NCBI RefSeq assembly: GCF_000510645.1
Contig: NZ_KI783301.1
Location: 2,146,420-2,210,419, forward strand
Length of the DNA stretch: 64,000 nt
DNA from: Thermicanus aegyptius DSM 12793
Lineage (GTDB): Bacteria; Bacillota; Bacilli; Thermicanales; Thermicanaceae
Direction: 5' to 3'
Shown here: positions 1 through 64,000 of the stretch, piece after piece
How the letters are laid out: each line of letters opens with the position of its first letter
How positions within the stretch are numbered: position 1 is the stretch's first letter
The notes under the pieces: model-generated
Seen by the model: the letters and a program-made list of their open reading frames with translations, nothing else
Database searches by the model: none
What the model was told of the DNA's origin: nothing
Program-made: the position numbers and the translations under genes

Positions 1-246
1 AAAGGCGATTCCCGCCTTTAGCAGAAATCGCCATTTTCAACACAATAAGGGTCTAAACTATCAGACCCGTTTTTACAAAAAAAAGTATGCGCATACCACC
101 GTGTTTGTGGTATTTCTATAATTCCTTCTCCCGGTGGTGGAAGAAGGAAAGGTTACACTATTATCCTCTCCCTGTGATGGGAGAAGAAGAATTAGAGCTC
201 AAACTACTGTAGTATTATTATAATCTTTCTCAACTTATATTGCAAG
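1..246 (-). promoter_or_regulatory. Repeated operon leader, copy L1 (promoter plus tandem hairpins and terminators)
   Basis: Read on the minus strand, a sigma-A promoter (TTGCAA at 240-245, 17-nt spacer, TATAAT at 217-222) is followed by two small hairpins built on a CTTCTCCC...GGGAG pattern (about 124-186). Then come an ACCAC/GTGGT hairpin, the palindrome GTATGCGCATAC (about 86-97), a GGGTCT...AGACCC hairpin (about 49-71) and a GGCGATT...AATCGCC hairpin ending in T residues at the left edge. The same order of elements recurs at 7.6, 20.9 and 27.4 kb. The operon it serves lies left of the window. The last two hairpins look like intrinsic terminators in the reading direction, so I infer attenuation or antitermination control; no regulator is identified. 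Confidence 0.75.
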
Positions 247-301
247 CTTTGTTATACAAACCAAAAGCCTCCGCCGATACTGGCGAAGGCTTAGCATATC
301 G

Positions 302-922
302 TTATATATTATCCAAAATTTGCTTAGCTTGATACAGGTCTTCTCTTTCTTTATTTATTTTCATTAACACTTCGAGGATGCGGCGAAGCGCTTCTTCTCG
401 CTCTTCGGGATGTTGGTAGAATGGGTTTTTGTGAAAATCTACAATCTCCACGGCACGATCAGCAATTTCGTAGATTTTCCACGGTATCGGCTTATGATAC
501 AGATTTGTTTCGACGATCCCTGAAGAACCGTCTACTTCCCAAATGCCAAGACCGGACACTCCTGTTACCAATGTATTGTATGCTCCTTCCCAGGTTGCAT
601 TTACGATGTGGATGTGAATGTCCTCTTCAATGCCTATATTGCCGATATATTGTACTTTTCCAACCCAATTTCCTGTTGGGGTGTAATGCGCTAAAATATC
701 TCCTGTTTTTATGGAAATTTCTCCTCTATACTTTAACAAATCTATTCTTTCTCCTTGATTAACCGAGATACTCGTTATAAATCTTGTGCTGAAAGGGAAC
801 CAATCGATAATTAATTCCCCTGTGTTCCCGAAATCAGCGAAGCCTTCCTGAATTTTTCTTATCGTTAGGATGTGTTTTTTAGGGGTAAAAAGGTTTAGGT
901 TTAAATTATAGCCCTTTATCAT
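302..922 (-). CDS. Hypothetical protein, 206 aa
   Basis: I do not recognise this protein. It is soluble, with no signal peptide or membrane segment, a beta-rich N-terminal two thirds and a helical, charged C-terminus. I take the ATG at 922. A TTG at 949 would give 215 aa, but that extension runs through a GC-rich hairpin (934-970) that separates a strong AAAGGAGG at about 973-980 from the ATG. With the hairpin folded, the ribosome binding site comes close to the start. It is the last gene of a minus-strand run that begins with the RtcB/MoxR genes; the L1 leader follows. Confidence 0.6.
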   Translation of the reverse strand: MIKGYNLNLNLFTPKKHILTIRKIQEGFADFGNTGELIIDWFPFSTRFITSISVNQGERIDLLKYRGEISIKTGDILAHYTPTGNWVGKVQYIGNIGIEEDIHIHIVNATWEGAYNTLVTGVSGLGIWEVDGSSGIVETNLYHKPIPWKIYEIADRAVEIVDFHKNPFYQHPEEREEALRRILEVLMKINKEREDLYQAKQILDNI

Positions 923-930
923 CAATATTG

Positions 931-980
931 TGCGGCGCGGTGACCCCAACCTCTTAGGGCTGGAGGCGCCTTTCCTCCTT
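931..980 (-). repeat. SD-hairpin-start element, related to the right end of the IsrB element
   Basis: On the minus strand AAAGGAGG is followed by a hairpin with stem GGCGC/GCGCC (arms about 966-970 and 934-938) and inner CCC/GGG pairs, and then the start region TTGATGA. The 3' arm shares the pattern GGGGTC-x-CC-x-GCGCC with the hairpin at the right end of the IsrB element (61363-61405) and with the ORF-less element at 30.6 kb. I infer a remnant or minimal copy of an IS605-superfamily end sitting at a start codon. Confidence 0.5.
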
Positions 981-1006
981 TCTTTTTTTTTGGTAGATAT
1001 ACTGTT

Positions 1007-1050
1007 CCAAGAGCCTCTACTTTAACTAGTGAGGCTCTTGGGATTTTTTT
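1007..1050. other. Strong intergenic inverted repeat
   Basis: CCAAGAGCCTC at 1007-1017 pairs perfectly with GAGGCTCTTGG at 1031-1041, and seven T residues follow on the plus strand. In the direction of the genes (minus) no T-tract follows, so it is more likely an intercistronic mRNA stem-loop than a terminator of the minus-strand operon. A similar hairpin preceded by the same kind of sequence occurs at 2681-2715. Confidence 0.55.
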
Positions 1051-1115
1051 GACCTCTAACACCTTTTTGATTGTTATAAGGCCTTTTATCCAGAAGATTT
1101 TTCACTGAATTGACC

Positions 1116-1418
1116 TTACCTGTTAATCTTTTTCTCGGCGGCTTCCAGCGCCTTTCTGTACCTGTTAACTTTGGAGCGAAAATAGCGTCTAACTTCGCCA
1201 AACGGTATCCATATTCCACGCTCCTCTATTTGCGCGTAGACCCTATTTAAAACGATTTCATATTTATCCTTCTGAGGAGGGTGCCCCAATTTTTGACCAA
1301 GACGTATATACTCGCTTCTTAAAAGTTCAGCAATCCAAACTTTCTGCCGTTCCTTCAGATGCGACCAGGTTTTGTTTGTTTGAAGCAGCCGTCCGTTAAC
1401 CCAAACGTGATTTTTCAT
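1116..1418 (-). CDS. Hypothetical small basic protein, 100 aa
   Basis: The protein is Lys/Arg rich and predicted helical, with many Trp and Tyr residues. It ends in a strongly basic helix (RYRKALEAAEKK) that could bind nucleic acid. The ATG at 1418 is preceded by TTGGAGGTAGATT, a good ribosome binding site. The gene lies 24 nt downstream of the RtcB gene in the same direction and is probably cotranscribed with it. I cannot assign a family. Confidence 0.6.
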   Translation of the reverse strand: MKNHVWVNGRLLQTNKTWSHLKERQKVWIAELLRSEYIRLGQKLGHPPQKDKYEIVLNRVYAQIEERGIWIPFGEVRRYFRSKVNRYRKALEAAEKKINR

Positions 1419-1442
1419 AATCTACCTCCAATAACTGTTAAA

Positions 1443-2630
1443 TTAATGCGCTTTAAAGTTATACAACGGTCGAATTACATCCACAATATCCAAAGTATCT
1501 TTCGTGTTGGCGATAATCTCCTCCATCGGCTTATAGGCAAATGGGGATTCATCAATCGTTGTCTCGCATACGGATGTGGAATAGATCCCCTTCATCGCCT
1601 CTTGGAATTCTTGCAATGAAATTTTCTCCCTGCTGGCGGAACGGCTAAATAGCCGTCCTGCTCCGTGTGGGGCGGAATAATTCCAGTCCGGATTCCCTTT
1701 TCCGATGGCGATAAGGCTTCCGTCACGCATGTTCATCGGGATAATCACTTTTTCCCCTTTTCTTGCGGAAATGGCTCCCTTGCGAAGAATCATGTTTACT
1801 GTGTCAATATAGTTGTGGATGGTAGTGAATTCTTCAACAAGCGTTAATCCCATTGCTTTAATAATTTCATCCGCCATCGCTTTCCGGTTAATCTCCGCAT
1901 ACATCTGGGTAATTCTCATGTCGTGAATATAGTCCCGAAAGGATTCCCCCTCCAAATAGGCAAGCTCTTTATTGACTTTTGCAGGTTGCAATTTCTTAAG
2001 CTCCGTTTGAATCTCCTTTTCCCTACCTTGCGCCTTTAATTCTTGAATCAAGGTTTCTTTCTTATTTTTGAGATTCATGAGCTCCTTATATGCGACCTCC
2101 TGGTAGTATTCTGCCACTTGTTTCCCAAGGTAGCGGCTTCCGGAGTGAATCACCAAATACAGGTTTCCATCTTTATCTCGATTTAGTTCGATAAAGTGAT
2201 TCCCTCCCCCGAGCGTTCCCAAGCTTCGTTTTGCCCGATCCATATCGATATGACGCCTGCTCTTTAATCCTGCGAAATTGATGTGTTCTTCGTATGGGTG
2301 CGCTTTGTTGCGAATTTCATAGCCACTAGGGATTTTCTCGTGTACAATTCGGTCCAGTCGCTCCAGATCCACATCTTTCTCTTCCAATTTGCTTACATGC
2401 ATTCCGCACCCGATGTCTACACCAACCAGATTGGGAACAACCTTATCCTGGATGGTCATGGTGGTGCCGATCGTGCACCCTTTTCCGGCGTGTACGTCCG
2501 GCATAACTGCGATACTGGCACCTTTCGTGAATTCCTGGTTGCATAGCTCGATAAGTTGAGCCACTGCCTTCTCTTCGATTTGGTCTGCAAACACCTTGGC
2601 TTGATTATGTTTTCCCTGTAAAATTATCAT
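1443..2630 (-). CDS. rtcB: RtcB-family RNA ligase (tRNA-splicing/RNA-repair ligase), 395 aa
   Basis: RtcB joins RNA ends carrying a 2',3'-cyclic phosphate or 3'-phosphate to a 5'-OH, using GTP and Mn2+. The signature metal and GMP-binding motifs are all visible: VDIGCGM (Asp72, Cys75), LGTLGGGNHFIE (His145), HSGSR (His162), a TTIHNY motif (His272) and APHGAGR with the guanylylated His322. The length is typical of the shorter bacterial RtcB group. Residues about 180-225 form a charged helical insertion. A MoxR AAA+ protein and a VWA protein sit upstream in the same operon, a combination that suggests an RNA-repair module. A hammerhead ribozyme elsewhere in the window makes exactly the end chemistry this enzyme repairs. 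Confidence 0.95.
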   Translation of the reverse strand: MIILQGKHNQAKVFADQIEEKAVAQLIELCNQEFTKGASIAVMPDVHAGKGCTIGTTMTIQDKVVPNLVGVDIGCGMHVSKLEEKDVDLERLDRIVHEKIPSGYEIRNKAHPYEEHINFAGLKSRRHIDMDRAKRSLGTLGGGNHFIELNRDKDGNLYLVIHSGSRYLGKQVAEYYQEVAYKELMNLKNKKETLIQELKAQGREKEIQTELKKLQPAKVNKELAYLEGESFRDYIHDMRITQMYAEINRKAMADEIIKAMGLTLVEEFTTIHNYIDTVNMILRKGAISARKGEKVIIPMNMRDGSLIAIGKGNPDWNYSAPHGAGRLFSRSASREKISLQEFQEAMKGIYSTSVCETTIDESPFAYKPMEEIIANTKDTLDIVDVIRPLYNFKAH

Positions 2631-2680
2631 TTTAATCTCTCCTTTTTTTGAACTGTTATTTTGTTTTAAGAAATATAGTT

Positions 2681-2715
2681 CCAGGAACCCTTACCTTAAC
2701 AGGCAGGGCTCCTGG
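2681..2715. other. Intercistronic hairpin between VWA and rtcB genes
   Basis: CCAGGA at 2681-2686 pairs with TCCTGG at 2710-2715 and the arms continue inward with CCC/GGG pairs. No T-tract follows on the minus strand. The flanking sequence (ATATAGTTCC before it on the plus strand) resembles that of the hairpin at 1007-1050, so the two are probably duplicates with a processing or stabilising role. Confidence 0.5.
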
Positions 2716-2727
2716 TAAATTTAGATA

Positions 2728-4176
2728 TTAAATTTCGAATACTCGTAGAGCCTTTTCATCCAGAAGATCCTTCGCCACATCCACTTGATCGGAAATTCGC
2801 TCCATTTGTTTCGATATATTTTCTATTACATAATCTCTAATCAAAATGGAACGCATTTTAAATTCTTTCTTTTCTTTGGTCTTTAAGAATTCATTGATGA
2901 AATATTCGGATATGCCGGCTTCTCCATCGGTGATGAAAACGATATCTGCTTTATTAAAGCGGCTTTGGTTAATCGTTTCCATCGCCAGTCTAAGCGGCGC
3001 TTCAAAACTCGTGCCGCCAACAGGCTCGGAAGTTGCCATGTCCACAAGATCTTTTGCTGTCATCTTCCCTTTTTTGTAGATCGCAATGTTCGCTTTAGTG
3101 TTAAAGGGAATATAGGCGAAATCCCTGTGTTGTTTCCTTGCGATTGAGGCTAATGCAAGTGCAAAACCTTTCGCCTGCTCATCCGGATCGCCATCCATAC
3201 TGCTCGACTGATCCAAGCAAAGGATGATCGGGCCTTTCCCCGTTTTCTCTTTTCCTTTATTGTCGTAAATGAACGTCTGCCCCTCAGCAAATCGGCGAAG
3301 AAAATCTGTTCTTGCGTGTTTGTAATTCGCCAATTCCATCGGTAGAAGACGTTCCACTTCATTCCCGAGATTTACTCCGGATCTTTCTATTGCTTCTGTG
3401 TGCTTTGCTTTCTGTTTCTTCTGGGCAATTTTCTTAAATCGCCCCGCCCATTCCGCGACCTTTTTTATTTTCGGTTGCTTACTTAGTTTTTCAGCAACCG
3501 CAATCTGGTCACGCAACGGAATACGACTCAGTTCCGCTTCCTCATTGCCTGCATTTATTCCGCCAAAGAGAGATTTCAAATTTTCTTTTGCTTCTTTGGT
3601 TTCCTTAGCGGCGGAAGCAAAGGCGGACTGGAGGCTGGAGGGGTTGGACTGGATGGAATTCAAAATCGCTTTTCTTAACGCCTCCTCCAGTGATTCTATT
3701 TTTTTGTTTCTTTTATTTTTCCCGTCTTGGTCTTTTCTGCGGTTTTCTTCGTCTTGTTGTTTTTGATATGCTTTCTGAAAATTCTTCAACGCATTTTGGA
3801 TTTCTTGATTTCTTTCTTTCTCCTGATTGAACCATTCATACACTTTTTCGGTGTATTTTACGGTTCCGATTGCAGACGAAATGTCATCCAAACGCGTCGT
3901 CTTCCGTATATCATGAAACGATTCATCGTTCATGATCCGTTCAATGATATTTTTGTTCGTCTCTACCTCCGCATTCACTTCTTGCTTTAATTCCGGCCTC
4001 ATTTTATAAAGAGAGGCCCACACATCCCCCATCAGGGGGTAAAGCAGAATGCCGGGAATGCTTTCTTTGCCTAACTGCTGCAGCTTCGAAGACATATTGT
4101 AGATTTCCTCGAATCGACGCCGATCAAAAGCATCGGTATTTAAAACAGAAGTATCGGCATTCAAAATCGTTTTCAT
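2728..4176 (-). CDS. VWA-domain protein (ViaA/CoxE-like partner of MoxR ATPase), 482 aa
   Basis: The C-terminal third is a von Willebrand A domain with a MIDAS metal site: LDQSSSMDGDP (DxSxS) near residue 320, a GGTSFEAPL threonine motif, and FITDGEAG. The N-terminal part is helical and highly charged, as in ViaA-type proteins. The start is taken at 4176, where GGAGGTAAAAAAATG gives an excellent ribosome binding site; an upstream in-frame ATG at 4209 has none. VWA proteins of this type work with MoxR/RavA AAA+ ATPases, and one is encoded just upstream at 4577-5677. The adjacency to RtcB is the main clue to function, possibly RNA or RNP remodelling. The substrate is unknown. Confidence 0.85.
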   Translation of the reverse strand: MKTILNADTSVLNTDAFDRRRFEEIYNMSSKLQQLGKESIPGILLYPLMGDVWASLYKMRPELKQEVNAEVETNKNIIERIMNDESFHDIRKTTRLDDISSAIGTVKYTEKVYEWFNQEKERNQEIQNALKNFQKAYQKQQDEENRRKDQDGKNKRNKKIESLEEALRKAILNSIQSNPSSLQSAFASAAKETKEAKENLKSLFGGINAGNEEAELSRIPLRDQIAVAEKLSKQPKIKKVAEWAGRFKKIAQKKQKAKHTEAIERSGVNLGNEVERLLPMELANYKHARTDFLRRFAEGQTFIYDNKGKEKTGKGPIILCLDQSSSMDGDPDEQAKGFALALASIARKQHRDFAYIPFNTKANIAIYKKGKMTAKDLVDMATSEPVGGTSFEAPLRLAMETINQSRFNKADIVFITDGEAGISEYFINEFLKTKEKKEFKMRSILIRDYVIENISKQMERISDQVDVAKDLLDEKALRVFEI

Positions 4177-4209
4177 TTTTTTACCTCCTTTTTTTAAAAT
4201 TAAAATCAA

Positions 4210-4255
4210 GCCCCCGGCATTTTAGTCGGGGGCTAAAAAAAGGCGCAAACCGCCT
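4210..4255 (-). terminator. Terminator hairpin plus second hairpin after the 94-aa zinc protein gene
   Basis: On the minus strand AGGCG-GTTTG-CGCCT (4241-4255) is followed by a run of seven T residues, a good intrinsic terminator. A second hairpin with seven G-C rich pairs (4210-4233) follows just before the ribosome binding site of the VWA gene. Full termination would separate the MoxR gene from the VWA gene, so read-through or attenuation is likely. Confidence 0.65.
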
Positions 4256-4257
4256 CT

Positions 4258-4542
4258 TTAAGATTTTTTTACAATGAGCGCCAAAACTTCGAACGATTGA
4301 GGGTATACAGATCCGACTTGTTCCCATGCCCCGCAATGTGGACACTCAATCCAAAAATCCGGAATCACTTCTCCCTCGTCATTTGTCTGCAAATAATCCT
4401 CTTCTTTCCGCTCGTAACGAAATGGCTTTTCGCATTCAAAACAAATAAGAATATGCGGTTGATCGAATGACATGCCCATCCGGCCAACGAGCGCTCTTTC
4501 ATCGCGATGTAGAAGAAGCTGAATCGTTTCCTCCTTTATCAT
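4258..4542 (-). CDS. Small zinc-ribbon protein, 94 aa
   Basis: Two Cys pairs, CFEC near residue 35 and CPHC near residue 69, form a probable zinc ribbon. The rest has no recognisable domain. It lies between the MoxR ATPase and VWA genes, 34 nt after the former, with a GGAGGCGTGTTTC ribosome binding site. Its place inside the MoxR-VWA-RtcB run suggests an accessory subunit, but I see no direct evidence for a role. Confidence 0.7.
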   Translation of the reverse strand: MIKEETIQLLLHRDERALVGRMGMSFDQPHILICFECEKPFRYERKEEDYLQTNDEGEVIPDFWIECPHCGAWEQVGSVYPQSFEVLALIVKKS

Positions 4543-4576
4543 GAAACACGCCTCCTTTTTAAAAAAACATCTAAAA

Positions 4577-5677
4577 TTAAACCTCTAATACCTTGTCGAC
4601 CGCATCTTGTTGACTTCTTTTCACTTTATTTATTAAATCTGTGATCTCCTCCTTTTTATGGGGGTTCCCATTTAATATTTTCTTTGCCTCCTCCAATAGA
4701 TTTTTTAATTTCTCCGTGGTTTCTAGACCCAAATCCACATTTGGGTCGTCATAAAACCTTTGCATTATTTCATTCAACTCTGCATTCATTTCCTTGATAC
4801 GTCTGGTAACCGTATCAAAGGAATTTTTTTCGACAATCTCCATAGCAGTATTTCTCTGATCCGGAGATTCCCAGAGTACGTTCGCAAGGATAATGAGATC
4901 CTCACGAATAACCTCCGTTCTACCCTCCATATGAGCTTTGGCCTGCAGGAGAGAAAGAGACTGTTTAAAACGGCGATCAGAGGGGTGAATCCCTTCGTCA
5001 CCCAACTCCTTTTTTATCTCAAACAGGGTTTCGTAAATCTCCTCCCCTATCGAGACAAGAGAGCACAAGAATTGTTGCTCCTGGAGCTCGCTTAGGGATA
5101 TTTTTTCAGGCGAAAGAGGTTCCGATCCCTTAAGCATGGAAACGAAAGAATCCCTTTCTTTTACATACCCTACTTCGAACCGGAGCAGGAATCGGTCAAA
5201 CATCGCTTCCAGCCCCTCCCCTTCTTCGGGGTATTCGTTACTGGCTCCGATAAGGGAGATGAGCGGCGTTTTGATCGGGTATCCGTTGTTGTAAAAAAGC
5301 CGCTCGTTCATCAGAGTCAGAAGCGAGTTTAAAATAGCCGAGTTTGCCTTAAAGACTTCATCTACGAATCCCAGATGGGCTTCGGGAAGTTTGTTTGCCG
5401 TATTTCTTTTGTAAATACCTTGTTCCAGTTCCTTCAGAGAAACTGGACCAAATAGTTCTTCCGGGGTGGAGAAGCGGGTTAAAAGCCATTGAAAGTATTG
5501 AATCCCTTCAAAGGCTTTCGCCATTTCCATGACGATTGCGCTTTTACCGGTTCCCGCAGGCCCAATCAAAAGGACGTGCTGCCGGGCCAAAAGCCCGACA
5601 AGCAGCCCTTCTACAACGCTTTCCCTCTCAAAGAATTTTTGGGAGAGATAGTTTTTTAGATCAGCAATTTTTTGCAT
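4577..5677 (-). CDS. MoxR/RavA-type AAA+ ATPase, 366 aa
   Basis: The Walker A motif GPAGTGKS lies at residues 39-46. It is followed by the MoxR-typical FSTPEELFGPVSL segment, Walker B LGFVDEVFK, sensor-1 IGASNEYPE and a RFLLRFEV arginine-finger region. MoxR ATPases act as chaperone-like machines that insert cofactors or remodel complexes, usually with a VWA partner, and one is encoded two genes downstream. The C-terminal 80 residues are helical and coiled-coil-like. The start has a GGAGGTTAAAAAAATG site. Gene order MoxR, zinc ribbon, VWA, RtcB suggests a single functional unit. Confidence 0.9.
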   Translation of the reverse strand: MQKIADLKNYLSQKFFERESVVEGLLVGLLARQHVLLIGPAGTGKSAIVMEMAKAFEGIQYFQWLLTRFSTPEELFGPVSLKELEQGIYKRNTANKLPEAHLGFVDEVFKANSAILNSLLTLMNERLFYNNGYPIKTPLISLIGASNEYPEEGEGLEAMFDRFLLRFEVGYVKERDSFVSMLKGSEPLSPEKISLSELQEQQFLCSLVSIGEEIYETLFEIKKELGDEGIHPSDRRFKQSLSLLQAKAHMEGRTEVIREDLIILANVLWESPDQRNTAMEIVEKNSFDTVTRRIKEMNAELNEIMQRFYDDPNVDLGLETTEKLKNLLEEAKKILNGNPHKKEEITDLINKVKRSQQDAVDKVLEV

Positions 5678-5694
5678 TTTTTTAACCTCCTTTT

Positions 5695-5994
5695 TTATTC
5701 TTCATCAAACATGAAGGTGACTGACAACTCCCCTTCTTCTTCATGAAGGCGAACGAAAACCGGAAGCCTTTCTTCACCGATTCTTTGGAGAAATTGGGCA
5801 TGATCCTTTTTCTCATCAAAATTGACGAAGAAATTAAAAATCGTACCCATTACTCCTTTCCGATCCCCGCCAACACTTTCAAATAGCGTGCGGGTGAACG
5901 CAACGGGAACTTTGAAACCTGTTTCTTTGGCGTACCTCGTCACATCGACGAGGACACCGTCTTCAAGAGCCTGTTTTCGATGGATATAATCCAT
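5695..5994 (-). CDS. DUF6573-like small protein, 99 aa
   Basis: The N-terminal segment IHRKQALEDGVLVDVT followed by a region with VPVAFTRTLFE resembles a family of about 100-aa proteins common on plasmids and ICEs (DUF6573, from memory). Function is unknown. The start overlaps the end of the upstream HAD gene by about 30 nt, implying translational coupling, and it lies 17 nt before the MoxR gene. Confidence 0.65.
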   Translation of the reverse strand: MDYIHRKQALEDGVLVDVTRYAKETGFKVPVAFTRTLFESVGGDRKGVMGTIFNFFVNFDEKKDHAQFLQRIGEERLPVFVRLHEEEGELSVTFMFDEE

Positions 5995-6472
5995 GAATCG
6001 CCCCTCCTGTCTTTAATCGATTTCCCTTTACGTTCCGGTTGTATGGCCAATCCGGTATGAAAATTTCCAGATTGCGCTTTACAGAACGTAAGGAGGTTAT
6101 TTCATGAGGGCTATCCTCGATGGCACCCCATACACCGGTTAAACCGCGGACGACTTCCCCCTTCGGTTTCCCTTCGGTGTGAAGTATGGGAGCGTCTGGC
6201 AGCCCGTGTTTATAAAGCCAAATTTCCGTTGCCCAGCGAGTGTGTTCGGGTCTGGCGGTCAGATATATAATATCGTTCCTGAACCCATACATCGCCAGAA
6301 CAAAGGAAACAACAGGGAGGATCGGTTCCGCATTAAGAAAGATCCTCCCGTCGTTCCAAACTTCTTCGGGAACCGGGGCCGGGTATGATCCCGTGTCGAT
6401 CCCCATTTTTTTAAGCTGGCCGTTGGTATCGGCCAGCGTATTATCTAAGTCTACAAGGAGTATTTTCTTCAT
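5963..6472 (-). CDS. HAD-superfamily phosphatase (5'-nucleotidase-like), 169 aa
   Basis: HAD motif I is VDLDNTLAD (nucleophile and acid/base Asp) at the N-terminus, motif II is YLTARPE and motif III/IV is AIEDSPHE. The fold matches the small magnesium-dependent phosphatases, such as deoxyribonucleotidase-like proteins carried by phages and plasmids. I chose the ATG at 6472 with AAGGAG nine nt upstream; a TTG two codons earlier has poorer spacing. The substrate is not predictable. The next gene overlaps its end. Confidence 0.8.
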   Translation of the reverse strand: MKKILLVDLDNTLADTNGQLKKMGIDTGSYPAPVPEEVWNDGRIFLNAEPILPVVSFVLAMYGFRNDIIYLTARPEHTRWATEIWLYKHGLPDAPILHTEGKPKGEVVRGLTGVWGAIEDSPHEITSLRSVKRNLEIFIPDWPYNRNVKGNRLKTGGAIHGLYPSKTGS

Positions 6473-6485
6473 TTTCAACTACTCC

Positions 6486-7370
6486 TTATAGGCGATTTAA
6501 AAGTTCGGCTACATGGTTTTTTAAACTATCCACGTAACCGTCCAGCATGGCAACATCACCTGTTACCAAGCTTTTATATTCTTTATAATCACCGATGACG
6601 CGCCTTGCGTCCTCGATGATTGCTTTTAGTTCTCCCTTTCGAACCTCTCCTTCTATGCCAGTGCGGCATTGGTAAAGGAGGTTCTCGATGTGTTCTCGGA
6701 GCTTTTTACTCACCATACCGCGGTTCTCTGCGGTATTGATGAGGGGGACTTTGAAACCTTCTCCTTTATCTAGTGAGTTCAAAAAACTCACCAGCTTAAA
6801 AAGAGTGTCGGTATGGCTGGCTGGGATGAAGTAGACCCCTCCCGTGGGGCGGACGGGCGTTGCGGCCATCGATTTGATGATGTTTGCAACCATAACCCGA
6901 ACCGCTTGAGCGGGGTAGGTCGTCCGATAGATGTTGAACAACCTCTCCGCCTCTTTTGCTAAGACTTCCGTTTCTTGGCTTGTTGCGGAGAAGGAAAAAT
7001 GATTGATTTCCTTTTCCAGAAACATCGTGGCAGCAGCGGGATCGTACCAAAGGCGTTTTCCTTGCTGATCAACCTCTTCTACCACAATGTTCCTCTGGAT
7101 CATTGTCTTGTCAGCATAAACTTCCCGAACAAGGAAGTTTCTTTGACCATTTTCGATTTTTTTGGAGCTTTCAACCTCCTTCGTGGCCCGCCGAAACGCG
7201 TCGCTCGGGCGGATTTCGTTCGGGAGGTACTTCTCCTCAAGACCGGCGTTAATAAGTTTTTGCCGGAGCGCTTCTCGGGAGACAGTGTGTTCTCCGATCG
7301 AATACCACGTCAAATAACCAATTACATCCGTTTCGGGGGTTTGAACCGCGGCTAGATTTTCCAGTTTCAT
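6486..7370 (-). CDS. Plasmid/phage hypothetical protein (DUF6744-like), 294 aa
   Basis: The middle contains PTGGVYFIPASH, and the C-terminus is a long helical region. The pattern resembles proteins of the DUF6744 type found on plasmids and phages of Bacillota, but this is from memory and not certain. There are no membrane segments. Its ATG overlaps the stop of the upstream 58-aa gene (ATGA), so the two are translationally coupled. It is the first large gene of the operon after leader L2. Confidence 0.55.
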   Translation of the reverse strand: MKLENLAAVQTPETDVIGYLTWYSIGEHTVSREALRQKLINAGLEEKYLPNEIRPSDAFRRATKEVESSKKIENGQRNFLVREVYADKTMIQRNIVVEEVDQQGKRLWYDPAAATMFLEKEINHFSFSATSQETEVLAKEAERLFNIYRTTYPAQAVRVMVANIIKSMAATPVRPTGGVYFIPASHTDTLFKLVSFLNSLDKGEGFKVPLINTAENRGMVSKKLREHIENLLYQCRTGIEGEVRKGELKAIIEDARRVIGDYKEYKSLVTGDVAMLDGYVDSLKNHVAELLNRL

Positions 7371-7543
7371 TTTTCCACCCCCGCAATCTTATACGAGATA
7401 CCCAAAAGCGAGAATAGACATTCGTTGGAACAGAACCAACTTTTCCCGATGCTTGGGTATTCGTACCCAGATAAAATTTCTTTGCCGCAATTCAAGCATT
7501 TGCCGATTACTTGAATAGCGACTGAATGCTTCTTGTCTTTCAT
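7367..7543 (-). CDS. Small CxxC protein, 58 aa
   Basis: This short gene reads MKDKKHSVAIQVIGKC and continues with CLNCGKEI and a later WFCSNEC, giving four cysteines spaced like a zinc-binding (MYND/treble-clef-like) finger. The start ATG is preceded by AAAAGGAGGAAGAAAAAAA. The stop overlaps the start of the 294-aa gene by four nt. It is the first gene behind leader L2. Confidence 0.7.
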   Translation of the reverse strand: MKDKKHSVAIQVIGKCLNCGKEILSGYEYPSIGKSWFCSNECLFSLLGISYKIAGVEK

Positions 7544-7574
7544 TTTTTTTCTTCCTCCTTTTTTCTTTTTTTTA

Positions 7575-7807
7575 AAAATAAAAAAGGCGATCCCTGCTTT
7601 TAGCAGAAATCGCCATTTTTAACATAATTAGGGCCTGAACAATCAGGCCCGTTTTTAACAAAAGGTATGCGCATACCACCATTAAGGTGGCACTTTTTAT
7701 TCCCTCTCCCTGTAGTGGAAGATGGAATTTACAACAAAACATGTGTTTTTTTCTTCCGGAGCGGAAGAAAAAGAAAAGATTATAATGCTTTGATTTAATT
7801 ATATATT
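7575..7807 (-). promoter_or_regulatory. Repeated operon leader, copy L2
   Basis: Same architecture as L1, read on the minus strand: a TATAAT -10 box at 7779-7784 (no clear -35), a TTCTTCCGctcCGGAAGAA hairpin, a CTTCCACTACAGGGAG hairpin, the palindrome GGTATGCGCATACC, a GGGCCTG...CAGGCCC hairpin, and a GGCGATTTCTGCT/AGCAGGGATCGCC terminator hairpin followed by a T-run. It precedes the operon that runs from the 58-aa zinc protein to RtcB. Confidence 0.75.
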
Positions 7808-7818
7808 AGATGTTAAAT

Positions 7819-9054
7819 TTAAGCAACTATTTTCTTATTATCGTTCCCTAAAAGAATAGGCGGGGTTTTCCGCAGAACGGTCTCATCGGTAATGATACAT
7901 TTTGCCACGTCGCTTCTGGACGGGATCTCATACATCACATCCAGCATGATCCCTTCCAGAATGGAGCGTAAACCCCTTGCCCCCGTCTCCCGTTTAATCG
8001 CCTCTTGCGCGATTCTCTTGACGGCATCCGGGGTTACTTCCAGTTCTACGCCATCCATTTCCAAGAGTTTCTGATACTGCTTAATTAAAGCATTCTTCGG
8101 CTCTGTCAGAATACGGACCAAAGCCTCTTCGTCGAGAGGGGACAAGGTGGCGATTACAGGAAGTCTTCCGACGAATTCGGGGATTAAGCCGAATTTCAAG
8201 AGGTCTTCCGGCACAACGAGGGAGAGATACTCTCCTTTTTTCAGATCTTGGGAGTTTAGATCTGCGCCAAAGCCGATCACTTTCTTACCGATCCTGCGTT
8301 TGATGATGGTTTCCAGACCGTCAAATGCTCCCCCTACAATGAAGAGGATATTGGTGGTGTCGATCTGGATCATTTCTTCTAGCGGATGTTTTCTGCCTCC
8401 ATACGGCGGAACGTTGGCAACGGTGCCTTCCAAGATCTTCAGTAATGCTTGCTGGACTCCCTCTCCCGATACGTCGCGGGTGATGGAAGGATTCTCCGAT
8501 TTGCGGGCGATCTTATCGATTTCATCGATATAGATGATGCCGCGCTCCGCCTTTTCCACATCATAATCGGCGGCCTGGATCAGCTTGAGCAGGATATTCT
8601 CCACATCCTCCCCGACATACCCCGCCTCCGTCAGCGAGGTGGCGTCAGCAATGGCAAAGGGAACGTTCAAGAGTCTCGCTAAGGTCTGGGCGAGCAACGT
8701 CTTTCCGCTTCCCGTCGGCCCTAACAGCAGGATATTGCTCTTGGAGAGCTCCACATCGTCCTTCTTCGTCCCGGAATAGATCCTCTTATAGTGGTTATAT
8801 ACGGCAACGGAAAGTGTCTTTTTAGCCGTCTCCTGCCCGATTACATATTCATCGAGGAATTTACGAATCTCGGCGGGCTTCGGTACTTCCTTCAGATCTG
8901 CCTCATATTCCGATTCTAATTCCATTTCGATCGTTTCATTAAGAATTTCGATGCATTCATCGCAAACGTTTACACCAGGGCCCGCAACCATCTTTTTAAC
9001 TTGATTTTGATCTTTGCCGCAAAAAGAACACGTTAAAATTTGTTTTTTGTTCAT
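7819..9054 (-). CDS. clpX: ClpX-type AAA+ unfoldase, 411 aa
   Basis: ClpX unfolds tagged proteins and feeds them to the ClpP protease. The protein is full length. It has an N-terminal zinc-binding domain (Cys9, Cys12, Cys31, Cys34), Walker A GPTGSGKT, Walker [10 protein letters not shown], pore loops GYVGEDV and GGRKHP, and the ClpP-docking IGFG loop. No clpP gene is nearby, so it would have to use the host ClpP. The gene stands alone with its own promoter (9094-9123) and is bounded by hairpins. A chromosomal clpX is expected in any such host, so this copy is probably an extra, element-specific paralogue that could turn over a plasmid or host regulator. Confidence 0.95.
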
Positions 9055-9093
9055 TTTACCATCTCCTTTTATAAAAAAATATTTTACATATGG

Positions 9094-9123
9094 ATTGTAT
9101 TAGAGTTAATTTTAAAAAAGCAA
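9094..9123 (-). promoter_or_regulatory. Putative clpX promoter
   Basis: On the minus strand TTGCTT (9118-9123) and TACAAT (9094-9099) are separated by 18 nt, about 40 nt upstream of the clpX ATG. An intrinsic terminator lies directly upstream, which isolates clpX as its own unit. Confidence 0.5.
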
Positions 9124-9135
9124 GTTTTACGAAAG

Positions 9136-9167
9136 AAAAAAAATGGCGGGAAAACCCGCTTTTTTTT
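9136..9167 (-). terminator. Intrinsic terminator upstream of clpX
   Basis: GCGGG at 9146-9150 and CCCGC at 9155-9159 with a TTTT loop are flanked by A-runs and T-runs, so the hairpin could work in both directions. On the minus strand it closes the 59-aa gene. Confidence 0.7.
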
Positions 9168-9345
9168 AATCAATGCCTATGTTCTTTAATCTTTCTCGTG
9201 TTTTTGCTAATTGGACGAATTCCGCAAAGACCGCTTCTCCGTATTCTTCGTCAGAACCACGTTCGGAAAGATCAATTTTCTTCAATGTATCCTTTATCTC
9301 ATCTAATGTAAACAGTGGTTCAGGAGCTTTATACAGTTCGTTCAT
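9166..9345 (-). CDS. Small acidic hypothetical protein, 59 aa
   Basis: This short helical acidic protein begins MNELYKAPEPLFTLDEIKDT. The ATG at 9345 lies nine nt after GAGGGGAG; an ATG three codons earlier abuts the ribosome binding site. No family is recognised. It lies between the terminator of the toxin-antitoxin operon and the terminator before clpX. Confidence 0.5.
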   Translation of the reverse strand: MNELYKAPEPLFTLDEIKDTLKKIDLSERGSDEEYGEAVFAEFVQLAKTRERLKNIGID

Positions 9346-9440
9346 CAAGAGCATCTCCCCTCTTTAATCCTCTTTTTTTTAATCCTCTTTTTTTTTAAAA
9401 AATAAGCTTAGGCGGAAGGAATTGGCGCATTAACAATAAA

Positions 9441-9477
9441 AGGGGTAAGCGCAACAAAAACGCATACCCCTTTTTGT
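9441..9477 (-). terminator. Intrinsic terminator after the toxin-antitoxin pair
   Basis: On the minus strand GGGGTATGCG and CGCTTACCCC pair and are followed by TTTTATT, directly after the stop of the antitoxin gene. Confidence 0.7.
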
Positions 9478-9478
9478 C

Positions 9479-9949
9479 CTATACGTGCACTTTCTTATTT
9501 TCTTTAGAGGTTGTCTTAACTTCCAAAAAGGATTGGAAATCAATCTCCTCTGGGATTTTTTGTCTCTCTCTCATGCTTCTAATTATTTCGTGATCAATCG
9601 CCTCCTCAAGAGCGGCCATTAGGAAGAGATTTTCTTTCATCTTCCCGCAATTTTCACATTTGTACATGGGGATGTTGTTCACTTTAATAGAAACCTTTTC
9701 ATCTGCAATTTCATAATCGAAGGTTTCTGTGTCTAAAACAACTTTCATTTTCCCGCCGCACAAACACTTTTCATCCGGTAACTCTTCCTTGTATTTTTCC
9801 GCAGCCATCCTTAAAAATTTAGCGACACTATTTCCTGCGTACAATGCGGCTTTTAATTTAATCATTCGATTCTCCTCCTTTGTTACACGGATCTCGGGTA
9901 TAGTGAATTCTCTAGGATTATTCGATTTCGGGCGTCCTACTTTTGCCAT
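9479..9949 (-). CDS. Antitoxin-like protein with YgiT-type zinc finger, 156 aa
   Basis: An N-terminal basic segment (VGRPKSNNPREF) and a helix pair that could be a ribbon-helix-helix or AP-like DNA-binding region precede a YgiT/MqsA-type zinc finger: CLCGGKM and, about 30 residues later, PMYKCENCGK. Proteins with this finger are antitoxins of MqsRA-like or DUF4258-type toxin-antitoxin systems. The gene directly upstream encodes a matching toxin candidate in the toxin-first order typical of mqsRA. An ATG at 9949 follows AAAGGGGGTAGAAATTG. A possible own promoter lies in the 70-nt gap. Confidence 0.75.
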   Translation of the reverse strand: MAKVGRPKSNNPREFTIPEIRVTKEENRMIKLKAALYAGNSVAKFLRMAAEKYKEELPDEKCLCGGKMKVVLDTETFDYEIADEKVSIKVNNIPMYKCENCGKMKENLFLMAALEEAIDHEIIRSMRERQKIPEEIDFQSFLEVKTTSKENKKVHV

Positions 9950-9981
9950 CAATTTCTACCCCCTTTAATCATCTTAATCCT

Positions 9982-10010
9982 ATTATACCCTAAATCCATG
10001 TTTTTTGCAC
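9982..10010 (-). promoter_or_regulatory. Possible internal promoter of the antitoxin gene
   Basis: A perfect TATAAT (9982-9987, minus strand) lies between toxin and antitoxin; the -35 region (GTGCAA-like) is weak. Separate expression of the antitoxin would fit the toxin-first gene order. Confidence 0.35.
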
Positions 10011-10019
10011 GACAAAATT

Positions 10020-10469
10020 TTAAATATCGTCTTCTTCTTTCTGATTCTTACAAAAGCAAATCCGCTTCTGATAGTTATTCTCCCATTTATACTCCTTTGA
10101 TCTTGGATCATAGACTGTAATAACATCCCAACATTTAATATCAGTAAATTTACATACCAAATGAATCGGTCGGAAAATCTTGGAACTTATCTTTAGATGG
10201 TATATAATGAGTAACGTGGTTTCTCCATCCTTCACGTTTCTCTCTATGCACCATCCATTTTTCAGAGCATCAACAATCTGATACTCTGAAAAAGCACGAA
10301 AAAACTCACGTCTTTTTGCATGTCTATAAAGATTTAACTTAGCACTTCCCTTCTGCATATATTTCCAAAACCGCTCTAACTCTCTTTGCCCAATTAGGGC
10401 TTGGGTTTGCTGGATTTTCTCGTGTTTTGCAGCTTTCAATCTGCATTTTTCCGGATTTTCGCAACCCAT
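10020..10469 (-). CDS. Putative toxin, DUF4258/MqsR-like, 149 aa
   Basis: The central region has the pattern of DUF4258-type toxins: a helical YQIVDALKNGWCIERN segment, several beta strands, and a final RPIHLVCKF...WDVITVYDP strand pair. These are small RNase-like toxins paired with YgiT-finger antitoxins, and one follows 70 nt downstream. A lysine- and cysteine-rich N-terminus (CENPEKCRLK) is unusual. The pairing supports the call more than the sequence itself does. Confidence 0.6.
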   Translation of the reverse strand: MGCENPEKCRLKAAKHEKIQQTQALIGQRELERFWKYMQKGSAKLNLYRHAKRREFFRAFSEYQIVDALKNGWCIERNVKDGETTLLIIYHLKISSKIFRPIHLVCKFTDIKCWDVITVYDPRSKEYKWENNYQKRICFCKNQKEEDDI

Positions 10470-10483
10470 CTCTTAACCTCCCC

Positions 10484-10618
10484 TCAATAGGCGAAAACTC
10501 GTTTTTCCCGTTGTCTGTTATACGAGCCCTTACCTTTTTTATTTCGGACGACCTGCGTGACAGGCCTCCTTGTCCAAGCCTCTCTTGGAAGGTTCGGTTT
10601 CTTCGTCGATTTCGACAT
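10484..10618 (-). CDS. Very small basic protein, 44 aa
   Basis: The short gene starts MSKSTKKPNLPREAWTRRPV and ends in a highly basic segment with KKGKGSYNRQREK. A strong ribosome binding site (GGAAAGGAGGAGAATC) precedes the ATG at 10618. Similar tiny basic proteins are frequent next to replication genes of mobile elements. It lies 16 nt after the primase gene and just ahead of the toxin gene. Confidence 0.65.
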   Translation of the reverse strand: MSKSTKKPNLPREAWTRRPVTQVVRNKKGKGSYNRQREKRVFAY

Positions 10619-10634
10619 GATTCTCCTCCTTTCC

Positions 10635-11792
10635 CTATCTTTGTAGATAAGGAATTATTTTTTGGGGTGGAATTTCCAGTAGACGAGCCAAGAATTCTAC
10701 ATCCTCCGTCTCGGCTTCTTCCTCTTCCAATTGCATGAGGAAGTAGAGTTTCTCCACCGCACTCTCCTTATCCACCTTTCCCCAATCATACTTCCACCGG
10801 AAATGGCGGGCTGGGGCGGCGTTGGAGAGGATGCGCCTGAATTCTTCCACTCCTTTTGTCCGGATAAATTCGTCCGGGTCTCCTTCGGGAATGAGGGCTA
10901 CTTTCACGTCGAATCCCAATTCCTCCAAAGTTTTCGACGTGTGATATGCCCCATATCTACCGGCGTCATCTCCGTCATAACAGATGATGACTTTCTTGGT
11001 GTAATCCCGGAGAAGATCGGCCATTTCAGGAGTTATTGATGTCCCCTGGGACGCAACCACGTTCGCGATCCCTGCCTGATAAACGGAAAGTGCGTCCATA
11101 TATCCTTCCACCAGGACGACTTCTCCGTTCTCCATGATAGCCTCTTTTGCCTTGTTAAAGTTGAAGAGGCTCCTTCTCTTGTGAAACAACGGGGTATCCG
11201 GGGGAAGAAGGTATTTCGGCTTTCCTGTTCCCACACTTCTCCCGACAAAGGCAACAAGGCTGCCACCCACATCCTCAACAGGGAGCATGATCCGGTTATA
11301 GTACCTGTCTTGGTACATCCTCTCGTTTCTTACAAGGAGACCGATTTCGGTCATTTCGACCGGATCGTACCCCTTCTCAAGAAAATATTTTGTGAGAGCA
11401 TCCCGTTGGCGCGGAGCGTAACCTATCATTCTGTCCCGAATCGTTTCTTCTCGCACCCCGCGTTCAAGAAGATATTGAAACGCCTTTTGTCCTCCGGGGG
11501 AGATCAAGATTCGATGGTAGAATAACGCGGCAAGAAGAAGAGCTTCAATCAAACGGATTTCCTTCTCGGGAGGAATCTCCATCCCAGCCCCCTCTTTGAT
11601 CGCTCCGATCTTTTTTAGAAAGAAACCAACGTCACCCCCGTTTCCACATACGGGGCAATAAAAGACCTGCCCCTGCCTGTCAACCTCTAACGTCGGCTCT
11701 TTACTAATGTGAAACGGGCACAGTCCCTGATAGACGTGCCCGTTTTTCCTCCGAAGGGGGATATATCGGCTGATAATGTCTACGATCTCCAT
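10635..11792 (-). CDS. dnaG-like: DnaG-type primase (zinc finger plus Toprim), 385 aa
   Basis: The protein makes RNA primers for DNA replication. The CHC2 zinc finger (LCPFH..., FYCPVCGNGG) is followed by the catalytic core with GYAPRQRDAL, RIMLPVEDVGG, the Toprim Glu motif VVLVEGYMDAL, VASQGTS, and the metal-binding CYDGDDAG. It is about 200 residues shorter than chromosomal DnaG and lacks most of the helicase-binding C-terminal domain, as is common for plasmid and phage primases. Its start overlaps the 53-aa upstream gene by 13 nt. Confidence 0.92.
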   Translation of the reverse strand: MEIVDIISRYIPLRRKNGHVYQGLCPFHISKEPTLEVDRQGQVFYCPVCGNGGDVGFFLKKIGAIKEGAGMEIPPEKEIRLIEALLLAALFYHRILISPGGQKAFQYLLERGVREETIRDRMIGYAPRQRDALTKYFLEKGYDPVEMTEIGLLVRNERMYQDRYYNRIMLPVEDVGGSLVAFVGRSVGTGKPKYLLPPDTPLFHKRRSLFNFNKAKEAIMENGEVVLVEGYMDALSVYQAGIANVVASQGTSITPEMADLLRDYTKKVIICYDGDDAGRYGAYHTSKTLEELGFDVKVALIPEGDPDEFIRTKGVEEFRRILSNAAPARHFRWKYDWGKVDKESAVEKLYFLMQLEEEEAETEDVEFLARLLEIPPQKIIPYLQR

Positions 11793-11941
11793 GGGAAGCC
11801 CTCCTTCATTTTTTCAAACGTGAGCGCCTCCAGCAGGCGTTTGTTGCCAGAGGCGCTCATTAGAAGACTCGCGATCACCGCCTCTTTTGTGAGGCGGTCT
11901 TTTTCGATGAGCCTTTTGAGAAATTTTTCTTTCGGGCTCAT
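11780..11941 (-). CDS. Small helical protein, 53 aa
   Basis: It begins MSPKEKFLKRLIEKDRL and is entirely helical and basic/acidic mixed. The ATG at 11941 follows AAAAAAAGGAGGGAAAAA; a longer in-frame reading has no ribosome binding site. It overlaps the primase start by 13 nt, which suggests translational coupling. Confidence 0.6.
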   Translation of the reverse strand: MSPKEKFLKRLIEKDRLTKEAVIASLLMSASGNKRLLEALTFEKMKEGFPWRS

Positions 11942-11957
11942 TTTTTCCCTCCTTTTT

Positions 11958-12473
11958 TTAAGGCATCCGCAAAGCAATTTTCTTTGGGGTGCCATAATCT
12001 ATTTTTTTGAAGAAACGAGCGAACCGGAATTTCTTCCAGTTGTTTATATTTGTTAATATTAGGAAATAGCTGGAAGTTAGACCTCTGAAGTCTATTTTCC
12101 ATTCGCCCATTTCGACATCAACCGTCTTCCTTTTTGCGAGTACCGTCAAGGTGACGGTATACGCAAAAACTTTTTTATCCGGATATTTCCGCGATAGTTT
12201 CTCTATCGCCTCTTTTGTGAACCTCAACACCTTCCCCTTATCCGCGTAATAGAATATGAAAATGGGGTTATGCTGGAGTTCGATACCGTCTTTCGTAACG
12301 ACATACGTAAAGTAGCGATTCAGACGGCCACCTCGAATCTTATTGATGGCCTCTAAAACGCCAAAGAACACAAGAGGCCCCAAAATTCCAAAAGTGTATG
12401 TTGAAAACGCAATAACGTACACTAAAACGACCAAAAGGAAAAAAGCCGTAATTTTTGATAAAATCTTTTTCAT
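11958..12473 (-). CDS. Membrane-associated hypothetical protein, 171 aa
   Basis: One long or two closely spaced hydrophobic segments occupy residues about 7-42, followed by a basic cytoplasmic domain of mixed alpha/beta type. There is no signal cleavage site. A GGAGGGTAAAAAA ribosome binding site precedes the ATG. The function is unknown. It lies between RadC and the primase in one operon driven from about 13250. Confidence 0.6.
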   Translation of the reverse strand: MKKILSKITAFFLLVVLVYVIAFSTYTFGILGPLVFFGVLEAINKIRGGRLNRYFTYVVTKDGIELQHNPIFIFYYADKGKVLRFTKEAIEKLSRKYPDKKVFAYTVTLTVLAKRKTVDVEMGEWKIDFRGLTSSYFLILTNINNWKKFRFARFFKKIDYGTPKKIALRMP

Positions 12474-12501
12474 TTTTTTACCCTCCTTTTTTTTGAAAAT
12501 G

Positions 12502-12546
12502 AAAAGCCATCTCCTAAAACAGAATTAAATGGGATGGCTTTTGATT
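12502..12546 (-). terminator. Intergenic hairpin between radC and the membrane protein gene
   Basis: AAAAGCCATC at 12502-12511 pairs with GATGGCTTTT at 12533-12542. T-rich sequence follows in either direction, so partial termination on both strands is possible. Confidence 0.55.
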
Positions 12547-12577
12547 TTGTCTAATTTTTTATTTTTTTATTATGGTT

Positions 12578-13027
12578 TTACATATGTCCCAATTCTTTTA
12601 AACTCGTGAATCCAATCTCCCCGACGATGATATGGTCGAGGACATTGATATTCAGGATCTCGCCGCCTTTAACGATTCTTTTGGTGAGTTCGACATCCTC
12701 TTTACTCGGCGACGGGTCACCGCTGGGGTGATTGTGAAACAAAATAATACCTGTCGCGTTGTTCAAGAGAGCCGAAACGAATACTGATCGCGGATCGATC
12801 AGAGTATAATTAATCGCCCCGACCGAAACAACATGGACTCCCGTGACTTTGTTTCTAACGTTCAGCGACAGAAATCCAAATTTTTCTACTGGCGACTCAT
12901 GAAGGTGCAAAACCTTTCGGATCAATCCTTCCGCACTAACAGGGTTGTCTATCACCTTCTCGACATCATACAGCCCGCTGGCTTCCCTTATCAGGCGGAC
13001 CGAAAAAATATTGATTCTGGTGGACAT
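12578..13027 (-). CDS. radC: RadC/JAB-domain protein, 149 aa
   Basis: The JAMM metal-binding motif is LFHNHPSGDPSPSKED. The preceding SLNVRNKVTG and following DHIIVG are typical of RadC. The N-terminal helix-hairpin-helix of full-length RadC is missing, as in the short RadC copies carried by mobile elements. I take the ATG at 13027 after GGAGGCTTAAAA. Its biochemical role is unresolved in the family. It is first in its operon, behind promoter L5. Confidence 0.9.
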   Translation of the reverse strand: MSTRINIFSVRLIREASGLYDVEKVIDNPVSAEGLIRKVLHLHESPVEKFGFLSLNVRNKVTGVHVVSVGAINYTLIDPRSVFVSALLNNATGIILFHNHPSGDPSPSKEDVELTKRIVKGGEILNINVLDHIIVGEIGFTSLKELGHM

Positions 13028-13059
13028 TTTTAAGCCTCCTTTTTTGTTTTTAAAAATAA

Positions 13060-13256
13060 AAAAAACCATTCCTCTTAAAACAAAATGCGTTTTAAAAGAA
13101 ATGGCTTTGTTTTTTAACAATAATAAACTTTTGTTTCTCTTCTCTCCGTGGTGAGAGAAGAAAAGAATTAGAACATTATCCTCTCCCTGTAGTGGGAGAA
13201 GAAGAATAGAAAGAAATCTACGTTATAAATTTACCATACAGAGTGTATGTTGTCAA
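13060..13256 (-). promoter_or_regulatory. Operon leader L5 with operator between -35 and -10
   Basis: The minus-strand promoter TTGACA (13251-13256), 17-nt spacer, TAAATT (13228-13233) has a perfect inverted repeat CATACA-GAG-TGTATG (13235-13249) filling the spacer, an ideal repressor site. Downstream are two hairpins of the same CTTCTCCCACTACAGGGAG type found in L1-L4 (about 13139-13160 and 13180-13201) and then a long hairpin with a T-run (about 13068-13115). The GGCGATT terminator hairpin of L1-L4 is absent. It drives radC and the genes after it. Confidence 0.7.
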
Positions 13257-13438
13257 TCGCTAAGTGATGCCCTTCCCTCAATAAATTAAGAGGGATTGCT
13301 GCCCCACGCGCTCCCCTGTTTTTTTCTAAAAGCGTATATATATTCTGTTATGTGTACAAAAAAAAATACCTGGAGCGATAGGCTATGGGCTGTTTTTTTT
13401 GATAAAATATAACTATAAAACAAAAGAAGGTGACAGGG
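13257..13438. other. Divergent intergenic region
   Basis: The region separates the leftward radC operon from the rightward three-gene group. An AT-rich stretch (TTTTTTTTGATAAAATATAAC, 13391-13411) could hold the plus-strand promoter, but no convincing -35/-10 pair is visible. No gene is seen. Confidence 0.4.
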
Positions 13439-13819
13439 ATGAAGAAACAAATTATAAAACGGTTCGATGAAGAACTTAGCTTGTTGAAAGATGGATGGTT
13501 TGACGGCGAGGGAAAAGCGTTAGATAAAAACGGAGTCAAGTGGTTCACTGATCTTTTCAAAAGTTTTTATCCCGAGGAACTCCCGATGCCGTATGTCTTC
13601 CCCACCATTGACGGCGGTATTCGACTTGAGTGGTCCATCGGTCCGCATGAAGTCTCTTTAGAATCAAATCTTAAAACTAAAAACGGATACTGGCATGTTT
13701 TGAATGTCGAAAACGAACAAGTGGAAGAACGTGAACTTTCTCTTGACCGGAAAAAAGATTGGGATTTTATCTCTGAACGTATTGAGAGTTTTATTACAAC
13801 CTATCGAAAAAAAGGTTAG
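13439..13819 (+). CDS. Hypothetical protein, 126 aa
   Basis: This is one of the few plus-strand genes. It is an acidic soluble protein with a recognisable TIDGGIRLEWSIGPHEVSLE strand region, a pattern seen in small proteins of unknown function on mobile elements. The ATG at 13439 lies eight nt after AAGGTG; a GTG three codons earlier has no spacing. It is followed by a perfect inverted repeat (GGTTAGTCC...GGACTAACC, about 13814-13838) that may attenuate read-through. Confidence 0.55.
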   Translation: MKKQIIKRFDEELSLLKDGWFDGEGKALDKNGVKWFTDLFKSFYPEELPMPYVFPTIDGGIRLEWSIGPHEVSLESNLKTKNGYWHVLNVENEQVEERELSLDRKKDWDFISERIESFITTYRKKG

Positions 13820-13988
13820 TCCAGAATATGGACTAACCTCCTTCTATCGCCTTTCGGCATCACCGCAAAATTGAGCGCCTATATTCATGCCTACACTCAA
13901 AAAAGAATAGTGCTCAACCCCTTTGGGAATCAAAGCTCTGTATTACATTATCACACACAATTTTTAAAAAATCAAGAGGAGGACAAAA

Positions 13989-14486
13989 ATGGCTATTATC
14001 AATATCGAAAAATTGGCGAACGAGAACGGTTTGGAACAGGATCGGAGATTTCGATCCTGGGCCAGACTGATACGGAACAAGGATGACTTGGACCTTTCCA
14101 GGGAAGGGGGGAACGCCATCCTGAGCGATTTTGTTAACTTTAACAAAACGATCGCCGTAGAACCTGGACAGTTTCTTCTCATCGCAGTGGAAACGGGTTC
14201 CGTGAAATACCACAGCTATAGCTACAGATTCTTTAGAGTTGCCGAAGATAATACGGTTCAAAAAATCTCAAAACCGGAACGCCTTGCTTTCTTCGAATCC
14301 CGAAAGGACGAGATTAGCGAAGAGTACCTGGCTAAAGCCGAAAACAGCATTCCGTTCGCATGGGCTTTGTATTCCTACTTACTCTTTACGGAAGAAAAGC
14401 CGATCAGCCCTCTTGCGAAATTTAGCGATGAGGAACTGATTGAAGAACTAAAAAAGCGCAATTATATCGTGGAACGGAGGGACTAA
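13989..14486 (+). CDS. Hypothetical protein, 165 aa
   Basis: A GAGGAGGACAAAAATG start is clear. The protein has a central hydrophobic EPGQFLLIAVETGSVKYHSYS region, then a helical C-terminus. No family is recognised and there are no membrane segments. It shares its direction and near-contact (one nt between stop and next ATG) with the next gene, so the two products probably act together. Confidence 0.6.
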   Translation: MAIINIEKLANENGLEQDRRFRSWARLIRNKDDLDLSREGGNAILSDFVNFNKTIAVEPGQFLLIAVETGSVKYHSYSYRFFRVAEDNTVQKISKPERLAFFESRKDEISEEYLAKAENSIPFAWALYSYLLFTEEKPISPLAKFSDEELIEELKKRNYIVERRD

Positions 14487-14487
14487 G

Positions 14488-15021
14488 ATGGAGAAATTTT
14501 TTGTGGGTCAACAAGTCCCAACAAAATGGGGTATTCCACAGCAATACTCGGGCGGACATCTGGAGGCTACCCCGGATGGTTTTTTCATTGTTCTTGGTCT
14601 CCCGCGCATGGAAAAAGAAGAGAAAGAATACCTCCGGACCGGAAAGATCGCTGTGCGGATAATTGAAGAAGATGGAATGCTTCTTACGCTTATCCGATTC
14701 GGATCATCTTCTTTAATCTTCGAGTTGCCGTTTGATCCGACTCGATACAGAGATAATCGGGTGGCAAAGCTGAAAGGAACCGTAAATACGGTTCAGATCT
14801 TCGGTTTGGATACTGATACAGTTCCGGCAACGATCCAAGTCCTCCGATTCGTCTCAATTCCACGGAAACTCCTGGATCGATGGTATGGTAGCTGGGATCG
14901 TGCTGCTTTGATGGAAGGATTCTCAGCACGTTATTCGGAATGGCTGAAATATTTGTTCACGTATACCACGCTCCAGCTATGGGGGCAAGCGGTTCATATC
15001 GGTAATCTCGGGGAGATTTGA
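14488..15021 (+). CDS. Hypothetical protein, 177 aa
   Basis: The protein is mostly beta with a helical C-terminus. Segments such as GGHLEATPDGFFIVLGLP and FELPFDPTRYRDNRVAKL are not recognised from any family. It is translationally coupled to the preceding gene: the ATG at 14488 follows that gene's stop by one nt, with GGAACGGAGGG as ribosome binding site. It ends the plus-strand group and converges on the terminator at 15.08 kb. Confidence 0.6.
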   Translation: MEKFFVGQQVPTKWGIPQQYSGGHLEATPDGFFIVLGLPRMEKEEKEYLRTGKIAVRIIEEDGMLLTLIRFGSSSLIFELPFDPTRYRDNRVAKLKGTVNTVQIFGLDTDTVPATIQVLRFVSIPRKLLDRWYGSWDRAALMEGFSARYSEWLKYLFTYTTLQLWGQAVHIGNLGEI

Positions 15022-15065
15022 AACCGAAAGCTATGTAAAGCGTACATATGTTCTGTTTTGTGGGC

Positions 15066-15096
15066 AAAAAAATACCCGGAGCGTTAAGCTCCGGGT
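15066..15096 (-). terminator. Terminator of the 15.1-20.9 kb minus operon
   Basis: On the minus strand ACCCGGAGC and GCTCCGGGT (15074-15096) pair perfectly and are followed by ATTTTTTT. It lies 20 nt after the stop of the 179-aa gene and between convergent operons. Confidence 0.8.
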
Positions 15097-15118
15097 GGTT
15101 AAAGATAGGAGTGTTTGG

Positions 15119-15658
15119 TTATTTATTAATAATAATTATCTCACTCCCATCTTTTCTTTTAAATTTGACCCTTGGATAAGTCGCACCGTCGTGGTACGAC
15201 CAATCCATACCGGAGTCAAGGACTTCAGCGGAAGCAAACACCTCCCAGCCTTCAGGCATCTTATACAAGACGCCCTCCTCCGTTTCGATCCATTGGATGG
15301 TCCCGGTGTCCTCCTCATATGTCGAAACAACCCAATGGCTAAAGTGCAGTCTTACCCGGACTTGAACATATTGGGCATCAACGCTCCAGTATAGATCAAG
15401 TACGGCAATTGTTCGCTTTCGCCATACTTTTTCTTCCTCAATTACTTCTTCAAGATATAGTTCTCTAATTTTCTTTCTCTCTTCAACAATAATTTCCTTA
15501 TCTACCTCCTCCTCCATTTCTTTAGAGAAGAGATAAAACGCCTCTCTAGCCCGAATTCCCTCCTCTTCAAGCAAAGACAACTTCTGGAATACTTCTTCGC
15601 AAGAATACACTACCCCGTTCTGGAAGAGGTCAGCGATCTTTTTAAATTTCTCGTACAT
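15119..15658 (-). CDS. Hypothetical protein, 179 aa
   Basis: The N-terminal half is a charged helical, coiled-coil-like region rich in Glu and Lys. The C-terminal half is a beta-rich domain with GTIQWIETEEGVLYKMPEGW and a final basic strand. No family is recognised. A GGAGGAATAAA ribosome binding site precedes the ATG. It is last in the RecT-SSB operon. Confidence 0.55.
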   Translation of the reverse strand: MYEKFKKIADLFQNGVVYSCEEVFQKLSLLEEEGIRAREAFYLFSKEMEEEVDKEIIVEERKKIRELYLEEVIEEEKVWRKRTIAVLDLYWSVDAQYVQVRVRLHFSHWVVSTYEEDTGTIQWIETEEGVLYKMPEGWEVFASAEVLDSGMDWSYHDGATYPRVKFKRKDGSEIIIINK

Positions 15659-15670
15659 TTTATTCCTCCT

Positions 15671-16183
15671 TTAATTCTTTTTTTTAAGAGCGGCAAGAGA
15701 GATTTCGATTTCCTTCAGCTTCTCTTCCAATCTCTTTTTCTCTTTCTCTAATCTCTTTTTCTCTTTCTCTAATTCTTGAATCCTTCCTTCAATCTCTAAT
15801 TCTTGACTCCTTCCTTCAATCCCAACATACTTTTTGGAGGCTTCGATCGCCTCTTCCGCGTTAGGATATTGCTCGATGACGATTTTTTCGTCATTTATTT
15901 CAACAACAACTCCATACCAACGGGTGGCAGAACGATTGCCGCCCCCGGTATAATAATCCGCCCCAAATTCTACAGGAACACCCACTTTAATCCCGTCTAC
16001 GAAGTAGAAATAGTTCCCGTGTGCCGGCTCCATAAAGAGACGCGCCAACCCGCCTGGAGCCTTTGGATCTTTCCGGATGATCGCCATCCAATTGCGGCCC
16101 CTACGGTGAGATTCGTAGACAGGGACGTTCAGCATAGCTCCTTGTTCTAAACGGCTTTCAAATTTTCGCATACGCTCTTCCAT
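15671..16183 (-). CDS. Hypothetical protein with C-terminal coiled coil, 170 aa
   Basis: A beta-rich N-terminal domain (MLNVPVYESHRRGRNWMAII) is followed by a C-terminal coiled coil of EKEKKRLEKEKKRLEEKL type (about residues 125-168). The coil is encoded by a nearly perfect tandem DNA repeat (about 15720-15810) that is prone to slippage. The ATG at 16183 follows GAGGTGACGATATA. A terminator hairpin lies directly upstream. Confidence 0.55.
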   Translation of the reverse strand: MEERMRKFESRLEQGAMLNVPVYESHRRGRNWMAIIRKDPKAPGGLARLFMEPAHGNYFYFVDGIKVGVPVEFGADYYTGGGNRSATRWYGVVVEINDEKIVIEQYPNAEEAIEASKKYVGIEGRSQELEIEGRIQELEKEKKRLEKEKKRLEEKLKEIEISLAALKKKN

Positions 16184-16197
16184 TATATCGTCACCTC

Positions 16198-16224
16198 AAA
16201 AAAAAGGGGGCATTTCGCCCCCTG
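16198..16224 (-). terminator. Intrinsic terminator within the operon
   Basis: On the minus strand GGGGGC-GAAAT-GCCCCC (16206-16222) is followed by eight T residues. It sits between two genes of the same direction, so it would reduce expression of the last two genes. Confidence 0.8.
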
Positions 16225-16226
16225 AT

Positions 16227-16616
16227 TTATTTTGCGTACAGCATATCTCCATTCGGCAGGTTATAAGCCCACCTACCCGAAACAGGAAGCCGGATCATCC
16301 CAGGGATTTCTTCCGGGTATGTCCAGGTCTCCCAGTTTCCTTGAAGCTGCCGCACGAAAGCAACCAAGGCTTGTTTTGGAGGAAGCGTATAAGTCGCTTC
16401 CTCAATGATTTCTCCATCGGAGCAAAGGCGGAAAATCGTCGATACCGCCTCACCCAACTCCTTTTTCTTTACGGAGAGATCAGCAAGCGCGTTTTCGACT
16501 TCCTTTACCCTCTCTAGTAGAATTTTTTTTTCGTTCTCCAGCACCTTTACCCTTTCCAGTAAAACTTTTTTTTCGTTCTCCAGCATGTTGATTCTTTCAT
16601 CTAACTCACTTATCAA
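16227..16616 (-). CDS. Hypothetical protein with N-terminal coiled coil, 129 aa
   Basis: Residues 1-55 form a leucine-zipper-like coiled coil with repeated LENEKK(V/I)LLERVK units. The C-terminal domain (IRLPVSGRWAYNLPNGDM) is unrecognised. The start codon is probably TTG at 16616 behind AAAGGGGGTAAGTGAG. Its coil resembles the coil of the next protein, so the two may form heteromers. Confidence 0.55.
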   Translation of the reverse strand: MISELDERINMLENEKKVLLERVKVLENEKKILLERVKEVENALADLSVKKKELGEAVSTIFRLCSDGEIIEEATYTLPPKQALVAFVRQLQGNWETWTYPEEIPGMIRLPVSGRWAYNLPNGDMLYAK

Positions 16617-16621
16617 CTCAC

Positions 16622-16987
16622 TTACCCCCTTTGTTTCCGAGACCGAGATTCAAATCTCAACGTCTCTTTTTTCTTGCCATAATGGGAGAGAACATCTTCT
16701 CCCCAACCAAGTTTTTTTAGGCTGGAGGCGGGGATGGTAAGATATTCCCACGGGTTCTCCCCTTCGATGGCGATGTCCTTCGCCATTTCTTTTAATTTTT
16801 CGGGGGTAAATTCCCATGAGACGGATGGGTAAAAATCCCATACTTTGTCTCCTGCTTCAATTGGGCTCACCTGTTTGACGAAGAGTTTCAGCTGCTCCTT
16901 TTTTGCTTTTAGAACAGCCTCCAATCGTTCAATTTCTTCAGCGATTTTGATCGCCTCTGCGTGGCCAGGAACTGGTACGACCGCCAT
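16622..16987 (-). CDS. Hypothetical protein, 121 aa
   Basis: The ATG at 16987 follows AGGAGGAATTTAC. An N-terminal helix (AIKIAEEIERLEAVLKAKKE) precedes a globular part with SWEFTPEKLKEMAKDIAIEG. It ends in a basic tail. No family is recognised. It lies between the RecB-like nuclease and the coiled-coil proteins. Confidence 0.55.
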   Translation of the reverse strand: MAVVPVPGHAEAIKIAEEIERLEAVLKAKKEQLKLFVKQVSPIEAGDKVWDFYPSVSWEFTPEKLKEMAKDIAIEGENPWEYLTIPASSLKKLGWGEDVLSHYGKKKETLRFESRSRKQRG

Positions 16988-17004
16988 GTAAATTCCTCCT
17001 TTTT

Positions 17005-17724
17005 TTAGTGGAATTTTTGGTAGCATTCCAAAACAAATGGGCAAAACTTGCACAAGGCCGAAGGTTTCGGCGGAAAAAATGAATCCCTTTCATCGGGAAA
17101 TATTTCCGCAAGGAAAACCTTGTCTTCGATTTCTTTTGCAAGTTTGAGCGCCCATTGTCTGGATGGTTCAATGGTTTCTTCGGTGAACAGGGCATAGGGG
17201 TTCGGATTTCTTTGCTGGAACCGTAAGAAGTAAAGATACCCGATCACCGATGAAACCTTTTTCATTTTCATCAGCGCCCATGCGTAAAGGGGTAACTGAT
17301 GATTTTTTAGTGCGTCGTAAGGTCTTCGGTTCGTTTTCCAATCAACAATGACCGGAACACCCGCCGGTCCGGTATAATAGTACAGGTCGGTGAATCCTTG
17401 GAGCACCGGACTATTCGGCGAATCTTCGAGAGGAAGTTCAAAATGGGTTTCCACTTTTCCCATCCCCTCTCTGACAGGAGCCCTTTCGACGAACCATTGA
17501 ACCTCTTGTACCGATACTTCAGGGTGAAATTCCGACTCCGCCAGTCCTTGGATGATGGCAACGTCTTTCTCTTCCCCCTGGATGATGAGCTCAATCGCCT
17601 TATGAACCGCCTTTCCCAAAGCCAGGGGTTTGGTCACCGGCTCCTCTCTTCCCTCCACATATTTGAGGTAAAAACGGAAAGGGCAGGTTTCGTAAAGTTT
17701 GAGGCGAGAGTAGGAGAAGATCAT
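17005..17724 (-). CDS. RecB/Cas4-like PD-(D/E)XK nuclease with Fe-S cysteines, 239 aa
   Basis: The catalytic motifs of the RecB nuclease family are visible: LGKAVHKAIE (GxxxH), GFTDLYYY (Asp), and IVDWKTNRRP (D-x-K). One cysteine near the N-terminus (CPFRFYLK) and three at the C-terminus (LCKFCPFVLEC) match the 4Fe-4S cluster of Cas4 and AddB nucleases. With the RecT-like annealase and SSB upstream, it probably provides the 5'-3' resection for single-strand annealing recombination. It overlaps the upstream zinc-finger gene by four nt. Confidence 0.85.
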   Translation of the reverse strand: MIFSYSRLKLYETCPFRFYLKYVEGREEPVTKPLALGKAVHKAIELIIQGEEKDVAIIQGLAESEFHPEVSVQEVQWFVERAPVREGMGKVETHFELPLEDSPNSPVLQGFTDLYYYTGPAGVPVIVDWKTNRRPYDALKNHQLPLYAWALMKMKKVSSVIGYLYFLRFQQRNPNPYALFTEETIEPSRQWALKLAKEIEDKVFLAEIFPDERDSFFPPKPSALCKFCPFVLECYQKFH

Positions 17725-17921
17725 TTTTCTTCTCCATCCTCGGCAGGGGAAGATTTATTCTCTTTAGAGAAGTAATCTTCCATTTCACACCAAAGACAAA
17801 GCCCCTTGCGGATATCCAGGTCTCCGTTTAGAGACCCATAATATCCGCCCGTTGCGACACCATAAGAGGTGCCGCAACGTTCGCAAATAAGATTTACAAA
17901 CAGACGTGTCACGAAACCCAC
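17721..17921 (-). CDS. Small zinc-binding protein, 66 aa
   Basis: Two Cys pairs, CERC and CLWC, about 26 residues apart suggest a zinc ribbon. The stop overlaps the start of the nuclease gene (ATGA) and its start overlaps the end of the next upstream gene, so all three are translationally coupled. Function is unknown. Confidence 0.6.
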   Translation of the reverse strand: MGFVTRLFVNLICERCGTSYGVATGGYYGSLNGDLDIRKGLCLWCEMEDYFSKENKSSPAEDGEEK

Positions 17922-18502
17922 CTTCTTCCGTCAGCCAGGAATTCCTCTTGGTCAAGGAGCATATCGATGTATTCATCTGATTCTTGATATTCTAGCTCCT
18001 TGTATCCGTATTCTTCCAATTTTTTCGAGACTTCCTTTACGTCAGCCTGAATTTTTTGCTCAATTTTCTTTAAGAAGATGCTGACGAAAGGGTAGTCATC
18101 TTGATACAAACGATCCGAATCAACCACCACTTCCATCGTATTGTAGTGGTTATAATAACTCCCAATGCGGTTTATTCGGATCTCAACTCCAGATGCTTTA
18201 GAAATTCTTTCCCAACGGCGAAATTCTTTTTCTGTCAATAGCCGTTTAAGGAGTTTATCTGGGTCGTTTAGTTTGCCATAAAACGCAACCCCATCCCCTT
18301 GGCTGTGGGAAAGCCTCCAATATACCTCAACGCCCCCGTATCCGAGATCGTTGAGAACTTCTTCCATATATTCAGTAATGATTTGGGGTTCGTAATTTAA
18401 CCCCCATTCCCTATATAGATTCCTTGCCCTATTTTTCGCTTTTTCTGATAGTTCCTCATAGCGAAAGATTTTTACTTCAATTTTTACTTCAATGGTTCTC
18501 AT
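17909..18502 (-). CDS. Phage/plasmid-type hypothetical protein, 197 aa
   Basis: The N-terminal FRYEELSEKAKNRARNLYRE and the later WRLSHSQGDGVAFYG are reminiscent of a family of phage proteins with a 'fsgfwsQGDGa'-like motif. Function is unknown. The ATG at 18502 follows GAAGGAGGTTAAAAAAA. It lies between SSB and the nuclease. Confidence 0.6.
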   Translation of the reverse strand: MRTIEVKIEVKIFRYEELSEKAKNRARNLYREWGLNYEPQIITEYMEEVLNDLGYGGVEVYWRLSHSQGDGVAFYGKLNDPDKLLKRLLTEKEFRRWERISKASGVEIRINRIGSYYNHYNTMEVVVDSDRLYQDDYPFVSIFLKKIEQKIQADVKEVSKKLEEYGYKELEYQESDEYIDMLLDQEEFLADGRRWVS

Positions 18503-18528
18503 TTTTTTTAACCTCCTTCTTTTTTTGA

Positions 18529-18561
18529 CGTTCTCCCCAGCCGTAAAGACCGGGGAGAACG
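18529..18561. other. Intercistronic hairpin
   Basis: CGTTCTCCCC and GGGGAGAACG form a strong stem between ssb and the 197-aa gene. No T-run follows on either strand, so an mRNA stability or processing role is more likely than termination. The sequence GACGTTCTCCCCAGCC is partly shared with 30590-30605. Confidence 0.5.
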
Positions 18562-18598
18562 GCGAATTGTTTTAATTGGGACGCGTTTTATCTACAAC

Positions 18599-19012
18599 TT
18601 AAAACGGTAGATCATCATCGCTAATCGCAAGCGACTCGCCCGCTAACGGGTCTGAAGTATTTTCTCGGGCGGAAACAGTATTCCCGTTATTTTGTTTGGG
18701 CTGGAGGAAGCGGACATTATCCGCTACAACCTCTGTAACATAAACACGGCGGCCTTCCTGATTGTCGTAGTGCCGTGTCTGGATACGGCCCTCAACGGCG
18801 GTTAGATGTCCTTTCTTGAGGTAATTGGCGCACACTTCCGCCAACTGTCTCCATGTTAGAATTTGGATAAAATCTGCTTCCCTTTCCCCTTGAGAGTTCG
18901 TAAAGTTCCGCTCCACCGCCAAGGTGAACCGGGTCACGGCCACCCCAGACGGGGTGTAACTAAGTTCCGGGTCTTTCGTCAGACGCCCGATTAAAACAAC
19001 ATGATTCAGCAT
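18599..19012 (-). CDS. ssb: Single-stranded DNA-binding protein, 137 aa
   Basis: SSB coats single-stranded DNA and recruits repair proteins through its acidic tip. The OB-fold begins [17 protein letters not shown] and contains the typical [14 protein letters not shown] and [11 protein letters not shown] segments. The C-terminal tip DDDLPF is intact. The linker is short. It belongs to the RecT-nuclease operon. Confidence 0.95.
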
Positions 19013-19040
19013 TTTAATCTCCTTTCTTTTTCAGCCGGGC

Positions 19041-19631
19041 TTATCCCGCCCGGCGGGGAGTTTTAAAAGAGTTCAAAACGGGTTTCAAAATTGAAATTCC
19101 CGTTTCGCGCTCTCTTTTTTTGATCAGTAAAATTGCTTTTTCTTTCTCGCTGGAACGGATTCCAAATTCAAGGAGTTTCTTGGCTTGCTCGATTTCTTTC
19201 CGAACAAACTCGTTCCATTCTTTCCGGACAAGATTTTTTGCTCTCGCCGCAAACTCCCTGTCCCGTTCTTCCAATGCGATCCAATCCGGCCTTCGGCTGT
19301 AACCTAAAAGCCTGTATTGCCTCGTTGTGAGTGTTTCCGCCTCGTGCTTTCTGGAAACCTTCCGACCGCCGTAGTGCCGTTTGACGACTTCGGCTTCGGG
19401 GATGCCTTCTAAAAGTGAGACGAAGCGGAACACCCCGCCCGATTCCCCACAAAACCAACACTTGAACACCTGGGCTTCGGTGTTCAAGGAGAGATAATAC
19501 CTTTTTTGTTTGTGAGGTTTAGAATCCTCATGGCAGAAAGGACATTTCGCGAGTGTTTCCTTTCTGCCGTAAGTTTTTGGATCAATAATGATCCCGTGTT
19601 GTTCCGCAATTTCAAGTATAGAAGGGAGCAT
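19041..19631 (-). CDS. CHC2-type zinc-finger protein (primase-like N-terminus), 196 aa
   Basis: The first 90 residues match the zinc-binding domain of DnaG-type primases: KCPFCHED, YYLSLNTE, and FKCWFCGESGG, with Cys-Cys-Cys-Cys instead of Cys-His-Cys-Cys. The rest is a basic helical region with no Toprim domain, so it cannot be a complete primase. It may deliver a template-recognition function to another replication protein. It starts two nt after the RecT gene's stop. Confidence 0.75.
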   Translation of the reverse strand: MLPSILEIAEQHGIIIDPKTYGRKETLAKCPFCHEDSKPHKQKRYYLSLNTEAQVFKCWFCGESGGVFRFVSLLEGIPEAEVVKRHYGGRKVSRKHEAETLTTRQYRLLGYSRRPDWIALEERDREFAARAKNLVRKEWNEFVRKEIEQAKKLLEFGIRSSEKEKAILLIKKRERETGISILKPVLNSFKTPRRAG

Positions 19632-19633
19632 TT

Positions 19634-20866
19634 TTATGCCCCCTTCACGTCTTGAAGCACGTTAAAACCGTTCTCCTCCCGGTAAACCATTTTGAAAGGC
19701 TTATCCCGGGGGATCTTTTTTACTTTCTCCTCATCACGTGAGACAAGGAGCAATTCTTCTCCCGTTGAGACGTTCCTTACATTTAAAATAAAGTAAGGAA
19801 CCCCCTTGGGTGTTTTCTTTCCCTCCTCTTTTACAAGAAGATACATCTCCTCTTGAGATGAAGCGGATTCCGCCGGAGTAACCTCACTTTCTTCCGATTC
19901 CGTTTCGTTCGCCAAAACGGATTCCAGGATGTATGTCAATTCTCCCTTTCCGTTTGTAACCGTCCGGTATTTCATGCGGAACGGTTTATCGGCGGGGATC
20001 TTTTTCGCCTCATCCATTGACTCCCCTTGAGGAGCGAAGAGAACGAGTTTTTCCCCGGTCGTCTGATTGACGACCGTAATAAACAGGTATTTTACTCCGT
20101 TACCCTTTTCTTTCTCCTCCATCCCGAGGAGCTTAAACTCATTGACTTTATCTCCTTCAGCCTCTTTCGAAGCAGACTCTTCAATCGAAGAAGTCTCTTC
20201 AGAAGAAGAAGCCGCTTCTGCTGTTTCCTCGATGGTAAGCGGGCTGGAGTCAGGGACACTATCCGCATTATTCAAAACGACTTCTGTATGCTTCGGAGTA
20301 TCCTCTTCACCCATTTCTTCCGGAATATAAAATCCGGAAAGAATTGGGAATTGACGACGCAAGGCAAAGGTTTCTGCCACCTTTTGAATCATGACAGCCG
20401 GATATTGCTGCCATGTTTGGGAGGATGCGTTTGCCTTGAAATATTCGTCGAATTCGACGAATACGACAACAGGATCAAAGCGCTTGTGTTTCAACACGGC
20501 ATAAGAGCCGATAATTTTTCCACGCTTAGATCCGAACTTGTGATGAACCAACGCCTTAGTTGGTTCAATCTCTAGATCATCCCCCTCCCTTGCTACGGAG
20601 GAGATTGGCGGCCCCACGTAGTCAGGTGACATAGTGGCCGCTTTTAACATGGCATCCCTCGTGACAATAAACTTGACTTGAGGTTTGCCCGTTTTTTTGG
20701 AGACGTATTTCGAAAAAACCACATCTCCTTCGATAGGATTCAGACCTGAGATTTCACAACGCTCGATGAAAAGCTCCGATTCTTCCTTCGTTCCCCCTTG
20801 AGGGAGCACAAAGAATTTCCAGATAAGCTCTTTTTGCTTATCCGAAAACTGGATCTTTTTTTCCAT
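19634..20866 (-). CDS. recT-like: RecT/Bet-family single-strand annealing protein with duplicated C-terminal domain, 410 aa
   Basis: Residues about 1-190 match phage recombination protein Bet of the RecT family: LFIERCEISGLNP, FIVTRDAMLKAA, WQQYPAVMIQKVAETFALRR and FPILSGFYIPEEMGE. An acidic Ser/Glu-rich linker follows. Unusually, the C-terminus carries two copies of a domain of about 75 residues (about 240-320 and 340-410), recognisable by KIPADKPFRMKYR and KIPRDKPFKMVYR. The duplicated part could bind nucleic acid or SSB. It is the first gene after leader L3, with a strong GGAGGAAAGATGG start. Confidence 0.85.
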   Translation of the reverse strand: MEKKIQFSDKQKELIWKFFVLPQGGTKEESELFIERCEISGLNPIEGDVVFSKYVSKKTGKPQVKFIVTRDAMLKAATMSPDYVGPPISSVAREGDDLEIEPTKALVHHKFGSKRGKIIGSYAVLKHKRFDPVVVFVEFDEYFKANASSQTWQQYPAVMIQKVAETFALRRQFPILSGFYIPEEMGEEDTPKHTEVVLNNADSVPDSSPLTIEETAEAASSSEETSSIEESASKEAEGDKVNEFKLLGMEEKEKGNGVKYLFITVVNQTTGEKLVLFAPQGESMDEAKKIPADKPFRMKYRTVTNGKGELTYILESVLANETESEESEVTPAESASSQEEMYLLVKEEGKKTPKGVPYFILNVRNVSTGEELLLVSRDEEKVKKIPRDKPFKMVYREENGFNVLQDVKGA

Positions 20867-20929
20867 CTTTCTTCCTCCTTTTTGATTTATTTAAAAGCCT
20901 TCACCCAATGAAAAAGGGTATAGGCTTAT

Positions 20930-21181
20930 AAACAAAAAAAAGCGATCCCTGCATTTAGCAGAAATCGCCATTTTTAACAAATTAAAGGCCTGGTTTTACA
21001 GGCCTGTTTTTTTACAAAAAAATATGCGCATACCTTCTCTTTCGAGAAGATTTTTGTTTTCCTTCTCCCTGTAATGGAAGATGGAAAAATCATACTACCT
21101 TCTCCTCCCCGAATGGGAGAAGAAGAGTTTGAGTCCAAATCACTGTAGTATTATTATAACCTTCTCTATTTTTTATTGCAA
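20930..21181 (-). promoter_or_regulatory. Repeated operon leader, copy L3
   Basis: The minus-strand promoter has TTGCAA at 21176-21181, a 17-nt spacer and TATAAT at 21153-21158, and reads on into AATACTACAGT exactly as in L1. It is followed by CTTCTCCC...GGAGAAGG and CTTCCATTACAGGGAG hairpins, a TATGCGCATA palindrome, a GGCCTG/CAGGCC hairpin and the GGCGATTTCTGCT terminator-like hairpin. It precedes the RecT-SSB-nuclease operon. The rest of 20867-21273 holds no gene. Confidence 0.8.
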
Positions 21182-21245
21182 GAGGAGCGAATAAGATATT
21201 CCGTGTTTATTTTTAATTTTGCGCTCATATGTTCTGTTAAATGCT

Positions 21246-21273
21246 AAAAAAAATGCCGGGGTGATTTCCGGCC
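21246..21273 (-). terminator. Terminator after virD4
   Basis: On the minus strand GCCGG-AAATCACC-CCGGC (21255-21272) is followed by ATTTTTTTT, immediately after the coupling-protein stop codon. It ends the 27.3-21.3 kb operon. Confidence 0.8.
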
Positions 21274-22977
21274 TCAGCCATAAATATTTTTGTAGTGATA
21301 TGCCTCTAAAAAGAACGGCGGAAGGTTACGCGCCATGACCATAATTTTTCCTTCCGGTATCATTCTCGCTTCAGCCGCCGTTAAAAGTTCAACACGCGTA
21401 TCTTTCCTTGTGGTGCTGTAGCCTGATATTCTTGACGCATACTCGGCGGTTTCCCCGGAACTTCCCGGATAATATATCTTTGTCTTGAGGTTGTTAATAA
21501 TATCCTTCTGTTCGTGCTCGCTGTATTCCCTCGATAGTTGTTCTATACCCTGAAGTGCAACACATAAGGATATCTTCCTGGATCTTAACGTTGCAGCCAT
21601 TTGTGCGAACCCCGGTATTTTACCAATGTTCGGAAACTCATCAAGTAGGAAGAAGATCGGGTTCCCGTCTATATCTGCAATGTGCTCGATGGATTGCCAG
21701 AAAAATGTTGCCATGAGCGGTTTTAGAATATGCGCCTTTCGTTCCGGTATCCTTACAAAAATGACTGTCGATTTCGTTCGGATTGATTTAAAAGAGATTG
21801 TGTTCTCTTTCTTAGCAATCTCGCTTACATCTGGTCGCGCGAATATTTGTACTGAAGATGTGAGAACTGTACGGATAGAGCCTGCCGTTTCAGGGGATTC
21901 GAGTGATTGTGTGTAGGTGAGATAACGGTCTAATGCGGTTCCGCCGATGTATTCGATGATCTCTTTCTTTGCTTCTTCCGGTAGATAAGTGACAAAGTTT
22001 GCCGCTTCGTCTATCGTTCCAAGTCCTCCTTCACTTAGAAATCTGCGAAGGTATCTCGCCGTTTCTTTACCTCCACCTTTTTCTTTGAGGCCATTGGTTA
22101 TATGTCTTATCATCTTCACCATTTCATCATTCGAAAACCTTGATAGCGCTTTGGTCGCGTATAACGAGGCTTCCCAAAGAGGTTTGGCAAAGTTTATCCA
22201 TTGGGTATCCCCCCCTCTACCTTCAGGGTCATAACCGTTTTTAAGCACGATATCCGCGATGTCTGCGATCTCTGCTTCCGATTCGATCAGTCTCAAAGGG
22301 TCATAGCCGGAAGATATTTCGGGCTGGAAGGGGGAGAAGGTGTAGGTTTCCCATCCTTCTTTTCGCAGTTTTTCTGCTGTGAGTGATTCAAGCTCCCCCT
22401 TCGGATCGGTCACGATAACAGATGTATTTTTTGGCAAAGATAAAAGATTTGGGATAAAAAATGTACTGCTTTTCCCCGATCCGGTCGGCCCGATGATCGC
22501 GATATGCTCAAAGCTGTATCTGGCCGATAGTCTCACAGGTTCTAACCCTCTCATTTTCTTCTTGCCGCCAATGATCACTCCATCGTTTCCGAGAAGTGTT
22601 TTTGCTTCATCCAAGCTGCCCCATTCGCTTGTTCCCGCCGATGACGCTGTTCTATTCTTGATCCAAAGGTCTCGCCGCCATCTTTTGTACGTCGGATAGA
22701 AATGCTTTATTACGTTTCTTACGCCTATGGCTATAAGTAGTAAAATGATGACCCCTACACCAAGAATGATTCCATCTCCATTTTGAAGCTTTCCCACGCC
22801 TGTTATGGTTCCGATGAATCGAAAAATAAGTTTAAACCCGGCAGTCAGAATACCATCATTTGTTTTCGTGAACAGCTGAAGCAGGATGCCATATATCAGG
22901 CTTTGGATGAGAAGATAGATGATAATCGCTAAAATAACGGCTATTGCGATTAACTTTTTCTTTGGATTCTTCTCCAT
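21274..22977 (-). CDS. virD4-like: VirD4/TraG-type conjugative coupling protein, 567 aa
   Basis: Coupling proteins are inner-membrane ATPases that bring DNA and protein substrates to a type IV secretion channel. Two N-terminal membrane segments (about 8-35 and 65-90) precede the ATPase domain with Walker A GPTGSGKSST, Walker B IFFLLDEFPNIG and the TraG-typical LVALQGIEQ-like ALQGIEQLSREYS. It is complete. It lies downstream of three genes whose products share a C-terminal tail, separated from them by a small gene and a terminator-like hairpin. A second coupling-type ATPase is encoded at 43-44.8 kb. Confidence 0.92.
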   Translation of the reverse strand: MEKNPKKKLIAIAVILAIIIYLLIQSLIYGILLQLFTKTNDGILTAGFKLIFRFIGTITGVGKLQNGDGIILGVGVIILLLIAIGVRNVIKHFYPTYKRWRRDLWIKNRTASSAGTSEWGSLDEAKTLLGNDGVIIGGKKKMRGLEPVRLSARYSFEHIAIIGPTGSGKSSTFFIPNLLSLPKNTSVIVTDPKGELESLTAEKLRKEGWETYTFSPFQPEISSGYDPLRLIESEAEIADIADIVLKNGYDPEGRGGDTQWINFAKPLWEASLYATKALSRFSNDEMVKMIRHITNGLKEKGGGKETARYLRRFLSEGGLGTIDEAANFVTYLPEEAKKEIIEYIGGTALDRYLTYTQSLESPETAGSIRTVLTSSVQIFARPDVSEIAKKENTISFKSIRTKSTVIFVRIPERKAHILKPLMATFFWQSIEHIADIDGNPIFFLLDEFPNIGKIPGFAQMAATLRSRKISLCVALQGIEQLSREYSEHEQKDIINNLKTKIYYPGSSGETAEYASRISGYSTTRKDTRVELLTAAEARMIPEGKIMVMARNLPPFFLEAYHYKNIYG

Positions 22978-23004
22978 TTAATCTCCTCCTTTTACCGTCT
23001 CTTA

Positions 23005-23042
23005 AAAAAAAGAAACCCCGTTTACGAAATGGGGTTTCTTAA
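23005..23042 (-). terminator. Terminator between the tagged-protein genes and virD4
   Basis: On the minus strand AAGAAACCCC pairs with GGGGTTTCTT (arms about 23011-23041), followed by TTTTTT. It overlaps the end of the 57-aa gene. Read-through would be needed for cotranscription of virD4. Confidence 0.75.
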
Positions 23043-23195
23043 TTTGAAAGTGATTTTGTTATTAACTTTTTTCGTCTCTTCTTTTGTCTCTTCAATTTTT
23101 TGCGTCAATCCCGTGCTTACAGTTTCTTGTGGCTTTCCTCCTTCTAATTCCGCAAGCAACCGTTCTATCTCTGGCGTGATTTTTGATCTTTTCAT
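23022..23195 (-). CDS. Small hypothetical protein, 57 aa
   Basis: The short gene begins MKRSKITPEIERLLAELEGG and ends with KITFKLRNPIS. It is charged, predicted helical, and lies between the tagged-protein genes and virD4. Translation would start from an AAAGGAGG that is separated from the ATG by a perfect GC hairpin (see 23200-23243). No family is recognised and it lacks the shared tail. Confidence 0.6.
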   Translation of the reverse strand: MKRSKITPEIERLLAELEGGKPQETVSTGLTQKIEETKEETKKVNNKITFKLRNPIS

Positions 23196-23199
23196 CGAA

Positions 23200-23243
23200 T
23201 CACGCGGCGCCCGTTTAGGAATAGGCGCCGCTTCCTCCTTTCT
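23200..23243 (-). repeat. SD-hairpin-start element
   Basis: On the minus strand AAAGGAGGAA is followed by the perfect hairpin GCGGCGCC...GGCGCCGC (23231-23204), then GTGATTCGATG. Folding the hairpin leaves about ten nt between the ribosome binding site and the ATG. The GTGA right after the hairpin matches the NTGA-type target motif of IscB/IsrB elements. Architecture matches 931-980, 38270-38327 and the IsrB right end. Confidence 0.55.
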
Positions 23244-23246
23244 TTG

Positions 23247-24305
23247 TTAGATTTTTGCCTTTGTACCCGCTTTTCCCGCTGAAACACCAATTCGTTCGAG
23301 GTTATCTAATTCTTTTTCCAAATCATTGAGTGATCTTTCTTCTTTTTCGCTATCTTGATATTTCTTACGTTGTTGAAACGCGTGGAGAAGAATGTGTTGT
23401 TTATCTTCCTCAAAATCTTCTAGATATTTATAAATATTTATCTTAGCGGGCTCAAGCCATATCGATTTCTGTGTCTCGTGTGATATTTTATAGAACCCGC
23501 TATCACTTAATTTACCTGCCCTATAAACCTTTCCCTCGATATTTTTCATTACTTTTTTCTTGCTACCATAACCCATGTACTTGTACTCCCAGTTCCACGA
23601 AAGTAATGTTTTCTCACTATCATCTTCTTCTGCGAAAGTATAATATCCGTATTCCGCTGCATAACGCGATTGAAACGCATTTTGTCGCACGTATATTAAT
23701 CCTTCGTTTTCTGCAATTGCATTAAATATATTTTCGATTGCTCTATCGTAATATTCGGGCATGATTGACATTTTTATCCTGGATTTATTTGACACTACAG
23801 ATATACCATATGAAAACGCTACTCCTACTTTTAAACCGTCTTTACTTACCTCATAGGAATTACGCCGACCCCAAAGGTGCTTTGTCCAACTTGGCTGTTC
23901 GATTTGTGGCCTTTCCTTTTTTCCGGTGTGCATTTCCTCCATCTCTTTTGTCGTTTTCTCAAAAATTTTTTTTAAACGCTTAATTTCCCTTTTTACATCA
24001 TTATAAGTTCCCTTTGTTATGAATTCTTCATCGACAAATAATCGCACATCCCCACCTTCCAGAGGCATCGAGATTGAATATCTATCTTTTATTTTAGCCG
24101 TTATTCCGTATTTATGGCCTTCTTGAACCATTTCCTCTGCAACCGGGAATTTTTTTAAATCAATAAAATGGCCAAATAACTTAATTTCATTTTCCTGACT
24201 TTTTTCCTGCATATATCTCTCTCTTATTTTTCTCAAAACACGTTCCTTTTCTCGCTCTGTCGTAAACGGAGAAGTAAGAACCCCCATATATTCCCGTTCA
24301 TCCAT
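23247..24305 (-). CDS. Hypothetical protein with shared C-terminal tail (tagged protein 1), 352 aa
   Basis: I do not recognise the body. It has a helical N-terminal region with YNDVKREIKRLKKIFEKT, then a mixed domain (KVGVAFSYGISVVSNKSRIK and aromatic-rich strands), and no membrane segment. The last 30 residues contain LEKELDNLERIGVS and end in KAKI, a tail almost identical to that of the next two upstream genes although the bodies look unrelated. Its setting just upstream of a VirD4 protein suggests export or shared regulation. Ribosome binding site: AAAGGAAGAATAAAAAATG. Confidence 0.7.
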   Translation of the reverse strand: MDEREYMGVLTSPFTTEREKERVLRKIRERYMQEKSQENEIKLFGHFIDLKKFPVAEEMVQEGHKYGITAKIKDRYSISMPLEGGDVRLFVDEEFITKGTYNDVKREIKRLKKIFEKTTKEMEEMHTGKKERPQIEQPSWTKHLWGRRNSYEVSKDGLKVGVAFSYGISVVSNKSRIKMSIMPEYYDRAIENIFNAIAENEGLIYVRQNAFQSRYAAEYGYYTFAEEDDSEKTLLSWNWEYKYMGYGSKKKVMKNIEGKVYRAGKLSDSGFYKISHETQKSIWLEPAKINIYKYLEDFEEDKQHILLHAFQQRKKYQDSEKEERSLNDLEKELDNLERIGVSAGKAGTKAKI

Positions 24306-24347
24306 TTTTTATTCTTCCTTTCCCTTTTTATCCCTTTTTGTCCCTTT

Positions 24348-25076
24348 TTATAATTTTAATCCCTTCCCTGTTTTTTCTTCCGAAACATCGATTCTCTCCA
24401 GATTATCTAATTCTTTGCCCAATTCGCCTATCTGTTCTCCCTCTTGCGAGTTTGTTATTTGAACCTTCGGCGCAGGAGGGAGGAAGTAATATGGTGAGCG
24501 GCAGTGATAATCGGTGGCCTTCTCTTTTGCAGCCTCGATAGCATTGTTTAAGTATGATGGAGGTTCCACATCCCATTCGCCGTACTTAAATTGATGTATT
24601 GCTTCCATTTCCGCAAAGGTGGCTGGGTGGCCGTACTCAACATAGTGCGAGTATGATCCCAAAAAGCTCTTGACCGCTTGGTAAGTATCCGGCAAAAGCC
24701 CTTCTTCTCCATAGTCATATATTGCTTTTTTTATTACCTCCTCCTTGGGGAGAAGGTTTTCGGCTGTTTCAACCAGCTTTTTGGTGCGCTCTTCCCCCTC
24801 CCAGACATTTTTTATTCGCCACACAGTGATCGAAAAGTCTCTTCTGTGATGGCTGGCGTCGATTACAATGTCACCTTGTTCAACAGCAAAAAGTGCGTGT
24901 TCGCGGCAAGCCAGGTCACCGCGATTTCGAATGTATACGGCTCTTTTCTTGGAACCGTCCGCATTGCATACTATTCTGGAACTCCCCGTATTTGTATAAC
25001 CGCCGCCGGATTCCCAAATGGCAGGAAGCCCCTTATTTGTAGTGTCAAGTTTTACCTTTTTTACTTCCATTAACAT
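24348..25076 (-). CDS. Hypothetical protein with shared C-terminal tail (tagged protein 2), 242 aa
   Basis: The N-terminal domain has GLPAIWESGGGYTNTGSS and an RGDLACREHALFAVEQGD motif that I cannot place. A helical middle and a proline-rich linker (PPAPKVQ) follow. The C-terminus reads LGKELDNLERIDVSEEK and ends in KGLKL, matching the tails of its two neighbours. There is no signal peptide. Two in-frame ATGs two codons apart follow AAAGGAG; either may be used. Conserved His, Cys and Asp residues in the N-terminal domain could hint at an enzyme. Confidence 0.7.
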   Translation of the reverse strand: MLMEVKKVKLDTTNKGLPAIWESGGGYTNTGSSRIVCNADGSKKRAVYIRNRGDLACREHALFAVEQGDIVIDASHHRRDFSITVWRIKNVWEGEERTKKLVETAENLLPKEEVIKKAIYDYGEEGLLPDTYQAVKSFLGSYSHYVEYGHPATFAEMEAIHQFKYGEWDVEPPSYLNNAIEAAKEKATDYHCRSPYYFLPPAPKVQITNSQEGEQIGELGKELDNLERIDVSEEKTGKGLKL

Positions 25077-25091
25077 CCCACTCCTTTCGCG

Positions 25092-26351
25092 TTATATCTT
25101 TAATCCTTTTCTTGGCTTTTCTTCTGCAACATCGATCTTTTCCAGATTGTCCAATTCTTTTTCCAATTCGCCCACCGGCTTTGCTTCTTTCACAATATCC
25201 TCAGGTATTACCTCTCCAAGTTTTACCGATTGCGAGTGCGTCATTGCAACCGTTGCTCCAGTGCCTGGTTGATAAAGTGCTACCGCTTTTGTAGTCCCAT
25301 GATATGCCATTGTTGCCGATGCCGCCAGCCAATTCGGCATTCTCCCGGATAGTATGACTTTCGATCCCATTGGCAATTCCGGCGGAAAAGCATTATCTAA
25401 GTCCTTGGGGTTTAGCGGCTCGGATGGATCGTTTTGTTCAACCTGCACGATATGCCAATCTTTATTCTTTAGCACTGTCCATTTGAGATTTTCTCCACCC
25501 CCCATTCCACTCGGTTTTTTCATCCCGATTGGAACGTATCCGTCCGGTGAGTTTACCGATACCGAATTCGGGTGTAGTTCGTGCGTGATAGAAGCCACAA
25601 GCCACGCAGGTGCCGCTCCATTGATTTTTATGTGCATTCCTTCCGGAACAGGCTTGTTATGCATGATCTGTGATAATTTAACGAGATCTTCTCCCGTCCA
25701 TACGATTTGCTCCACTTCTTTTCCGTTTGGTAACGTCCTTTTTATAGGTTTTTTCCCCAATTCATCCGCCAGCTTTGAGATTTCCAAAACATTTTCCATT
25801 TTTTTGTCCTCCTTTAACTCATTTTCTTTTAATTTAGATTCTGGATTTATCGCCTTAAAGAATGCAACTGCGGATGCAAGAGCCTTGTCTGCGGGATTGA
25901 ATTGGTCTAACCCATTTAATCCTGAGTATTTAATTCGGTTGATATGCGGGTCGATCCCATTTTGGCGCAAGATAACTGATACACTGTTAAGTGAGATAGG
26001 GTGTGGTTTATACTGTTTGCGGTTTTCCGGATCGTCCTGTATTACCTGATCAAATAACCTTTCTACGTCAATAATTCCCTTGTCTACTACATGGATCGAA
26101 TTTTTCATATGCTTCATATAAAATTTCCAGAAATCGTCTCTCATCTCCCTTCTTGTTTTGTATTCCCTTAATTCTCCTAAAACCGGTAAGACTGTTTCTC
26201 TTACTCTTCTGTTTTCTATTTGATCTTTTTCGGCGATTCCGGCAAAACGATCTATTTCTTCGCCTTCTTCGTTTAATACAACGGCTCCAACCGCATAAAC
26301 CTCACCATAAGGCCCGTCTGATTCAACATTAAATGAAAGTATCTTTGCCAT
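25092..26351 (-). CDS. Degenerate DEDD exonuclease-like domain fused to tandem Csx3-like domains, with shared tail (tagged protein 3), 419 aa
   Basis: Residues 1-170 resemble DnaQ-type 3'-5' exonucleases (ILSFNVESDGPYGEVYAVGA). The first catalytic Asp is Asn8 and the usual final HNPxDD motif reads FNPADK, so activity is doubtful. Residues 217-280 and 290-390 are two Csx3-like domains. The second has VILSGRMPNWLAASATMAYH and QPGTGATVAMTHSQSVKLGE, closely matching the ISGRxPIWL...YDPxxGAVVVxSHS pattern of Csx3/Crn3 ring nucleases that degrade cyclic tetra-adenylate. The Asp of YDP is Gln here. The C-terminus LEKELDNLEKIDVAEEK ends in KGLKI, as in its neighbours. An internal ribosome binding site precedes Met185. 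A hammerhead ribozyme lies in the leader. Confidence 0.75.
   Translation of the reverse strand: MAKILSFNVESDGPYGEVYAVGAVVLNEEGEEIDRFAGIAEKDQIENRRVRETVLPVLGELREYKTRREMRDDFWKFYMKHMKNSIHVVDKGIIDVERLFDQVIQDDPENRKQYKPHPISLNSVSVILRQNGIDPHINRIKYSGLNGLDQFNPADKALASAVAFFKAINPESKLKENELKEDKKMENVLEISKLADELGKKPIKRTLPNGKEVEQIVWTGEDLVKLSQIMHNKPVPEGMHIKINGAAPAWLVASITHELHPNSVSVNSPDGYVPIGMKKPSGMGGGENLKWTVLKNKDWHIVQVEQNDPSEPLNPKDLDNAFPPELPMGSKVILSGRMPNWLAASATMAYHGTTKAVALYQPGTGATVAMTHSQSVKLGEVIPEDIVKEAKPVGELEKELDNLEKIDVAEEKPRKGLKI
25797..25817 (-). promoter_or_regulatory. Internal ribosome binding site and start (Met185) in the Csx3-like gene
   Basis: On the minus strand AAAGGAGGACAAAAAAATGG, a textbook site for this element, lies inside the reading frame and would start a 235-aa protein holding both Csx3-like domains and the tail. 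It suggests two ancestral genes fused, or that two products are made. Confidence 0.6.
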
Positions 26352-26391
26352 TTATATTCCTCCCTATTTTTTCGTTTACTTTTTGCGGTTT

Positions 26392-26449
26392 CCCGCGATC
26401 CCCCTTTCGGGGGATTTCGTCCGGTGACCAGCCGGACTCGTCAGGCGGG
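26392..26449 (-). ncRNA. Hammerhead ribozyme (type I topology)
   Basis: On the minus strand all core elements are present in order. Stem I 5' strand CCCGC (26449-26445) is followed by CUGACGA (26444-26438) and stem II GUCCGG/CCGGAC (26437-26419). Then come GAAA (26418-26415), stem III AUCCCCC/GGGGGAU closed by a GAAA loop, and the AUC cleavage triplet ending at 26397. The stem I 3' strand GCGGG (26396-26392) closes the structure. Cleavage between 26397 and 26396 would leave the downstream mRNA with a 5'-OH about 45 nt before the exonuclease/Csx3 start codon. That new 5' end can refold as GCGG-GAAA-CCGC. Confidence 0.88.
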
Positions 26450-26456
26450 TTGGACT

Positions 26457-26579
26457 TTATAATGGGAAGCGGAGCGGTATGACGTGGTGACATCTGCCCT
26501 GTGCCATAGAGTATCTACTTATCCGGTTGTCGAAGTGTTCAACCGACCGGTTTCCCACATTGGATTGGAGAAGTTTCAT
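26457..26579 (-). pseudogene. Remnant of a group II intron reverse transcriptase/HNH domain, 40 codons
   Basis: The reading VGNRSVEHFDNRISRYSMAQ followed by GRC and HHVIP matches the C-terminal region of bacterial group II intron-encoded proteins, where RSxEYxDNRISxYxxQxGKC precedes an HCHHxxP zinc/HNH motif. Here the stretch between GRC and HHVIP is missing, as if by internal deletion. The rest of the protein is absent. No clear domain V was found. It directly precedes the hammerhead ribozyme on the same strand. Confidence 0.5.
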
Positions 26580-26647
26580 GATTTCTCCACTAATGCTGGG
26601 TTTAAGTTTCCCTATGAGTAGTTTCCTTTCCTTGTTTTACCTCCCCC
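26580..26647 (-). other. Non-coding stretch upstream of the ribozyme
   Basis: This follows the stop of the 224-aa gene and leads into the intron-protein remnant. A small hairpin TGGAGAA/TTCTCCA spans about 26567-26589. No gene is seen. Confidence 0.35.
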
Positions 26648-27322
26648 TTAAATATTTTTCATTATTGCATATGCTTCCATTTTTTCGTTCCAGATTCGCT
26701 TGTTTTTCCTCGCTGGAACGGGGAAGCCGAGATCCTTAAGATGAAGCCACGCGTTTCTATTGCGGTCATCTTTTTTTGTTTTTATCCATCCTGTCGGTGT
26801 CCCAATCCATACATTTATTACCTTGTCGAATTTGGCTACCACAAGCCCACCCTCATCTTTTCTTACAAAGTTAATAGAATCAGTAGGGGGCTGAGGCAAA
26901 TGCCGGATGAGTCTTCTTTTTTTAATACGGTCATATCGCGCCCATCTTTTAGGAAGCGTAATTCTGTATGCTGTTTCTTTATCATCTTTTTTTATGACCA
27001 AGTACGGGTTGCTTCCGTAGGCCACTTTTTTTGCTATTTTTCTTGCCGCGAATACATAAATGTGTTTTCTAAATCTCCATGTGTACCAAGACACAAAAAG
27101 GTACGTCGTTTCTGCTTTATCCCAGTAAGATCTCGCCACATGCCCGCCGTCGCCTTCCGCATATCCAAAAGGGGTTCCGGTAATTTCGCGAACAAGTCTT
27201 TCAATCTTTTCATTCGGAAATAGCCGAGCTCTCGCTCCTTTTTCCGCTTCATCCACGGCGGAAATAATAATTTTCTTTGTTTCTTCTTCCGTATAAAAAT
27301 TAAAACGTTTCTCAACTACCAT
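26648..27322 (-). CDS. Hypothetical basic protein, 224 aa
   Basis: The ATG at 27322 follows AGGAGGAAGAAAAA. The protein is rich in Lys, Arg, Trp and Tyr, with segments SWYTWRFRKHIYVFAARK and WARYDRIKKRRLIRHLP that look nucleic-acid binding. No family is recognised. It is the first gene behind leader L4 and therefore heads the tagged-protein/virD4 operon. It lacks the shared C-terminal tail. Confidence 0.6.
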   Translation of the reverse strand: MVVEKRFNFYTEEETKKIIISAVDEAEKGARARLFPNEKIERLVREITGTPFGYAEGDGGHVARSYWDKAETTYLFVSWYTWRFRKHIYVFAARKIAKKVAYGSNPYLVIKKDDKETAYRITLPKRWARYDRIKKRRLIRHLPQPPTDSINFVRKDEGGLVVAKFDKVINVWIGTPTGWIKTKKDDRNRNAWLHLKDLGFPVPARKNKRIWNEKMEAYAIMKNI

Positions 27323-27364
27323 TTTTTCTTCCTCCTTTTTTTTGCTTTTTTTGTTTTTTTTTAA

Positions 27365-27618
27365 AAAATAAAAAAGGCGATCCCCGCTTTTAGCAGAAAT
27401 CGCTCTTTTAAACACAATAAGGGTCTGAAAAAAACAGACCCGTTTAACAAAAGCTATGCGCATACCACCATTGATGGTACTTCGGTGGTACTTACTTTGT
27501 TCCCCTCTTCCTGTAGTGGAAGATGAGACTCAATACCTTATCCGTTTCGCTCCGAATGAGCGAAACTAATAAATTACAGATTATAATTTAATTTTATCCT
27601 ATCCATTGATCTTGTCAA
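27365..27618 (-). promoter_or_regulatory. Repeated operon leader, copy L4
   Basis: The minus-strand promoter TTGACA (27613-27618), 16-nt spacer, TAAAAT (27591-27596) is followed by TTTCGCTC...GAGCGAAA and CTTCCACTACAGGAAG hairpins. A TATGCGCATA palindrome, a GGGTCTG/CAGACCC hairpin and a GGCGAT-type hairpin (partly degenerate here: AGCGATTTCTGCT) precede the T-run. It drives the tagged-protein/virD4 operon. Confidence 0.8.
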
Positions 27619-27884
27619 GCTTCTTTAGCCCGTTTTAGGTATCTTTCGTGGAAATATGCCTGGCATTTCGAACAATATTTGGGACTGGTTTTATTTTTAT
27701 GTGAAGATACCGGATAATCCATCGGTCTTCCGCATTGAGGACACAAATCTTTTTTTGCCCTTTCTTTCGCATATTTTCTCCGTTTTTCCCGATCCCTGCA
27801 TTTGGGCGAGCAGTACAAATGCCTGGGATGTTTGGGCACAAATTTGGTCGTGCAATCCGAAGCCATGCACAGGCGTTTTTCCAT
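27615..27884 (-). CDS. Zinc-finger protein, 89 aa
   Basis: Eight cysteines form two fingers: CMASDC...YCSPKC and LCPQCGRPMD...YCSKCQAYF. The protein is otherwise Lys/Arg rich, consistent with nucleic-acid binding. Its stop overlaps the -35 box of leader L4. It starts 14 nt after the 459-aa gene and shares its operon. Confidence 0.7.
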   Translation of the reverse strand: MEKRLCMASDCTTKFVPKHPRHLYCSPKCRDREKRRKYAKERAKKDLCPQCGRPMDYPVSSHKNKTSPKYCSKCQAYFHERYLKRAKEA

Positions 27885-27898
27885 CCTGTCCAGCCCCC

Positions 27899-29278
27899 TT
27901 AATCCCTTAACTTTCCAGCAATATTCATTAATATTATCGGTATATTGATGTTACGCTCAAAAAAGATCGGCTTTCCTTCTCCTATCGCATATGCTTTTGC
28001 TTCCCACATGGCGATATGGGACACAAACCGGGTCAGGATCACCAATATATCGCTTTCGTTCAGCACCCGATAGAAATCCTCGTCGTTTTCCTCTCCGTTA
28101 TGGGTGAGTATACTAAAGGGATACTGGAGCTCTCTTGCCTGCCTCCCCCGTTCTCCACCGATGATCCCAATTATTTTCCCGGCGAGCGCAGAAAGGTCAA
28201 TTGCCTCCGTTTGTTCGATTTCAATTCCTGCATCTTGTGCTTCTTTTATCTCCGGTTCCTCGTCTTTTTCGTCCAATGGTCGTGATTTCAATTCCTCTAT
28301 TAGCTCACGTATAAAACTTTTAAGCTCCTGTATCTTCCGGATGTCCCTTGGATCTCTTTCGTAGATCTTTTCCCCACTTTCCTCCAAAAGGCGTATCTTC
28401 TCATATGCCCGGTTTAGTTTTTCATCTCTTTCTTTAATTTGGATTTTAAGCTCTTCTATAGAGTGGACGTATCTTGTGATCTTTTCTTTCAGCCTTTCGT
28501 TTTCCTCGGTCAATTGATGAATCCTTTGAAAAAGGAATTCGTTATCTCCCTTTCCCTTTCTGATTACCTTTCCAATCCATTTTGTGCGTAGGGGTTCCAA
28601 AGCTTCATCCAGAGGTAAATGAAGGACAAAAAAGCGGGTGCGTAGTTCTCCGATCTTTTGTATATCTATTTCCGGCACCCAAGCTAGCGGTCCAAGATCA
28701 AGCAGGTGATCATAGACGATCTCCCGATTAGCCGCCTTTAGAAATGCCTTTTGTTTGTTTGGTTCCGTTATCCTGATTATTACCTGTTTTCTCAGTTTGC
28801 CCTCGGTTTGTTCCTTATCTACAGGTTCGCCAACCGCTATTAGCCCCTGGATGAGTTCATCTTTTTTCAGTTCCTGGATAATTTTGCTGAAGTGTTCCAC
28901 TCCATAGGAGAGAAATTCTTCCCAGAATTCCTCCTCATGTTCACGGAAGATTTCATGCCTTTTCCTATGGCCTTCCTGCATCTTTTCATATTCTTCAGGG
29001 GGGATTCCTACGTTATATTGGATTCCGATGGTTTGTATGGTCTCCTTACGCAATTCATCGTAGTAGGTGAGGCTGGAGGGAAGGATTGCTTCTCCGCATT
29101 TCGAGCAGGGGATGGGAAAGATTTGATGAACTACTTCATCCATTTTTTGCTCCACTTCCCGATATGGAAGTTTCCCGTAGTCGTAGATTTGTTTTTTCTC
29201 TACATTATTGCACCTTTTGCATTTTCCGACCATGAATACTTTTATGTGTATGGGTGCACCGAAAAAGGATTTGTCCAT
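27899..29278 (-). CDS. Zinc ribbon, coiled coil and DUF2325-like C-terminal domain, 459 aa
   Basis: An N-terminal four-cysteine zinc site (CKRCNN, CSKCGEA) is followed by a mixed region. Residues about 240-320 are a coiled coil (LTEENERLKEKITRYVHSIE). The C-terminal domain IIGIIGGERGRQ...ESDILVILTRFVSHIAMWEA...EGKPIFFER resembles DUF2325, a Rossmann-like domain found in predicted regulators and defence-associated proteins. Its role is unknown. It is divergent from the secreted nuclease gene. Confidence 0.65.
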   Translation of the reverse strand: MDKSFFGAPIHIKVFMVGKCKRCNNVEKKQIYDYGKLPYREVEQKMDEVVHQIFPIPCSKCGEAILPSSLTYYDELRKETIQTIGIQYNVGIPPEEYEKMQEGHRKRHEIFREHEEEFWEEFLSYGVEHFSKIIQELKKDELIQGLIAVGEPVDKEQTEGKLRKQVIIRITEPNKQKAFLKAANREIVYDHLLDLGPLAWVPEIDIQKIGELRTRFFVLHLPLDEALEPLRTKWIGKVIRKGKGDNEFLFQRIHQLTEENERLKEKITRYVHSIEELKIQIKERDEKLNRAYEKIRLLEESGEKIYERDPRDIRKIQELKSFIRELIEELKSRPLDEKDEEPEIKEAQDAGIEIEQTEAIDLSALAGKIIGIIGGERGRQARELQYPFSILTHNGEENDEDFYRVLNESDILVILTRFVSHIAMWEAKAYAIGEGKPIFFERNINIPIILMNIAGKLRD

Positions 29279-29414
29279 TTTGCCACCCCTAAAATAAAGA
29301 AATGTCTTTTGTTTTTATTGTACTATATTTTTTCCTTCTGTTCATCTCATGAGAAGGAAAGAGGCTATTACCGGAGAAATAATGAGGTATGTAAGAAAAA
29401 GGAGGAACACCCGA

Positions 29415-30590
29415 ATGAGAAGATTTATTGTGTTTTTCTCTATTTTTATCCTGTTTGCTGCATGGTTTGCCCAAACTGATCATGCCGAACCTTCTCAAAA
29501 TATGATTCGTGTTTATGTTGATGGAAACGAAATTGCTTTCGATGTATCTCCCAAAGTGGTGAATGGTCGGACCCTAGTCCCCCTCCGACGAATCTTTGAA
29601 GCGCTCGATTCAGAGATTACTTGGGATGGTGCAACACAAACCGTTACCGCAGTTAAGGAAGATACAAAGGTAGTTCTTACTGTGGGAAAGACCAAAGCCA
29701 AAAAAGGTGACAAAGAGTTTACTCTTGATGTTGCCCCAACAATAACCAACGGTCGGACTTTGGTTCCCCTTCGTTTTGTTGGAGAAGCCTTGGGTGCCAC
29801 GGTCGGGTGGGACGGGACATCGAAAGTGGTGACAATTGATTCCGCTCCTAAGAAGGAAGTCAAAGTGTTGGAGGTTGTTGACGGAGACACGATTAAAGTG
29901 GACTGGGACGGTAAAGAAGAAACCATTCGTTTCATCGGAGTGGATACTCCTGAAACCGTCCATCCTACCATTGGGGTGGAAGAATACGGAAAAGAGGCTT
30001 CTGACTACACCAAATCAAAGTTGAATGGACAAATGGTTCTTATTGCTAAAGATATAGAAGAAAGGGATAAGTACGGAAGATTGCTCGGATATGTATTCCT
30101 TGCAAATGGAACCTTTTTCAACGGAGATCTTGTTTCAAACGGATATGCGAATGTGTCCACGTTTCCGCCTAATGTGAAATGGGTGAAGCTATTTACCTTT
30201 TTGGAAAGTGAAGCGAGAAAAGCAAATCGAGGATTGTGGGGTTCTGAAAAAAAATCTCCCGACGCCACGAATAAAGGTGACACCGGGAAAGTAATTATAG
30301 AATCTCTTGATCTTAATGATGAGATTGTGATCATCAAAAATAGCGATACAAAAGATATAAACATGACAGGATGGAAACTGGTAAGCACAGAAGGAAATCA
30401 GACCTTCCAGTTCCCGGATGGATTCGTACTGAAAAAAGGAGCTTCTGTTAAGATAGTAAGCGGCAAAAATGCCGCCCCAAGAAACGGAGTGTTGGTCTGG
30501 ACGAAGGCATTTATCTGGAACAATGAAGGGGATAAAGCTGAGCTTTATGATTCGTCCGGGAAATTGGTTAGCCAGGCCGGGAAAAATTGA
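29415..30590 (+). CDS. Secreted thermonuclease with stalk and lamin-tail-like domains, 391 aa
   Basis: A signal peptide (RRFIVFFSIFILFAAWFAQT) is followed by two copper-amine-oxidase-N-like stalk repeats (NGRTLVPLRRIFEALDS and NGRTLVPLRFVGEALGA). A staphylococcal-nuclease domain follows, with VDGDTIKV, IRFIGVDTPET and ERDKYGRLLGYVF carrying the catalytic Arg/Glu/Arg pattern. A C-terminal beta sandwich (INMTGWKLVSTEGNQTFQFP) is lamin-tail-like. The ATG at 29415 follows AAAGGAGGAACACCCGA. It probably degrades extracellular DNA or RNA at the cell surface and stands alone on the plus strand. Confidence 0.85.
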   Translation: MRRFIVFFSIFILFAAWFAQTDHAEPSQNMIRVYVDGNEIAFDVSPKVVNGRTLVPLRRIFEALDSEITWDGATQTVTAVKEDTKVVLTVGKTKAKKGDKEFTLDVAPTITNGRTLVPLRFVGEALGATVGWDGTSKVVTIDSAPKKEVKVLEVVDGDTIKVDWDGKEETIRFIGVDTPETVHPTIGVEEYGKEASDYTKSKLNGQMVLIAKDIEERDKYGRLLGYVFLANGTFFNGDLVSNGYANVSTFPPNVKWVKLFTFLESEARKANRGLWGSEKKSPDATNKGDTGKVIIESLDLNDEIVIIKNSDTKDINMTGWKLVSTEGNQTFQFPDGFVLKKGASVKIVSGKNAAPRNGVLVWTKAFIWNNEGDKAELYDSSGKLVSQAGKN

Positions 30591-30604
30591 CGTTCCCCCA
30601 GCCA

Positions 30605-31040
30605 TAATCTTTCTCGCTCATCACCAACTTTATGCGGCGCTGGAGACCCCTGCTTTCAAGCAAAGGGAGGAAAGCGCCGCAAATTTATCCCCCCGTAAGG
30701 GGGAGGGGGCGTAAGCCCCCTACGCCCGTAAGGGTCTAGTGACGGGCTGGGGCAGACTCTGCCCAACCTCCCTCCTCGCCAATGTTACCGGGCGGCCTTC
30801 TCCCGGTAGCCAGGCTACAGCGTACCTCCCCCAGCTTCGCTTCGTGACCACCGGGTTGCAGGGTCTCGGGTCTGGAGGAGCATCCCGGAGTGCGAACCTC
30901 GGCTCTCCCCGATAACGTAGGACCCTCATCCCCTTATCCTTCAGGTCAGACCCTGAGGTTGGTCATAGAGAGGCTTTTTTTGGGCCTACGGCTGAAACCA
31001 GGAAGACAAGCCACCGGCTTCAGCCATGGGGTCTATGAGT
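30605..31040 (-). mobile_element. ORF-less HEARO-like element (non-autonomous IscB/IsrB-family relative)
   Basis: Read on the minus strand, this GC-rich block begins just after the type ISP R-M stop codon. It contains a GACCCCATGGCTGAAGCC hairpin region like the start of the IsrB omega-RNA, a long-range CATAGA/TCTATG pairing, the octamer ACTAGACC also present in that omega-RNA, and a run of GC hairpins. The right-end hairpin GCGCTTTCCTCCC...GGGGTCTCCAGCGC is nearly identical to the IsrB element end. GGTGATGAG follows. No coding remnant of IsrB was found, so it resembles a palindrome-ended derivative mobilised in trans. Confidence 0.65.
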
Positions 31041-31041
31041 T

Positions 31042-34000
31042 CTAAGACTTAGGCAATGCCTTTACAATTTCAATGGTCTCTACACTTACCCTTACAAGAG
31101 ATTTTATCATATTGACAATATGACGCGGATTTCCTTGCTCCTTCAACCACTCATTTGGATCATTCGTAATACCGCTTTTCTTGTCCTTTGTGATTTGGTA
31201 GCGTTCCATAACCCACTCGATCGGCGATCTTCCGTTTACAACGTATTCATATGCTTCAAGCTGAATGCCGCGCAGTGTAATGTGCTCATTGTAAACAATC
31301 GTCGTTTTGTCCGGTTTTCCGTCAGGTGTTTTTCCGAATCTCATTTTTTCGATCGTATACGTTTTTAGATCGTTCAAATCTCCTTTGATTTCCTCCTCCA
31401 ACGGCCAAGGCTCGACGGTTTCGTAGTTTAGGTGGAGCTCAGACAATTTACGCCCTGCACTGCTAAATGCCCAGAAATCTTTCGCCGAAGATACGAACGG
31501 AATGCGTGGAAGCGCCTTTTTTAGATCGTTTCGGTAACGTACCCGGTACTCCGGCGAATGCAGGAAGCCATAAACGAAGTAGAAGATATCCTCCTTTGTC
31601 ACGCTATCCCCGTACCTGCGGCGATATTCTTGTAGCGCCCAGTCGGTGATGTTCATACGGCGGATGTACTTTCGTCCGGATGGGGCGGTGCCGATGATTT
31701 CACCCTCCATTTTTCCTGCCAAGGCGTCGGTGTCGGAGACGGGTTCGTAGGTGTAGAGGGGAAAGGTCTGGGCACCACCGTCAATCATGTTTACGTCAGG
31801 GATGCAATCTACAATTAACGCAGTAAAATCTTTTGTTCCTCCAGCCCCCTTCATAACAATCGCGACGTTTTCCATGTCTGGTTCGGGGAAAATCTTGGGC
31901 AAGAGATAAGTAGCTCCGTTGAATACTTTGCTGAAGTACAGCCACTCTTTAACAAAAGGTCGGTATACTGATAGAGTGACAAATCCTACTTCTTCGAATC
32001 TGTGTGAAGAACCCCTTAAAAGTTCGCCTTTTAAATCTAGAGACCACCCGATTTTTCCGGGGTCATTATTTATTTGGAGTTCTAGATTGTCCTGCGTAAT
32101 TTTTCCAGCCCGAACCAGTTCAACGTGACGGTTAAATTCATCAATCATGCGGCGCATGTTGTCTGCCAACTCCAACTTGGAGAAGTTATAAACCCACGCA
32201 TCACGGTGTGTTTTTACCCCGCTGGAGTACAGCTCGAATATTGTCTCCTTATCCCCATTCTGCTTTGCCCCAATTACAGGGAACGCCTCAAAATCCTTGC
32301 TTCGCTGATTGATCCAATCATGCGCCTTATTCGGTTTGATGCGCTCCCACACCACACCGCCGATATGCCCGTACTCCTTCAACCGTGCCAGCTTCTCTTC
32401 GCGGCTGAGGTAGTCCCCGATGTCATGGTAGTAGATCTCCGCGGGGCTGGCCTTAGAAACGTCCTTGACGAGCACGAGTAACGCCACACCCGCACGGCTG
32501 CCTTGGCCGAAGATCTTTCCACCTTCTTTACGCCAAGCTTCACCTGAAAGGCGAGCGTTTCCACGAAGATTGAGGACGTAGATCTTCGCAAATTCTTCAG
32601 CGAGGCTCTTTCGGAGTCCACTGGCGGCGTTTCCGTCGAGAAAACCGCTGTTCGTCACGAATGTGATCACACCTTTGTCTTCAATCCGGTCAGTTGCCAT
32701 CCGAATAGCGCGGATGTACGAGTCGTAAAGGGAGTTCTTGTTTGTTGTCGATGAATAAGCTACATAGGTCTGGCTTATTTTCTCGTCCAGCTTGTTGTAT
32801 TTAACGGACTTAATCCCTAGGTTCTCCTCTTCTTGTTTGGCAAACCAAGGGGGATTAGATACGATCACATTGATCTTCGCTTCTTTTTGTTTTCGCATCA
32901 GTTCCGTGTACTGCTCCGGAAACAGGTCTGTCTCCATCGTCTCTTCAGACTCCATGAGTTGAAATGAATCGATCAGCAACAAATTCTCGAACGGCTCATG
33001 CTTTCCGGTGATGTCGAAGTACGTGCTTTCCACGTTGGCCAGAGCGATGTAATACGGAAGAAGCAGAATCTCGTTGCCCCAAATTTCGCCTTCGCGATAT
33101 TTTCGCTCCAATGCCTCTTTCGGGATCAGGTGCATCAATCTGGTAAGAAATGTTCCCGTACCGGAGAATGGTTCCAGGATTACCACGCCTTCATCGGAAA
33201 GGCTGAGGCCGAATTCGTCATGCAATACCCGATCGGCGCTTGCCACCAAAAAATCCACAACCTCTACAGGGGTATAGACGATCCCTAAACGATCGGCAAG
33301 TCTTGGAAAAGCTGATTTAAAGAACCGGTCGTATAAGCGTCGAAGAAAATCTTGCCGCTCAGCTTCCTTGTCCATGCCGCGTGCACGGTTTTTCACACTT
33401 CGATAAAAGCCTTCCAATGTGGCCGTTTCCTTTTCGATAAAAGCTTTAAAAACGGCAGCAACCCGTTCGAAACTTCCGGATACGGCATTCTGCTTAAGAA
33501 AATCATAGTTTTCGAATAAAGCGTCGAAGATCGGTTTTGTGATGATGTGCTGCACCAACATGCTCCGGGCGTCATCTTCTGTCACTGTCGGATTGGTAAT
33601 TTGACGCAATGACTCTACATAACCGGAGAATGCTTCGCGTGCCTCTTCTCCGAATTTACCATCGGATTTAAGCGCTTCATCAATATGACGTTCAATGCGT
33701 TGGGCTACCTCCGCAACGTCTTTCGCCCAGTTTTCAAAGTAATTTTTTTCACCTACTCGTTCCACCAGGACGCCGATAATCTTGCTTTTGATTTCTTCAA
33801 ATTGTAAAGGAAGAATACCTTGCGTATGATCCATGATTAAAATATCGTCTGATTCTTCATCCGAAGAAGACGATGACGTATTTCGTTTTTTCAGGACTAT
33901 CTGCCGCACACGCGCATCAAAACGGTCGTCGAGGGACCGTAAGGCGGATAAAATTTCCCACACTTTGCTAAATTCTTCGTTATTTCGGATCTGTACTTCA

Positions 34001-35763
34001 ATGTTTGTTTCTGGATTGACCACTACAGGAATGATGACATAACCGTATTCTTTCCCTGGCGCTTTTCGCATCACTCGACCAACAGCCTGTACTACATCTA
34101 CTTGGCTTTTACGGGGTTTAAGAAACACTACTGCGTCTAGTGACGGAACATCTATCCCTTCGGTAAGGACTCGTGCGTTTGAAAGTACCCGCACTTCTCC
34201 TTCATCCGGTTCCCCGCGCAGCCAATCTAAATGTTCTTTTCGTTCAGTAGCGGTCATGGTTCCGTCCACATGCCGTACTTTAAAGTGATGCGTTTTTTCG
34301 CCTGTTTTTTCGGTAAAGGCAGAAACGGTATTCTGGAACGCTTTGGCAAAATTTCTTGAGTCGCGTATCGCTTGCCCCGCGAAGACGACAGCACGACGCG
34401 CAGCGGGGATTTCTTCTCCGCGTACATGCCCGGATAAAGCACGCCACGTACCTATAATCCTGGTGGCGTCCACAACTTCCGGTGTATCAGGTTGGTTTAA
34501 ATATTCAAAGAGCTCGGTTTGAATCTCATTTTCACTTACCGCGAATACGATTACTTTATAGTCACATAAGTGTCCGTCGTCAACGGCTTGTCCGAAACCA
34601 TATCGGAAGAATTCTTTTCCGTAAATCGTTTCGTTATCCATCGAAAAATATTCGATTTCCATTTCTTCCAGCTTTTCTTTTAACTTTGGTACATATATTC
34701 TCGGTGTCGCCGTCATGTAAAGACGTTTTTTCCCATTTACGTTTTGATTGTTATGGACTTTGGTGTAATAGGATTCTTCGCCGTTTTTTACAACACCGGT
34801 TGTTCGATGCGCCTCATCTGCAATGATGAGATCAAATTCCGGAAATCCATTGTTTTGTGCCTCTTTGATTACATCTATGGAATGATAGGTGGATACCACC
34901 ACCGTCATCGAGTCCGTTTTTTCTTGCTGAATCGCCTTAACCAAATCTTCTGCATTGGTGGTCGGCGGAATCGTTAATACCGTTAGCCGGTCAATGCTAT
35001 CCTGGTCTTTTCCTACAGTCCGGTCTGATGTGACTGCAAAAACACGAAGCGGTATGTCTGCATCAACCAGCCACGCGCGAAGTGTTTGTTCAACTAATGC
35101 GATGGACGGTGCAAGGAATAAAACATGCCCGCCCTGGCCAACCTGTTTTTCGGCGATCTTTAAAGCCACCAATGTCTTGCCTGAACCCGGGGGCATGATG
35201 AGTTTTCCACGATCTGCTTCGACGAACCCTTCTGTGACGGCTTTGATTGCTTGTTCTTGATATGGCCGAAGGTTTTTCTTTTTTTCGTATGTGATATTTT
35301 CCGGATTATGCCATTGAAACGATTCCCAATCTATCCCGTAATTATTGACAATATCATATAGTGTAATAACCGTAACTTCTTTTTCTTGACCCTTAATGGC
35401 TTTTTCGGCGTTTTGGCCAAGCGGTGATGCAGTTACGATCATTCTTCTGGAAAATTCTTTGCGCCCGGATACCGCCAGAAATGTTTTAATATCATCGTAT
35501 GAAACTTTTTCTTCGTGGGATTTTGCTTGAATCGCCCAAAGTTTCCCAGTATCACGCTCTTTAGCTACGATATCGATTCCGAGATCCGGTTCGTCCTTGT
35601 CGCGATCCGGCCAGTCATACCATTTCCAAACGTCGATAAATTCTTCTTTGTAGTAGGGATCATTCTTCAAAAAGGCAATGACAAACCGTTCAAAAATTTC
35701 TCCTTTCTCTACCGTGTTGGTTGCTGTCTTTTCTAGTCTTTCCAGAAGTTCTTGTACGTTCAC
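31042..35763 (-). CDS. Single-chain type ISP restriction-modification enzyme (LlaGI-like), 1573 aa
   Basis: One polypeptide carries all functions. There is an N-terminal Mrr-like nuclease (DEPDLGIDIVAKERD...LWAIQAKS). A superfamily 2 helicase/translocase follows, with PPGSGKT, DEAH in LIIADEAHRTTG, and VVQAVGRVMRK. Then come a helical coupler and a gamma-type N6-adenine methyltransferase with ILEPFSGTGTFLTRL (SAM motif) and IVSNPPWF, and a C-terminal target-recognition domain. The length matches LlaGI/LlaBIII (about 1570 aa), and all motifs look intact. GTG at 35763 lies eight nt after AAGGAG. It would protect the element from loss or exclude foreign DNA. Confidence 0.93.
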   Translation of the reverse strand: MNVQELLERLEKTATNTVEKGEIFERFVIAFLKNDPYYKEEFIDVWKWYDWPDRDKDEPDLGIDIVAKERDTGKLWAIQAKSHEEKVSYDDIKTFLAVSGRKEFSRRMIVTASPLGQNAEKAIKGQEKEVTVITLYDIVNNYGIDWESFQWHNPENITYEKKKNLRPYQEQAIKAVTEGFVEADRGKLIMPPGSGKTLVALKIAEKQVGQGGHVLFLAPSIALVEQTLRAWLVDADIPLRVFAVTSDRTVGKDQDSIDRLTVLTIPPTTNAEDLVKAIQQEKTDSMTVVVSTYHSIDVIKEAQNNGFPEFDLIIADEAHRTTGVVKNGEESYYTKVHNNQNVNGKKRLYMTATPRIYVPKLKEKLEEMEIEYFSMDNETIYGKEFFRYGFGQAVDDGHLCDYKVIVFAVSENEIQTELFEYLNQPDTPEVVDATRIIGTWRALSGHVRGEEIPAARRAVVFAGQAIRDSRNFAKAFQNTVSAFTEKTGEKTHHFKVRHVDGTMTATERKEHLDWLRGEPDEGEVRVLSNARVLTEGIDVPSLDAVVFLKPRKSQVDVVQAVGRVMRKAPGKEYGYVIIPVVVNPETNIEVQIRNNEEFSKVWEILSALRSLDDRFDARVRQIVLKKRNTSSSSSDEESDDILIMDHTQGILPLQFEEIKSKIIGVLVERVGEKNYFENWAKDVAEVAQRIERHIDEALKSDGKFGEEAREAFSGYVESLRQITNPTVTEDDARSMLVQHIITKPIFDALFENYDFLKQNAVSGSFERVAAVFKAFIEKETATLEGFYRSVKNRARGMDKEAERQDFLRRLYDRFFKSAFPRLADRLGIVYTPVEVVDFLVASADRVLHDEFGLSLSDEGVVILEPFSGTGTFLTRLMHLIPKEALERKYREGEIWGNEILLLPYYIALANVESTYFDITGKHEPFENLLLIDSFQLMESEETMETDLFPEQYTELMRKQKEAKINVIVSNPPWFAKQEEENLGIKSVKYNKLDEKISQTYVAYSSTTNKNSLYDSYIRAIRMATDRIEDKGVITFVTNSGFLDGNAASGLRKSLAEEFAKIYVLNLRGNARLSGEAWRKEGGKIFGQGSRAGVALLVLVKDVSKASPAEIYYHDIGDYLSREEKLARLKEYGHIGGVVWERIKPNKAHDWINQRSKDFEAFPVIGAKQNGDKETIFELYSSGVKTHRDAWVYNFSKLELADNMRRMIDEFNRHVELVRAGKITQDNLELQINNDPGKIGWSLDLKGELLRGSSHRFEEVGFVTLSVYRPFVKEWLYFSKVFNGATYLLPKIFPEPDMENVAIVMKGAGGTKDFTALIVDCIPDVNMIDGGAQTFPLYTYEPVSDTDALAGKMEGEIIGTAPSGRKYIRRMNITDWALQEYRRRYGDSVTKEDIFYFVYGFLHSPEYRVRYRNDLKKALPRIPFVSSAKDFWAFSSAGRKLSELHLNYETVEPWPLEEEIKGDLNDLKTYTIEKMRFGKTPDGKPDKTTIVYNEHITLRGIQLEAYEYVVNGRSPIEWVMERYQITKDKKSGITNDPNEWLKEQGNPRHIVNMIKSLVRVSVETIEIVKALPKS

Positions 35764-35828
35764 TCTGTTCACTCCTTTTCTTTATTTTAAAGTCTTCTCT
35801 ATACATAAAGGGAAAATAGCTCCGAAAT

Positions 35829-36827
35829 TTACTCCCGGGTTAATGTAAATGGATCAAGCCAACCGTTTTCATCAGAATGAACAGCGATTCTGATTAAATC
35901 ATGTCTGAATTTGTCCGGTGTGTCTTCTTCTCCTTCTTCAAATAGATTGTTTATCCCGATGAAAGGGCCGTCGGGCTCGAAATAAAGAAAGTGATTCCCT
36001 TGGATGGAATTACAGTATGGGCAAATATTTGCCCAATATTTCCTGCCAATGGTATTAGAAAAACGATACCGGATTGTTTTGGGTATAGGTTTCATCTTCG
36101 GAGGGTTATTGAAATAAGCACCTGGCCAAGTAAAAACAAGGATGTCTCGTTTACATTTCCAACATGTATAAATTCCATAACGATAATAAGCCGTTGGTAA
36201 ATTGATCCTCATTGACTGAGCAAGAAGCTTTGCTTTGGCTTGAAACTTGCTCCATGCAAGTTTATATTTTTGTTTACATCCATCACAAACAAACGTTTTA
36301 GGACGTTCGGTTATGGGGCGCCATACCAGCGTTTCAGTTAAAATATCATGACCCAATAACTCTAAAAAAGGCACTGATAATCTTTCGGTTTTAACTTCAT
36401 CAACGCCGTGAGTTACTTTGATTTCAACAGCTATCTTTACTACATTGCCAGCCATTAAAGCTACGTCTACAACATAACCTTCGGAGAGTCTATATTCCAA
36501 GATTGCGTCGGTTATTTCGCCGGGTAGTGGATGATTCTCAACCGTATGGCATATCCGACACTGTCGCTGTATGACAGGCGTATCGGCGCGACCCGCTTTC
36601 CAATCGTAGATAGATTTTTGGACTAATAGTTTTGCGGTTTTATGCAGGATAGTTTCTTGATTGCATTTTATGCTAGTTTTATGTGCAAAGTGGGCCACCC
36701 GAACATTACCTTGCCGCAATACAACCGGCTCCCCACATACAGGACAAAAATATGTTTTGTCCTTTTTTGCTTCTTCCGGACGATAAAGTTTGCTTTCTTC
36801 ATCAATAGCTAAAGGTACTAGAAACAT
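35829..36827 (-). CDS. CoiA-like nuclease-family protein, 332 aa
   Basis: The N-terminal zinc-ribbon-like YFCPVCGEPVVLRQGNVRVA followed by HFAHK, then the DVALMAGNVVKIAVEIKVTH region, matches the CoiA family. This family has a PD-(D/E)XK-like nuclease domain and is linked to competence and recombination. Additional CxxC pairs (CDGCKQKY, CWKCKRD, CPYCNS) are unusual for CoiA and suggest extra zinc fingers. It lies 65 nt upstream of the type ISP enzyme in the same direction and could be an accessory defence or DNA-processing gene. Confidence 0.7.
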   Translation of the reverse strand: MFLVPLAIDEESKLYRPEEAKKDKTYFCPVCGEPVVLRQGNVRVAHFAHKTSIKCNQETILHKTAKLLVQKSIYDWKAGRADTPVIQRQCRICHTVENHPLPGEITDAILEYRLSEGYVVDVALMAGNVVKIAVEIKVTHGVDEVKTERLSVPFLELLGHDILTETLVWRPITERPKTFVCDGCKQKYKLAWSKFQAKAKLLAQSMRINLPTAYYRYGIYTCWKCKRDILVFTWPGAYFNNPPKMKPIPKTIRYRFSNTIGRKYWANICPYCNSIQGNHFLYFEPDGPFIGINNLFEEGEEDTPDKFRHDLIRIAVHSDENGWLDPFTLTRE

Positions 36828-36989
36828 AGGTAATATGCCTCTCTTTCATACCTTTCAGAAGGTCTTAGACACTTTATTCCTACAAACAAAGAGCCTTATT
36901 GTGCATGTCAAATCGTCTCTTTAGTATTTCTTTTTTCTGTTCTTATTCAACAAAAGTAAATTAAAATCCTCCAATGATCATTGTTTTTT
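36828..36989 (-). other. Intergenic region upstream of the CoiA-like gene
   Basis: The region is AT-rich. A possible minus-strand promoter is TTGAAT, 18 nt, TACTAA at about 36922-36951. No gene is seen. Confidence 0.35.
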
Positions 36990-37145
36990 CTAAATCACTT
37001 TCGTTTTTTTATTAGTTTTGTCCGGTTTTGATCTCTTCTTCTTTACCACAAAGAGGGCTTGCGCGTATTCCCCAAGATCTAGCTTCCAACGCCCACCATA
37101 TAAATCCTTCCCCCCGGCTAAAATTATTATTTCTTGGATTAACAT
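36990..37145 (-). CDS. Possible small protein, 51 aa
   Basis: The reading MLIQEIIILAGGKDLYGGRW continues to a lysine-rich C-terminus. AGAGGGGCGAAAATG gives a fair ribosome binding site. No family is recognised. Codon use looks natural, but the short length leaves the call uncertain. Confidence 0.4.
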   Translation of the reverse strand: MLIQEIIILAGGKDLYGGRWKLDLGEYAQALFVVKKKRSKPDKTNKKTKVI

Positions 37146-37237
37146 TTTCGCCCCTCTTTTCTTCGAATACTTTAAGAAAATATTCTTGGTCCGAATAAAC
37201 GTGGTTTAGGGCTGGAGAATCGTTTAAAACGCGTTTC

Positions 37238-38269
37238 TTAATCCAAGACCCAGCCCATCCTCATATCCTCATTGATAATGCGCGCGCCGTGGATGTAGAT
37301 CATACCGGCGTTGTTCCATGCCAGTTTGATTCCTATAGGCAATTTGGGAAAGAGACGGGATACTTTAATAGCCATTTCCATCACTTTTTCTTTTTCCGGA
37401 GCCTCCCAGGAAACGAGGGGGGTACGATACTCTGCGGGTATTTCGTGTTTGACGGGTTTATATGGTCTCCACGTCCAAAAAATAGGTTTTTCTGCGACAG
37501 CGATTTCGCATAAGTGATTTGCCAAAAGGCGCATATCATTAAGGGTTGTGCTGGCAAAAACCGGTGTCCTTACGTCCAAGAGGATTCCGGATTCGGCTGC
37601 AAGACGTATCCCTTTCAACGCGGTATTGAATATCTGATTCCCGTCTGCGTGGCGGTTAACTATTCCGGCGACGGCCAGGATCGTGTCAGGGGTTCCTTTG
37701 AGATCCAGGGCGGCACTAAGCAAATAAGGGGAGATGCTCTTCAGCCAGTTCGGTGCGAGGCTGTGATGAGCAATGCTTGCCTTGTGCCCGAGAACCTCGG
37801 TTGAGTATCGGGCAATGGCGAGACTGATCCTCGGAAAGGCGGACGGGTCTCCGCCGGATAGGCGAATTCTTTCCCCCTCGCGAACAGTACGCTCTGCCAG
37901 ACGGAAGAGATCCCGAATTCGCATGGGAGCTACGCTGGCTTCCGCAAACTCTTGCATGTCCCTTTTGCAATAAGGGCAGGCTAACTGGCACGAACCAAAA
38001 CTGAAGATACGCAACGTTTCCACTCCAGGCACGTGTTTCTTGCTTCCCTTACCAGAGAGTAGTTTTTCTGAGCCTGGTGTTTTTTGATAGCTGTACCACC
38101 ATCCGGGGTTAAATCGGCGAACTTCCTTGCCGATGACGCCCTGGTGGCGAAGCATCAATACACTCTCCGGTAGCGATAGGTCGTTCAGAAGGTGAAGAAA
38201 ATATTTTTCGTCTACAAGTTCTTCTTGATTATTATCATCGAGCAGGATGTAAGGCATTTTTTGTTCCAT
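37238..38269 (-). CDS. Radical SAM protein, 343 aa
   Basis: The CxxxCxxC motif that holds the 4Fe-4S cluster is CQLACPYC (about residue 95-102), followed by the LSGGDPSAFP motif that binds SAM. The N-terminal 85 residues are an additional domain. The pattern resembles radical SAM proteins such as activating enzymes or modification enzymes, but the substrate is unknown. Its ATG is separated from AAAGGAGG by a hairpin (38277-38315). No partner gene is evident. Confidence 0.85.
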   Translation of the reverse strand: MEQKMPYILLDDNNQEELVDEKYFLHLLNDLSLPESVLMLRHQGVIGKEVRRFNPGWWYSYQKTPGSEKLLSGKGSKKHVPGVETLRIFSFGSCQLACPYCKRDMQEFAEASVAPMRIRDLFRLAERTVREGERIRLSGGDPSAFPRISLAIARYSTEVLGHKASIAHHSLAPNWLKSISPYLLSAALDLKGTPDTILAVAGIVNRHADGNQIFNTALKGIRLAAESGILLDVRTPVFASTTLNDMRLLANHLCEIAVAEKPIFWTWRPYKPVKHEIPAEYRTPLVSWEAPEKEKVMEMAIKVSRLFPKLPIGIKLAWNNAGMIYIHGARIINEDMRMGWVLD

Positions 38270-38327
38270 CAGATTGCGGCGAAACCCCCGACTTTAGTCG
38301 CGGGGTGAAATGCCGTTCCTCCTTTCT
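38270..38327 (-). repeat. SD-hairpin-start element upstream of the radical SAM gene
   Basis: On the minus strand AAAGGAGGAA precedes a hairpin with stem CGGC/GCCG (38315-38277) and inner CCCC-CGACT/AGTCG-GGGG pairs, then CAATCTGATGG with the start codon. The CGACTAAAGTCG core is typical of IS200/IS605-family right ends, and CTGA next to the start fits an NTGA target. Folding the hairpin brings the ribosome binding site to about nine nt from the ATG. Confidence 0.55.
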
Positions 38328-38561
38328 TGGTTTACATGTTGTTTTTTAAAAAAAAAAGGGGCGGCGTTATAAACCCCCTCTACCATGTTTCCCGTCCTCC
38401 CGTACCTTTGAATATCGGAAAGTCGAAATCTTCATAGTCAGAGGAGACCCTGAGGGCCTCCTCCATTTTTCTCCGGGTCCATCGATTCCATTCCCTACGG
38501 ATGGAGGTGGACTCTTTATCCGTGCGATTTTTGGCTCCTCGGAACCGATTCCGAAACGAGA
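38328..38561 (-). other. Intergenic region with a possible gene fragment
   Basis: A GC hairpin followed by ten T residues (about 38348-38377) looks like a minus-strand terminator. Upstream of it an open frame ending at TAG reads RREWNRWTRRKMEEALRVSS and continues DYEDFDFP, protein-like but without an upstream start codon in frame. It could be a truncated gene end. Confidence 0.35.
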
Positions 38562-39674
38562 TTAAGGCTGAAGGAAATTTGCCGCCAGATTCGCAACCAA
38601 AGCATAGTTGATTTCCTCAAGGTTGGCTATGGCATACGGTTCGAGATAATTATATGTGGAGGAACCGAGTTCTTTCGAGAATATGGCAAGCACCTTATAT
38701 ATACTTTCAGGCGTGGCATCGGCATTAAGATTTACTTTTTCTATTTCCTTCTGATGTTCGGAAAGAGCGGTAAGAAGGTCTAGGCTAATACCCTTGTTGT
38801 GAATAATTACGCCCAAGAAAAGGTTTATTGTTTCCCGGTTTGTGATCGGTTTTTTTCCGAATTCCGATACTTCGCTTTGGAGAAATTTGCTTTTGTCGAT
38901 TATGCCCAATTCCCTCAGTTTAAGCAACCCTTTAAATTTTGGGTCTGGTTCGCCGTTTTTCTTTTCTTTCTCCTTGATTTTGGAGACAATTAATGCTTTT
39001 AAGTTTTCGGCTTCCTCTTTCGTTAGAGACTTCGCTTCCGTCCTGTGCTTGTACTGAGGAAGGAATACTTCCACAAAATCTTCCGCAAACATCTCGACGG
39101 GCCGCTTCCCCCATATGGGATCGGTATCGGAGTAATGGGATACGCCTCTAAAGTTTTTATACCAGGCATAATCATTTTGGTCGAAATAATAAAAATAAAT
39201 AAGGTGCCCCAATTCGTGGGGAACCGTCCTTTGAACCGGCGAGTTAACAAGGCCCCATGCGCCAAGCACCACGGAATTGTAGGGGGAATCGGGTCCTCCC
39301 CAAACCGTATAAGCGCTTGCAGAACGGAATTTTGCGTTTGTTGCATAAAAGGCATACCGCTTGCCTCCAAAAAGCTGGTTTATGTCTATGCCGCTTTCTT
39401 CTAATTTCTGGAATATGTTGCGCAAAGCGGATTCGACTTCGGTTACAGGCAAGTTTTGACCTTTACCTATATCTTTGTATTTTTCCAGAATCTGTTTTGT
39501 CCATTGTGGAAGTTCGTTAAATGCAATTTGCTTTACGACAAATCCGGATACTTTTGTTTCTTTTTCTTCGGCAACAGCGGATATGTTGAAGGTGTTCGCT
39601 ATTGCAACGGCAAAAAGAAAGAGGAAAAGGAAAATTTTAAATCTGTTTTTAAACAATTTTAACACCAGCCGCAA
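38562..39674 (-). CDS. Secreted zincin metalloprotease-like protein, 370 aa
   Basis: A signal peptide (KIFLFLFLFAVAIANTF) is followed by a domain with the zinc-binding HELGHLIYFYYF motif and a downstream EMFAEDFVEVF glutamate, the pattern of gluzincins of the anthrax lethal-factor-like group. The C-terminal 150 residues are helical. The substrate is unknown; it may act on the cell envelope. The start is uncertain (TTG at 39674 or GTG at 39665) because it overlaps the end of the upstream gene by 26 nt. Confidence 0.75.
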   Translation of the reverse strand: MRLVLKLFKNRFKIFLFLFLFAVAIANTFNISAVAEEKETKVSGFVVKQIAFNELPQWTKQILEKYKDIGKGQNLPVTEVESALRNIFQKLEESGIDINQLFGGKRYAFYATNAKFRSASAYTVWGGPDSPYNSVVLGAWGLVNSPVQRTVPHELGHLIYFYYFDQNDYAWYKNFRGVSHYSDTDPIWGKRPVEMFAEDFVEVFLPQYKHRTEAKSLTKEEAENLKALIVSKIKEKEKKNGEPDPKFKGLLKLRELGIIDKSKFLQSEVSEFGKKPITNRETINLFLGVIIHNKGISLDLLTALSEHQKEIEKVNLNADATPESIYKVLAIFSKELGSSTYNYLEPYAIANLEEINYALVANLAANFLQP

Positions 39675-40104
39675 TAAATAAAATAACCAGGATGGCCGAT
39701 ACCCCTATGATCCGGTCGGCTAATGTTCCGGTACGTATACCGATTACTTTAAATCTTTTCTTATACGGCCATAAAAGCGGTACGCCGGATGGTGTGAGCA
39801 CGTCCCCCGCGATATGAACCCCAATTCCTACCGCCAGTCCATAGAAAAATGGGTACGAATAGTATCCCGCAAAAAGGAATAAGAGCATGAATGCCAGGCT
39901 ATGCGTGATGCCGCGATGCCCGAAAAGACTGATCAAAAAAGAGATAAACGGCATTTTCTTTCCTATAGTGCTTCCCGTGTGATCAATGTCCGGGAGAAGA
40001 GATCCTAAAATAACGGCTGATGATACTTCTATGGGAAGATGTAAATATCGGTTAAGAAGAACCGCTGTTAGAGTCCCTGTCGCAAGGTGCGTGAATCCGG
40101 TCAT
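39649..40104 (-). CDS. ydjM-like: YdjM-type membrane-bound metal-dependent hydrolase, 151 aa
   Basis: The family pattern is clear: MTGFTHLATG at the start, GSLLPDIDHTGS, FGHRGITHS, GIGVHIAGDVLTPSGVPLLWP. Conserved His and Asp residues are the likely metal ligands, and about four hydrophobic segments place it in the membrane. ATG at 40104 follows AGGAAGATTTTG. Substrate and role are not established for the family. Confidence 0.85.
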   Translation of the reverse strand: MTGFTHLATGTLTAVLLNRYLHLPIEVSSAVILGSLLPDIDHTGSTIGKKMPFISFLISLFGHRGITHSLAFMLLFLFAGYYSYPFFYGLAVGIGVHIAGDVLTPSGVPLLWPYKKRFKVIGIRTGTLADRIIGVSAILVILFIAAGVKIV

Positions 40105-40178
40105 CAAAATCTTCCTTTCTGTTTTTTTCTGTTTTTTTTTATCCAAAAGTTTTGTTAAAAGGCAAAAAACAATTTGGT

Positions 40179-40907
40179 TTAAATTGCTTTCGTTCTTTCT
40201 TCTTTGAACTTTGCTAAATTTCGAACTGGATCTCTCAGATCCATGTCTGTTATGACGCGTACTTTTATTCCTCCCCCCAGAAACATTTGAAGTGGTTTTA
40301 AGTGAATCAGGGATTCTGCGATGATGATCAATCTTTCCCCGGGTGGATTGTGTTTTAACGTAAAAAGGATGTCTGTTATATCCCCTCTCACCACATAGAC
40401 AAAATAAACATGATTCGCTTCGACCATCCCGGTATAAGGGTCCGGGGCTGGAAGGACTTTGGATGGATGGGTTTGGTTGAAATAACTGTAAAACTGGAAG
40501 AAGACCAGCTTTTTTAAAACGTCTTCCGTTTTATATCTCAGCCAGTAGTTTTCATCGTATTGGATTCCAATGGCCGGGGCCGCCGCCGGTCCCAGGGTGT
40601 ATACAGGGATGGCTTTCTCTTCCTCCCCGTCCCGGATGATTTCGTGACGGATGAGTTTTTTGGATTTAACCATGTTCTTAAGTTTCATCTGCACCAATCT
40701 TTTATTCTGGGTCGGGAAAAAGATTCGTCTCAGTTGTCTTGTCCCAATCAGACCCAGCGAAGAGATGGCACGAAGCATTTCGATTTCCCTTTCGGATTCC
40801 AAAGTTTCATAGGTTCTATATTTCACGTTTGATCGTAAGATCGTCCATTTTAAATCCCAAGTATGCCCTTCCAGCGAAAAAGGGCTGATGGTTTGCGTCT
40901 CCAACAA
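40179..40907 (-). CDS. Replication-relaxation-family winged-helix protein, possible replication initiator, 242 aa
   Basis: An N-terminal winged helix (EIEMLRAISSLGLIGTRQLR, then a region ending in RHEIIRDGEE) is followed by a mixed domain, as in replication-relaxation proteins of conjugative elements. The start is probably TTG at 40907 behind AAGAGGTGATAGTC. A short leader ORF with a much better ribosome binding site ends 20 nt upstream, and an antisense transcript covers that leader. This control layout resembles plasmid copy-number systems, which is why I suggest a replication role. Confidence 0.6.
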   Translation of the reverse strand: MLETQTISPFSLEGHTWDLKWTILRSNVKYRTYETLESEREIEMLRAISSLGLIGTRQLRRIFFPTQNKRLVQMKLKNMVKSKKLIRHEIIRDGEEEKAIPVYTLGPAAAPAIGIQYDENYWLRYKTEDVLKKLVFFQFYSYFNQTHPSKVLPAPDPYTGMVEANHVYFVYVVRGDITDILFTLKHNPPGERLIIIAESLIHLKPLQMFLGGGIKVRVITDMDLRDPVRNLAKFKEERTKAI

Positions 40908-40926
40908 GACTATCACCTCTTTTTTT

Positions 40927-41025
40927 TTAAAAAAATGCAAATGAAAGACGTTTAGAATACTTTTTCTGGGTTTTTTGGTAAAAAAGTATTGACAGAGATA
41001 TATAATCCGAGTATACTAAAGACAT
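40927..41025 (-). CDS. Possible leader peptide, 32 aa
   Basis: ATG at 41025 follows AAAAAAGGAGGTTT. The peptide begins MSLVYSDYISLSILF and stops shortly before the ribosome binding site of the replication-relaxation gene, so its translation could open that site. Its ribosome binding site is the target of the antisense RNA. Confidence 0.4.
   Translation of the reverse strand: MSLVYSDYISLSILFYQKTQKKYSKRLSFAFF
40989..41017 (+). promoter_or_regulatory. Consensus promoter of a short antisense RNA
   Basis: TTGACA (40989-40994), a 17-nt spacer and TATACT (41012-41017) on the plus strand form a near-perfect sigma-A promoter. No plus-strand gene follows, only a terminator 55 nt downstream. Confidence 0.75.
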
Positions 41026-41081
41026 AAACCTCCTTTTTTCCCCGCCTGAGTTGGTACGCACGGCTCGGCGGGGTTTTTATT
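41024..41081 (+). ncRNA. Candidate antisense small RNA, about 55-60 nt
   Basis: From the predicted start near 41024 the transcript reads ACATAAACCTCCTTTTTTCC and ends in a strong hairpin CCCCGCC...GGCGGGG (41040-41073) followed by TTTTTATTTTTTTT. It is fully complementary to the leader of the replication-relaxation gene, including the AAAAGGAGG of the leader peptide. The promoter-RNA-terminator unit looks like the countertranscribed RNAs that control plasmid replication. Confidence 0.65.
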
Positions 41082-41094
41082 TTTTTTATTTTTT

Positions 41095-41436
41095 TTAGAG
41101 CTCTCTTTCCAAATATTCGCGTATTTCCTGCCACTCACTTTCTGAGACGGGCACTTCGTAGATCATTTTTTCCGTCTCGAATGTTAAAAGTTCTTTGTCG
41201 AAGTCAATATACGTATATTTGACTATTTCTGTATATTGAAGCATTTCTGTATATTGAAGCGGTGTATCGAGATTTCTAAACGCGATTTGCCTTGCTTTGG
41301 TGCTTCGTAAAATTTGTGCCTGCTCATACGAAAAACGGGCAAGCACAAAGTCCGTTAACATCTCAACGGTGATTTTGAATTGATTGTCTTTTACCACAAA
41401 ATTTATTGTGTGAAGCCCTCTCGTGAGTGTATACAC
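41095..41436 (-). CDS. Hypothetical protein, 113 aa
   Basis: GTG at 41436 follows GGGGAG. The middle has two imperfect repeats (LQYTEM and LQYTEI) encoded by a perfect 17-bp direct repeat at about 41226-41260. The rest is beta-rich then helical. No family is recognised. Confidence 0.5.
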   Translation of the reverse strand: MYTLTRGLHTINFVVKDNQFKITVEMLTDFVLARFSYEQAQILRSTKARQIAFRNLDTPLQYTEMLQYTEIVKYTYIDFDKELLTFETEKMIYEVPVSESEWQEIREYLEREL

Positions 41437-41459
41437 ATTATCTCCCCTCCCCCTGTTAT

Positions 41460-42065
41460 TTACCTCGGTAATAGACCGCCTACGTGATGGCGGCTGATAT
41501 CCACCAAAACTCCGTTTGCCAACGCAAATGTTATTGCGGCCAAAGTGTACGAATCCTGGATTTTGCCTGTTAAGATGTCGCTTAAAATCTCCTCGGTACT
41601 GTTAAGTTCGACCTTTGCGATACCTTCTTTTTCATCCCCCTTAAAATCGTCACCGTTAAAGTTGGCCATAAATATTCCAACTTTACCGCTAAAAATTCCT
41701 GTATCTGGATATACATAGCCAAGCAAAGTGCAGGAATACGGCATTTTCCCTACTTCACTTCTTCCGCAATTTCCCGAATTGCCGCTTCTTTCTCCGATTC
41801 TTCGTTTTTTTTTTACAAAACCTCGCGGGATCTCTTTGGAGAATTCGCCAATTGGATAACGAAAAATTTTAATGGTTATGATCTTGTCTTCTACAAACCC
41901 AAGCGTAGCAACGCCTACTAAGCCGGAAGGTGTTTTTTGGGTGTGTTCTACTGAAACATAGCTCCCTATCCTCCCATCAGGAAACTTAACTTGATCCTTG
42001 TTTAGCGTCAGGTATTTGTCTTTATACACAATCTCTCGGCTTAACCTGGTTATAATTCGTTCCAT
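41460..42065 (-). pseudogene. Nudix hydrolase (ADP-ribose pyrophosphatase-like) with scrambled Nudix box, 201 codons
   Basis: The flanks are a clear ADP-ribose pyrophosphatase: ITIKIFRYPIGEFSKEIPRGF before the box and LLGYVYPDTGIFSGKV after it. Between them the frame reads RRIGERSGNSGNCGRSEV instead of a Nudix box. Shifting by one at the A10 run (41811-41820 region) gives EESEKEAAIREIAEEV, a proper box. The frame is restored by an apparent five-nt duplication (GAAGTGAAGT) near 41754. The two changes sum to six nt, so the gene stays open but the catalytic Glu residues are lost. Confidence 0.8.
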
Positions 42066-42143
42066 TAGAACCCTCCATTGTTCCTGCGCGGCTCCCTCTT
42101 GCCTTTTGCAACAAGAGGGAGGTTTCCGGCAGGGTTTATCTTT

Positions 42144-42962
42144 TTAGATAATTCGTACGATCCTTCCCCGAATCTGTTCTTTCTTCGGGTCAACGTGAAG
42201 CACTCTCATCAGTACCTTATCCCCTTTTTTCACGTTCTGGTATCGCGGATGGGGGCATAAGGCATCAACATTCGGCTCAAGGTTAACAAAGACGCCGTAC
42301 TCTCGTACACCGGATACTTTGCCCACATATTCCCCCCGCTCCTGATAACGCTTCGTGCATTCCGGCCACGGGTTTTTCTTGGCTTGTTTCGCGCTTACTT
42401 TTACCTTCTTGTTCTCTTTGTCCAACTCGACGACTTTTACGTGCAGGTGGTCTCCTACTTTCACTTTTTCCTCAAGGTCGTCGATCCAGCCGTAATCTAC
42501 TTCCTCAATGGGGATCTTCACCATAATCCCCCCAATATCCGCCCTAACTTCAATCGGGGTAACTTCCCGTACCACCGCAATGATGACAGCCCCTTCCTCC
42601 AGCCGGTTCCATGTAAGTCCTGCCATGTGTTCCAAAGCATCTTTACGGGAGGCGACAAAGGTTTCTCCTTCCCGGTCGTAGCTTACAACCTTAAAAACTA
42701 CGTCTTGTCCGGTGAGCTTTCTTAGTTGCCTGATGTCTTCTACTCCCGAAAAATCAATCGGGATGACACCCCGAATGTGACCAAATTGCACGATGGCGCA
42801 TACTTTGTTTTGCAAGGTTTCAATTCCGGTGACGGTTCCTTGCAAGATGAGTTTGTTCTGAAAAGCACTGTAGATTTCTTTCCAATCCTTATCGTAAGTC
42901 TCCTCTTCGATTTTTGTCGGGTTAAAACCCTCGATTAAGATTCCGCGGATTTCTTCCATCAT
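42144..42962 (-). CDS. S1-domain RNA-binding protein (ribosomal protein S1-like), 272 aa
   Basis: Three OB-fold repeats are visible. The first (LQGTVTGIETLQNKVCAIVQ) is divergent. The second (EEGAVIIAVVREVTPIEVRA) and third (RGEYVGKVSGVREYGVFVNL) are clear S1 motifs. S1 proteins bind mRNA and can assist translation initiation. The element has many mRNAs with structured leaders, so an accessory S1 could matter. Ribosome binding site: AAAAGGAGAGTGTTTC. Confidence 0.85.
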   Translation of the reverse strand: MMEEIRGILIEGFNPTKIEEETYDKDWKEIYSAFQNKLILQGTVTGIETLQNKVCAIVQFGHIRGVIPIDFSGVEDIRQLRKLTGQDVVFKVVSYDREGETFVASRKDALEHMAGLTWNRLEEGAVIIAVVREVTPIEVRADIGGIMVKIPIEEVDYGWIDDLEEKVKVGDHLHVKVVELDKENKKVKVSAKQAKKNPWPECTKRYQERGEYVGKVSGVREYGVFVNLEPNVDALCPHPRYQNVKKGDKVLMRVLHVDPKKEQIRGRIVRII

Positions 42963-42998
42963 GAAACACTCTCCTTTTTAGTTTTTTAATTTAGTTTT

Positions 42999-44795
42999 TT
43001 AAAAGAAATCATCATCGTCATCGGGCACATAAGCCCTTTTTTCTTCTTCCGGAGGTTTTTCTTCCGGTTCATCTTCAAGGCTGGGGGGAGAGAAATCCTC
43101 CTCGTTTGATGTGAAGAGTTCCCCCTGAACGGAATGTGTTTCTTTGTCTTTGTGCCGGAAGGTTATCTTTTTGGGCTTGTCTTCTTCAAGCGCCTCTAAG
43201 GCTTCTAAGGCTTCGATTCCCAGTGTTTTTTGCGGCGTTTTTTGCGTTTCTTCGGCTTTATCGTTTGTTACGGTTTCAGCAGAGATTTTGTTTGCCGTGC
43301 TTTCTAAAGCACTTTCATTTGCGGGTCTTGTTGTTTCATTTTCTTGTTGTTCTTGTTGTTCTTGCTGTCTTTCTATTGGCTCGTGTTTTTTTCTCTCACC
43401 TTCTTTCTCTTTTTTCTTCCAGAAATTTAATCTGTAGAATATAAATTTGGATTTGCTTTCGTTTTTCTCCCACTCCCTCCTTTCCTTCCAGTCTTTCGGG
43501 ACGAAATTTCCTTTGCCGATTCCTGGTGTTTGCTGGACACCGTTTTTCATGAGTTTGTGGATGAAGTGAAAGCGCGGAAGAGAGTACATGATTTGCGAAT
43601 AGTAGTATCGATATTCTTCGATTTCTACGTCCTGGTATTTTTCGGGCAGTAAATTCGGGATAAAGATTCTGTTGGCATACGTTCCTCGCCGTTCGATCAT
43701 TTGCCTTTTTCCGAGTTCTTCCGCGAATTCTTTGGCGTCTTCCGCAGTTACTCCACCAAAGACGATTTTGTTGCGGCACCCGTTTAGGATTGAACGCTTG
43801 ATCGCTCTCCCGCTCATTTTTCCACTTTCAACTTCGAGTTGAGCAAGGGATTGTGTGGCAAAGATTCCGGCTACGCGATATTCCGCCGCGATACTCAGGA
43901 ATCGCTCAAAATCCGGGTTAATATACCTGGATAGTTCGTCCACGATGAGAAAATGAGGTATGCGCGTGCGCTCTGTGCCTGGTCTCCGAAATGTCCCGCT
44001 CTGGAGGTGCATGACGACGAATTGACCAAAAGCGTCTCCGCTTGTGCCGAGTTCCCCTAAAGCGGTGTTGACGGCAAGAATCCCTCCTTTTAAAAAATGT
44101 TCATCGATGTTCAGGCTGTCTTTTCCGCCCATGATCGCTTTCAGGTTTGTGTTTGATGTGAGGTTTTCTAATTGTGCACGCAACCCGATTGCGAATTGGC
44201 GGTATTTATCCCTCAAAGAGCCTAAAAGTTCAGACTCAAAAAAACGAACGAGGTCTGTAGCCCCGTCACGTGCTTTTAGTTCTTTTACTTTTTTCTCGAG
44301 AAGTTCCGGGTCACGCAGTGTTTCTACAACGTCGATCAGGTCAATGTTGTCACCGTATAGCGTCTTGAGGAGCTTTGTTGTATTCCTTGCCGCAAGCTCC
44401 TGAACCGTCGCAAAGAAAGGGTCCTGCTTCCCAAAGAGACTCTTTAACACAGACACCGTCGCTTCCGCCACAGTGTCCATGTCCCCTTTCATCGGGTTGA
44501 AAGTGTCGCTTTTGTAGTCAGGGTCATAACCTCTTACGATGGCATATTCACGGTTTCTCGCGGGATCGATATGGACGAACGGCAGTTCCATCGCTTCTGC
44601 CATCTCCCGTACCATGAAGGCCATATCTCCCTTGGGTTCGATAACAGATAATCCCAACTGCACTCCCCGTTTTTTCATGAGGAGTAATTGATAGATGATC
44701 GGCTTTAGTAGTGTTGCCGTCTTTCCGGAACGAATCGGCCCCACAATGAGCATGTTTGTAAAAAGGTCATCCCCTTTTAGCTTTATGGCTTCTAT
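42999..44795 (-). CDS. Second TraG/VirD4-like coupling ATPase with acidic/Gln-rich tail, about 598 aa, non-AUG start
   Basis: The ATPase core has Walker A IVGPIRSGKT, Walker B FLIVDELSRYI, and the coupling-protein ATQSLAQLEVESG. There is no transmembrane segment of its own; the next upstream gene encodes a four-helix membrane protein that may anchor it. Residues beyond 440 form a basic then Gln/Glu-rich disordered tail ending DDDDDFF. The first ATG lies inside the conserved GDDLFTN region just before the P-loop and has no ribosome binding site. Upstream in frame only ATA codons (44795, 44786) follow AAAGGGGGTGG, so a non-AUG start is probable. Confidence 0.85.
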   Translation of the reverse strand: MEAIKLKGDDLFTNMLIVGPIRSGKTATLLKPIIYQLLLMKKRGVQLGLSVIEPKGDMAFMVREMAEAMELPFVHIDPARNREYAIVRGYDPDYKSDTFNPMKGDMDTVAEATVSVLKSLFGKQDPFFATVQELAARNTTKLLKTLYGDNIDLIDVVETLRDPELLEKKVKELKARDGATDLVRFFESELLGSLRDKYRQFAIGLRAQLENLTSNTNLKAIMGGKDSLNIDEHFLKGGILAVNTALGELGTSGDAFGQFVVMHLQSGTFRRPGTERTRIPHFLIVDELSRYINPDFERFLSIAAEYRVAGIFATQSLAQLEVESGKMSGRAIKRSILNGCRNKIVFGGVTAEDAKEFAEELGKRQMIERRGTYANRIFIPNLLPEKYQDVEIEEYRYYYSQIMYSLPRFHFIHKLMKNGVQQTPGIGKGNFVPKDWKERREWEKNESKSKFIFYRLNFWKKKEKEGERKKHEPIERQQEQQEQQENETTRPANESALESTANKISAETVTNDKAEETQKTPQKTLGIEALEALEALEEDKPKKITFRHKDKETHSVQGELFTSNEEDFSPPSLEDEPEEKPPEEEKRAYVPDDDDDFF

Positions 44796-44808
44796 GGTGC
44801 CACCCCCT

Positions 44809-45312
44809 TTATTCTGCTATTTTCAAATCTTTTTCTGTTTTTTCAGGCACGGCTTCACCTAAGACAAGCGTAAGCTCTTCCTGCTTCTCTCTGTTTGAAA
44901 GGAATTTGAGTTTGTTTAACCAATTCTCTTTCGTCTTCGCGACGAGTCTTTCTTTTTCTATGTTGCCTCGTGTACGCCTGTATGAAATGAGTGCCGCTCC
45001 GTACATAAAAAGGAGCGCGGCACCCACAAACGTCGCGAGTATGAGGAAAATTCGTGATACGATGATGGGCTGGAGGGGATAGTGGTTTTCTGTCCATACG
45101 CCGTATACCCAGTTTCCGATGAACACCGATCCCACGGCAAAGAATGATGCGACGATGACGAGATCATGCTCTTTGTTAAGCAAAAGTTTTGTTAGGTAGA
45201 TTGCAACGAAGATAAAGAGCATGATGCTTAAAAACCATATCGGGTAAATGGTTCCGTAGATTGCCCCTCCCCATAACACGAGGCTTAAAAGGAGTAAGCT
45301 CAAGGGAAACAT
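44809..45312 (-). CDS. Membrane protein, partner of the coupling ATPase, 167 aa
   Basis: Four hydrophobic segments (about 2-22, 25-45, 52-75, 83-108) are followed by a basic cytoplasmic tail of about 60 residues. The position directly before the soluble coupling ATPase matches elements where membrane anchor and ATPase are split. ATG at 45312 is three nt from the preceding stop. Confidence 0.65.
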   Translation of the reverse strand: MFPLSLLLLSLVLWGGAIYGTIYPIWFLSIMLFIFVAIYLTKLLLNKEHDLVIVASFFAVGSVFIGNWVYGVWTENHYPLQPIIVSRIFLILATFVGAALLFMYGAALISYRRTRGNIEKERLVAKTKENWLNKLKFLSNREKQEELTLVLGEAVPEKTEKDLKIAE

Positions 45313-45315
45313 GGT

Positions 45316-45510
45316 TTAGCCCCATTTCTGTACCGGCTTTACCGGATAGTTCTTTAAAACGAATCGGATTTCATCCGCCATGATCCCGCGGAGGAAGTAG
45401 AAGATCTCTTTTTGTGTCTCTGGATGATATTTTTTTAGTTCTTCTTCAAGCGTCGGGTCAGAAATTAGGTTCGCGATCGTTTTAAGCGGATTGATCAGAG
45501 TATGTTCCAT
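45316..45510 (-). CDS. Small hypothetical protein, 64 aa
   Basis: ATG at 45510 follows GAAAGGGGGAAAAAAG. It starts MEHTLINPLKTIANLI and is predicted helical. It overlaps the end of the replication-relaxation gene by 29 nt, indicating translational coupling. Function is unknown. Confidence 0.55.
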   Translation of the reverse strand: MEHTLINPLKTIANLISDPTLEEELKKYHPETQKEIFYFLRGIMADEIRFVLKNYPVKPVQKWG

Positions 45511-46495
45511 CTTTTTTCCCCCTTTCATTAAAAAGATCTTTGATGTCGATTGACTCGAATGTGATGAAGTGTTGGTCTCTAAAGTATTTTTGATACTCGG
45601 AAACCATTCGGTTTGCCACAAGAACCTTGATTTCCCTTCCGTATTTTTGTTTTTGTTCTTCCGTCATTCGTGTGAGGTTGAAGATCATCATGTAGTCGTT
45701 TGTGAGCAGATTAACAAGATATTCACCCCCTTCTTTTGAAATCCATTTCAACCACGGGTGATCGCTTTTTATCACCTCCTTTCCAAGTGCTTGGAATAAT
45801 TCTTCGTCGCTTGCATAGTGTTTGAGGTACCTGATTCCGAAGTTATAAGGGAGGAGAAGAATTTCTCCTCCCATAACCAAGCGTAACTGGTTGCTTTTTT
45901 CGATGAAGTTCCTGAAGCTGGTTTCGCCACCAAAAAAGACGGCGATATTTGTGGTTTTAGCAATAAAAGTGATTTCTTTTATCACTTTGACAATGGCGAC
46001 TTCTTTTGCCTTGTCCTCAAGATAGTAAATCTCGTATTCTACCCCTGCCGGAGAGATGAGCTTTCCTTGCACAAGATCACCCCGGTTTCGGTTCTCTTCT
46101 CTTTTGACTTCACGGCTGTCTTTATATTGCCATCCGGATTTGGCAAGTTCGAGAAAGATTTGATTGACCTTCGCAAGGTATCCGATCTGCTTTTGATTGA
46201 CCCGGTTGTTCGCAGCAGGGACTTTGCTTTCGATCTTGCCGTTTTTGTGTAGAAGCGTGATCCCTTTATCGGTGATGTAGTACCCCCCTGTTGTCGCCCT
46301 CCCCTCTTTTTTGATTCTTGAATATGACTCGATCAATCCTGTGTTCTTCATGAGGTATAGCTTGCGGTAGCAGTAGTTTTTTTTACCGTCAAAAAACATC
46401 TCCGCAATCTGTTCTGTTGTAAGTACACGGTGTTTGTAGATTGCGGAGAGTATTTCTAAATCTCTTTCGTTTATGCGTTTGATCGTATCAGGCAT
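45482..46495 (-). CDS. Replication-relaxation-family protein, 337 aa
   Basis: The N-terminal winged helix reads RINERDLEILSAIYKHRVLT followed by EQIAEMFF and a wing with GGYYITDKGITLL, the classic replication-relaxation pattern of conjugative elements. A mixed C-terminal domain follows. Proteins of this family sit near coupling-protein genes and may act as DNA-binding accessory factors in transfer or replication. ATG at 46495 follows AAGGAGAAGACGATC. Confidence 0.7.
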   Translation of the reverse strand: MPDTIKRINERDLEILSAIYKHRVLTTEQIAEMFFDGKKNYCYRKLYLMKNTGLIESYSRIKKEGRATTGGYYITDKGITLLHKNGKIESKVPAANNRVNQKQIGYLAKVNQIFLELAKSGWQYKDSREVKREENRNRGDLVQGKLISPAGVEYEIYYLEDKAKEVAIVKVIKEITFIAKTTNIAVFFGGETSFRNFIEKSNQLRLVMGGEILLLPYNFGIRYLKHYASDEELFQALGKEVIKSDHPWLKWISKEGGEYLVNLLTNDYMMIFNLTRMTEEQKQKYGREIKVLVANRMVSEYQKYFRDQHFITFESIDIKDLFNERGKKDGTYSDQSA

Positions 46496-46522
46496 GATCG
46501 TCTTCTCCTTATCTATAGAACT

Positions 46523-47101
46523 TTATCTATAGAAGTTGTGTTCGCCGATTCGGGTGATGAATTCCCTGTTCTTTTTAATCCAGTTGTTTTTATTTTTGCT
46601 GTTTTCAAAATAGAGCGCATCTTCCAATACGACCACCCCTTCCAATGCTTCTTTAGCCGCTTTTATATCCTCTTCTGTCGGCGTGTTGTTAATCTTTTTG
46701 TTGGCGACGGGCGTGAACTGCCCTTTTTGGAAGATCACGTCTTTGATGGTGTTGGGAAAATCAGGACTTTTTACTCGATTCAGTACCACATTTGCCACGG
46801 CAATCTTTCCTTCGTATGGCTGGTTCCCTGCTTCAGCGTGAATAAGACGGGCAAGCAACATGACTTCCGTTTGATTTTCTTCTGAGAGACTGGAGATCGT
46901 TATATTTTTAGCCTTGGATGGAGTTTTGTATTGTTTTATGGCGAGTATATCCTCCTCGTCAGATTGACCGATCAGAATAGGCGGCGCTCTATTGGGTTCG
47001 ATTTCTACTTTTCTTAATCCGGTGAAGTGTGTCACTGCCAAAACGAGTGAGATAACGAGAGAGATGAGAATTAAGGTAATGTTGATATATGTTCTTTTCA
47101 C
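46523..47101 (-). CDS. Membrane-anchored cell-wall hydrolase (SleB/CwlJ type), 192 aa
   Basis: A transmembrane segment (INITLILISLVISLVLAV) anchors a C-terminal Hydrolase_2 domain with LARLIHAEAGNQPYEGKIAV and ANVVLNRVKSPDFP. The family cleaves peptidoglycan, here probably to open the wall for the conjugation machine. GTG at 47101 lies seven nt after AAGGAGG; an upstream in-frame ATG at 47146 has no site. Confidence 0.85.
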   Translation of the reverse strand: MKRTYINITLILISLVISLVLAVTHFTGLRKVEIEPNRAPPILIGQSDEEDILAIKQYKTPSKAKNITISSLSEENQTEVMLLARLIHAEAGNQPYEGKIAVANVVLNRVKSPDFPNTIKDVIFQKGQFTPVANKKINNTPTEEDIKAAKEALEGVVVLEDALYFENSKNKNNWIKKNREFITRIGEHNFYR

Positions 47102-47149
47102 GGGTAACCTCCTTGTGATAATTTTCACATGGATTGATTCCTCCATGAT

Positions 47150-47215
47150 GGAGGGGTCTACAAAACCACGGCGGGAAGGCCCGCGTCTTTAAGCGTGGGA
47201 GAATATTAACCCTCC
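47150..47215 (-). repeat. IS200/IS605-type end-like hairpin
   Basis: On the minus strand AGGAGGGTTAATATTCTCCC is followed by a CCACGCTTAAAG...CGCCGTGG hairpin. The sequence CTTTAAGCGTGGGAGAATATTAA on the plus strand resembles IS605/TnpB right ends. No transposase or TnpB gene is nearby, so it is probably a remnant. Confidence 0.4.
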
Positions 47216-47979
47216 TGAATGGATGTTCCTACTTATGGTACTGCCGTTGTTGAAGTAGATTCAGTTTTGTGATTTATTTCACATGCTTTGATTTCTCCAT
47301 AAAAGGCGGGAAGAACCTCCTTTGCGTTGTGTTTTCTTAACCGCTTTCTACCCTTAATGCCGTACTTGGATTAGATTGCCTTCTGTGTCATTTAGTGTTT
47401 GACACTTCCTGCGGTGTTTAGCATTTGCCACTTCGTTTAAGGAGCGTTTTTGTATGGCCGTTTTTCATCCCCATGAGAATCATGCGCTCGGTTTGATACA
47501 CCGTATTATCCCCATTGATGGATTGATGTGAAATGGAGTTTGATGAAGAAATGTAGTGTAGGTTAAGGGCTGGAGGGCTTTTCTAACATTCGTGAGGTAT
47601 ATTTGACTATCTTTTCCATCCTAATTCCATGACGTTATTTGGGGTAGGAATCTATTTTGGACTGGAAATTGAAATCCGGTTTTGGGATGGATTTTTCGTT
47701 ATGGGGCTGGGGCGTTTTGCAACGTCATTGAGCTTTTCTGAATGATGTGCGGAGATGATGATTTAATGTTGGGGTGGGGCTGTTCCGTCGTCGCAACCTA
47801 AGATTGCTCCTCCGGAACTTTTATTATTTTTTCGAGACACCCTAATTATTAAGGAATTAGTCACTTCTCCTTATCCCAAAAGTCCTTTCGCCCATTTTTC
47901 CGTGTCAAATCGTACCCTCATTTTGACATTTTTTTCTCTATTTTTCCGACCCCTCAAAAAAAGCCGTCATTTTGACATT
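47216..47979. other. Long non-coding region, candidate oriT or replication origin
   Basis: No gene is supported in this 760-bp block between the conjugation-type genes and the partition genes. Visible structure includes three TTTTGACAT motifs at the right end (about 47924, 47962, 48016), an inverted repeat CTAATT...AATTAG near 47850, two TTTGACAC-like motifs (47399, 47900) and several GGGGCTGG runs. Location and repeats make an origin of transfer or replication plausible, but nothing identifies a nick site. Confidence 0.35.
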
Positions 47980-48579
47980 TTATTTTTCCATATTCTGTAA
48001 TTTTTCGTTAACCTTTTGACATGGATTTTTTCTAAATTCTGTTAAAAAGTGAATGAAATTTTCCATTGGCAGAACAAAGACGGTGACCATATCTCCCCTC
48101 TCCTTATTCAACATCCCTGTTTCCATTATTTCAATATTTTCCCAGCTATCATCTTCTATAATTTTTGCCCTCCGGATGCCATCTATCACCCATTTTCGAT
48201 TGCGGTTATCGAAGTCACGTATTTTCCTGTTTGAAAAAGAGTAGACAAAAAGAAGAAGAGCTTTCTTGATTTTTTGCGGCATCTCAATGTTTTCCATCGC
48301 CTGGATCGTCGCTGAAATGTAGTAATCACGTATTAAGCTACTATATTTCTTTTCCTCTTTGTATGTTGGGAGTAGTCCCGGATAAGTGATGCGATAGACC
48401 GGATAACCATTATCTTGAGAAATCATGAGATCGCATTTCGGAAGTCTATGATGAGGATATATTCCGGTTCTCTCTGGTTCATAGGACAAAAGGTTCACTT
48501 TTTCATCGTAGATCAAACTCCTCAGTAACTCGACGTGATATATCATTTCATCGATGAGCGCTTTTTCTCTATCAAACAT
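47980..48579 (-). CDS. RusA-like Holliday-junction resolvase-family protein, 199 aa
   Basis: The segment RDFDNRNRKWVIDGIRRAKI followed by IEDDSWE has the DxDN...K...D...DD arrangement of RusA-type resolvases. The N-terminal half is an extra domain with the LPKCDLMISQDNGYPVYRI region. RusA enzymes cut four-way junctions and could resolve plasmid multimers or recombination intermediates. It follows the ParR-like gene by 19 nt. Confidence 0.65.
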   Translation of the reverse strand: MFDREKALIDEMIYHVELLRSLIYDEKVNLLSYEPERTGIYPHHRLPKCDLMISQDNGYPVYRITYPGLLPTYKEEKKYSSLIRDYYISATIQAMENIEMPQKIKKALLLFVYSFSNRKIRDFDNRNRKWVIDGIRRAKIIEDDSWENIEIMETGMLNKERGDMVTVFVLPMENFIHFLTEFRKNPCQKVNEKLQNMEK

Positions 48580-48598
48580 TTAGTCATCTCCTTTTCTT

Positions 48599-48901
48599 TT
48601 AAAATAAATCCTCAATCCCATCAAAGATATAGCTGGATATATCCAGAAGATCTTTTTTTTCTGCTGATTCCGGCTGTTTTGCTTCCTTTTTCGATTCCAA
48701 AGTTAAGTCGCCGCTTTCTAAGACAGATAAGATTCGATCTATCTTTGCTTCAAGCGTCTTAATGCGGTCATCAAGTTCTTTAATTCGGTCGTCTGTTGAG
48801 AAGAGATAAGCGTCAAGGGCTTTCCTTATAAGTTCCGTTCTATTTTTGGTCTCTTTTAATTTTTCTTCCTGTCTTGCCGTTGGCCTAAAGGATATAATCA
48901 T
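48599..48901 (-). CDS. parR-like: ParR-like ribbon-helix-helix protein, 100 aa
   Basis: The N-terminus (MIISFRPTARQEEKLKETKN, RTELIRKALDAYL) is a ribbon-helix-helix DNA-binding domain. A coiled coil (DDRIKELDDRIKTLEAKIDR) and an acidic tail (DISSYIFDGIEDLF) follow, matching ParR partners that bind centromere iterons and cap ParM filaments through the C-terminus. The gene sits next to iterons and parM. The ATG at 48901 has only a weak ribosome binding site; an ATG at 48943 adds a cysteine-rich stretch. Confidence 0.75.
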   Translation of the reverse strand: MIISFRPTARQEEKLKETKNRTELIRKALDAYLFSTDDRIKELDDRIKTLEAKIDRILSVLESGDLTLESKKEAKQPESAEKKDLLDISSYIFDGIEDLF

Positions 48902-48909
48902 CCAACCCT

Positions 48910-49215
48910 GTTTACACCCCTTTCCCCTTATCCCACAAGGCATTATCTTAGTTTTTTCTGTTTCTTGTATTACAAGTGACCTCTCATATTCTTTTTACTT
49001 GTAATACAATCTTTTCCCTTATCCTATAAGGTTTTATTAAGTTTTTTTCTGTTTCTTGTATTACAAGCGATCTCTTATATCCTCTTTCTTTGTAATACAA
49101 CTACCTAAAAAAAACGGCTTCATCCCTTGTCTTGCAAGGCTTTAATCGCGTTTACAATCAGATCGATTGTTTGTATTACAAAAACTCATTTTTTTGCCTT
49201 CTAACCCTTGTCCTG
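48910..49215. repeat. parC-like: Centromere-like iteron region (parC)
   Basis: Two repeat types alternate. The palindromic CTTGTATTACAAG or CTTGTAATACAA occurs at about 48963, 48999, 49057, 49091 and 49172. CCCTTaTCCtAtAAGG-like repeats occur at about 48926, 49017, 49124 and 49207. The first two units form an imperfect direct repeat of about 90 bp. The block lies between the ParR-like and ParM genes, where it can act as centromere and as ParR operator. Confidence 0.75.
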
Positions 49216-49232
49216 CAAGGGTTTTAGCGTGT

Positions 49233-50285
49233 TTACACTTTCCTTGTTTGTTCTTGTATCCTCCCCAAAATCAAATATCCGATGGCATCTGCAAATTGAC
49301 CGTCCCTCGGGAATTCTACATTCGGATGGAAGTCTTCAAGATATTCTTTAAGCTCTAAAGCTCCTCCGCCACAGAAAAAGATTGTGCGGACAAATTCTTT
49401 CTTTTCTCCCCACATAGAGGTGATGTGCCTTTTGATGGTAGAGGCTACTGTTTCTTTCGCTTTACGCAAATCGGAAGATATATCGATCTCTCTCCCTGCG
49501 AAATATTGCCTTCCTCCCTTTTTTATGATGTCTTCAATAATAACGATGTTTGGCCGGTGTCCTGTCTTTTCAAAAAAGGCGTCTTGTGCTAACGTTCTAA
49601 TCTGCATACCGCCTACTGAAGCGTCTATCGTAAACGACATATCCCACATGAGTTTTAATTTATCTACCGCATGGAAAGTGACTACATCCACTGTACGAAA
49701 GCCGATGTTGACAGCCGAGATCAATTCTCCACTACGAAATAGTTCAGGTCTTTTAGGAAATCCTCCGGTGTTTAGAAGATTGGCATAAACGGAAGCACCC
49801 CCTTGAATAAAGACCGTGACTTTATCAAACTTGATGGTGCTTACTTGTCCTTTCTTTTTCCCGGTGAGGTGTTTCAAGTTTATGTTTATCTTGTTTAGCA
49901 TATCTTCAAAGGCATCTTTCTGTTCTTTGAAGTGTCCAAAGGGGAGCCCGGTAATGAGATGTATGGGCTGAGGGTCAGGGGGGAGAAGCTCCCCTACTGC
50001 CGTTGCTAGGAGAATTTTCGTCTCCGGCTCATTGATTTTATTTCTATCAAAAGCATACATGGCCATGCGAGATTCTAATGCTAAGTCGCCGACGAAGTAT
50101 TCCTCCGCCTTACCTCTTTCCTCAACCCTTACGTGAATGTCGTTTTCCCCTTCATCTGGCCCAAAAAGCCTCATTATGCTCCGGTCATGGGCTGGGGAGA
50201 TGAGACTGCGGAAGAGTACCCTCTCCCCATTTTCGTTGATCCCCTTTACATAGCCATAACCGATGTCTACGGCAATTTTAAACAT
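49233..50285 (-). CDS. parM: ParM-type actin-like plasmid segregation ATPase, 350 aa
   Basis: ParM forms dynamic actin-like filaments that push plasmid copies apart. The phosphate-1 motif VDIGYGYVKG, the central GLPFGHFKEQ, phosphate-2 VNIGFRTVDVV, and the adenosine motif FFCGGGALELKEYL are visible. The usual Asp of phosphate-2 (DIG) is Asn here. The sequence belongs to the Gram-positive ParM/Alp-like group. Upstream is a lipoprotein gene 12 nt away; downstream are iterons and the ParR-like gene, giving a complete parMCR locus. Confidence 0.9.
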   Translation of the reverse strand: MFKIAVDIGYGYVKGINENGERVLFRSLISPAHDRSIMRLFGPDEGENDIHVRVEERGKAEEYFVGDLALESRMAMYAFDRNKINEPETKILLATAVGELLPPDPQPIHLITGLPFGHFKEQKDAFEDMLNKININLKHLTGKKKGQVSTIKFDKVTVFIQGGASVYANLLNTGGFPKRPELFRSGELISAVNIGFRTVDVVTFHAVDKLKLMWDMSFTIDASVGGMQIRTLAQDAFFEKTGHRPNIVIIEDIIKKGGRQYFAGREIDISSDLRKAKETVASTIKRHITSMWGEKKEFVRTIFFCGGGALELKEYLEDFHPNVEFPRDGQFADAIGYLILGRIQEQTRKV

Positions 50286-50297
50286 CCTTTCAACCTC

Positions 50298-50735
50298 CTA
50301 TTTCCGCTCCACAAATTTTTGAATCTCTTCTACACTTGCCCCTGCACCAACGATCCGCCCAATCTCAACCTTCCTGCCGTTTACATCTTTCATATGGACA
50401 AGAACAGGGACTTTTTCAACCTTGAAGAAAGAGAAAACATCTCTTCCCCCTTCTTGCTCACCTTCTACTGCATAGATAGGCAGGGCATTCGGTGTTTTGG
50501 TGTACTGATCCAGCACCTTTGCCATCTCATGACAATATGGGCAGCGATCAAGGTAAAGAAACAAAAGATATTCGGATTCTTTTTGATTCTCGAACTCAGT
50601 GATCGCATTCTTGCCGTTAAGGTTTGTTGCGAAAGTAAAATCCCCTTCACCTTTCGGCGGAGAAGAGGAACACGCCGCAAGAATAAAGATCAATCCCACC
50701 AACAAAAGATACAAAAGATATTTTATTTTTCGCAT
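50298..50735 (-). CDS. Thioredoxin-like lipoprotein, 145 aa
   Basis: A lipoprotein signal with lipobox LAACSSS gives membrane anchoring outside the cell. The mature domain has a CPYC redox motif (LYLDRCPYCHEMA) and the cis-proline region KVEKVPVLVHM, so it is a thioredoxin-like protein. It may help disulfide chemistry of exported pilus or transfer proteins. It is the first gene of the parM operon, an unusual pairing. Confidence 0.85.
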   Translation of the reverse strand: MRKIKYLLYLLLVGLIFILAACSSSPPKGEGDFTFATNLNGKNAITEFENQKESEYLLFLYLDRCPYCHEMAKVLDQYTKTPNALPIYAVEGEQEGGRDVFSFFKVEKVPVLVHMKDVNGRKVEIGRIVGAGASVEEIQKFVERK

Positions 50736-50796
50736 ACGATCTTTCCTCCTTGATTTTTACTTTCTAACCTAGAAAAACGAAGAGAAAAACAAAAAA

Positions 50797-50910
50797 GCCC
50801 GCTTCGCTTCAACGCAAAGCAGGCCATTAAACTCCATCTGTTAAAAATGGGCAGGCTTCGCCCATCGAATTGTCAAGTATTATTTTAGCAGGTTTTTGTG
50901 CAAATGACAA
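50797..50910 (-). promoter_or_regulatory. Promoter and tandem terminator-like hairpins ahead of the parM operon
   Basis: On the minus strand TTGTCA (50905-50910), 17 nt, TAAAAT (50882-50887) forms a good promoter. Its transcript at once meets ATGGGC-GAAGCCT-GCCCAT-TTTT (about 50845-50865) and then GCCTGCTT...AAGCGGGC-TTTTTT (about 50795-50825), two terminator-like hairpins before the first gene. The layout parallels leaders L1-L4, though the sequences differ. Confidence 0.7.
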
Positions 50911-50939
50911 TAGACAGCGCAAAACTTACTTTCTTTCTT

Positions 50940-53900
50940 TTAGAATTCCGGGGCTTCTTTTCTCATCTTCGCTTCACTGGATACGGTAATCATCGGCTCC
51001 CAATTGCCGTGACCTATTAAATCAGTGATGGGGAAAAACATGGGCACGTGATAGTCTACTTGTACTCGCATCGGGTCTCCACTAAAAATCTTCACATCCC
51101 GCAGCGGATCAAACCTTTTTCCTGTCCAATAAGTTCTGTTCCCGTTTCTTTCGATGGCATCATAGATCCGCCATTCGGTGGAATACATTCCTACATTGAT
51201 CTCGTAGAAGGTTTGACGTTCTTTGCTGATTTTTCCATTTGCCGAATCGTATATCTGATACTCAACGTTATAGAATCCCGGTGTAGAGGGAGCCGTCACC
51301 TCCACATCCGCACGATAGGTAATTCCTTTTGGCACCGATTTGGTTAAATTCACGGTTTGGGCACTTACGACTGTATTTCCACGCATCCAGCGAATTTGTA
51401 TCTTCTTTTCACCACCAAAATCCGTCTCGTCCGTATTCGTAAATCCAATGCGAACGGTTTTCTTTTCGTTGGTCAGCCAGTCCTTCGGGAATGTGTTTTC
51501 CTCTACCCAATCCACATGAAATGCCTGATCTTCGATTTTGATCCCGGTGAAGGTTTGGATTTTATCCCCTCCAATATTTAACGAGGTGTTAAAAAGGTTG
51601 TATGTCACGTTATAATCCCCTGCTTGAAGATTCGGGGTGGTGAAACTAATGGTCTGCGCGTGCGCATTTCCTGCATTTACCGTAGCCGAAAGCGGGAAAG
51701 AAGATCGCAATACCAATGCATTATTCGAAGCACTCCGCCATTCAACGTCTATCCTAACGTTCGAGGGATTCCATGCCATATCCGACGGATTTCTCATTTT
51801 CACTGTAACGGTATTTGTTTCACCTTTTCTAAGCACGGACGGGAAAGTGTTGGTATTATCCCACTCTACTTTAAAGTTGGATTCTCTTACTTCGATTCCG
51901 CTAAAGGTTTGAATCCTTCCTGCTTCTGTCCCGCTTACGAGCTTATAGACTACGTTGTACATTCCCGTGGTAGAGGGAGCCTGAATGTTTAAAGTTTGTG
52001 TTAGCGTTCCTCCCGGATTTACGGTCGTGGAAACAGGATAGGTCGGAGCCTGAATCAAAAGATTATCCGAGGCTCTCCGCCATTCTACTTTGATACTTGT
52101 GTTGGTGGGGTTCCATGTTATTCCGTTTGAGGGGTTACTTAGGCGTAGTGTTACTGATTTTGTTTCTGCTTTTGTGAATGGAGTTGGGAAGGTGTTGTTT
52201 GTATCCCAGTTTACGTCAAAGCTGTTTAGCAATGTGATTTTAGCAAGACCATCGCCCGTTCTTCCTCCGTTCTGGGTGTAACCATTTTCTACCCCACCGA
52301 TATACCCGGAGCCGCCACCACCGCCGGAATCATCATTGTCATCCCATCCTGAATAATCATTTCCTCCGGCACCTCCACCATACCATCCGCCGCCACCACC
52401 GCCGCCACCGCTGTTAGACCCAGTGGTATTTGAGCCTCCAACTCCAAAGTAGCCGTCAGAACCGTAATTATCGCCTCCAGAACCTCCTGATGTTTGGGTA
52501 CCTCCTCCACCTCCGTATCTTGTATAAACGCTCCCCCCATCTCCTCCTGTTAATCCTCCTCCAGACCCACCATAACCTAGACTATTGTTGCCACCTTGCC
52601 CTCCACCACCACCTGCTACAATAATCCGTTGATCAAGACTCGTGCCTCCATAGCGTATATCCGTTCCGCCACCGCCGGACTGATCACTCCTTCCGTGACC
52701 GGAACCACCGCCATTCCATCCATTCCTACCGCCAACATAAACATAGAGAGTCTCACCAGCATTTAAAGTTTTCTCGCCTCGTGAATATCCCCCTTGACCG
52801 CCGTAAGTGCCTCCACCTTGAGCTCCCCATACTTCAAGCTTATATCTCCCTGTATACGGCGTTGTAAAAGTCTGGACTGAGCCGGTATAGTTAAACGTAT
52901 ACGTGGTTCCTGCCCCACCTCCGCTTCCGCTGATGGTTCCCGTCTTGTTTGTCGGCGAGGTTGTATCTGCCCTTACGGTCGTGATATTGCCGTATTGCAT
53001 ATCGATGTCGTTAATTGCCGCTTGATATACATCTTCCGCGTAACCGACATTTTCGTAATTTATTACTTTATCGTGGATGCGGATAAAACTTCCTCCATTT
53101 GCATAACGGAATAGATAACCGCTTATATTACCGTTTGCGTCTCGAGCAAGAATAACATCTGGGCTGTATCCATTTCTAAGCGGACGTACTGATTCCCATC
53201 TATTTTTAATGCCCAAGGATGACCCTTCTTGCGTGATTTCCGTAAGACTACCTGTAACGAAGGTTTCTTCAAACCCTAAAACGCTTTTTGTTCCTTGCAC
53301 ACCCCAAGTGTCTATGTTTACGTTGTTATATCCCCTGTAATAAAGTGGAATATCTCCAACCCATACGATTTTTCCTCCTGCATCAAGATATTTCCGAAAT
53401 GTTGCTTGTGGCGACTCATTTTCAAGAATGGTGTCAGGTGCAATATCTTGAGCGAAAACAACAACAGTATTTTTCGCGGTTCCGTTGCTTATCTGCTCTA
53501 CCATCCACGTTTTTAATTGATCGGCATTTAGCCCACGAAAACCTTTTTCTTTAAGAAAATCTTTTAATTTACCCGATGTTGGCGTCCAGGACTGCCAATA
53601 CCGCGTATCATCGAAGAAGATTTTATCTTCTCTGGATGAATTACCTTCTTCTTTTATCCTAAATTGCGATCCCGGAATAATAGAAAAGTCTGTATCCCCC
53701 GGTTTCTTCCAGGCTACTACTAACCCTTCTCCACCATCCCATTGTTGCATTCTTGCTTCAAAAGCGTGCCATCCTTTAGTAAGAGTGACCGCTGTATTAT
53801 GATCAAAATTACCTCCGCCGGATTCTCTACTCATCCCGTGGGGGCCATACCATGATAGAATCACGTTATCATCAATGAGAATTTCAGAAGCATCATCACT

Positions 53901-55121
53901 ATCTACGGCAAATGAATATTTTCCGTTTTCAGGGATATAAATTTCTCCGTAAGCCCTCCACGCATAATGACCATAAGCTCCAACGGGTAAATATGAGGGT
54001 TTTGGCCCGTAAAACGAAATACCTGTATGCCATTGGTGCCACTCGATTGACCCCTCATGGATTCCCTTTCCTCCTAAAACGGGAGTATTAAAACGTAGCA
54101 GGAAACTTTCTTTAATTTGAACTCCCTCTTCAAATGGGTAAAATTTATCCATCAAGACTTCCTGATTTACTTCTGTGGGACCGTTTTTTGATACCCGCCA
54201 AAACCCATCGGGCTGGAGGGCGCCATAATTGTTGCTGTAGTCCTTATCGTTCCACCCGTGTATATCCGCCAACTCTTGATCGTCAATCGGTATATTCCCG
54301 TCCGGAGCAAGTTTAACGTCGATGTAATCCGCTGATCCCCAATTTCTTATGCTAATATCAAGTGCTCTCAGGTTCTCTTTTTGTTCCGTCACGTGAGTTG
54401 CCGTTACCTTATACACTCCACCGCCTAGATTTTCGATGGTAGGGGATACGAAATAATGCCCGTGTTTATCTGTATAAAAAGTAATCATGATATCCGGCAT
54501 TACAAAATTATTTGGCGTAAAGATCGACTCAAACTCATCATGATTATTCGCATATTTTTTTCCATCCGAATTAGGCGTAGGGTCTTTCCAGTTCGTAATA
54601 TCCACCCATTCATAATTTAATTGCCCCGTCCCTTTTACACCTTCCACTTGATCATTTGATGGAACATCCTGCGGCGGCTTTTTCACTTCTTCCGCTTTAA
54701 TCGCCACAGTCTTTCCAATTAACCCATCCAATTTCGCCCTCATCACTTCATCGGCGGGTTTTAAAGATACAAGCCCCAGCGAACTTAAACGGTATTCATT
54801 CCCGCTTTTCGACAAAACCCCGGTAATATATCCGTCCGGTACATTGTCTTGAACTCCGGTTGAAGAAATGGTGCCCGTCGGAAGGTGTGCGGATACAATC
54901 TGATATACCTTATACCTTGCCTCTTCTTCGCTCCCGTTCGTCGCCATCTCCCGCGCGCCTTCCCATGCGGCGCTTGTGACCACCTGCTTCGCTTCATACA
55001 ACTGATACCCCACAATTCCACCGATCACGATAAAGAAAAAAACGGGCGCAGCAATTAGATATTCAATATACTCGCCGCGCTTGTCTTTCAAAATACGTTT
55101 CATTTTAGATAAAATTCGCAT
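50940..55121 (-). CDS. Giant TadE/G-like surface protein with PA14, glycine-rich and Ig-like repeats, 1393 aa
   Basis: The N-terminus (KRGEYIEYLIAAPVFFFIVI) is a TadE-type pseudopilin helix. A PA14-like domain (residues about 330-490: YAWRAYGEIYIPENGKYSFA, SDDASEILIDDN) suggests sugar binding. A glycine-rich domain of about 200 residues resembles the ALK-type glycine-rich domain. Three Ig/CARDB-like repeats of about 115 residues, each starting like VEWDNTNTFPSVLRKGET, precede the C-terminus. It is probably the adhesive tip of a Tad-type pilus that contacts other cells or surfaces. It is last in the pilus operon. Confidence 0.8.
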   Translation of the reverse strand: MRILSKMKRILKDKRGEYIEYLIAAPVFFFIVIGGIVGYQLYEAKQVVTSAAWEGAREMATNGSEEEARYKVYQIVSAHLPTGTISSTGVQDNVPDGYITGVLSKSGNEYRLSSLGLVSLKPADEVMRAKLDGLIGKTVAIKAEEVKKPPQDVPSNDQVEGVKGTGQLNYEWVDITNWKDPTPNSDGKKYANNHDEFESIFTPNNFVMPDIMITFYTDKHGHYFVSPTIENLGGGVYKVTATHVTEQKENLRALDISIRNWGSADYIDVKLAPDGNIPIDDQELADIHGWNDKDYSNNYGALQPDGFWRVSKNGPTEVNQEVLMDKFYPFEEGVQIKESFLLRFNTPVLGGKGIHEGSIEWHQWHTGISFYGPKPSYLPVGAYGHYAWRAYGEIYIPENGKYSFAVDSDDASEILIDDNVILSWYGPHGMSRESGGGNFDHNTAVTLTKGWHAFEARMQQWDGGEGLVVAWKKPGDTDFSIIPGSQFRIKEEGNSSREDKIFFDDTRYWQSWTPTSGKLKDFLKEKGFRGLNADQLKTWMVEQISNGTAKNTVVVFAQDIAPDTILENESPQATFRKYLDAGGKIVWVGDIPLYYRGYNNVNIDTWGVQGTKSVLGFEETFVTGSLTEITQEGSSLGIKNRWESVRPLRNGYSPDVILARDANGNISGYLFRYANGGSFIRIHDKVINYENVGYAEDVYQAAINDIDMQYGNITTVRADTTSPTNKTGTISGSGGGAGTTYTFNYTGSVQTFTTPYTGRYKLEVWGAQGGGTYGGQGGYSRGEKTLNAGETLYVYVGGRNGWNGGGSGHGRSDQSGGGGTDIRYGGTSLDQRIIVAGGGGGQGGNNSLGYGGSGGGLTGGDGGSVYTRYGGGGGTQTSGGSGGDNYGSDGYFGVGGSNTTGSNSGGGGGGGGWYGGGAGGNDYSGWDDNDDSGGGGGSGYIGGVENGYTQNGGRTGDGLAKITLLNSFDVNWDTNNTFPTPFTKAETKSVTLRLSNPSNGITWNPTNTSIKVEWRRASDNLLIQAPTYPVSTTVNPGGTLTQTLNIQAPSTTGMYNVVYKLVSGTEAGRIQTFSGIEVRESNFKVEWDNTNTFPSVLRKGETNTVTVKMRNPSDMAWNPSNVRIDVEWRSASNNALVLRSSFPLSATVNAGNAHAQTISFTTPNLQAGDYNVTYNLFNTSLNIGGDKIQTFTGIKIEDQAFHVDWVEENTFPKDWLTNEKKTVRIGFTNTDETDFGGEKKIQIRWMRGNTVVSAQTVNLTKSVPKGITYRADVEVTAPSTPGFYNVEYQIYDSANGKISKERQTFYEINVGMYSTEWRIYDAIERNGNRTYWTGKRFDPLRDVKIFSGDPMRVQVDYHVPMFFPITDLIGHGNWEPMITVSSEAKMRKEAPEF

Positions 55122-55728
55122 AGATGAACCCCCCTAACACAGATAGAAAAATAAATGGCGCAAAGGGTAATGTGTAGTTAAACTCCACCTTCCGAATTTT
55201 CTTATATAAGCGTATTCCAAAGCTCGTAATAAGAGCTAGAATGCTCGCAATCGCTAAGAAAAAAACTGCAGATGTCCCAAAAGAAACTCCAAGCGCAGCC
55301 GAAAGTTTTACATCTCCTCCTCCAACCCAGTTTGTGTTTATCATGGCCAGGATAAATAAAGGGAGTCCTGCTAAAAGGAGCCCCCACAAGGATTCCACCG
55401 GTTGCCATAACCATATAAACCCGACTGCCGCAATGATGATCGAAACAGAATCTGGTATGGTTCGGTTTACAAGATCGGTGATGGCTCCAATCAAAAGCGC
55501 GATCAAGATGACATAGAAACCATAGTATTTTACGGTTGAATAGAAAAACGCAAGAAGAATGGCGGCAGTAACAAGCAGGATAGCTAATAATAAGTAGCCT
55601 ACAATCCTTGTTGTCCATGAAGTTTGCCTATCTCGAATAAACCTTCCATACAAGAGATTGCTGCCTGTTTTAAAGTAACCACCAGCTTTTCTTAATAAAC
55701 CTCGACCGATTTCTTTGATTAGTTCCAA
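55105..55728 (-). CDS. tadV-like: Type IV prepilin peptidase (TadV/CpaA-like, A24), 207 aa
   Basis: Prepilin peptidases cleave the leader of pilins. Both catalytic Asp motifs are present: GAITDLVNRTIPD and VGGGDVKLSAALG. Six or so membrane segments cover residues 40-207, and a basic N-terminal extension of 40 residues precedes them. The start is TTG at 55728, overlapping the TadE gene end. It overlaps the surface-protein start by 17 nt. Confidence 0.9.
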   Translation of the reverse strand: MELIKEIGRGLLRKAGGYFKTGSNLLYGRFIRDRQTSWTTRIVGYLLLAILLVTAAILLAFFYSTVKYYGFYVILIALLIGAITDLVNRTIPDSVSIIIAAVGFIWLWQPVESLWGLLLAGLPLFILAMINTNWVGGGDVKLSAALGVSFGTSAVFFLAIASILALITSFGIRLYKKIRKVEFNYTLPFAPFIFLSVLGGFIYANFI

Positions 55729-56150
55729 AACTCTTCACTCCCCTGCTTTTCTTCGATCGGATAAATCATTTTCTTTTGAATCACATTTACTGTGGGTTGT
55801 TGTCCTAAAAATTTCCACGCAAACGAAAAATGGTTTGCCGTCACTTTGGCCGTTACCACGGCTTCGATAAAACTTTGCCCGCTTCGATTAACAGGGTAAA
55901 ATTCAACCGATTGAATGGTACCGAAATTACTTGCCATCGTGTTGAATGTGTTTTGTGCGCTTGTTCTTGAGGCATTCACGTCTCCAGTCCTGGCATAAGT
56001 TCTCGCCCCCTCTCTTGCGGCAGAGAAGGAGGCATGGTCTACAACTTGTATGCTGCCTAGATCGAATACCACAAAGATGAGGAAGAGAAGAAGTGGTAAT
56101 ATCAGGGCGAATTCAACGATGGTGCCCCTCTTACTCCAATTCTTTGACAT
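55719..56150 (-). CDS. tadE-like: TadE-like minor pseudopilin, 143 aa
   Basis: The N-terminal RGTIVEFALILPLLLFLIFV segment is the TadE signature (Glu at position 5 of the hydrophobic helix), followed by DHASFSAAREGARTYART. The C-terminal domain is small and beta-rich. The start overlaps the upstream stop (TAATG). It would be a minor subunit of a Tad pilus. Confidence 0.88.
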   Translation of the reverse strand: MSKNWSKRGTIVEFALILPLLLFLIFVVFDLGSIQVVDHASFSAAREGARTYARTGDVNASRTSAQNTFNTMASNFGTIQSVEFYPVNRSGQSFIEAVVTAKVTANHFSFAWKFLGQQPTVNVIQKKMIYPIEEKQGSEEFWN

Positions 56151-56785
56151 TATTCCACCCTCGCTTTCGTGCGGGATGTCGATTCAGCTTTCAGTACGAT
56201 CTCGTTCAAATCGTTCACCGGAACAGGGGTACCTGTTAATGCATTGAAGAGTTTAAGGGCTGGGACGACAAAGACAGTTTTGACTCGCGCCTCAGCGGTA
56301 AAGTAGTATTCGTCCAAATCACTGTAATCCCCGCGATCATCCGGAACCCCATTTCCCGTCACCGCGTCACTTAAGCCGCTTGAAATTGGCTCTCCGTACG
56401 CTCGTGAAAGATCGACGGTAATTCTCGTCGTCCCATCCGTCCCCCAGCCCGGATGTTTTTCGATGTTTTCAAGCATAGTGTTTACTGCAATATCAAAGGC
56501 TTCCAGGTCGTCGTTAATCAGCCGATAGTTTTGTGCGACGGGATATACCCCGATCAGATTGCCGTTATCGTCATACCTGTTTTCATAAGTCACGTCTGTC
56601 ATCACATGCGCCCTCATCACCCCGGCAAGGGAAGCGGCGTCCACCATCGCCTGCAGTTCGTTTTTAATCATCCGGATCTGGGTAAATTCGATAACAAGGG
56701 CTACAAAGAGAATAAGAACCGGCATAAGATATGCAAATTCGATTAAGAAACCTCTTTTGTTTTTGATAGACTTAAGCACACCCAT
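56150..56785 (-). CDS. TadE/TadG-like pseudopilin, 211 aa
   Basis: The N-terminus KRGFLIEFAYLMPVLILFVA is TadE/G-type, followed by LQAMVDAASLAGVMRAH as in Tad minor pilins. ATG at 56785 follows AAGGGGTGAA. The frame is open for a further 90 codons upstream, but that part is Arg/Cys-rich and crosses a GC-rich non-coding block, so I do not include it. Confidence 0.85.
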   Translation of the reverse strand: MGVLKSIKNKRGFLIEFAYLMPVLILFVALVIEFTQIRMIKNELQAMVDAASLAGVMRAHVMTDVTYENRYDDNGNLIGVYPVAQNYRLINDDLEAFDIAVNTMLENIEKHPGWGTDGTTRITVDLSRAYGEPISSGLSDAVTGNGVPDDRGDYSDLDEYYFTAEARVKTVFVVPALKLFNALTGTPVPVNDLNEIVLKAESTSRTKARVE

Positions 56786-57037
56786 TTCACCCCTTTTGAA
56801 CCATATTTCGGTAAAAAGCCTAGCAAGCCAGCGGCACAAACGCAGCTTCAATTGCCAGCGCGCTTTAGTGGATGGCGAAATGCCGCCGCGTGCCCGATTG
56901 CTGCGGTTTGCCCTACAAGGCGTGTCCCTACAAAGTGCGTTGCAATACCGACGAGCGCAACGCATCTGGCGGCGGGTTTCAAAATTTGATTTCAGAACAC
57001 CTCCTAAAGCCCCAAAATGTCCTCTACAAAAACAAAA
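56786..57037. other. GC-rich non-coding insert of unknown origin
   Basis: This block is more GC-rich than its surroundings and contains an inverted repeat GATGCGTTGC...GCAACGCAC (about 56938-56969) and two GTAGGG direct repeats. It looks like a foreign insertion or structured RNA between two pilus genes. No gene is supported. Confidence 0.4.
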
Positions 57038-57067
57038 AAAGGGAGATCGGCCAAAAGCCAATCTCCC
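57030..57067 (-). terminator. Intrinsic terminator after the 460-aa exported protein gene
   Basis: On the minus strand GGGAGATTGGC pairs with GCCGATCTCCC (57041-57067), followed by seven T residues. Confidence 0.85.
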
Positions 57068-57073
57068 GTAAGT

Positions 57074-58456
57074 TTAGTTTTCAGGCGGGGGCGGAGGCGG
57101 CGGATTGCAGGTGTAGGAATCTCTACCCGTCTCCACCCATCCTCTCACTGAAATGGTTGTGCTTGCATTCGTGGTATGACCAGACCATGTTGCGCTGCCT
57201 TTAATCGTTTTCGCATCATGGGTATCTCCACTCGTCGAAGGCCCCGATGTTGACGCATATTCCGCCAAGGTATAGGTGCCGGATTTCCCATCTACGGTGA
57301 CAGTCACCACAATGGGGAAATTGCTGTTGTTCGTCACCGTGGATGTGACCGTATAGCTTGCACCTTTCCATACATAGTGAGCTTGCGGATTAGAGGGGCT
57401 GGAGCCGTAGGCGCACCCCGTTGAAATGCTTTGGCTTTTCGTCTCGTAGTCTTTATCGCTTGTCGAAGCATTAAGCGTAAGCCCCGCATTGGCGACGATA
57501 AACGTGAAGCTCGCGGAATTTACCTTCGGCATCGGGCTTGCCTTATCCGGATCGAAGGTTACCTTAAACGTCTGTGTGTTCGTTGAAGCGGTGGAGGGGA
57601 TCGCAATCTCTGATCCGCTGATCATCTCCCCTGCCTTGATCGTCCCTGTCTTTACGGTTTTGGTTCCTCTTGCGTCGATGATCTCCGCTTTGTAAGCGTA
57701 GTCAATGGTGTTTGGATTCCTGAACGTCCAATTGGTTCCGAAGGTAGATGGAGTCCCTGCGTGGTTCGATTCCAGAGTCACTTCCGGCACTTTGAAGGCG
57801 ATGTACACCGGGGTATCCGTATAGATTTTCCCCAAGTTCCGCACCGTTTTGTAATCGGGATGAACATTCGGATGCCGGTTCTCCGTTACCCGGATGTCTA
57901 CATCGTACTTCGCCTGCCCCTCATGACGTTTCACGCTATCAAAGGTAAGCTCCGTATCCCCGGGGGGTAGCGTCACATTTTCCTGCTTTTGTTCCGTTAG
58001 GTTAGCTACTTCCGCATCCGGCGTCTTTGAGACGAGTTTTACGCTTGCGACAATCGTAAAGTAGTTCGGGTTGTTCACCGTCATAATCAGGCGGTGATCC
58101 CCGGCTTCCTTTTGTCTTAGTGTCATTGTCGGTGTTTTGATTTCGTCCAGCACCGTTGTGGTCTCTGTTACTTTTTGCTGGTTTTGTTTCCGCTCATAGT
58201 GTGAAGCATCCACCCATATCTGCCCAGCCGGATTCGTCTGAGTGGGGGGGACGGGGTAGAAGACCCGTTGCCCGTCAATCTCCCCCCAGTACCCCGTCAT
58301 TACCCAGGTCTGCCCAGCCTTGTTTTTCAAGGTCACCTGCGGGTATTCTCCTTCTCCGGAAACGCGAATCCCAAAGTTGAGATACAGAAACAGGAGGAAC
58401 AGGAGAAAGGAAATACTTAAAACGATAACATGAAACGGTATTCTTTTATGAAGCAT
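57074..58456 (-). CDS. Membrane-anchored exported protein, 460 aa
   Basis: An N-terminal membrane helix (IVLSISFLLFLLFLYLNFGI) is followed by a beta-rich extracellular region of several Ig-like modules with many Thr/Ser residues (EIAIPSTASTNTQTFKVTFD). The C-terminus is a proline run after a Cys. No enzymatic motif is visible. It lies four nt after the 965-aa gene, and both probably form surface parts of the pilus system. Confidence 0.7.
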   Translation of the reverse strand: MLHKRIPFHVIVLSISFLLFLLFLYLNFGIRVSGEGEYPQVTLKNKAGQTWVMTGYWGEIDGQRVFYPVPPTQTNPAGQIWVDASHYERKQNQQKVTETTTVLDEIKTPTMTLRQKEAGDHRLIMTVNNPNYFTIVASVKLVSKTPDAEVANLTEQKQENVTLPPGDTELTFDSVKRHEGQAKYDVDIRVTENRHPNVHPDYKTVRNLGKIYTDTPVYIAFKVPEVTLESNHAGTPSTFGTNWTFRNPNTIDYAYKAEIIDARGTKTVKTGTIKAGEMISGSEIAIPSTASTNTQTFKVTFDPDKASPMPKVNSASFTFIVANAGLTLNASTSDKDYETKSQSISTGCAYGSSPSNPQAHYVWKGASYTVTSTVTNNSNFPIVVTVTVDGKSGTYTLAEYASTSGPSTSGDTHDAKTIKGSATWSGHTTNASTTISVRGWVETGRDSYTCNPPPPPPPEN

Positions 58457-58460
58457 TTTC

Positions 58461-61358
58461 TCACCTCACAATCCATTGTGTCCGTTTATACCGGACGATG
58501 AGCGGCTGCCGTTCAATCCAGTATCCGTCTTCGACCCATTCGTCATACTCTTGGTAAGAAATATTTTCCGTCGTGGTGTACCGCAGGAAGGTTTGTTTAT
58601 CCTGAAGTTTGTCCGGCGGGTATGCGATCGGATCGAAGGGGTCTTTAGGATTCGGTACATAGGAATCAAGCCGTGCGGCGATTGTCCGCGAATCCCGAAG
58701 ATTATTGACGTTTGTATCTTCCACATGACGCGCCATGATCTGGTTCGGCGTAAAGGAGAAGAACATTGCCGGACTTTGATCAGGATAGTAATTTAATTCT
58801 TCTTCCTGGAAATGACTGTTGATCTCGCCTGATCCCGTCCCTTTCATATTGGCGTTCTTGTCCAGTTTCAGGGCAGCCGTTACATAGAGAACGACGGGGT
58901 CTTTGCTGGGGTTTTGCGTTGCGTCCGGCATCTTCCAGAGGAAGGTTCCTTCCACCGTCTCACCCGGGTCTATAAATGTTTGGATCAACTCCGGCCATGT
59001 CCCGCCGTTTTCTTCTTTCAGTTTCATGTAGGGATCATCGTTAATCTTGGAGTGAAGGGTTTCAAAGCTTTCACCATCACTATTTGTTCCTGCGTAATAC
59101 GGCACATAAGAGTTGACCGTTTTCGGTTTCCCATCCTTATCAAGGTAATTACTAAAGGTGTATTCTGTACCGTAAAAGACGCCGATGGGTTTGCTTTCAA
59201 ATATCTTGGGGTGCCCCACGCCGTCCGGTTTGGTGCTTACGACATAATACCGAAGAGCAAGGCTTGTAATCGGCTGGTCGCTGTTATTGGTGATGGAATA
59301 CCTTGCCGTATAAATCTTGCCGGGGATGGCATAAGAGGGATCGGTAATCGCCTTGCTTTCATACTCACTCTTCCCTGCTCCAGCCAACGCATTGTCTACT
59401 TTCGGGGAGATTCCCGTGTCGGTAATCTTTACCGTTATTGCGTCGGGTTGTTTTACTTTATAGGGAAGAACGAGGATGTTCCGCCAATCTCCCTTAAAGT
59501 ACGCGTCTACAATGTCTTGTATAGAGGTGTTGTCGTCATAGAGTTGTTTCACTTCATTCTCGTACCCGCTCGACGGCCCAAAGACTTTTAAAGGGTCTTT
59601 CTTTCGGACCACCACATCTTCAATGGCCTTACGCGTTGTTTGGATAATCTGTTTTTGTGCGTCCGTATTCGACGGGAAAAGACGATCTCCATACAGAATC
59701 TTCGCCCGGCCATTTCCTACGTTTTGCGTGTGGAATTTGTCCAATTGTCCTGAGTTTTTCTTTGTTGTATAGTCCTTTTCGATCTTCCCGATAATTTTTT
59801 TGTAAAGATCGTCAGCTAAGGTATCGGCGATCGCTTCTTTATCAAAGAGGAATGTCATCCCTTTTGCGGTATAATCACTTTCCATTTGCTGGAGAATTTT
59901 TAGCGTTCCGGAATTATTGTCTCCGCCTTTTAATTTTAGAATAAACGCATTTTTCAGAGTTCCGGTTTTGTCATTTACGATATCTTCATAGAAACGGTAG
60001 GGATTTAAGATCGGTACGATCAGGATATACTGGGAATTTGTTGGTAAGGTTACGTTAATGAACGGAGTTGCGCTTACGGCGCTTGTGGGGATGATTTTAC
60101 CCGGCTGTTGCATCAGCACATCACGAATAGAGATTGTGTCGATTTCGTTTGGGTATCTTTCACTTTTTGGCATATAGCTTGCTACAAAGACCATATACGG
60201 CACTTCTGTTGCCGCAAATACGGCAGGATTTCTCCGTTCCACCTTAAATTCATCCTGGTGACTGTTGTAATAGTCGAGGTTAGGGAAATATGCTTTTGAA
60301 GTATTGATGGAGCTAAAGAGGCGAATCGTCAGGGTGTCGTTTTGCTCCAGGATGTCGAGATTTCCCACCACCGAATCGCTTTTCTTCTTGTCCCCGGAAA
60401 GCATCGTCTTGGAAGCGGCGACCGAGTATTCGCTGATCCCGACGTTGGTGTAGTGGTTGAACCAATAGGTGGCATTCTTTTTCAGGACGTGAACATCTTT
60501 GTATTGCACCTCAGCCATAAACTCCAGTTGCACCGTTCCTTTCTCAATCCCTGCACCTGCGCTTCCTGTTGGTTTAAAGCCCGTAAAGCCCGTAGAGCGG
60601 AAGTTTGTTATCCCATAGTTTGTAGCGGTTTGTTTCGTAGAACTTATCCCTCTGTAGATAACTTCATAGGTATCGGGGCCATTTGTGTATTTCCCTTGCC
60701 AGTAGAAATAGCCGTTGGTCGTTTCCTTATTGATGAACGCGGTGATCCCGTCGAGGAAGTCCCAGGAGATGTAGGGGACTTCGACTTCTCTCCCGCCAGA
60801 TACGGGCTCCCGCAATTTAAAAACATATTGATCATAATTTTGGTCAACGGTTACATTTCCTCGACTGTCTTTGTGCGTGATGACGTTGTTCAATATCCAC
60901 CAATAGGAATGGTACATATCCTTTACCAAATCGGTTGCCTGCGGGACACCCGCCTCCCCGCTTAAAGTGGCGTCTACCCCGGGAGGGGCAGTAATCTTTG
61001 ATTCGTTTATCAAGCGGAGAGACCAACCATTATCTTTATTCCCTTTGTCATCAATCCGGATATATAGCCCTGTCCCTCCTTGTTCTGTTACCGTAACCGC
61101 CTGAACGGGGTCTGTTAAAATGTTGTATTTGGCGATGTTTTCATTCCCCATTCCGGCGATTTTTTGAAATTTCCAGCTTGGATTCGAACTAAAATAGTTG
61201 TGATTGGGGTAGCTGGAGAGATTAATGTCGAATTTGTTATTACTATCAAGGCTGCCTCCGAAAACAGGGAAGGAGGCGAGAAGCGAAAAGAGAAGGACCA
61301 AAACCAAAGAGGCGCTTATCCATCGTTTGTGTCGCAAAATCGGTTTCATCTTCATCAT
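58461..61358 (-). CDS. Large secreted protein of unknown function, 965 aa
   Basis: A signal peptide (WISASLVLVLLFSLLASFPVFGG) starts a long exported protein with beta-rich domains and a helical middle (about 480-640). I do not recognise the family; similar large exported proteins accompany Tad-like clusters in thermophilic Bacillota. The start is ATGATGAAGATG at 61358. The IsrB element ends just four nt upstream, and the only ribosome binding site, AAAGGAGG, lies inside that element behind its terminal hairpin. Confidence 0.7.
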   Translation of the reverse strand: MMKMKPILRHKRWISASLVLVLLFSLLASFPVFGGSLDSNNKFDINLSSYPNHNYFSSNPSWKFQKIAGMGNENIAKYNILTDPVQAVTVTEQGGTGLYIRIDDKGNKDNGWSLRLINESKITAPPGVDATLSGEAGVPQATDLVKDMYHSYWWILNNVITHKDSRGNVTVDQNYDQYVFKLREPVSGGREVEVPYISWDFLDGITAFINKETTNGYFYWQGKYTNGPDTYEVIYRGISSTKQTATNYGITNFRSTGFTGFKPTGSAGAGIEKGTVQLEFMAEVQYKDVHVLKKNATYWFNHYTNVGISEYSVAASKTMLSGDKKKSDSVVGNLDILEQNDTLTIRLFSSINTSKAYFPNLDYYNSHQDEFKVERRNPAVFAATEVPYMVFVASYMPKSERYPNEIDTISIRDVLMQQPGKIIPTSAVSATPFINVTLPTNSQYILIVPILNPYRFYEDIVNDKTGTLKNAFILKLKGGDNNSGTLKILQQMESDYTAKGMTFLFDKEAIADTLADDLYKKIIGKIEKDYTTKKNSGQLDKFHTQNVGNGRAKILYGDRLFPSNTDAQKQIIQTTRKAIEDVVVRKKDPLKVFGPSSGYENEVKQLYDDNTSIQDIVDAYFKGDWRNILVLPYKVKQPDAITVKITDTGISPKVDNALAGAGKSEYESKAITDPSYAIPGKIYTARYSITNNSDQPITSLALRYYVVSTKPDGVGHPKIFESKPIGVFYGTEYTFSNYLDKDGKPKTVNSYVPYYAGTNSDGESFETLHSKINDDPYMKLKEENGGTWPELIQTFIDPGETVEGTFLWKMPDATQNPSKDPVVLYVTAALKLDKNANMKGTGSGEINSHFQEEELNYYPDQSPAMFFSFTPNQIMARHVEDTNVNNLRDSRTIAARLDSYVPNPKDPFDPIAYPPDKLQDKQTFLRYTTTENISYQEYDEWVEDGYWIERQPLIVRYKRTQWIVR

Positions 61359-61415
61359 AACCGGCGCAGGAGACCCCTGCCTTCAGGCATGGGGAGGAAT
61401 GCGCCTTCCCTCCTT
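61359..61415 (-). repeat. Right end of the IsrB element: SD, hairpin, target ATGA
   Basis: On the minus strand AAAGGAGGGAA is followed by a hairpin (outer arms GGCGCA/TGCGCC at 61405-61400 and 61368-61363, inner CCCC-TGCC/GGCA-GGGG), then GGTT and ATGATGAAG. The hairpin is the terminal palindrome expected for IS605-superfamily elements. The ATGA after it matches the target motif of IscB/IsrB elements and is at the same time the start codon of the next gene. Confidence 0.75.
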
Positions 61416-62435
61416 TCAAATCACCAATTTGTAAAACCAGCTCTGATGGAATACCTTTTGACATTTTGCCGGATCGGCATGTTGCGTCACACGCTTGTTG
61501 GCAAAATCAAAGCTGTGCAGGCTAAGTTTCCCCTTCGTTGTCCCACCCGTCCGGTACAGGTTGCCTTCGTACCAGACAACGGTGTTTTTCCTGAACCCAC
61601 ACGCCACCGATTCTCCATAGGGCTTCCTTATGCCCCCTTTCTCCGGCTCCAGCCGGTGCAACTGCCTGCGTGCAATCTCCGGCCTCCGCCATACCCCGAA
61701 CGATGTGACTTCCGTCCGTTTGGTCCGGATCACCAGCCAACAGAGGACAAAGCCGTCAACGGCTTGAGAATAAAAGCTGTGCTCGCCTTTCTTGCCCGTC
61801 TTTGTGAGCCCAAGTGTTTCCCTCGCCTTTGCCGTTTCTTTCGCGTCAAACAGCCGCAAGTCACCTCTTCCCTCCAGGAATTGATACAGCTTCCGTTTGT
61901 TTTCCATCGTCCAGGTGAAGTACTCACGGCCCTTCACCCCTTTCAGCCTGTTACCGTCAATCCGCATATCTTCTACGGCAATTTTCGAAATTGGATAGAT
62001 AGCGAATAAGTAAGATAGAAACTGTATCCGCATGTCTACCTTTGCCTTGATCGACGGTGGAAGCCACCCTTCAGGACGTTTACGATTGGAAAAACGCTTG
62101 GGCCGTCTTCTTGTCTTGCGGAACCGCCTGGCACGGCGCATATTCCTGCGCGTTTCCATCTTGTCTTTGATCCGGTTTTTCACCACCAACATGCCAGAAA
62201 ACTGCATCTGCTCCTTTGTGGCGATTGCCACCCCGTCATAATTGGCTCCCGGATCAATTCCTAGTGCCATATCTTGTGTATGTTTGCTCGTTGGTGTGGT
62301 TAACTGAATAAAAAAGATTCCGGTTTTCGTCCACTTTTTCACAGCCGCGCCGCTTCTTAGCAGCTTTCTCGCTTTTGCAGGCGTACACGGCATAAGCGGT
62401 GTTCCATCCATGTGTACAACAGGTACTTTCCGCAC
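61416..62435 (-). CDS. isrB: IsrB-type RNA-guided nickase (HNH-less IscB relative), 339 aa
   Basis: IsrB is the ancestor-like relative of IscB and Cas9; with an omega-RNA it nicks DNA. The PLMP domain (DGTPLMPCTPAKARKLL, PLMP at residues 13-16) is followed by RuvC-I LGIDPGANYDG (Asp61), an arginine-rich bridge helix (residues 96-112), and RuvC-II IAVEDMRID (Glu155). RuvC-III HSFYSQAVDGF (Asp227) comes only 70 residues later, with no room for an HNH domain. All three catalytic acids are intact. The GTG at 62435 follows AAAAGGAGGCACGAGTACC; an ATG 27 codons upstream would lie inside the RNA. No transposase is present, so movement would rely on a TnpA in trans. Confidence 0.9.
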   Translation of the reverse strand: MRKVPVVHMDGTPLMPCTPAKARKLLRSGAAVKKWTKTGIFFIQLTTPTSKHTQDMALGIDPGANYDGVAIATKEQMQFSGMLVVKNRIKDKMETRRNMRRARRFRKTRRRPKRFSNRKRPEGWLPPSIKAKVDMRIQFLSYLFAIYPISKIAVEDMRIDGNRLKGVKGREYFTWTMENKRKLYQFLEGRGDLRLFDAKETAKARETLGLTKTGKKGEHSFYSQAVDGFVLCWLVIRTKRTEVTSFGVWRRPEIARRQLHRLEPEKGGIRKPYGESVACGFRKNTVVWYEGNLYRTGGTTKGKLSLHSFDFANKRVTQHADPAKCQKVFHQSWFYKLVI

Positions 62436-62439
62436 GGTA

Positions 62440-62690
62440 CTCGTGCCTCCTTTTGGAGTTTTGTGCCCTTCGACCATGCCTGTCAGGCTTAGATGTGCAA
62501 AAACACATCGTGGCATTCAACGATTCTGCCGCATATCCCCAGACTAGGGCGTGCAGCCGGGAGGTGCTTGGTAGCCCGTCAGGGCGTAGGCTTTCGCCTC
62601 GGTCTAGTCAACGGTTGCCTTGGTATCGTCATCCCAAGCTCACGCCTTCAGGCGTGGGGTCGTTGACCCTCCTTATCTCTTGGAATCAAA
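62440..62690 (-). ncRNA. Omega-RNA (HEARO RNA) of the IsrB element
   Basis: The segment between the terminator at 62.7 kb and the isrB start is densely structured on the minus strand. It has ACGCC-TGAA-GGCGT, a long-range GTCAACG/CGTTGAC pairing (about 62668 and 62610), ACTAGACC followed by an AGGC-GAAA-GCCT hairpin, and a GCCCTGACGGGC stem. This matches the position and style of HEARO RNAs, which are encoded just upstream of IscB/IsrB. The guide would be the roughly 16 nt upstream of the scaffold (about 62670-62690). Confidence 0.78.
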
Positions 62691-62694
62691 AGAA

Positions 62695-62722
62695 AAGGAG
62701 CCGTCGATAGGACGGCTCGCTA
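62695..62722 (-). terminator. Terminator of the stalk-domain gene
   Basis: On the minus strand GAGCCGTC-CTATC-GACGGCTC (62698-62718) is followed by CTTTTCTTTT. It lies between the stalk-domain protein gene and the omega-RNA. Confidence 0.8.
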
Positions 62723-62735
62723 AACGATTTATTCT

Positions 62736-64000
62736 TTATTCGCTTTTCTTGTACCACGATCTCGATTCTTCATACGTTGCTTGCGGAATCCAAGCGGCTG
62801 CATCCTTTGTCCACGGCCTCCATTCGCTGCCGGGTGTAAAGCTTCTCCGCTTGGTGAAGTAATCGGGCAGAATCTTACTTCCAGGTGAAAGATCACTTTC
62901 TTCCATGAAATAGCCTCCAACTACAAACTGGAAATCACCTCCGCCACGAATTGCCTTAACCATATAGTCCGTGTTATTCCAGCGATACTCTTCAACATAC
63001 TTAAGGCTAAAGTCATTATCGGAGTAAACCACAAAAGGAGGGCTAAAGCGGGTATTTAATTCCCCGGTAGCTCTTCCTGTTCCAGAATAAAGACCAATAA
63101 CCACACCTGATTTCTTGATCTCCTCGAAAATTTCCGGAGTAGCAATCTCGCTTAATACTCCGTTGAATTTTTCGTCATTGAATCCTGCCCATCCGACATT
63201 ATTTACATAACTTCCAATCGGATTTTTGATGGTAACCCGGAATGCGTAACGCTGTCCAATGGGACGGAAGATGAAGCTGTCCAGTTTTCCTTCTTCGTTA
63301 AAGTGATAGTCGAGGAGAATGGCGTAGTCGAAGGACCAATCACGTATTACTCCAAAGGAATCTGTTAGTAATGCTTTTGGAACCTTATCCCATGATTCGT
63401 ATCCCATATTTTTAGCGATCCTGCTCATCACTTCTTTTTCATAAGGGCTGGCGGGAATGGGGCCTTTGTAATAGGCCCAGAGAAGCTCTTGCAGCGAAAG
63501 GCGCGGAAAGGGATCAGAATTCGGTTTGCTGATTTCGTCCGGATGTTCCTTTCTGTATTTCTCTGCCATTTGAAGCCCCTGCTTGAAATCCGGATAAATC
63601 CTCGTCACCCGAAGATAGGCCAAACCACCGATTCCCCAGTTATCCCAAGTCTTGGCCCCTGTCTCACCCCATGCCTTAATAAAATCCTCCTTCGTCAGGG
63701 GCTGTACATTCCTCGGACCTCCCGTCTCCACATAAACCGCATATGCCTTGCCATCCCACGTCACCTTCGCTCCGTAGCGTTCACTTACAAACCGGATCGG
63801 CACGAGCGTCCGCCCGTTCACAATCTTCGCAGGCACATCGAGCGGTACAATGCCGCCGTTGGCATAGGCCGTCTTCTTCCCGATGGTGATCACCACCGTC
63901 CGCCCGTCCGGCGCCTGAATCGTCACTTCCTGCTTCTCACCGTTCCATTCTACATCCATCCCCAGGTTTTCGCTGATCACGCGAATAGGTACGAGGGTCC
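62736..64000 (-). CDS. Exported stalk-domain (copper amine oxidase N-like) protein, 5' end outside the window
   Basis: The frame is open to the right edge, and the first visible codons read TLVPIRVISENLGMDVEW, the end of one stalk repeat. A second repeat, NGRTLVPIRFVSERYGAKV, follows. The beginning of the gene and its signal peptide are therefore missing. The C-terminal 300 residues form an unrecognised domain with LSLQELLWAYYKG and GYFMEESDLSPGSKILP. Stalk domains are common on surface proteins of thermophilic and spore-forming Bacillota. Confidence 0.8.
   Translation of the reverse strand, partial: TLVPIRVISENLGMDVEWNGEKQEVTIQAPDGRTVVITIGKKTAYANGGIVPLDVPAKIVNGRTLVPIRFVSERYGAKVTWDGKAYAVYVETGGPRNVQPLTKEDFIKAWGETGAKTWDNWGIGGLAYLRVTRIYPDFKQGLQMAEKYRKEHPDEISKPNSDPFPRLSLQELLWAYYKGPIPASPYEKEVMSRIAKNMGYESWDKVPKALLTDSFGVIRDWSFDYAILLDYHFNEEGKLDSFIFRPIGQRYAFRVTIKNPIGSYVNNVGWAGFNDEKFNGVLSEIATPEIFEEIKKSGVVIGLYSGTGRATGELNTRFSPPFVVYSDNDFSLKYVEEYRWNNTDYMVKAIRGGGDFQFVVGGYFMEESDLSPGSKILPDYFTKRRSFTPGSEWRPWTKDAAAWIPQATYEESRSWYKKSE

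Follow-up and report, generated by a model that had tools for sequence, protein, structure and literature searches.

A fused DEDD and Csx3-like protein on a conjugative element of Thermicanus aegyptius that may bind, rather than cleave, type III CRISPR messengers

To our knowledge, the anti-CRISPR proteins directed at the messengers of type III CRISPR immunity are mostly enzymes, each dealing with one messenger. The closest described relatives of the protein analyzed here are two families of type III off-switches. One is Csx3, or Crn3, which is associated with cyclic tetra-adenylate (cA4) and is represented by AfCsx3 (PF09620, PDB 6yud). Mutants H60A and D69A of AfCsx3 are inactive, R71A and H80A are highly reduced in activity, and the side chains of S44, R46, and R71 contact cA4 (PMC7371418). 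Csx3 domains also occur joined to other modules, namely AAA or CARF-HEPN partners in the CRISPR-associated Csx3-AAA and Csx1-Csx3 fusions (PADLOC PDLC01045, PDLC01059, PDLC01844). The other family is a DEDD phosphodiesterase linked to SAM-AMP. In the type III-B loci described by Chi et al., corA adjoins either the phosphodiesterase NrN or a DEDD protein, and the CorA-associated DEDD protein resembles RNase T, oligoribonuclease, and REXO2. Degradation of SAM-AMP was demonstrated there for NrN and for a lyase, and was proposed for DEDD by analogy (PMC10600005). A further paper counts DEDD among the SAM-AMP-degrading enzymes (PMC11229360). Finally, Csx15 binds cA4 and, according to the member, breaks it down slowly or leaves it intact; its over-expression relieves cA4-driven plasmid immunity (PMC13148439).

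The stretch of DNA that we analyzed (the window, 64,000 nucleotides) covers positions 2,146,420–2,210,419 of the 3.66-Mb single-contig genome of Thermicanus aegyptius DSM 12793. The open reading frame (ORF) of interest was confirmed at exactly 25092–26351(-), where 1257 bp run uninterrupted through 419 codons and a strong ribosome-binding site, GGGAGGA, lies 6 nt upstream of the ATG. The features of the protein and its surroundings are collected in Table 1. An AlphaFold2 model of the 419-aa protein, built on 39 aligned rows that were seeded with Csx3, reached a mean pLDDT of 71 and about 90 across the second Csx3-like domain (domain 2), and no effector domain (nuclease, HTH, or membrane) was found in the 419 residues. 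No protein with the succession DEDD-Csx3-Csx3 came up in plasmids, phages, viral contigs, or genome collections at the sensitivity of these searches, and single-protein scans of genome contigs and viral contigs returned no close relative; the sole match among 399 genomes of the class was a stand-alone DEDD protein in one of them (G420). The fusion is known from a single genome, with no sister sequences to show whether its loss of residues is shared. Ahead of the gene, its leader contains a hammerhead-ribozyme-like sequence in which the core and three matching stems can be recognized by eye. Cleavage is predicted after C26397, which lies 45 nt from the ATG; the minimum-free-energy fold forms stem III, not stem I.

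Table 1. Features of the 419-aa ORF and its neighbors, in window coordinates.
Feature	Position	Strand	Remarks
419-aa ORF	25092..26351	(-)	apparently inactivated DEDD phosphodiesterase + degenerate Csx3-like + Csx3 + shared C-terminal tail
DEDD (DEDDh, DnaQ-fold) domain, aa 1-170	25842..26351	(-)	D8->N, acid 96->V, acid 123->S, H151->F, D156->K
Csx3-like domain 1, aa 203-270 (INGAAPAWLVASITHELHP)	25542..25745	(-)	equivalents of H57 and H60 kept; R46, D69, R71, H80 absent
Csx3 domain 2, aa 288-389	25185..25490	(-)	S44, G45, R46, H60, H80 kept; H57->M, D69->Q, R71->G
27-aa C-terminal tail VGELEKELDNLEKIDVAEEKPRKGLKI of the 419-aa ORF	25095..25175	(-)	
Tail on the 242-aa neighbor (ORF 24348-25076)	24351..24431	(-)	
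Tail on the 352-aa neighbor (ORF 23247-24305)	23250..23330	(-)	
VirD4/TraG-type coupling protein, encoded immediately downstream of the three tailed ORFs	21274..22977	(-)	PF02534 3e-50
RecT, recombination module of the element	19634..20866	(-)	PF03837 7e-22; stand-alone DEDD gene of G420 in a similar module (L035)
Hammerhead-ribozyme-like sequence in the gene leader	26392..26449	(-)	RF00163 at 18.2 bits, short of the gathering score (34); pattern match

An earlier note on this DNA, made from the sequence alone, had proposed tandem Csx3-like domains and suggested profile searches and a structural overlay as checks. Both place domain 2 within Csx3. The domain matches PF09620 of Pfam at 63.9 bits (cut-off 21, E 1.2e-17) and the PADLOC Csx3 profile at E ~1e-19, falls slightly under the cut-off of TIGR02579 (55.0 vs 55.4 bits), and finds AfCsx3 by phmmer at E 8e-8. 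Its predicted structure (aa 288–392) overlays 99 residues of cA4-bound AfCsx3 (6yud_D) with Z 15.5, 1.7 Å, and 31% identity, and Foldseek matches it to AfCsx3 at E 4e-7. The description of the domain as closely following the Csx3 pattern was too strong, as the aligned motif is YQPGTG in place of the YDPRLG of Csx3, and Met replaces H57. All of 43 canonical Csx3 sequences share H57, H60, D69, and R71, and 40 of them have H80; the corresponding residues of domain 2 are M, H, Q, G, and H (for H57, H60, D69, R71, and H80); most of the genome sequences in this count were drawn with a pattern permitting only [DQ]P[RG] at 69–71, a bias that did leave room for the Q and G of the window, and eight viral members could also have entered through a second pattern free of it.

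The breakdown of cA4 that the note had expected does not fit these residues. Because D69, R71, and H57 are lost in domain 2 and D69A alone inactivates AfCsx3, the sequence makes cleavage of cA4 by the 419-aa protein unlikely, and the first copy (domain 1) is without D69, R71, R46, and H80. Domain 2 does retain the S44-G45-R46 segment, whose contacts with cA4 come from the opposite face of the site. Together with H60 and H80, this segment makes up what by alignment is a partial binding face left in the domain. Binding may be lost too, given that R71 contacts cA4 and that the equivalent of I49 is Asn in this protein.

Domain 1 is probably a real, if weak and divergent, Csx3-like copy. It scores 23.6 bits against an HMM of Csx3 sequences, and the highest score in 2000 shuffles was 6.3 bits. 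Folded alone, it reached a pLDDT of 80, and the top entries in VIA-align were Csx3 structures (Z 6.4–6.9, 2.7–3.1 Å); the structural support for domain 1 is only moderate because the alignment behind this model included Csx3 rows. Plain Foldseek gave the model an E of 0.37, which is not significant. For wider searches, an alignment of all types of Csx3 was too diverse for scanning, and an alignment of short Csx3-like sequences with domain 1 returned no match.

At the N-terminus, the predicted structure of residues 1–175 matches oligoribonuclease, REXO2, RNase AS, and RNase T (Z up to 9.7, ~4 Å) and is therefore a DnaQ-fold DEDDh domain. Neither the window copy nor its homologue in G420 matched Pfam or PADLOC, and PDB sequence searches with the domain gave chance matches only. 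An Rv2179c-like identity was rejected, as it rested on a weak match of one homologue (from G105). The closest homologue is the stand-alone 167-aa protein of G420 (E 5e-43, ~50% identity). Its gene (L035:9930-10433) has all catalytic positions and lies on a related conjugative-type element, in a module with RecT, a DnaG-type zinc finger, SSB, a PD-(D/E)XK nuclease, and RadC that resembles the module of the window and is without Csx3. A candidate Cas10 in the host of this homologue was discarded, as both matches to PF22335 (the Cas10 palm) fall by eye in GGDEF-type sensory proteins without cas neighbors. GGDEF-type proteins exceed the PF22335 cut-off in an E. coli control as well, so a bare match to this profile is not proof of Cas10.

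The relatives of the DEDD domain point to type III immunity. A two-sequence profile made from the window and G420 copies matches genes in two more genomes of the phylum, G105 (E 1.1e-32) and G323 (E 9.7e-23). The former is flanked by cmr6 (a RAMP gene; PADLOC Cmr6 1e-29) and corA (PADLOC CorA 3e-144), and the latter by a cmr6-like gene and cas6, with corA in the same locus (PADLOC CorA 2e-79). A further homologue on a Tistrella plasmid (E 2e-11) adjoins cas10 (PADLOC 3e-33) and RAMP genes. On this plasmid, pTM1 of Tistrella mobilis (L088/L089), the DEDD gene is intact, with cas10 and the RAMP genes on one side and a tyrosine recombinase on the other. Its homologues adjoin corA and cmr6 or cas10 in type III loci, the arrangement described by Chi et al., and we therefore infer, from locus and fold, that the window domain is related to their CorA-associated DEDD phosphodiesterase. 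The same neighborhoods count against the earlier suggestion that the domain merely binds nucleic acid. Its catalytic death, by contrast, goes further than had been listed: fourteen homologues (CRISPR-linked, phage, viral-contig, and G420) all have acids at 8, 10, 96, 123, and 156 and His at 151, whereas the window has N, E, V, S, K, and F at 8, 10, 96, 123, 156, and 151, so that E10 alone is kept.

Set against the described systems, the protein shares the fold, the SGR motif, H60, and H80 of its domain 2 with Csx3/Crn3, and differs from that family in the three replaced residues, in the degenerate copy that precedes domain 2, in the added DEDD domain and tail, and in its position outside a type III locus. 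Its DEDD part is alike in fold to the CorA-associated enzyme and falls in one sequence family with the corA-locus genes (E 1e-32 and 1e-22), but it has lost five of the six conserved positions, is fused to Csx3, and has no corA nearby. The proposed mode of action, cA4 held with little or no cleavage, resembles that of Csx15, which is unlike the 419-aa protein in being a CRISPR-encoded, single-domain member of the CARF family. The Csx3-AAA and Csx1-Csx3 fusions are comparable in joining a Csx3 domain to other modules; they differ in their partners and in their association with CRISPR. Known counter-defense proteins of mobile elements are likewise aimed at type III messengers; unlike the 419-aa protein, which appears inactive and carries modules for two messengers, they are active enzymes of other folds.

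The window lies within an integrative conjugative element of ~130 kb that splits comM, as the earlier note had guessed in calling the surroundings conjugative. L039 contains the N-terminal part of comM (PF13541, and PF01078 to position 163) and L029 its C-terminal part (PF01078 from 153, and PF13335), a large serine recombinase stands at one end of the element, and VirB4/VirD4 genes lie inside. Both junctions bear 5'-CGCACGGACA, and the attachment sites in comM are likely at genome positions 2,127,283 and 2,257,339 (G000), which share this sequence. The absence of CRISPR from the window also held up: no tandem repeat family there looks like an array, the 419-aa ORF itself is the sole cas-related match among the window proteins scanned, and neither corA nor type III genes occur near it. 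The whole host genome yielded no match to the Cas10 palm (PF22335) or to RAMP proteins (PF03787); no type III CRISPR was detectable in the host, which has three cas1 loci that are type I in appearance. The element also carries a large type IIG/type I restriction-methyltransferase gene (31042–35772(-), PADLOC E 0). Elsewhere in the window, two 90-nt direct repeats, 81% identical and spaced by 91 nt, occupy 48920–49100, just past the 3' end of a 350-aa ORF (49233–50285(-)) that is ParM/actin-like by eye.

The C-terminal tail that had been reported as shared is real and is confined to three adjacent ORFs of 419, 242, and 352 aa. The 242- and 352-aa neighbors had no Pfam match above cut-off, no NCBIfam family of note, and no match in plasmids, and the 352-aa protein had a chance match only in genomes of the class. 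Between the tails of the 419- and 242-aa ORFs, dN is 0.14 and dS is 1.24 (omega ~0.11), which indicates that the tail is kept as protein. The tail may be a secretion signal for VirD4-dependent type IV transfer, by which the protein could reach the recipient, as the earlier note had suggested.

Our tentatively preferred explanation, to which we give slightly less than even odds, is that the protein joins two families of type III off-switches, both inactivated, and binds messengers without cleaving them, as a sponge-type anti-CRISPR. The two families are joined, their catalytic residues are gone, and the frame is intact, and therefore the simplest functional reading is a messenger binder. We picture the Csx3 part as the holder of cA4, and the DEDD part as possibly binding SAM-AMP or a linear adenylate; trapped in this way, the messengers would not reach their effectors as the element arrives, or is expressed, in a cell that has type III immunity. 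An anti-CRISPR role is thus the leading idea for the 419-aa protein; ligand binding, the anti-CRISPR effect, and a VirD4-dependent use of the tail are all things that we infer. Csx3-like domains with an altered D69/R71 segment are also found in type III loci (L022, L023), and the altered motif therefore need not mean loss of every activity. Against a sponge, no local target is apparent in a host that lacks Cas10 and RAMP genes, and the authors of the Csx15 study argue that type III messengers are made in such abundance that sponging may be futile, and doubt that it would suit an anti-CRISPR (PMC13148439). We consider it rather improbable that a two-headed sponge for cA4 and SAM-AMP is, in addition, exported with its two tailed sisters through the element's own type IV system to act in the recipient before the element's genes are expressed there.

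A modest chance falls to a new use inside the element, where the protein would bind nucleic acid or a partner protein in conjugation or recombination and messenger binding would be gone. AfCsx3 also binds RNA (PDB 3wzi), the genes adjoin virD4 and the RecT/SSB module, and one tail is common to three unrelated proteins, all of which suit such a use. Both families handle type III messengers by locus, however, and would be an odd pair for a structural role.

It is improbable, to a greater degree, that the protein senses messengers for the benefit of the element, for example as a receptor that alters transfer or the state of the host when type III immunity fires. In the type III locus L022, a CARF-type protein is joined to a Csx3-like domain whose catalytic segment is altered, and therefore messenger-binding Csx3 modules without cleavage may exist. 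Against a sensor, the 419 residues hold no effector domain, and a host without Cas10 or RAMP genes makes no such messenger.

Only a slim chance remains for a working ring nuclease, in which the H57/H60 face of domain 1 would meet the SGR/H80 face of domain 2 and some other residue would replace D69 and R71, so that cA4 is cleaved. Two faces do form each active site of AfCsx3, and activity returns when H60A is mixed with D69A (PMC7371418); domain 1 retains H57 and H60, and domain 2 retains SGR, H60, and H80. D69 and R71 are nevertheless absent from both domains, although the canonical Csx3s counted above invariably have them and D69A by itself is inactive. Least probable of all is a functionless, drifting relic of two degraded enzymes fused by deletion: the protein is a singleton with many catalytic residues gone and domain 1 partly eroded, but decay alone fits poorly with the loss of eight conserved residues in an intact frame with a strong ribosome-binding site, selection at the protein level acts on the tail, and in the comparison with the G420 homologue the largest divergence is at third codon positions (66% vs 35% and 26%), although synonymous sites are saturated there and dN/dS of the DEDD domain could not be computed.

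If the messenger-binding reading is true, two inactivated off-switch families in one element-borne protein would be a new design, one that works by binding and is directed at cA4 as well as SAM-AMP. Given the host and homologue data, two published E. coli reporters would allow a direct test, MtbCsm with Csx1 and BfrCmr with CorA, the latter of which depends on turnover of SAM-AMP (PMC12255297). Should the tail serve in secretion, it would illustrate a way in which a Gram-positive element could disarm CRISPR ahead of the expression of its own genes.

The searches also brought up a short Csx3-like family (~80 aa) with an altered YDPRLG segment (YDSPVTG and similar), in which the PF09620 match starts only from position ~25. 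Its members are stand-alone in L018, L020, and L021, with integrase-type genes near the L018 and L021 copies, and lie in type III-B-like loci in L022, where the CARF-type fusion occurs, and L023; the cas gene names in L018–L024 and L026–L028 were read by eye and are confirmed by profile in part.

Apparently intact stand-alone versions of both modules, found in viral contigs and in G420, form a ready set of candidate type III anti-CRISPRs. Canonical Csx3 genes with D69, R71, H57, and H60 occur in eight viral contigs (L041–L048) and on an 18-kb Pyramidobacter plasmid with phage-like genes (L017), with no cas gene evident nearby, and are candidate Crn3 anti-CRISPRs. A survey of 28,114 phage genomes reported the ring nucleases AcrIII-1, Csx20, and Csx16 only, Crn3 not being among them (PMC12409355). 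DEDD homologues with all catalytic positions are carried by viral contigs (L098–L105) and phages (L085–L087), and these, with the G420 protein, are candidate anti-CRISPRs against SAM-AMP signaling.

Follow-up and report, generated by a model that had tools for sequence, protein, structure and literature searches.

The window, i.e. the whole stretch of 64,000 nucleotides of Thermicanus aegyptius DSM 12793 that was analysed, contains an ORF-less element of 415 bp (30624-31038, minus strand) of the HEARO/omega-RNA kind, in which the whole omega-RNA and both transposon ends are kept without an effector gene. An earlier note on this DNA had proposed an ORF-less block after the restriction-modification (R-M) gene, which is borne out with the refined limits given here. 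We consider it likely that the element is a non-autonomous derivative of an IscB element which spread in ORF-less form, is used in trans where IscB is present, and is an inert and slowly decaying passenger in this genome. The features of the region are the following; a stroke marks a junction between element and flank here and below, and the IsrB element is the one located at 61.4 kb of the window.

29349-30590, plus strand: gene for a protein with copper-amine-oxidase-N, SNase and lamin-tail domains, convergent, on the element's other side
30621-30624, minus strand: right junction GG/TGA, an NTGA-like target-adjacent motif; the TGA is common to the complete ORF-less copies and the IsrB element
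30630-30686, minus strand: remnant of an IscB C-terminus, 18 codons and a stop (KFAALSSLCLKAGVSSAA, then stop), by comparison with the Ammonifex IscB
30636-30678, minus strand: right-end hairpin of IS200/IS605 type, 81% identical to the Ammonifex IscB element and 38/44 to the IsrB element
30689-30734, minus strand: linker of three hairpins (CCCTTACGGG; AGGGGGCTTACGCCCCCT; CCCCCTTACGGGGGG), about 46 nt, occupying the place of the IscB ORF
30745-30768, minus strand: omega-RNA 3' stem-loop (GGTTGGGCAGAGTCTGCCCCAGCC), helix 14 of the consensus fold
30764-31038, minus strand: omega-RNA (HEARO) core, beginning TCATAGACCCC, from the RF02033 match (57.4 bits), the consensus fold and covariation
31039-31058, minus strand: flank that would serve as source of the guide, some 16-20 nt on the 5' side of the omega-RNA and of the HEARO match
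31042-35772, minus strand: type ISP R-M gene (Pfam Type_ISP_C, ISP_coupler, Mrr_cat_2, ResIII), upstream of the element and co-oriented

The element starts three bases beyond the R-M stop codon (31042-31044), a TGA follows its other end, and it fills almost wholly the gap to the stop codon of the convergent gene (30588-30590). The empty site was reconstructed as CCTAAGTCTTAGAAC then TGA, i.e. the R-M stop followed by AAC/TGATGAG. The flank 5' of the omega-RNA consists of the final codons and stop of the R-M gene, then AAC, and by analogy with the known IscB and IsrB systems it would serve as guide. No promoter-like site was found within or around the element; read-through from the R-M gene would transcribe it. 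The RNA fold of the element has a z of -3.5 compared with shuffles. Given its very stable GC-rich hairpins and its place in the convergent gap, the block might have acquired a role as a structured 3' region or as a two-way transcription barrier between the R-M and nuclease genes, and copies in other genomes also lie just 3' of genes in the same orientation. However, no terminator-like site was found within the block and the transposon anatomy explains the whole sequence, which makes such a role very improbable.

The covariance search that had been suggested for the block gave a match to RF02033 over the full model (1-211) at 31039-30764 on the minus strand, with 57.4 bits and an E value of 6.8e-11 in the local scan (7.3e-11 in the genome-wide scan), though under the curated gathering score of the family, 83 bits. 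As a consequence of this threshold, the default Rfam scan does not list the element. The gathering score is also missed by the omega-RNA of the Ammonifex plasmid IscB element (68.0) and by that of the IsrB element (68.2), and it is passed by the other ORF-less copies (90.5, 96.2 and 100.9). A third, weak HEARO match of 27.5 bits is present in the genome outside the window (G000:C1:2225482-2225633; L005 1501-1652), as a short left-end-like stretch followed by a terminator-like hairpin, and is perhaps a further truncated omega-RNA element.

The closest known architecture is that of an IscB element. In a blastn search of plasmids, the sole relative was pADEG01 of Ammonifex degensii, in which an annotated IscB gene (WP_012818242) lies directly after the omega-RNA. 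The left 314 nt of the element are 87% identical to this IscB element and the right 62 nt 81%, with about 1.34 kb of IscB gene absent between the two matching ends. The right end translates into KFAALSSLCLKAGVSSAA and a stop, compared with KIAALSSPHLKVGASSAA and a stop at the C-terminus of the Ammonifex IscB, i.e. the final 18 IscB codons. The earlier statement that no IsrB coding remnant is present is thus to be amended, as a remnant does exist but belongs to IscB. Over its body the element exhibits 80-87% identity to IscB elements.

The likeness to the IsrB element is of another order. The right-end hairpins are indeed nearly identical, as had been noticed from the letters (86%), but blastn of one element against the other returned this hairpin and short matches at chance level, nothing more. 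The octamer ACTAGACC occurs in both elements as reported, at 30733-30740 here, 3' of the omega-RNA, whereas in the IsrB element it falls within the omega-RNA, in its 5' part. Since same-strand comparison of the two elements gives 13 common octamers and opposite-strand comparison 9, one common octamer is meaningless, and ACTAGACC was discarded as a common signal on account of its non-homologous places and this chance-level sharing. Both ends matching an IscB element and a body unlike the IsrB element point to derivation from an IscB element; judged on sequence, the element is an internally deleted IscB element and no particular relative of the IsrB element, its kinship to the latter being that of the same transposon superfamily. 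The proposal of a non-autonomous, ORF-less HEARO relative therefore holds, without the special kinship with, or descent from, the IsrB element.

A search for other copies in the genome of the window, at the DNA level, found none: only the element itself and the right end of the IsrB element were recovered. The 61 genomes of class relatives yielded a single short match, between the left end and an IscB element of G005. The same arrangement is present in more distant bacteria. The genome containing pADEG01, which we take to be that of A. degensii, carries on its chromosome an ORF-less copy 86% identical over the whole element, just 3' of a gene named nusB from its sequence, at the nusB end and co-oriented with it. 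G232, a genome of another family of the same phylum, has a contiguous full-length copy (84%), placed in the same orientation after an ORF that lies ahead of a hairpin; across part of its omega-RNA this copy resembles other IscB copies. In G135 the ORF-less layout was found at five loci or more. All ORF-less copies have in common the linker, in which three GC-rich hairpins join the omega-RNA to the right end; its identity to the present copy is 84-88% within the lineage and 80-81% for G135. In the aligned IscB elements, this place is taken by two hairpins followed by the ORF. The G135 omega-RNAs are of another lineage, being 78-79% identical to Desulfofundulus IscB elements and 58-62% to the element of the window; the likeness of the linker could reflect an old layout, an exchange of the linker, or two origins under one and the same constraint.

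Given this arrangement in A. degensii, G232 and G135, the ORF-less form is a dispersed, non-autonomous element made of the omega-RNA only, and, from the presence of gene-less copies in distantly related bacteria, the guide RNA seems to travel alone. The joined flanks of the IsrB element are N/TGA, as are those of the four ORF-less copies that are complete, in agreement with NTGA, the motif of DtIsrB (PMC9581776). In A. degensii, if the G that precedes the left end is taken as part of the element, the TGA would by our own reading stop nusB right at the junction.

Several observations were made beside these copies. Ammonifex thiophilus SR (L052, 2725-2989) has an omega-RNA with neither ORF nor right end; it is very close to that of an intact IscB element which this genome also carries. 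A Moorella mulderi MAG has an intact IscB element whose right end is followed, some 160 nt further on, by a 60-nt piece of the left end of an omega-RNA (L012, 1897-1956). One G135 copy (L077, 1475-1980) sits inside the loop of an inverted repeat, with joined flanks GAGCCCTGA...TCAGGGCTC. On pADEG01 (L007, 3340-6215), a gene for a TnpB-like transposase begins at the right end of the intact IscB element. In viral contigs, neither the core 29-mer nor the 16-nt guide sequence was matched (0 matches each); the linker pattern had 19 matches, and for three of these the likeness to the element was short and weak and was judged low-complexity.

Consensus structure and covariation were computed on nine omega-RNAs. 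In the consensus structure 97.6% of cells are paired, compared with at most 50% when the partners are slid. Pairs changed on both sides number 15, versus 5.8 in shuffles (0/500 as high), with a covariation score of 0.184 versus 0.116, and in the 3' stem-loop GGTTGGGCAGAGTCTGCCCCAGCC the relatives show substitutions on both sides of the stem. The pairs broken by the private substitutions of each ORF-less copy were then compared with simulations, in a test which is small and relies on an approximate ancestor: 1 pair is broken in the A. degensii copy versus 6.4 expected (1/2000 simulations as low), none in the G232 copy versus 8.2 (0/2000), and 6 in the copy of the window versus 7.9 (455/2000). 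This contrast between copies persists with a structure derived from the IscB copies alone; when copies are left out one at a time, one intact IscB copy likewise falls short of significance. The HEARO scores agree with the pair test, the three copies elsewhere scoring 90.5 or more and the copy of the window 57.4.

The fold of the window's copy appears to be decaying. As 86 of its 92 pairs still form, the fold is damaged rather than lost. Changes from C to T and from G to A account for 18 of the 32 changes in this copy, such as a drift toward less GC-rich sequence would give. If the ORF-less state had more than one origin, most of the private changes could be older than the loss of the ORF.

Such decay, together with the single copy in this genome and the partial or right-end-less relatives in A. 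thiophilus and the Moorella MAG, is what would be expected of a plain local relic, in which an intact IscB element lost its gene by chance deletion, the likeness to other copies is incidental and the ORF-less form was never functional. Nevertheless, independent random deletions cannot have produced one and the same linker, with the identities given above, at a corresponding position in genomes that are unrelated, and the ORF-less copies elsewhere keep their pairing and exceed the Rfam cut-off. We therefore regard a local relic as unlikely.

The possible partners of the RNA differ between the genomes. IscB is encoded in the genomes of A. degensii, G232 and G135, and A. degensii has IscB genes with similar omega-RNAs. 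In the genome of the window, family and protein searches found IsrB but no IscB. The IsrB seems intact and has as its nearest match DtIsrB, whose structure has been solved (8dmb); G135 was rejected as the source of DtIsrB, to which the IsrBs of that genome are about 55% identical. The IsrB element (61358-62668, minus strand) is apparently inserted between the ribosome-binding site and the start of a 965-aa ORF (58461-61358), its joined flanks being AAGGAGG/TGATGAAGATG. The HEARO match overlaps the first 19 or so codons of the IsrB gene, and its start codon is thus probably later than the listed ATG. There is one Y1 transposase gene in the genome of the window, and it is a candidate only for acting on these ends.

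With an intact IsrB at hand, with similar right ends followed by TGA in both elements and with most omega-RNA pairs still formed, the guide RNA of the element might, as the earlier note supposed, be used in trans by IsrB, which would nick matches to the end of the R-M gene. But the element's omega-RNA belongs to the IscB lineage, blastn aligns only short pieces of it with the IsrB one, pair breaking reaches chance level in the window's copy only, and a promoter-like site was found neither in nor around the element. In view of the missing promoter-like site and of a pairing constraint no higher than chance, nothing favours this use, which we judge slightly less probable still than a local relic.

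The preferred reading, an IscB-element derivative that spread without its ORF, can be set out as follows. A linker of three hairpins has taken the place of most of the IscB gene, while the whole omega-RNA, both end hairpins and the final 18 IscB codons stayed. The ORF-less form, now dispersed over hosts from different families, would move as a unit by means of a single-strand transposase acting in trans. Where the host bears IscB, the RNA would be read from the upstream gene and the guide taken from the flanking DNA; the omega-RNA would load IscB in trans, resulting in the cutting of empty sites followed by TGA (NTGA). By analogy with IscB systems and standalone omega-RNAs, the cutting of empty sites may favour retention of the element. 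In the genome of the window, without IscB and without pairing constraint, the element most likely persists as an inert passenger, lying between two genes that converge.

Compared with known systems, the element has in common with the intact IscB OMEGA elements, as on pADEG01, a homologous omega-RNA, the right end, the C-terminal codons and the TGA after the right end; these elements differ in having two hairpins, a ribosome-binding region and the IscB ORF where it has the three-hairpin linker. With the IsrB element it has in common the right-end hairpin, the following TGA and a HEARO match (68.2 bits for the former), but the IsrB element has an omega-RNA of a different lineage and an effector gene. 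Palindrome-associated transposable elements (PATEs) of Haloquadratum are ORF-less, have IS605-type palindromes at their ends and arise by loss of the core (PMC3119063). The present element likewise has IS605-type subterminal palindromes at both ends, a deleted core and no transposase; the PATEs of that paper are fused ends, whereas here a full structured guide-RNA gene is retained. According to Altae-Tran et al. (2021), as cited in PMC9581776, there are standalone omega-RNAs that work together with IscB; these too lack an adjacent effector gene. Compared with them, as far as that citation describes them, the present case is a defined element with both ends, a common linker, several host families and a host without IscB. 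In the literature searched, with the primary 2021 paper lying outside it, no omega-RNA-only element was found that combines both ends with a structured linker common to copies from several host families; the parts are already known, and what would be new is their combination.

The element is present without an ORF in four genomes, of which three encode IscB and the fourth, where it was searched for by family and by protein, had none. This is a natural experiment, which asks whether IscB guide RNAs are selected apart from the nuclease. More tentatively, and at less than even chance in our estimation, ORF-less omega-RNAs with the dedicated three-hairpin module could constitute a separately maintained class of mobile RNA, hitchhiking on a resident IscB in trans to hold or spread their sites, persisting with IscB and decaying without it. 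A caution also follows, namely that a gene-less HEARO RNA near an IsrB need not be that IsrB's. IscB is an RNA-guided DNA cutter and the ancestor of Cas9, and a guide RNA acting in trans would be an example of the stage by way of which CRISPR guide RNAs may have become independent of transposons.

Follow-up and report, generated by a model that had tools for sequence, protein, structure and literature searches.

What is made, and for what, from a promoter that is followed within a short distance by a terminator, with no gene between them, on the strand opposite to an operon? Such a pair lies on the + strand of the 64-kb window (the whole stretch of DNA analysed here, placed within a single 3.66-Mb contig), ahead of a gene of the Replic_Relax family (Table 1). 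The sequence-only reading had taken it for an antisense RNA of the plasmid copy-number type. Our tentative answer is that a private, cis-acting antisense RNA lowers the translation of the Replic_Relax gene, a DNA-transfer accessory gene of an integrated conjugative element (ICE). This is the most likely of the explanations considered, and its nearest competitor is that the promoter and terminator are remains of a decaying insert.

Table 1 Features of the locus (positions in the window)
Feature	Positions	Strand	Remarks
Replic_Relax-family gene	40179–40907	−	TTG start; predicted winged helix and nuclease-like part
Shine-Dalgarno AAGAGGTG of the Replic_Relax gene	40914–40921	−	predicted to pair with leader segment UAUAUCUCU
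Insert of about 1.2 kb between S1 and Replic_Relax genes	40925–42143	.	missing from relatives; approximate boundaries
Leader ORF, 32 codons, MSLVYSDYISLSILFYQKTQKKYSKRLSFAFF	40927–41025	−	putative coding
Perfect 10-bp inverted repeat AATACTTTTT...AAAAAGTATT	40956–40990	.	abuts the −35 box
Antisense RNA promoter TTGACA-17-TATACT	40989–41017	+	
Predicted antisense RNA, about 62 nt	41024–41085	+	start inferred 6–7 nt past the −10 box
Predicted unpaired 5′ tail AUAAACCUCCUUUUUU	41024–41039	+	includes ACCUCCUUU, complement of a perfect Shine-Dalgarno
Shine-Dalgarno AAAAAAGGAGG of the leader ORF	41029–41039	−	faces the RNA tail; spacing to the leader ATG 3 nt
Terminator hairpin CCCCGCCUGAGUUG-GUACGCA-CGGCUCGGCGGGG	41040–41073	+	followed by U-tract 41074–41097
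Orphan 113-aa ORF	41095–41436	−	within the insert
Nudix hydrolase gene	41460–42065	−	Nudix box out of frame; pseudogene
S1-domain RNA-binding protein	42144–42962	−	conserved upstream partner
VirD4/TraG-like coupling protein	42999–44753	−	upstream in conserved gene order

A predicted short RNA with its own promoter and terminator

The promoter matches the consensus at 11 of 12 positions with a 17-nt spacer, is the best one across positions 39500–42500, and has runs of T6 and A6 upstream that are reminiscent of an UP element. The U-tract, directly 3′ of a 34-nt terminator hairpin of −20 to −24 kcal/mol, starts 55 nt past the −10 box; thus, the near-perfect promoter and the strong terminator about 55 nt further on, both described in the sequence-only reading, are borne out, as is the absence of any gene between them. 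Judging from these signals, an RNA of about 62 nt is very probably made. From its putative start near 41024 it would begin with an open 5′ tail of 16 nt, followed by a 13-bp stem that carries a single bulged base, a 7-nt loop and a U-run, with a predicted folding energy of −23.7 kcal/mol (z = −3.8) that none of 200 shuffles equalled. The inverted repeat which abuts the −35 box is possibly an operator, a set of UP-like A/T tracts or a hairpin in the leader of the sense mRNA.

Shuffled windows contained on average 0.0067 promoters of at least 11/12 with a terminator within 110 nt; in 150 window shuffles none of these had a hairpin of −15 kcal/mol or better. A scan of 384 kb of this genome, made up of the window and 320 kb from 16 other stretches, found three such promoter-terminator units, this one included, so the unit is rare but not unique, and others like it exist elsewhere in the genome. 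Searches for homologues of the RNA, which covered 398 genomes of the class as well as plasmids and phages, returned only A/T-run or other short chance matches, no Rfam family scored above its gathering score (chance hits only), and no homologue was found for the leader ORF.

RNAII of plasmid pMV158 is 48 nt long, with a 17-nt A-U rich tail, an 8-bp stem with a 1-nt bulge, a 6-nt loop and a U-tail; it is encoded in the intergenic space between copG and repB, antisense to the region just upstream of the start signals of the next gene, and blocks repB translation through its tail (PMC4485353). The predicted RNA has almost the same plan, a 5′ single-stranded tail and one terminator hairpin, encoded between two genes of an operon, with a longer stem; in architecture it is close to a real plasmid antisense RNA. 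No sequence similarity between the two was found. The locus differs from that of pMV158 in being chromosomal, in having a leader ORF, and in having neither a recognised replication initiator nor, upstream, a recognised CopG-like repressor.

Translation signals opposite the predicted RNA

On the − strand, AAAAAAGGAGGTTTATG opens the leader ORF, after which the Replic_Relax gene comes next. With a start near 41024, the predicted RNA, encoded on the opposite strand with its own promoter and terminator, is complementary to AAAAAAGGAGG and the AUG of this ORF and to nothing else of it; the remainder of the ORF sits beneath the antisense promoter. The earlier description of an RNA antisense to a leader peptide and its ribosome site is therefore kept for the Shine-Dalgarno and ATG and given up for the rest of the ORF; what stands is a predicted short RNA gene of its own, antisense to the point at which translation of a small ORF before the Replic_Relax gene would begin. 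The perfect Shine-Dalgarno AAAGGAGGT is enriched in the window, with 6 found against 1 expected.

The leader Shine-Dalgarno is spaced 3 nt from its ATG, versus about 6–9 nt at the best-defined sites of other genes here, which makes efficient translation of the leader doubtful. With this spacing and a chance of 7.6% for an open frame of such length, the leader peptide is plausible, although unproven. As for the next gene, its Shine-Dalgarno is predicted to be paired, with a mean unpaired value of 0.10 versus 0.35 when the leader was shuffled; values as low were reached in 11 of 200 leader shuffles (about 0.055, of borderline significance). Sequestration by the leader ORF, as predicted here, would permit the translational coupling of leader and gene that had been suggested. 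Blocking the site of the RNA did not by itself change the pairing of the Replic_Relax Shine-Dalgarno. A two-state switch, in which binding of the RNA would free an anti-Shine-Dalgarno segment, appeared when a shorter sequence was folded, vanished with longer context, and was rejected.

In the reading we favour, RNA polymerase would start near 41024 and stop after about 62 nt, and the open tail would make the initial contact, with AAAAAAGGAGGUUUAU of the operon mRNA from the other strand; the pairing would then extend into the hairpin, on the pattern described for pMV158 RNAII, and mask the start codon of the leader ORF together with its Shine-Dalgarno. In the predicted fold, UAUAUCUCU inside the leader ORF holds the Replic_Relax ribosome site; leader translation could be needed to open this site, so the gene would stay closed whenever the leader is not translated. 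Transcriptional collision, caused by the strong antisense promoter, could strengthen the repression. Promoter, terminator, complementarity and gene context are read directly from the sequence and the closed ribosome site is a prediction, whereas production of the RNA, translation of the leader, coupling and regulation are inferred.

A similar arrangement is known from FinP of F-like plasmids, which has two stem-loops and, helped by FinO, targets the activator gene traJ (PMC5415839). Like FinP, the predicted RNA lies over a ribosome site ahead of a conjugation gene, but it has one hairpin and its target is a DNA-binding accessory gene. Should the RNA prove real, a transfer gene of a Gram-positive ICE would be under an antisense RNA built on the minimal single-hairpin plan known from pMV158, and a single insertion at an operon junction would be seen to suffice for gaining such a regulator.

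An insert in the coupling-protein operon

In 34 distinct related loci, from Tepidibacillus, Kroppenstedtia, Sporosarcina, Domibacillus, Paenibacillus, Cohnella, Brevibacillus, Siminovitchia and others, the Replic_Relax gene comes after an S1-domain gene, which is itself downstream of a VirD4/TraG-like gene wherever the locus sequence reaches that far. Contig searches succeeded with the S1 alignment. A scan with one Replic_Relax protein found nothing, and the alignment of that family was too divergent for use. The S1-domain protein (42144–42962(−)) is conserved beside the VirD4-like coupling protein in Bacillales elements. The gap between the S1 and Replic_Relax genes is at most 75 nt in 30 of the 34 loci and 150–370 nt in four, one of which (L083) apparently has a small ORF; the window has 1,254 nt between the two. 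This additional DNA contains a Nudix gene with a broken frame, an orphan 113-aa ORF with no relative in the class, the phylum, plasmids or viral contigs, and the predicted RNA. The genome encodes a relative of the Nudix gene product that Pfam classes as NUDIX, and the Nudix motif reads ESEKEAAIREIAEEV in another frame. With its catalytic box out of frame, next to a ten-A run, the gene is a decayed cargo gene.

An antisense promoter of at least 11/12 was present in none of the 24 loci scanned, and no comparable antisense unit was found in the relatives. As the insert is absent from them, the RNA is probably a private acquisition. Several relatives have a terminator-like hairpin on the sense strand in the S1/Replic_Relax gap; hence this junction is perhaps a natural site for lowering the expression of the Replic_Relax gene.

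These gap hairpins were seen in L063, L064, L066, L028 and L030 (Sporosarcina or related), L065 and L017 (Cohnella-like), and L072–L074 and L080 (Paenibacillus). Their sequence differs between the groups; they possibly represent a recurrent attenuator.

The same insert lends itself to a plainer explanation, which we regard as a real possibility: the promoter and terminator came with the decaying DNA, and the RNA is made with no regulatory role, or there is transcriptional collision only, the terminator merely halting antisense transcription ahead of the orphan gene. The RNA shares an insert that is private to the element with the broken Nudix gene and thus may be decaying cargo as well; neither it nor the orphan gene has a homologue, and the leader spacing is poor. 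On the other hand, promoter and terminator are both intact and near consensus, no other + strand gene needs the terminator, and the start of the RNA falls exactly over a Shine-Dalgarno and AUG. A fuller scenario would be that the ICE gained, via insertion in the coupling-protein operon, an RNAII-like RNA which replaced the junction hairpin of the relatives, giving a FinP-like conjugation brake on the plan of a copy-control RNA. We consider it rather unlikely as a whole.

Predicted pairing in cis and in trans

Part of the tail, ACCUCCUUU, is identical to part of the 16S anti-Shine-Dalgarno as commonly written. The earlier remark that CCUCCUUU in the RNA could pair with many ribosome binding sites is true arithmetically, but any anti-Shine-Dalgarno sequence would do so. 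Among 34 start regions tested, the tail paired most strongly with the leader start in cis (−20.1 kcal/mol). Its mean pairing with the 33 others was −10.8 kcal/mol versus −7.2 ± 1.0 kcal/mol for shuffled tails, none of 200 being equal, and the excess is explained by the motif complementing a Shine-Dalgarno.

These values bear on an RNA that would act in trans, for the element or the host, by covering strong ribosome sites such as those of the MoxR-VWA pair (5677 and 4179), where the tail reached −16.9 (MoxR) and −16.1 kcal/mol (VWA). With the stronger partner in cis, a motif that is the plain complement of the perfect Shine-Dalgarno opposite, and no conservation that would indicate selection on the tail, such a role appears improbable. 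RoxS and FsrA of Bacillus subtilis are C-rich, trans-acting small RNAs with many targets (PMC8216469); the predicted RNA also has a C-rich stretch able to pair with Shine-Dalgarno sites, but it is peculiar to this element, and its partner in cis is fully complementary.

The mobile element and the Replic_Relax protein

An integrase is encoded at genome positions 2128536–2129444, and VirB4-like, VirB6-like, M23 peptidase and Tad-type ORFs, assigned by inspection, lie past the window. With the 3.66-Mb contig and these genes nearby, the element is most likely a chromosomally integrated ICE and not the autonomous replicon that a copy-number RNA would serve.

The name of the Replic_Relax gene rests on a match to the N-terminal part of Pfam PF13814 (23.2 bits, below the gathering cut-off of 25.3), so the family assignment made earlier is retained as a weak one. 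Its weak TTG start, also pointed out before, is plausibly the right one, judging from homologues that align from 5–10 residues beyond it. An AlphaFold model of the protein (24-sequence alignment, pLDDT 88) has at residues 32–118 a winged helix matching MarR-type repressors (Z 8.5, rmsd 2.2 over 73 residues, values that chance matches often reach), and its C-terminal part shows a weak match to restriction-endonuclease-like chains. The predicted winged helix fits a DNA-binding protein. Among the listed fold matches of the model no replication initiator is prominent, although the protein may still be one, and no RepB match was found in the target operon with Pfam, NCBIfam or PHROGs.

Plasmid-type control of copy number, by an antisense RNA and a leader peptide over a replication initiator, was suggested by the layout, by the anatomy shared with pMV158 RNAII and by the family name "Replication-relaxation". 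It is very improbable at a chromosomal locus with integrase and conjugation genes, where the gene is part of a virD4-S1-Replic_Relax operon, where its modelled product combines a winged helix with a nuclease-like part and matches no initiator, and where no such antisense unit was found in relatives; copy-number control is rejected on this context, and the reading as a replication gene is not supported. The name is misleading in this setting, as the gene belongs with the conjugation coupling protein. The antisense RNA of pIP501 controls replication and requires two 3′ stem-loops and loop-loop kissing for binding (PMC4485353); the predicted RNA is likewise cis-encoded on a Gram-positive mobile element, but it has a single hairpin, and no rep gene is its target.

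Least credible of all is a type I toxin-antitoxin pair with the 32-codon ORF as a small membrane toxin and the RNA as antitoxin, since, although a small ORF and a strong Shine-Dalgarno lie under a predicted antisense RNA with a strong promoter, the peptide lacks the hydrophobicity of such a toxin (GRAVY 0.06, best 19-residue mean 0.56), has no relatives and is preceded by the 3-nt spacing.

Other features were also noted. At 50735–50910(−), a 10/12 promoter and then two terminator-like hairpins precede thioredoxin-like and actin-like (Alp) genes, possibly as a leader attenuation unit or a second small RNA. The protein encoded at 61416–62516(−) is RRXRR/IscB-like (149.6 bits versus the IscB cut-off of 175, N-terminal half of the model only), and that at 25092–26351(−) has a C-terminal domain of the CRISPR-associated Csx3 family with no visible CRISPR context. 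Beside the integrase, at the presumed end of the element, are tandem paralogous ORFs, many of them ending in KKIEALLIQASI (L040 9607–18951(−); genome 2129607–2138951).
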